Origin: a bacterium
GTDB taxonomy: Bacteria; UBP15; UBA6099; DSWB01
Assembly: GCA_020061125.1 (NCBI GenBank)
Contig: JAGUYV010000111.1
Coordinates: 1-12,484 of the forward strand
Direction of reading: 5' to 3'
Length of the DNA: 12,484 nucleotides
Below are positions 1 to 12,484 of the stretch, piece after piece. The translations under genes were made by a program, and so were the position numbers. The notes beneath the pieces are model-generated. The model was given only the letters and a program-made list of their open reading frames with translations, was not told where the DNA came from and did not search any database. Numbering within the stretch: position 1 is the first letter of the stretch; every line of letters begins with the position of its first letter.

Positions 1-1
1 G

Positions 2-1336
2 TTCTCGTGGGCCGTGACGCGCGAGGACCGCATCCTGGCCCAGGCCGCGGTGACACCGGACGCGCCCGCGGGCGAGATCCGCATCACCCTGCCTGCCGCG
101 GAATACTGGTCCCCGGACAACCCCGCGCTCTACGAACTGCGCCTGGACCCCGAGCCGCTGGCCCGCGCCGAGCCGTTTTCCGCCGCCTTCGGCATCCGCA
201 GCATCGAAATCCGGGGCAGCCGCATCCTGCTCAACGGCCAGCCCATCAAAATGCAGGGCGTGAGCCTGCACGAGGAACAGGTCTCGCACGGCCGCGCCAT
301 GCCCGAGCAGCTGCGAGAGGACGATGTGCGCGCCATCAAGGCGCTGGGCTTCAACGCCCTGCGCACCGCGCACTACACCCACGACGAGGCCCTGCTGCAC
401 GCCGCGGACCGGGCCGGACTGCTCGTGCTCGAAGAAATCCCGGTCTACTGGGAAATCGCCTACTCCAGCAGCCGCACCTACGCCCTGGCCGAGTCCATGC
501 TGAACGACATGATTGCCCGGGACTTCAACCACCCGAGCGTGATCCTGTGGTCGGTGGGCAACGAAGTGCCCGTGGAGCGGGAAGACTGCAGCCGGTTCAT
601 CACAAAGCTCATGAGCGCCGCGCGCGCGCTGGACCCCACGCGCATCGTCACCTACGCCTCGTGCCGGTTTCTGATTGACGGCACCACGCGCGCAAACGCG
701 GATGTGGCGTGCATCAACTGCTACCTGGGCTGGTACATGGGCCGCATCCGCGACATGGACGAAGTCATGCAGCTCGCGCGCCGCACCGCCCCGGACAAGC
801 CCTGGATCATGACCGAGTTCGGCGCGGGCGCTCTGGCCGGAAACACCACCCGGTTCCTCACCCGCATGGCCGAAAACGGCACCGAATCCTACAAATCCGT
901 GTTCCGGCACGGGCTGGAAAAACTGTCCCTGGCCAGCGACCTTGATCTGGCCCCGCCAAAATTCACCGAGGAATTCCAAGAAAAATTTCTGGCCCATTAC
1001 ATCCGCGCGCTCAACGGCATGGACTGGGTGGCCGGATGGTTCATCTGGATCTACCGCGATTTCCGCAGCCCGCTGCGCACCAACATCTACCAGAAAGGGT
1101 TCAACCGCAAGGGAATCGTGAGCGAAACCAACGCCAAAAAGACCATCTGTTTCCGGCTGCCGGAACTGCTGGGCGAAAGCGCGCCGCCGCAGCCCGTGGC
1201 GCATGCGGACGCAAAATTCGCTGTGTTCAAAGCTATGGAGCGCGTGGCCTACGCAGTGGTCCAACCAATTCTTGCGCGCGCACAGCGCAAAATGTACGAC
1301 GATTATTACACGAACCGCCCCGGGGGGCGGGAGTGA
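2..1336 (+). CDS. Glycoside hydrolase family 2 protein, beta-glucuronidase-like (5' end outside window)
   Basis: Retaining beta-glycosidase that would release a terminal sugar, probably glucuronic acid, from a glycoside. The frame is open to the left edge, so 444 residues are visible and the N-terminal jelly-roll domain is missing; the GTG at 14 is not a convincing start. The visible part begins in the immunoglobulin-like middle domain (WSPDNPALYEL), then a TIM barrel from about base 210. GH2 landmarks are all present: MQGVSLHEE, a GFNALRTAHYTHDE segment, the acid/base Glu in LWSVGNE (563-565), a NCYLGWY loop, and the nucleophile Glu in TEFGAG (815-817). An N-R-K triplet at 1103-1111 (FNRKGI) matches the NxK signature that binds the glucuronate carboxylate in known beta-glucuronidases; this supports, but does not prove, the specificity. 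The tail after about base 1160 is not recognised. No terminator is evident after the stop. It appears unrelated to the pilus genes downstream. Confidence 0.9.
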   Translation, partial: FSWAVTREDRILAQAAVTPDAPAGEIRITLPAAEYWSPDNPALYELRLDPEPLARAEPFSAAFGIRSIEIRGSRILLNGQPIKMQGVSLHEEQVSHGRAMPEQLREDDVRAIKALGFNALRTAHYTHDEALLHAADRAGLLVLEEIPVYWEIAYSSSRTYALAESMLNDMIARDFNHPSVILWSVGNEVPVEREDCSRFITKLMSAARALDPTRIVTYASCRFLIDGTTRANADVACINCYLGWYMGRIRDMDEVMQLARRTAPDKPWIMTEFGAGALAGNTTRFLTRMAENGTESYKSVFRHGLEKLSLASDLDLAPPKFTEEFQEKFLAHYIRALNGMDWVAGWFIWIYRDFRSPLRTNIYQKGFNRKGIVSETNAKKTICFRLPELLGESAPPQPVAHADAKFAVFKAMERVAYAVVQPILARAQRKMYDDYYTNRPGGRE

Positions 1337-1387
1337 GCCGGGCGCGAAATAATTCTCGTGAATTTGTGCTGAATTCGTGCAGGAATG

Positions 1388-1570
1388 ATGTAGGGCGCGG
1401 TCGCCGAACCGCGCCATAGTTTGTGGCGCATCATAAATCATCTGCGCCAAAGAAAGCTTTCGTGCAGCGGCGGAAATCCGAACCGAAACCGCGTCAATGC
1501 ATGCAATATCGCAAGGCGCTTTGTCTTGCGCAACCTGGTTACGGCGCGGTTCGGCGACCGCGCCCTACAT
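1388..1570. repeat. 183-bp element with 28-bp perfect terminal inverted repeats (paired REP-like palindromes)
   Basis: Bases 1388-1415 and 1543-1570 are exact reverse complements over 28 bp. Each arm is itself a hairpin: GGCGCGGT/ACCGCGCC with a 6-nt loop (1394-1401 with 1408-1415; 1543-1550 with 1557-1564). Between the arms are two more small hairpins, TGGCGCA/TGCGCCA (1424-1430, 1443-1449) and CGCAAG/CTTGCG (1510-1515, 1525-1530). This is the architecture of a BIME, two REP units in opposite orientation, or of a small non-autonomous mobile element. No target-site duplication is clear. No transposase is visible in the window and no other copy is seen here. Confidence 0.75.
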
Positions 1571-1771
1571 TTCAATTCAGGGAGCATTCAGCGAGACTTG
1601 AGGGGCTGCAGCGAATGCATCTATCAGTGAAGAGATTCCTGTCACAATACTGAAATCCATTTTGAAATTTCTCCGGCATGTATCGTCCGCCAGACTTTCT
1701 TTTTCCGCGCCTTCGCCGCTCCCATGTCCCGCAAGCATTTGTTAAGAAAATATTTTTTTTTGCGGCCCGGC

Positions 1772-1798
1772 TTTACAAGGATCCGATTCCTGTATAAT
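1772..1798 (+). promoter_or_regulatory. Sigma-70-type promoter of first pilin
   Basis: A -35 TTTACA (1772-1777) and a perfect -10 TATAAT (1793-1798) are separated by 15 bp, a slightly short spacer. The region is AT-rich, with a T9 run at 1753-1761, in a GC-rich neighbourhood. Transcription would start near 1805, giving a leader of roughly 100 nt before the pilin start. Confidence 0.7.
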
Positions 1799-1891
1799 GA
1801 AATTGCATCGTTCTCTTGCCAGTGTTATGATAATTGTGAAAACAACCGATAAAAAACAGAAAAAAAAGGGAATATCAGCATAAGAGAGGAG

Positions 1892-1898
1892 GGAGGTG
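1892..1898 (+). promoter_or_regulatory. Ribosome binding site that fixes the first pilin start at 1905
   Basis: GGAGGTG lies 6 nt before ATG 1905. The alternative GTG start at 1896 sits inside this Shine-Dalgarno sequence and is therefore unlikely. Confidence 0.8.
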
Positions 1899-1904
1899 AA
1901 AACA

Positions 1905-2393
1905 ATGACGGAATACAAGGAACAAAGGGATGAGCGGCAGGAACGCCAGAAAGGTTTTACACTGATTGAACTTATGATCGTTGTTGCCATTATCGCCATT
2001 CTGGCGGCAGTCGCCATTCCGAACTTCCTGCGCGCCAGGGACCGCTCACGCATTAGCGCATGCTTGAGCCAGATGGTGAACATGGGCACGGCCGCACAGG
2101 ACTACATCGTGGAGAAGGGGTCTCTTGCTTCGTTGCCGGGCTGGGAGGATCTTTGCGTGCACATTTACGCCGGCGCAGAGGTGACCACGGACTGTGACAC
2201 CAAACTGGATGCAAAGATCAAAAAAGTTTGTGCGGATGATGGATCCTTTGCATACAACCAGATTGACGATTTCACTTACGAGTTTCAGGCCACAGCCAGG
2301 GACAAAGGAGGCTGCTTTGTGTGCGTGACAGAGAACATGGCAGTCCCCTCGGATGATCGCATCCCCATCTGCGATGAGACTTGCACACATTGA
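1905..2393 (+). CDS. Type IV major pilin-like / GspG-like protein, cysteine-rich (paralogue 1)
   Basis: Structural pilin subunit of 162 residues. It has a long, charged 17-residue leader ending in Gly17, then the class III motif FTLIELMIVVAIIAILAAVAIPNF, with Phe18 as the new N-terminus and the conserved Glu22 as residue 5 of the mature protein. One transmembrane helix covers about residues 18-42 and leads into an amphipathic helix (RARDRSRIS). The globular part carries 8 cysteines, all matched in the next gene. It would be cleaved and N-methylated by the peptidase at 3150-3965 and assembled into the filament from the inner membrane. It has its own strong promoter and terminator, so it is probably monocistronic and highly expressed. 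It could instead be a pseudopilin of a type II secretion system, since the N-terminus does not separate the two. The coding sequence is less GC-rich than the minor pilin genes. Confidence 0.9.
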   Translation: MTEYKEQRDERQERQKGFTLIELMIVVAIIAILAAVAIPNFLRARDRSRISACLSQMVNMGTAAQDYIVEKGSLASLPGWEDLCVHIYAGAEVTTDCDTKLDAKIKKVCADDGSFAYNQIDDFTYEFQATARDKGGCFVCVTENMAVPSDDRIPICDETCTH

Positions 2394-2415
2394 TGTAAAG
2401 AATGTAAAGCAAATC

Positions 2416-2446
2416 AAAGGGGAGGTTTTTCCACTCCCCTTTTTTC
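2416..2446 (+). terminator. Rho-independent terminator after first pilin
   Basis: A perfect 9-bp stem, AAAGGGGAG (2416-2424) with CTCCCCTTT (2434-2442), encloses a 9-nt loop. The T run 2440-2446 follows, then C and four more T. Confidence 0.9.
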
Positions 2447-2454
2447 TTTTGCCG

Positions 2455-2463
2455 TGCTATAAT
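2455..2463 (+). promoter_or_regulatory. Extended -10 promoter of second pilin
   Basis: TGCTATAAT is an extended -10 (TGn plus a perfect TATAAT at 2458-2463). No good -35 is seen, because that position falls in the terminator stem of the preceding gene. Transcription would start near 2470, about 40 nt before the gene. Confidence 0.6.
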
Positions 2464-2509
2464 TTTTAGAAATCAATAAACCCGGATACATGAAGCCGGA
2501 ATCCTGCTC

Positions 2510-2998
2510 ATGGGTTTTGAGAAAAATATGGAAAGAGCGTCAAAAGTTAGAAATTCCCGCGGTTTCACCATGATCGAACTGCTGATCGTGATCGCCATCA
2601 TCGCCATTCTTGCGGCCGTGGCCCTGCCGAACTTCATGCGCGCCAGAGATCGCGCCAGAATTTCTTCATGCCTCGATCAATTGACCAATCTGCGGACAGC
2701 GGCCGAAGATTACATGGTGGAAAAGGGAAGTCTCAAGGAACTGGCCCAGTGGCAGGATCTGTGCGTACACATGTATGCGGGAAAAACCGACCCTGCGGAA
2801 TGCGAGACAACCATCGAAGACAAAATTAACGATGTGTGCAAAAACGGCACATTCAACTGGCACCAGCCCAGTGATTTTTTTTATGAAATCACGGCCAGCG
2901 CCAACAACAAGCACGAGTGCTTCATCTGTTTAACATCGGATGTGACCATTCCAGAGGAGGACGACATTCCGTCCTGTCCAGTGACGGCGTGCCCGTGA
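2510..2998 (+). CDS. Type IV major pilin-like / GspG-like protein, cysteine-rich (paralogue 2)
   Basis: Second filament-type pilin, 162 residues from ATG 2510. A start at ATG 2528 would give a more usual 12-residue leader; neither has a strong Shine-Dalgarno, so the start is open. The leader ends in Gly18, followed by FTMIELLIVIAIIAILAAV with the conserved Glu five residues in, then PNFMRARDRARIS. It aligns end to end with the 1905-2393 product without large gaps: DYMVEKGSL, DLCVHMYAG and CFICLT match DYIVEKGSL, DLCVHIYAG and CFVCVT. All 8 cysteines correspond. The C-terminal thirds diverge most, as expected of exposed surface. A T8 run at 2875-2882 encodes Phe-Phe-Tyr. No convincing terminator follows the stop. 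It is a likely alternative or co-assembled shaft subunit, processed by the peptidase downstream. Confidence 0.9.
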   Translation: MGFEKNMERASKVRNSRGFTMIELLIVIAIIAILAAVALPNFMRARDRARISSCLDQLTNLRTAAEDYMVEKGSLKELAQWQDLCVHMYAGKTDPAECETTIEDKINDVCKNGTFNWHQPSDFFYEITASANNKHECFICLTSDVTIPEEDDIPSCPVTACP

Positions 2999-3081
2999 GC
3001 ATCTGCCGCGGCCCGGTTTTTACGCCATTTTTTCGACACACATATCTATAAAATATACTTAATAAATATTTGGATCCCGGT

Positions 3082-3109
3082 TTCACAAATTGTTCGGATC
3101 GGGTATAAT
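3082..3109 (+). promoter_or_regulatory. Promoter of the pilD-minor pilin operon
   Basis: TTCACA (3082-3087, 5 of 6 consensus) is separated by 16 bp from a perfect TATAAT (3104-3109). Start of transcription would be near 3116, which rules out a translation start at 3090. The flanks are AT-rich. Confidence 0.7.
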
Positions 3110-3149
3110 ACAGTCAGAGGCAACAGGCGGTTATCTGCAATTGTTTGGT

Positions 3150-3965
3150 ATGCCAGACATCTTTTACGGTTTTCTGGGCCTGTTCATCGGGAGTTTCTTG
3201 AACGTATGCATACACCGGATCCCCAGAGAAGAGTCCATAGTGTATCCGCCGTCGCACTGCCCGGAGTGCGGCATGCGTCTGTGCGCGCGGGATCTCGTGC
3301 CGGTGCTTTCGTATCTTGCGCTGGGGCGGCGCTGCCGGGAGTGCTGGAGTCCCATCAGCGCCAAGTACCCGTTCGTGGAACTTCTGGCCGGGGTCGCGTT
3401 CTGGCTTGCGGCCTCGCAATCTGAAAATGAGGTGATGTTGCTAAAAAATTTCATATTTTTGTCCGGCATGATCGTGGTGATATTCACGGATCTGGAGCAC
3501 ATGATCATCCCGGACGCAATTTCGTTGCCGCTGTTGGGCGCGGGCCTTGTGTTTGCGGCCCTGCCCGCAGTTGCGGAATTCGCGGGAATGACCCTGCCCG
3601 CGGCCGTGCCGGGAATCAAGGAATCGGCGCTGGCCGCTGCGGCCGGGTTCGGCGGATTCTACGCCCTGGCCGTCATCGGCGAACTGCTCCTGAAAACCGA
3701 GGCCATGGGCGGCGGCGATATTAAACTGGCGGCGGCCATGGGCGCGTTCCTTGGCTGGCGGCTGCTGTTTCTGGGCCTGTTCCTCGCGTTCCTGTACGGA
3801 TCCGTGATCGGGCTGGCCCTGGTGGCGGCGCGCGGCGGCCGGGCGCGGCAGGCCATTCCGTTCGGGCCGATGATGGCCGCGGGCGGAGTTACGGCCCTGT
3901 TCTTCGCCGAACCCGTTCTGGCCTGGTACGCCGGACTGCTGGACAATCTCTGGAGCATAACATGA
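3150..3965 (+). CDS. pilD: Prepilin peptidase / N-methyltransferase (PilD/GspO family)
   Basis: Inner-membrane aspartic peptidase that cuts prepilin leaders after the conserved Gly and methylates the new N-terminal residue. From ATG 3150 it has 271 residues, normal for the family. It shows GLFIGSFLNVCIHRIP at the start, then a cytoplasmic zinc-type domain with Cys37-x2-Cys40 and Cys62-x2-Cys65, and PVLSY and ISAKYPFVELL. The catalytic aspartates are Asp114 (FTDLEHMIIPD) and Asp190 in GGGDIKL (the G-x-G-D motif), and PFGP lies near the end. Several hydrophobic segments fill the C-terminal two thirds. The longer frame from TTG 3090 begins upstream of the -10 box and is rejected, though a non-ATG start at 3135 or 3141 cannot be excluded because no good Shine-Dalgarno precedes 3150. 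The last codons overlap the next gene by ATGA, indicating translational coupling. The only ACGT in the window (3202-3205) lies in this gene. Confidence 0.96.
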   Translation: MPDIFYGFLGLFIGSFLNVCIHRIPREESIVYPPSHCPECGMRLCARDLVPVLSYLALGRRCRECWSPISAKYPFVELLAGVAFWLAASQSENEVMLLKNFIFLSGMIVVIFTDLEHMIIPDAISLPLLGAGLVFAALPAVAEFAGMTLPAAVPGIKESALAAAAGFGGFYALAVIGELLLKTEAMGGGDIKLAAAMGAFLGWRLLFLGLFLAFLYGSVIGLALVAARGGRARQAIPFGPMMAAGGVTALFFAEPVLAWYAGLLDNLWSIT

Positions 3966-4597
3966 AAATCCGGCTCGAAACACAAACGAATATTTTAAAG
4001 GCGCGGCGCAGGCTCGCGCCCGGCGGCTTCACGCTCATCGAGCTTATGATGGCCATGGTGCTGCTGGTCATCTCACTGTTATTTACTCTGGACCTGGTGG
4101 GCGACGGAATGGGCAAGATGTACGACATGCGTGTGCGGTCCCAGGTCAAGGAATGCGCGCGCCTCACCATGGAGTATTTCTCCACTCTGCCGCCGGATGT
4201 GATTTTCGGCATGTCCAAGCAGACGCAGCAGACCGGCACCTACGCCACCACCACGGGCGACGAAAACCTCGTGAATTTCGTGGTGCAGTCCTATCCCGTT
4301 TGCCGCACCCTGTCCGACCCCTCGAACGCCGTGGGCGCCAAAGTGCAGTTGCGCTATACCATCTGCCCGGGCTGCCTGGCCCACGAAAACCCGGCCTGGG
4401 CCGGATTCATCGTCTGCATTTACAATCTGAAGCTGCGCCTCACTTTCAACAGCGTTATGTACGGCACCCAGAATCAGAACATTGACTATTCCGCCAAGCT
4501 GTATGCGGGCCAGGCCGGGGAATGCGACTCCGCCGTGAACCCGAACGGTTGCGGGTCCGGAACCATGCCGGACCAAATAAGACCTTGTAATATGTAA
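3962..4597 (+). CDS. PilV/GspI-like minor prepilin
   Basis: Minor pilin of 211 residues. It has a long basic 22-residue leader ending in Gly22, then FTLIELMMAMVLLVISLLFTLDLV with the conserved Glu at mature position 5, so one N-terminal membrane helix at about 23-46. The ectodomain has 8 cysteines, including a C-x2-C (CPGC) and a Cys/Gly/Asn-rich tail ending CNM. Assignment to the V/I type rests on position (first after the peptidase, before a W/J-type gene), length and the MMAMV helix; the ectodomain itself is not recognised. It would join the initiating or tip complex with the two following products. The start codon lies in the ATGA overlap with pilD. Confidence 0.82.
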   Translation: MKIRLETQTNILKARRRLAPGGFTLIELMMAMVLLVISLLFTLDLVGDGMGKMYDMRVRSQVKECARLTMEYFSTLPPDVIFGMSKQTQQTGTYATTTGDENLVNFVVQSYPVCRTLSDPSNAVGAKVQLRYTICPGCLAHENPAWAGFIVCIYNLKLRLTFNSVMYGTQNQNIDYSAKLYAGQAGECDSAVNPNGCGSGTMPDQIRPCNM

Positions 4598-4609
4598 ATG
4601 GGGCGGACC

Positions 4610-5425
4610 ATGAAAAAGCATGCAAACCAGAAGGGCATGACGCTGATTGAACTCATGATCGCGTGCGTGATTCTGATTGTGCTATCCACGGCCATCATGG
4701 ATGTGATGCTGCGCACAGCGCAACTTGTGCTGCAGCAGTCGCGGCAGGAAATGGCCGAAACCAGCGGCAAGGCCATTCTCGCGCGCATCGCCGAAGATGT
4801 GCGCATGGCCAAATTCTCCAAAATTTCATTGAGCGCGGGCGCGTTCTGGGATTCGTCCGACATCAGCAACATTTACATCACCAAGGCCGAAAACAAGGAC
4901 CAGTACGCGGTGCCGAGCAACGGCGACAACAACGACGATGTGTCGTGCTATGAGTGGCTGCCGCCCGCGGGCATCTACGGTGAAACCGAAGGCACGGACG
5001 CTTATGTGCCCGGCCGCATCATGGCCGGCACCGACAGCGGCGACAGCCTGTGCGACAACCAGTACAAAAGCATTCTTTCGGACACCAACATAGATGTGCT
5101 GGATTTCCGCATTGATTACTGCCGCCCGGCAAACGGCGTGCCCGGCACATACAGTTGCACGAACAATGTGTCCGAACCGGGCACCATGAGCACGAGTTCG
5201 CAGTGCGTGTGGCTGGTCAAGCTCAACATATCCACCCGCCGATTGCCAACGATAAACACAACGGAAAAGCACCCCATCGCCCAGTACACCACAGCCGTGA
5301 AGCCGCGCAACCTGTATCTCATGGGCCTGGCCACGGACGACGACAAGAACGCGAAAGTGGACTGCTGCGACGCGGGGTTCGTGGGAACGGATGTGACCTG
5401 GTGCCCGCCGCCGACCAAGTTCTGA
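4610..5425 (+). CDS. PilW/GspJ-like minor prepilin
   Basis: Minor pilin of 271 residues from ATG 4610, chosen because GGGGCGG lies just upstream and it gives a compact leader (MKKHANQKG) before MTLIELMIACVILIVLSTAI. An in-frame ATG at 4598, directly after the previous stop, would add four residues (MGRT). Glu is at mature position 5 and Met rather than Phe is at position 1. The segment after the helix (QQSRQEMAETSGKAILARIAEDVRMAKF) is typical of PilW/GspJ, as is the Ser/Asp/Gly-rich beta ectodomain with a late LYLMGLATDDD region. There are 9 cysteines, one in the membrane helix and 8 outside, including a CC pair near the end. Spacing to the previous gene is 12 bp and to the next is 60 bp with no promoter or terminator that I can see, so the giant gene that follows is probably co-transcribed. 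Confidence 0.85.
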   Translation: MKKHANQKGMTLIELMIACVILIVLSTAIMDVMLRTAQLVLQQSRQEMAETSGKAILARIAEDVRMAKFSKISLSAGAFWDSSDISNIYITKAENKDQYAVPSNGDNNDDVSCYEWLPPAGIYGETEGTDAYVPGRIMAGTDSGDSLCDNQYKSILSDTNIDVLDFRIDYCRPANGVPGTYSCTNNVSEPGTMSTSSQCVWLVKLNISTRRLPTINTTEKHPIAQYTTAVKPRNLYLMGLATDDDKNAKVDCCDAGFVGTDVTWCPPPTKF

Positions 5426-5485
5426 CGGGCCGGGCGGTTTTGCCGTGCGTTTGAAACGCTTACAGACTTAACAGGGGAGCACTCT

Positions 5486-8400
5486 ATGACAGCGCTGAAA
5501 AAAGCGGACGGAGTCAGGAAGAAACTGCTCTTGTCCCAGGAACAGGGCGCCGCATTTATCCTCGCGGTGGTGGCCTCGGCCGTGCTGCTCATGGTGGGCA
5601 CGGCGTTCGCCATGCTCATCGCCAACGAGAGCCGCGGCCTTGCGCGCGCAACCGCCTATGACCAGGCCCTGTATGTGGCCGAGTCCGGCATTGAGGATGT
5701 GCTGTACCAGCGCGCCAAAAACCAGGGCGACAAGTGCTTCCCGTTCAAAGCCACCACTGTAAATCCCGAAACTGGAGCCACCGAGGATACTCAATTATAC
5801 ACGGGGGCAAACGGCGCGCTCATCAACGGCCCCGGCACCACCTGCGACGGCAACCCGGACACGGACGCGGACCTCACCGACGGCGACAAGGACGACATGC
5901 CCTGCTGGCCGTACAACGAACGCCTTTACGCCAATGTGCTCACCTTCGGCCCGAATTTCTACTGCCACGACGGATCCGACCCCGTGGACTGTCCCTCGTA
6001 TGCGCCCCTTGCCGTGTGGCCCGCCGGGCCGGGAGGCGGCGTGGGCTGGAAGGACATGGAGCCGCAAGGCCCGCCGCTGCCCCTCACCAATATTGCGTCA
6101 AGCTCGGGCAAGCGCTACACCACCGGGTTCTTCACGGTTTGCAACGACGACAGCGTGGGCGACGACCCGGCCACATGGAACTGCCTGTCTCCGCCGTGCA
6201 ACCGCCGCGTGGTGCGCTTCTCTGTGGTGTCCGTGGGCGAGGTGGACACCCGCCCGGGCGAGTCCGTGCAGCGCGCGGTCAAGGTGGACATCATAGACCC
6301 GGCCCTGTACTCGGGCGTCATAGACAAATATGTGGACCTCACCCTGATGTATGAAACGCGCATCAAGGGGCCGATCCACATCAACGGCTGGTGGAACGCG
6401 AACCAGAACGAATACTCGGCCATCCTGGCCCTGCTGGGCGGCACCCTGTCGTTCGCCCCGCTGCTCATGAGCATCTTCAACCCGCCCGACCTTGTGAGCG
6501 TGAGCTTCCCCGAGCCTCCGGGCGGCGACCCGCAGCCCCTCATCACTCTGGGCGGCGTGATCAACTGGGTGCATCTGCCCGTGCGCATTGACATCCCAAG
6601 CGTGAACTGGGACCAGTTTGAAAACCGCATGAAAACGCTTTACAACGACGCCCTGGGGTTCTACTCCAGCGGCGCAACGCGGCTTCTGAAAATGGAAAAC
6701 TACGACCCCGGCAACATGTACAACACCCAGGGCGCCGGGGGCGACGAATTCCCGTGTTCCAGCTCGGCCCAGGCCGACGCCAACGCCGGGCACAACGACA
6801 GTTCGCCGCACAACTGCCGTGACGCCGAGTTCTTCCTGCAATTCTGCGAGAGCGGCAGCGCCACGGCTCAAACCTGCTGCGCGCGCAACGCGGGCGCGGG
6901 CCGCATCCACAACTGCAGCGACGGGCCGTACACGAACTGGAGCAATGTGGCGTTCGACCTGTTCAACTTCAATACCGGCAGCCATGTGACCGGCACCGAA
7001 CCGGGCCACCTGGGCGGCGGCGCAGGGCCGCGCGACCGGTCCTTGCGCTATGTCACGAGCCGCATCTTCGATCTGCACTTCAGCGGCGGCGGATGCGGGT
7101 TCCTCAATCCCTTCGCGTGCCTCACCCGAGACATCACGAGACCGCAGTTCGTGTTCATGGGCCGCCACGAATATTCCGGCAAGGTCTTCATAGACGGCAC
7201 CATGGGCATCGGCACGCGCACGCCGTACCACACCTGCGGGCCGGGCGACGGCACCTTGAGCTTCTGGTGCATCGAGGTCGGACCCTGGAATGTGCTCGGC
7301 ATCACCATCAACTTCGCGTTCGGCGTGCCGCACTGGCACCTGGGTAAGGCCAAGATCACGGGCGAACTGCTTGTGCACGGCAAGCTGTGGATGGCCGACC
7401 ATGTGTACATAGACGGCGGCGCTATCTATGCCGACGACCATGTGATCAAGGACGAGTCCAGCGGCATGGACCTGCGCATCCACATGGGCATGCTGCTCTG
7501 TTTCATTGTCACGGCCATCGCCGGCGGCGGCGGCCCCCTGTGCACGCTTATCTTCCAGGGCACTTTTACGATATTAGGTCTCAATGTTCAAGTGTGGATG
7601 GGCCTGGACGGATTGCTGGCGCTCATCATACCCTGGTGGCCATGGGTTGATCTCACAAACAACGGATTGGTGGACTTCAAGGCCTATCTTGACATAAACG
7701 GGTGGAACACGGCCGGGGTGATCAATTCCGGCACGCTCTACTCGCGAGGCGATGTGTGGGTGATCGAGTCGCCGGGCATGGACATCACGAACATGCTGCT
7801 GAACCTCGTGGTGGGCGGGTTCGCGCCGTTCCTGGACATCACGCCCGCGGTGGACCCGGTGCGTATCTGGAACAACGGCGCCATCGTGGCCAACGGACGC
7901 GAGGTGACCCCGGGTGCGGGCGATTACGACCACGGCAATGTGTACCTGGGCGCGCACCAGCGCCTGGACCTCATGACATACAACCCGGACACCGGCGACC
8001 CGGACACCGGCTTCGTGTTCGCGCGCGGCGCGCTGCAGGTGAACAGCGACATCATTTCGCACTACGGCGGCGGCGGCCTGTTCGACAACTGCAACGGCTG
8101 GATCAGCCTTGACGACGACTGCGCGGCCAACGGCATCTTCTACTCGGGCGGCGTGACCGCCAGCACGCATCCCGACGCGGAGACCAAGATGTTCACCAGC
8201 GAGGGCGGCGGCCTGGACTGGAACGGCGGGATGCAGGAGTACAGCGTGTCCTGCCTGCACTCGGATGAACCCGGTTTCTGGGCCGATATTCTGGGCAACG
8301 CCATGTGCTGGCTGGCCAAAATGCCGACCATCGTGCCGATCGTCAACTGCGGCACCTTGAGCATTGCGGGTGGCAACTGCGACCAGAGCGAGTTCAACAT

Positions 8401-8581
8401 TCAGGGCTACATCTTCGCGGGCCAGGTGGGCGCCATGCCCATGGGCCGCCTGAACCTGCTGCAGGACTCGAGCGTGCTGCACAAGGCCGTGACGCGCCGC
8501 TACTACCGCAGCCTCGTGGGCACGCCCATTGACTGGATGGAAATCGAACCACCCGCAAATGTGCCGCGCCTCTCTCCGTAA
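5486..8581 (+). CDS. Giant PilX/GspK-like minor prepilin with cysteine-rich beta-structured ectodomain (copy 1)
   Basis: Protein of 1031 residues, against roughly 150-350 for usual PilX or GspK. AGGGGAG (5473-5479) lies 6 nt before the ATG. The 21-residue leader ends in Gly21, then a hydrophobic helix at 22-46 (AAFILAVVASAVLLMVGTAF) with no Glu at mature position 5, as in GspK and PilX. DQALYVAESGIEDVLYQRAKNQ at about 59-80 is the PilX N-terminal signature. Ectodomain: a Cys-flanked acidic loop (121-137, between Cys120 and Cys140) that resembles a calcium-binding loop; a beta-rich domain to about 300 with VQRAVKVDIIDPA; hydrophobic patches at 311-333 and 667-720; Gly-rich short beta repeats at about 555-660, 740-890 and 965-1000 that could form a beta-helix; and a C-terminus ending PIDWMEIEPPANVPRL. 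There are 26 cysteines. A tip adhesin or sensor role is inference. It probably shares the transcript starting before pilD and ends at a strong terminator. Confidence 0.88.
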   Translation: MTALKKADGVRKKLLLSQEQGAAFILAVVASAVLLMVGTAFAMLIANESRGLARATAYDQALYVAESGIEDVLYQRAKNQGDKCFPFKATTVNPETGATEDTQLYTGANGALINGPGTTCDGNPDTDADLTDGDKDDMPCWPYNERLYANVLTFGPNFYCHDGSDPVDCPSYAPLAVWPAGPGGGVGWKDMEPQGPPLPLTNIASSSGKRYTTGFFTVCNDDSVGDDPATWNCLSPPCNRRVVRFSVVSVGEVDTRPGESVQRAVKVDIIDPALYSGVIDKYVDLTLMYETRIKGPIHINGWWNANQNEYSAILALLGGTLSFAPLLMSIFNPPDLVSVSFPEPPGGDPQPLITLGGVINWVHLPVRIDIPSVNWDQFENRMKTLYNDALGFYSSGATRLLKMENYDPGNMYNTQGAGGDEFPCSSSAQADANAGHNDSSPHNCRDAEFFLQFCESGSATAQTCCARNAGAGRIHNCSDGPYTNWSNVAFDLFNFNTGSHVTGTEPGHLGGGAGPRDRSLRYVTSRIFDLHFSGGGCGFLNPFACLTRDITRPQFVFMGRHEYSGKVFIDGTMGIGTRTPYHTCGPGDGTLSFWCIEVGPWNVLGITINFAFGVPHWHLGKAKITGELLVHGKLWMADHVYIDGGAIYADDHVIKDESSGMDLRIHMGMLLCFIVTAIAGGGGPLCTLIFQGTFTILGLNVQVWMGLDGLLALIIPWWPWVDLTNNGLVDFKAYLDINGWNTAGVINSGTLYSRGDVWVIESPGMDITNMLLNLVVGGFAPFLDITPAVDPVRIWNNGAIVANGREVTPGAGDYDHGNVYLGAHQRLDLMTYNPDTGDPDTGFVFARGALQVNSDIISHYGGGGLFDNCNGWISLDDDCAANGIFYSGGVTASTHPDAETKMFTSEGGGLDWNGGMQEYSVSCLHSDEPGFWADILGNAMCWLAKMPTIVPIVNCGTLSIAGGNCDQSEFNIQGYIFAGQVGAMPMGRLNLLQDSSVLHKAVTRRYYRSLVGTPIDWMEIEPPANVPRLSP

Positions 8582-8622
8582 TCCGGGCGCGCATGAAAAC
8601 TCAATGTCCCAATGAATTTCAG

Positions 8623-8656
8623 GCCCCCGCCGCTGTTCCCAGGGCGGGGGCTTTTT
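8623..8656 (+). terminator. Rho-independent terminator after giant gene copy 1
   Basis: A perfect 9-bp GC stem, GCCCCCGCC (8623-8631) with GGCGGGGGC (8643-8651), encloses an 11-nt loop and is followed by TTTTT (8652-8656). Confidence 0.92.
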
Positions 8657-8657
8657 C

Positions 8658-8705
8658 TTAAATAAATGTAATAAAACCATATAAACTTCCGTTCGCAATA
8701 TATGG
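8658..8705 (+). promoter_or_regulatory. Possible promoter and operator-like dyad upstream of giant gene copy 2
   Basis: TATAAA (8680-8685) with a weak -35 TTAAAT (8658-8663) at 16-bp spacing. A 7-bp dyad, CCATATA (8677-8683) and TATATGG (8699-8705), with a 15-nt spacer overlaps the -10, so it could be a regulator site. Both calls are tentative. Confidence 0.4.
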
Positions 8706-8712
8706 GACGGAG

Positions 8713-8841
8713 GGGGTGTTGAAAGAGCCAAGCGGCCGCAAAAAGCAGGTACAGGCACGCGGAAAAACGCCGCGTTCCCAGTCCCTGTTTTTTGCTGCAT
8801 TTGCGTTTTGACCCCAGCATTTAAAGGTTTTCAACAGCCCC
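8713..8841. repeat. 129-bp nested inverted repeat / long hairpin
   Basis: Three successive stems are nested around one centre. Outer: GGGGTGTTGAAA (8713-8724) with 8829-8841, 12 pairs and one bulged G at 8837. Middle: GCAAAAAGCAGG (8738-8749) with CCTGTTTTTTGC (8784-8795), 12 pairs including one G-U. Inner: ACGCGG (8757-8762) with CCGCGT (8770-8775), 7-nt loop. It lies in the leader of giant gene copy 2. It could be a structured 5' UTR, a small RNA or a miniature mobile element; no target duplication is clear. Confidence 0.7.
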
Positions 8842-8904
8842 AAGGAGCGGATGGCCTGCAATGTCCGCGGCAACCCCCGGCATTACGCATACGGGAGGCG
8901 TCAC

Positions 8905-11900
8905 ATGAAACTCCTGCTCCGGCGCGTACGGGCCGCGGCCGCAAACCAGAGCGGCGCCGCCTTTGTGCTCGCCATTCTTGCGTCAGCGGTTCTGCTCATG
9001 CTTGGCTCCGCCTTTGCATTGCTTGTCGGCAATGAACTGCGCGCGCTCCAGCGCATGACCGCCCACGACCAGGCCCTGTATGTGGCCGAGTCCGGCATCG
9101 AGGATTTACTGTATCAGCGCGCCAAAAACCAGAGCGACAAGTGCTTCCCGTTCACGGACGACGGCACGCTCTCGGGCGCGGCCGGCGCAGTCGTCAACGG
9201 AAGCGCCGCCACCTGCGACGGCGATCCGGATACGGACGCGGACCTCACGGACCTGGACAAGGACGACATTCCGTGCTGGCCCTACAACGAGCGCCTGTAC
9301 GCCAATGTGCTCACCTTCGGCCCGAATTTCTACTGCCACGACGGGTCCGACCCTGTGGACTGCCCGTCGTATGCGCCCCTTGCCGTGTGGCCCGCGGGAC
9401 CCTCGGGCGGCGTGGGCTGGAAGGACATGGAGCCGGACAGGCCCGCGCCCCTGCCCAGCGCCGCGGCAAGCTCGGGCAAGCGCTACACTACGGGGTTTTT
9501 CACCGTGTGCAACGACGACAGCGCGGGCGACGACCCCACCACCTGGAACTGCCTGTCTCCGCCATGCAACCGCCGCGTCATGCGGTTCTCGTTCGTGTCC
9601 GTGGGCGAGGTGGATGTGCGCCCCGGCCGCCCGGTGCAGCGCGCGGTCAAGGTGGACATCATTGACCCGGCCCTGTACACAGGCGTGATTGACAAGTATG
9701 TGGACCTGACCCTGATGTACGAAGCGCGCATCAAGGGGCCGATCCACATCAACGGCTGGTGGAACGCGAACCAGAACGAATACTCGGCCATCCTGGTGAT
9801 GCTGGGCGGCACCCTGTCCTTCGTGCCCCTGATCATGAGCATCTTCAACCCGCCAGACCTGGTGAGCGTGAGCTTCCCCGAGCCGCCGGGCGGCGATCCG
9901 CAGCCCTTGCTCGCGCTGGGCGGATACATCAACTGGGTCCATCTGCCCGTGCGCCTCGACATTCCAAGCGTGAACTGGGACCAGTTCGAAGGACGGATGG
10001 AAACCCTGTACAACGACGCTCTGGATTTCTACGACAGCGGCCAGGTGCGGTTGCTGAAAATGGAAAACTACAACCCCGGCAATATGTACAACACCCAGGG
10101 CGCCGGGGGCGACGAATTCCCGTGCGCCAGCTCGCCGCAAGCCGACGCCAACGCGGGATTCCACGACGCCTCGCCCCACAACTGCAAGGACGCGGAGTTC
10201 TCCCTGGAATTCTGCGAAAGCGGCAGCGCCACGGACCAGACCTGCTGCGCGCGCAACGCCGGGCCGGGCCGCATCCACAACTGCCGCAGCGACGGCTACC
10301 AGACCTGGAGCAATGTGGCCTTCGATTTGTTCAACTTCAACACTGGCAGCCATGTTACCGGAACCGAACCCGCGCGTCTGGGCGGCAACCCCGGCCCGCG
10401 CGATAAATCCCTGCGCTATGTCACGGCACGCATCTTCGACCTGCATTTCAGCGGCGGCGGCTGCGCCTTCACAAACCCCTTCGCATGCCTCACGCGCGAC
10501 ATCAACCGCCCGCAGTTCGTGTTCATGGGCCGCCACGAATACACGGGCAAGGTGTTCATAGATGGAACCATGGGCATCGGCACGCGCACGCCATACCACA
10601 CCTGCGGAACCGGCGACCCCACATTGAGCCTGTGGTGCATCGAGCTCGGCCCCTGGTCCGTTCTCGGCGTGACCATCAATTTCGCGTTCGGCGTGCCTCA
10701 CTGGCATCTGGGAAAAGCGCACATCACAGGCGAAGTGCTGGCTCACGGCAAGCTGTACATGGCCGACCACATTTACATAGACGGCGGCGCGATCTACGCC
10801 GACGACCATGTGATCAAGGACGAGTCCAGCGGCATGGATTTGAGCATCCATCTGGGCATGCTCCTGTGCTGGATCCTCTCCGGCGGTTCGGGTTCGCCCA
10901 TGTGCACGCTCATCTTCCAGGGCTATTTCACTCTGCTCGGACTTAATGTGTACATCTGGCCCGGCCTGGACGGAATCCTGTCCATCATGTTCCCGTGGTG
11001 GCCGTGGGTGAACCTCACAAACAACGGGCTGGTGGATTTCAAGGCGTATCTGGACATAGACGGATGGAACACGGCCGGGATCGAGAATGCCGGAACGCTT
11101 TACACGCGGGGCGATGTGTGGGTCATCGAATCGCCGGGCGTGGACATCACCAATATGCTGCTGAATCTGGTGGTGGGCGGGTTCGCGCCATTTCTCGACA
11201 TCACGCCCGCGGTGGACCCGGTGCGCATCTGGAACAACGGCGCCATCGTGGCAGGCGGCAGCGAGGTGAACCCGGGAACGGGCGACTACCGGCACGGCAA
11301 TGTGTACCTGGGCCAGCACCGGCGGCTCGACCTCATGACCTACAACCCCGGCGAACACGGCCCGCAGGGGCCGGACACGGGCTTCGTGTTCGCGCGCGGC
11401 GCACTACAGGTGCACAGCGACATCATCTCGCACTACGGAGGCGCGGGCCTGTTCGAAAGCTGCAACGGGTGGGTCAGCCTGGACGACGACTGCGCGGCTA
11501 ACGGCATTTTCTACTCCGGCGGCGTCACGGGCAGCACGCTTCCCGAGGCCGACACCAAAATGTTCACCAGTTCGGGCGGCGGCCTGGAATGGAACGGAGG
11601 ATTTCAGGAATACAAGGTATCGTGCCGCCATTATGATGAACCCGATTTTTGGGGCGATTTGTTGTCTGGCACCGGCGATGTGGGATGCTGGGTTAAGGAA
11701 GCGCCCCCCATTGTGCCCATTTTCAACTGCGGCACATTCAATGACGGCAACTGCGACCAGAGCGAATTCAATATCCGGGGTTATGTGTTTGCGGGTCAGG
11801 TGGGCGGCATGCCCATGGTGCGCATGAATCTGTTGCAGGATCCGAGCGTTCTGCACAAGGCCGTGACGCGCCGCTACTACCGCAGCCTGGTGGGCACGCC

Positions 11901-11949
11901 CATTGACTGGATGGAGATCGAGCCTCCGGCCAATCTGCCGCGCCTGTGA
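8905..11949 (+). CDS. Giant PilX/GspK-like minor prepilin with cysteine-rich beta-structured ectodomain (copy 2)
   Basis: Tandem paralogue of the 5486-8581 product, 1014 residues from ATG 8905. This start is preferred because GGGAGG (8893-8898) lies 6 nt before it and gives a basic leader (MKLLLRRVRAAAANQSG). ATG 8851, also preceded by AAGGAG, would add 18 residues. The cleavage site Gly17 is followed by AAFVLAILASAVLLMLGSAF, again without Glu at position 5, then the same DQALYVAESGIEDLLYQRAKNQ signature. The acidic loop lies between Cys104 and Cys124, with the same 20-residue spacing as copy 1. All 26 cysteines of copy 1 are retained. The hydrophobic patches and Gly-rich beta repeats are kept with substitutions, and the region after LLCW is shorter and different. 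It has its own upstream region behind the copy 1 terminator, so the two copies may be regulated independently. No + strand T-tract terminator follows; the hairpin at 11993-12008 may serve both strands. Confidence 0.88.
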   Translation: MKLLLRRVRAAAANQSGAAFVLAILASAVLLMLGSAFALLVGNELRALQRMTAHDQALYVAESGIEDLLYQRAKNQSDKCFPFTDDGTLSGAAGAVVNGSAATCDGDPDTDADLTDLDKDDIPCWPYNERLYANVLTFGPNFYCHDGSDPVDCPSYAPLAVWPAGPSGGVGWKDMEPDRPAPLPSAAASSGKRYTTGFFTVCNDDSAGDDPTTWNCLSPPCNRRVMRFSFVSVGEVDVRPGRPVQRAVKVDIIDPALYTGVIDKYVDLTLMYEARIKGPIHINGWWNANQNEYSAILVMLGGTLSFVPLIMSIFNPPDLVSVSFPEPPGGDPQPLLALGGYINWVHLPVRLDIPSVNWDQFEGRMETLYNDALDFYDSGQVRLLKMENYNPGNMYNTQGAGGDEFPCASSPQADANAGFHDASPHNCKDAEFSLEFCESGSATDQTCCARNAGPGRIHNCRSDGYQTWSNVAFDLFNFNTGSHVTGTEPARLGGNPGPRDKSLRYVTARIFDLHFSGGGCAFTNPFACLTRDINRPQFVFMGRHEYTGKVFIDGTMGIGTRTPYHTCGTGDPTLSLWCIELGPWSVLGVTINFAFGVPHWHLGKAHITGEVLAHGKLYMADHIYIDGGAIYADDHVIKDESSGMDLSIHLGMLLCWILSGGSGSPMCTLIFQGYFTLLGLNVYIWPGLDGILSIMFPWWPWVNLTNNGLVDFKAYLDIDGWNTAGIENAGTLYTRGDVWVIESPGVDITNMLLNLVVGGFAPFLDITPAVDPVRIWNNGAIVAGGSEVNPGTGDYRHGNVYLGQHRRLDLMTYNPGEHGPQGPDTGFVFARGALQVHSDIISHYGGAGLFESCNGWVSLDDDCAANGIFYSGGVTGSTLPEADTKMFTSSGGGLEWNGGFQEYKVSCRHYDEPDFWGDLLSGTGDVGCWVKEAPPIVPIFNCGTFNDGNCDQSEFNIRGYVFAGQVGGMPMVRMNLLQDPSVLHKAVTRRYYRSLVGTPIDWMEIEPPANLPRL

Positions 11950-11987
11950 CCCGAGCAGCCTTGTGATTTTCTGTACATATTCCAATG

Positions 11988-12008
11988 AAAAAGGGGCCTT
12001 GCGGCCCC
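11988..12008 (-). terminator. Rho-independent terminator of the minus-strand small gene
   Basis: GGGGCC (11993-11998) and GGCCCC (12003-12008) form a 6-bp stem with a 4-nt loop. Read on the minus strand it is followed by TTTTT (11992-11988). It sits between convergent genes and ends transcription of the 55-residue gene. Confidence 0.8.
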
Positions 12009-12045
12009 GTGCATGCAATGCTGTTTGTAGCGCCTGCCGCGTCCG

Positions 12046-12213
12046 TCACTTGGACAGGCGCTCGATGATGTCCCGGTCCTGCACTTCCCAGCAGTGCTGC
12101 GCGGACAGGTAGCCCGAGTCGTTCACGCCCAGGTCGCAAATGTATTTTGCTCCGTTATCGTCCACCATCACGCTGTAGGGTTTTTTCTCGTCGAAAATGA
12201 TGTTCGCTTTCAT
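12046..12213 (-). CDS. Small conserved-looking protein of unknown function (55 aa)
   Basis: A 55-residue acidic protein, MKANIIFDEKKPYSV..., with two cysteines (CDLG and HCWEV) and no signal peptide or membrane segment, so probably cytoplasmic. I do not recognise the family. That it is a real gene is supported by an excellent GGAGGTG 6 nt before the ATG at 12213, the same arrangement as the first pilin, by a terminator shortly after the stop, and by a plausible promoter at 12294-12321. The frame could extend 36 codons upstream to 12321, but that would read through the Shine-Dalgarno and the -10, so the short start is right. It is convergent to the giant gene. No role in the pilus is shown. 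Confidence 0.8.
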   Translation of the reverse strand: MKANIIFDEKKPYSVMVDDNGAKYICDLGVNDSGYLSAQHCWEVQDRDIIERLSK

Positions 12214-12293
12214 AATGTTCACCTCCGCCGTGCGGTATTTTCCGGTTGTTACATAACAGGAACACCTTAACTGGTAAATAAGTTCCACATTAC

Positions 12294-12321
12294 ATAATAA
12301 TGTGTGCGGCGCGGAGATCAA
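12294..12321 (-). promoter_or_regulatory. Probable promoter of the 55-aa gene
   Basis: On the minus strand TTGATC (12321-12316) is followed after 16 bp by TATTAT (12299-12294). A 7-bp hairpin, CACATTA (12286-12292) with TAATGTG (12298-12304), overlaps the -10 and could be an operator. The leader would be about 70 nt. Confidence 0.5.
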
Positions 12322-12343
12322 TGCCGGGCGCGGGGAGGGCGGG

Positions 12344-12484
12344 TCAGAACCCGCCGCGCGACTCGAAGTATGCGTAAAACGAGGCGAGCGCCAGAAAGTC
12401 CATGCCCGTGTATTCGATGGGGCGGCCGTCCGCGGGTTCGGCGATTTCCTCGGGGCTGCGCTCCCAGCGGTAGCCCACGCTGTA
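12344..12484 (-). CDS. 3' end of an unidentified gene (46 residues visible)
   Basis: An open frame enters from the right edge and ends at TGA (complement of 12344-12346). The visible C-terminus begins YSVGYRWERSPEEIAEPADG, contains EYTGMDFLALASFYAYFES, and ends RGGF. Codon choice is normal for the window (GAG/GAA, CGC, GCG, strong third-position GC), which supports coding. I do not recognise the family from this fragment. No clear terminator follows before the promoter of the 55-residue gene, 23 bp downstream, so some read-through into that gene is possible. Confidence 0.7.
   Translation of the reverse strand, partial: YSVGYRWERSPEEIAEPADGRPIEYTGMDFLALASFYAYFESRGGF

Follow-up and report, generated by a model that had tools for sequence, protein, structure and literature searches.

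Two tandem genes in the window, which is one whole contig of 12,484 bp (G000:C448), encode giant PilX-like prepilins. These proteins may be lineage-specific modular tip pilins that, in a retractable type IVa pilus (T4aP), take the tip-cap position of PilX/GspK and serve adhesion or recognition in place of PilY1, a reading to which we give about an even chance of being right. The source MAG (G000) has a size of 4.1 Mb and is 79% complete; the other six genomes of the order are labelled G001-G006. The features of the pilin operon are as follows.

1896..2393, + strand: PilA-like pilin 1, 165 aa, Glu5 present (PF07963, E=2.3e-10)
2510..2998, + strand: PilA-like pilin 2, 162 aa (PF07963, E=2e-9)
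3090..3965, + strand: prepilin peptidase (PilD) (PF06750, E=2.5e-31; PF01478, E=4.9e-19)
3962..4597, + strand: minor pilin 1, PilV-position, 211 aa, Glu5 present (PF07963, E=1.4e-4)
4598..5425, + strand: minor pilin 2, PilW-position, 275 aa, Glu5 present (PF07963, E=4.8e-7)
5486..8581, + strand: giant PilX-like prepilin A, 1031 aa
8621..8657, + strand: terminator-like G+C-rich hairpin with TTTTT after it, in the A-B spacer (from folding)
8851..11949, + strand: giant PilX-like prepilin B, 1032 aa, tandem copy of A

The two open reading frames of more than 1000 residues that a sequence-only reading had placed in 5486-11949 were confirmed in coordinates and length, at 5486-8581 and 8851-11949; giant B could start equally well at a downstream ATG (8905), which has a GGGAGG of its own. 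The two proteins, which are 82% identical, both carry QALYVAESGIED and have prepilin-peptidase-type leaders (QEQG/AAFILAVV in A and NQSG/AAFVLAIL in B). Giant A consists of the leader (residues 1-20), a hydrophobic helix (residues ~21-75) and an ectodomain of ~950 aa that is specific to the order. In mature A and B, position 5 is occupied by Leu instead of Glu, and an alignment check found Glu5 missing in 9/9 members of the giant family. The PilX N-terminal signature and the helix lacking Glu5 that had been read in A and B were both upheld.

In the Pfam search, two full-length or near full-length homologues exceeded the curated cut-off of PilX_N (PF14341; 26.8 and 26.1 versus 25.5 bits), and 7/9 giant-family members matched it at E<=1. 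The window copies A and B had no PilX_N match at E<=1 and were counted as PilX_N members since they align end to end, with E below 1e-195, with the homologues that pass the cut-off. PilX_N and one weak DUF3704 match were the sole Pfam hits among the nine members, none of which matched T2SSK (PF03934); the giants themselves had no match to PF05567, the PilY1 β-propeller, and A and B none to N_methyl in Pfam. Together with the place of the genes, the sequence features support the assignment of the giants as T4aP prepilins in the PilX/GspK position.

The top NCBIfam match of pilin 1 (1896..2393) was the Myxococcus PilA, under the cut-off of that model, and pilin 2 was 51% identical to pilin 1 in pairwise alignment. 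The giants had been placed after V- and W-type genes, and they do follow two minor pilins, but the names V and W come from position: minor pilin 1 (3962..4597) was classed by position only, and the matches to TIGR02523 (PilV) were weak, with E=0.0012 for 4598-5425 and 0.11 for 3962-4597. No clear GspH/FimU candidate was found among the window genes, in agreement with the earlier reading. The A-B spacer folded with -33 kcal/mol over 90 nt, and the hairpin at 8621-8657 suggests that B is perhaps transcribed separately from A; the total count of terminator-like sites in the window was not above that of shuffles. Upstream of the pilin operon, positions 2-1336 hold a gene, truncated at its 5' end, for a protein of glycoside hydrolase family 2 (PF02836, E=2.7e-40). 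Convergent with giant B lies a 91-aa open reading frame at 12046-12321 on the minus strand, for which Pfam and NCBIfam searches gave no match.

When 145 genomes were searched at the protein level, giant homologues, full-length or as fragments, turned up in 6/6 of the other genomes of the order, so that all seven have a giant. The full-length homologues were about 45-49% identical, the giants of G005 and G006 were fragments, and across the seven genomes the giants sit after the same genes wherever the contig permits. The dN/dS between copies was 0.21 for A and B and 0.13 and 0.17 for the pairs of G002 and G004, and the giant copies are thus under purifying selection. These values and the homologues across the order show that A and B are real genes and not chance reading frames. 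Tandem pairs were present in G002, G003 and G004, and a single gene in G001; the giant heads were conserved over three families and tandem in two of them. In the tree, full support joined A with B and, in the other family (f3), all copies but that of G001. The simplest reading of this tree would be two separate tandem duplications in two families; gene conversion within each lineage is a possible alternative. In G006 (L030:326-3585), a stop divides the giant into an N-terminal part like the first copy and a C-terminal part like the second; this is probably an assembly collapse of a tandem pair. The nearest genomes outside the order share just the domain rank with it, and the order may thus be the only one in a candidate phylum.

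PilY1 was not found in the window by Pfam, as had been noted before, and the PF05567 profile matched 0/7 genomes of the order. The first PF05567 search of the seven genomes lacked a positive control, which was supplied by a repeat over 193 genomes; since 32 other genomes matched in that same search, the absence of PilY1 from the order is supported at the sensitivity of PF05567, in genomes of which three are 92-97% complete. Nor do the relatives give a sign of a pilY1 just beyond the window: their operon goes on into the pilMNOPQ genes with no pilY1, and in G001 unrelated genes come after the giant.

Tip position and adhesion by the giants are what we infer from established T4P biology. In T4F, the subunit that caps the tip lacks Glu5 (PMC10191384). 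We propose that, because Glu5 is missing, the giant would enter the V/W priming complex first and would thereby remain at the pilus tip. The ~950-residue acidic, cysteine-rich ectodomain would then be exposed at the tip outside the cell as an adhesion or ligand-recognition module, which is the role of PilY1 elsewhere, and the tandem copies would permit a tip of two parts, or specificity for two ligands. If this holds, the system would be a natural diderm T4aP working without PilY1, in which the capacity of a tip-cap pilin by itself for priming, adhesion and retraction signalling becomes testable. The wider statement, that a whole lineage of candidate-phylum level has a T4aP where a giant tip pilin with a new adhesive fold of ~950 residues took the place of PilY1, with a two-subunit tip after independent tandem duplications, is offered more tentatively.

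An unlikely alternative is that the giant is a structural tip cap only, which primes assembly while a divergent or unrecognised non-pilin protein adheres. GspK-type subunits do act in assembly independently of adhesion (PMC10191384), and a strongly divergent PilY1 could escape PF05567, which spans only the β-propeller of PilY1. Against this, a head of ~950 residues that is kept in three families and duplicated in two would be costly for priming alone.

The ectodomain had no match in Pfam, NCBIfam, PHROGs or PDB sequences, and no homologue of the giants was found in viral contigs. When the giant-family profile was searched against 386 genomes, the N-terminal 70-160 positions alone matched outside the order. 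The ectodomain is acidic (pI 4.5-4.7, with D+E about 2x K+R) and rich in cysteines, of which each of the four proteins counted had 23-29, many of them invariant. Cysteine pairs such as 424/444 and 160/169 were gained or lost jointly across the family, and these joint changes suggest disulfides and an extracytoplasmic fold. The stretches near 313-331 and 671-714 had the hydrophobicity of weak membrane segments, which is odd for a pilin head. AlphaFold2 with the nine-sequence alignment gave a mean pLDDT of 26 for full-length A and 34.8 for residues 541-870; these low-confidence models, with runs of short strands and a helical insert, were not taken as evidence of a fold, and one Foldseek run on the 541-870 model returned nothing meaningful above noise. 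Internal repeats in the giants were not significant in a profile search. A DxDxD-like acidic loop at residues ~122-137 of A and B was considered as a calcium site and rejected, as the relatives do not conserve it. Nor did the giants match a profile built from PilX C-termini. A short W-x-E near the C-terminus was common to the giants and 8/15 complete PilX_N proteins against a background of 7.9%, and as a shared PilX C-terminal feature it is suggestive at most. The giants define an uncharacterised ectodomain family for structure determination.

The giants resemble PilX/GspK of Gram-negative T4aP and T2SS in their operon place after the minor pilins, the PilX_N signature and the lack of Glu5, and differ from them in that the partner PilY1 is undetected here and the head is several times longer (PMC7541494, PMC10191384). 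Their length had been put at three to six times the usual, which stands in comparison with classical PilX but not with PilX_N proteins at large: outside the order, the 193 diverse genomes gave 84 PilX_N matches with a median open frame of 465 aa, of which eight were at least 800 aa and three >1000 aa. Giant prepilin-like proteins of 1018-1572 aa were seen in three other genomes, at L119:2710-7428 (minus strand), L120:1985-6259 (plus strand) and L164:2041-5094 (minus strand). Some of the PilX_N proteins outside the order carry recognisable modules: in L120 a lamin-tail domain was found together with a C-terminus of helix-hairpin-helix/T2SSK-like type, and in L119 the lamin-tail match was below threshold. 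The L164 protein was read by eye. An 822-aa protein at L125:4740-7208 (minus strand) in the unrelated genome G111 combines a PilX_N helix with FG-GAP repeats and is possibly a natural pilin-propeller fusion. DUF7305 (PF23981) proteins share with the giants the PilX_N helix and a long head, with a profile-profile match over the first 60 residues. An identity of the giants with DUF7305-type PilX proteins was rejected: past the N-terminal helix the profile-profile comparison gave no match, with scores not above those of reversed controls, and DUF7305 was found in 0/7 genomes of the order and in 19 others.

Modular pilins, in which an extra functional module is fused to a pilin module, comprise >1,200 proteins in 264 architectures (PMC8179133). 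In the giants, a pilin helix is followed by ~950 residues that may be such a module. In the T4aP of Streptococcus sanguinis, the modular adhesive pilins PilB and PilC replace PilHIJK (PMC8179133, PMC9934059). The giants are like PilB and PilC in joining a bulky extra part to a pilin module. The modules of S. sanguinis are recognisable (vWA, lectin) and occur with the IPR012902 motif, whereas in the giants no known domain and no N_methyl match were found; an IPR012902-keyed survey would therefore miss them, and N_methyl-based surveys of modular pilins overlook large tip pilins without Glu5.

The main specific functional rival to adhesion is DNA uptake, in which the giant would cap the tip and bind DNA for natural transformation rather than surfaces; we consider it less probable than the structural cap. 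ComZ of Thermus thermophilus is a large GspK-like pilin proposed at the tip, with an inserted β-solenoid that binds DNA (PMC6561018). Like ComZ, the giants are large GspK-like prepilins encoded among minor-pilin genes, carry a big extracellular insert and have a proposed role as tip cap. The ComZ solenoid module is ~380 residues long and its structure has been solved (PMC6561018), whereas the ectodomain of the giants is ~950 residues long, acidic and present in tandem copies. ComEC (PF03772) was present in 5/7 genomes of the order, including all three that are >90% complete, but it is widespread, with 10/14 among control genomes, and sequence searches matched the giants to no PDB chain, ComZ included. 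The acidity of the ectodomain is a mild counter-argument, although ComZ too is without a clear positive patch. With the long PilX_N frames, the modular pilins and ComZ as precedents, the giants extend a known kind. The ectodomain matched no characterised long PilX family, but the earlier description as a candidate undescribed pilus tip system goes too far, as the machine is an ordinary T4aP and large modular tip pilins have been described before (PMC6561018, PMC8179133).

The machine is an ordinary retractable type IVa pilus, since the operon runs on into the pilMNOPQ genes in three relatives. The order in G002 and G004 was pilT, pilC, two pilins, prepilin peptidase, two minor pilins, two giants, pilM, pilN and pilO; in G004 pilP and a secretin gene continue after pilO, and the downstream part of the operon in G006 was as in G002 and G004. 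The pilM-to-pilQ set has a separate locus in G000 and in G001. PilT (TIGR01420, 500-520 bits) and PilM (TIGR01175, 238 bits) were over their cut-offs, the PilC-like protein at 444 bits was below its 700-bit cut-off, and PilN, PilO and PilP were assigned from gene order and size. A secretin homologue was present in 7/7 genomes of the order, as were abundant T2SSE ATPases (PilB/PilT-type). A T2SS-like secretion pseudopilus with the giant as a GspK-like substrate-recognition subunit is very improbable: the G000 secretin did score 218 bits against GspD and 115 against PilQ, both below cut-off, but a T4aP is indicated by the PilT and PilM scores above their cut-offs, by M-N-O-P-Q as separate genes and by major pilins of PilA-like type, and the giants lack a T2SSK domain. 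The same genome has a second secretin-like gene (L140, G000:C445) with a T2SSE-type ATPase nearby, which possibly belongs to a Tad-like system.
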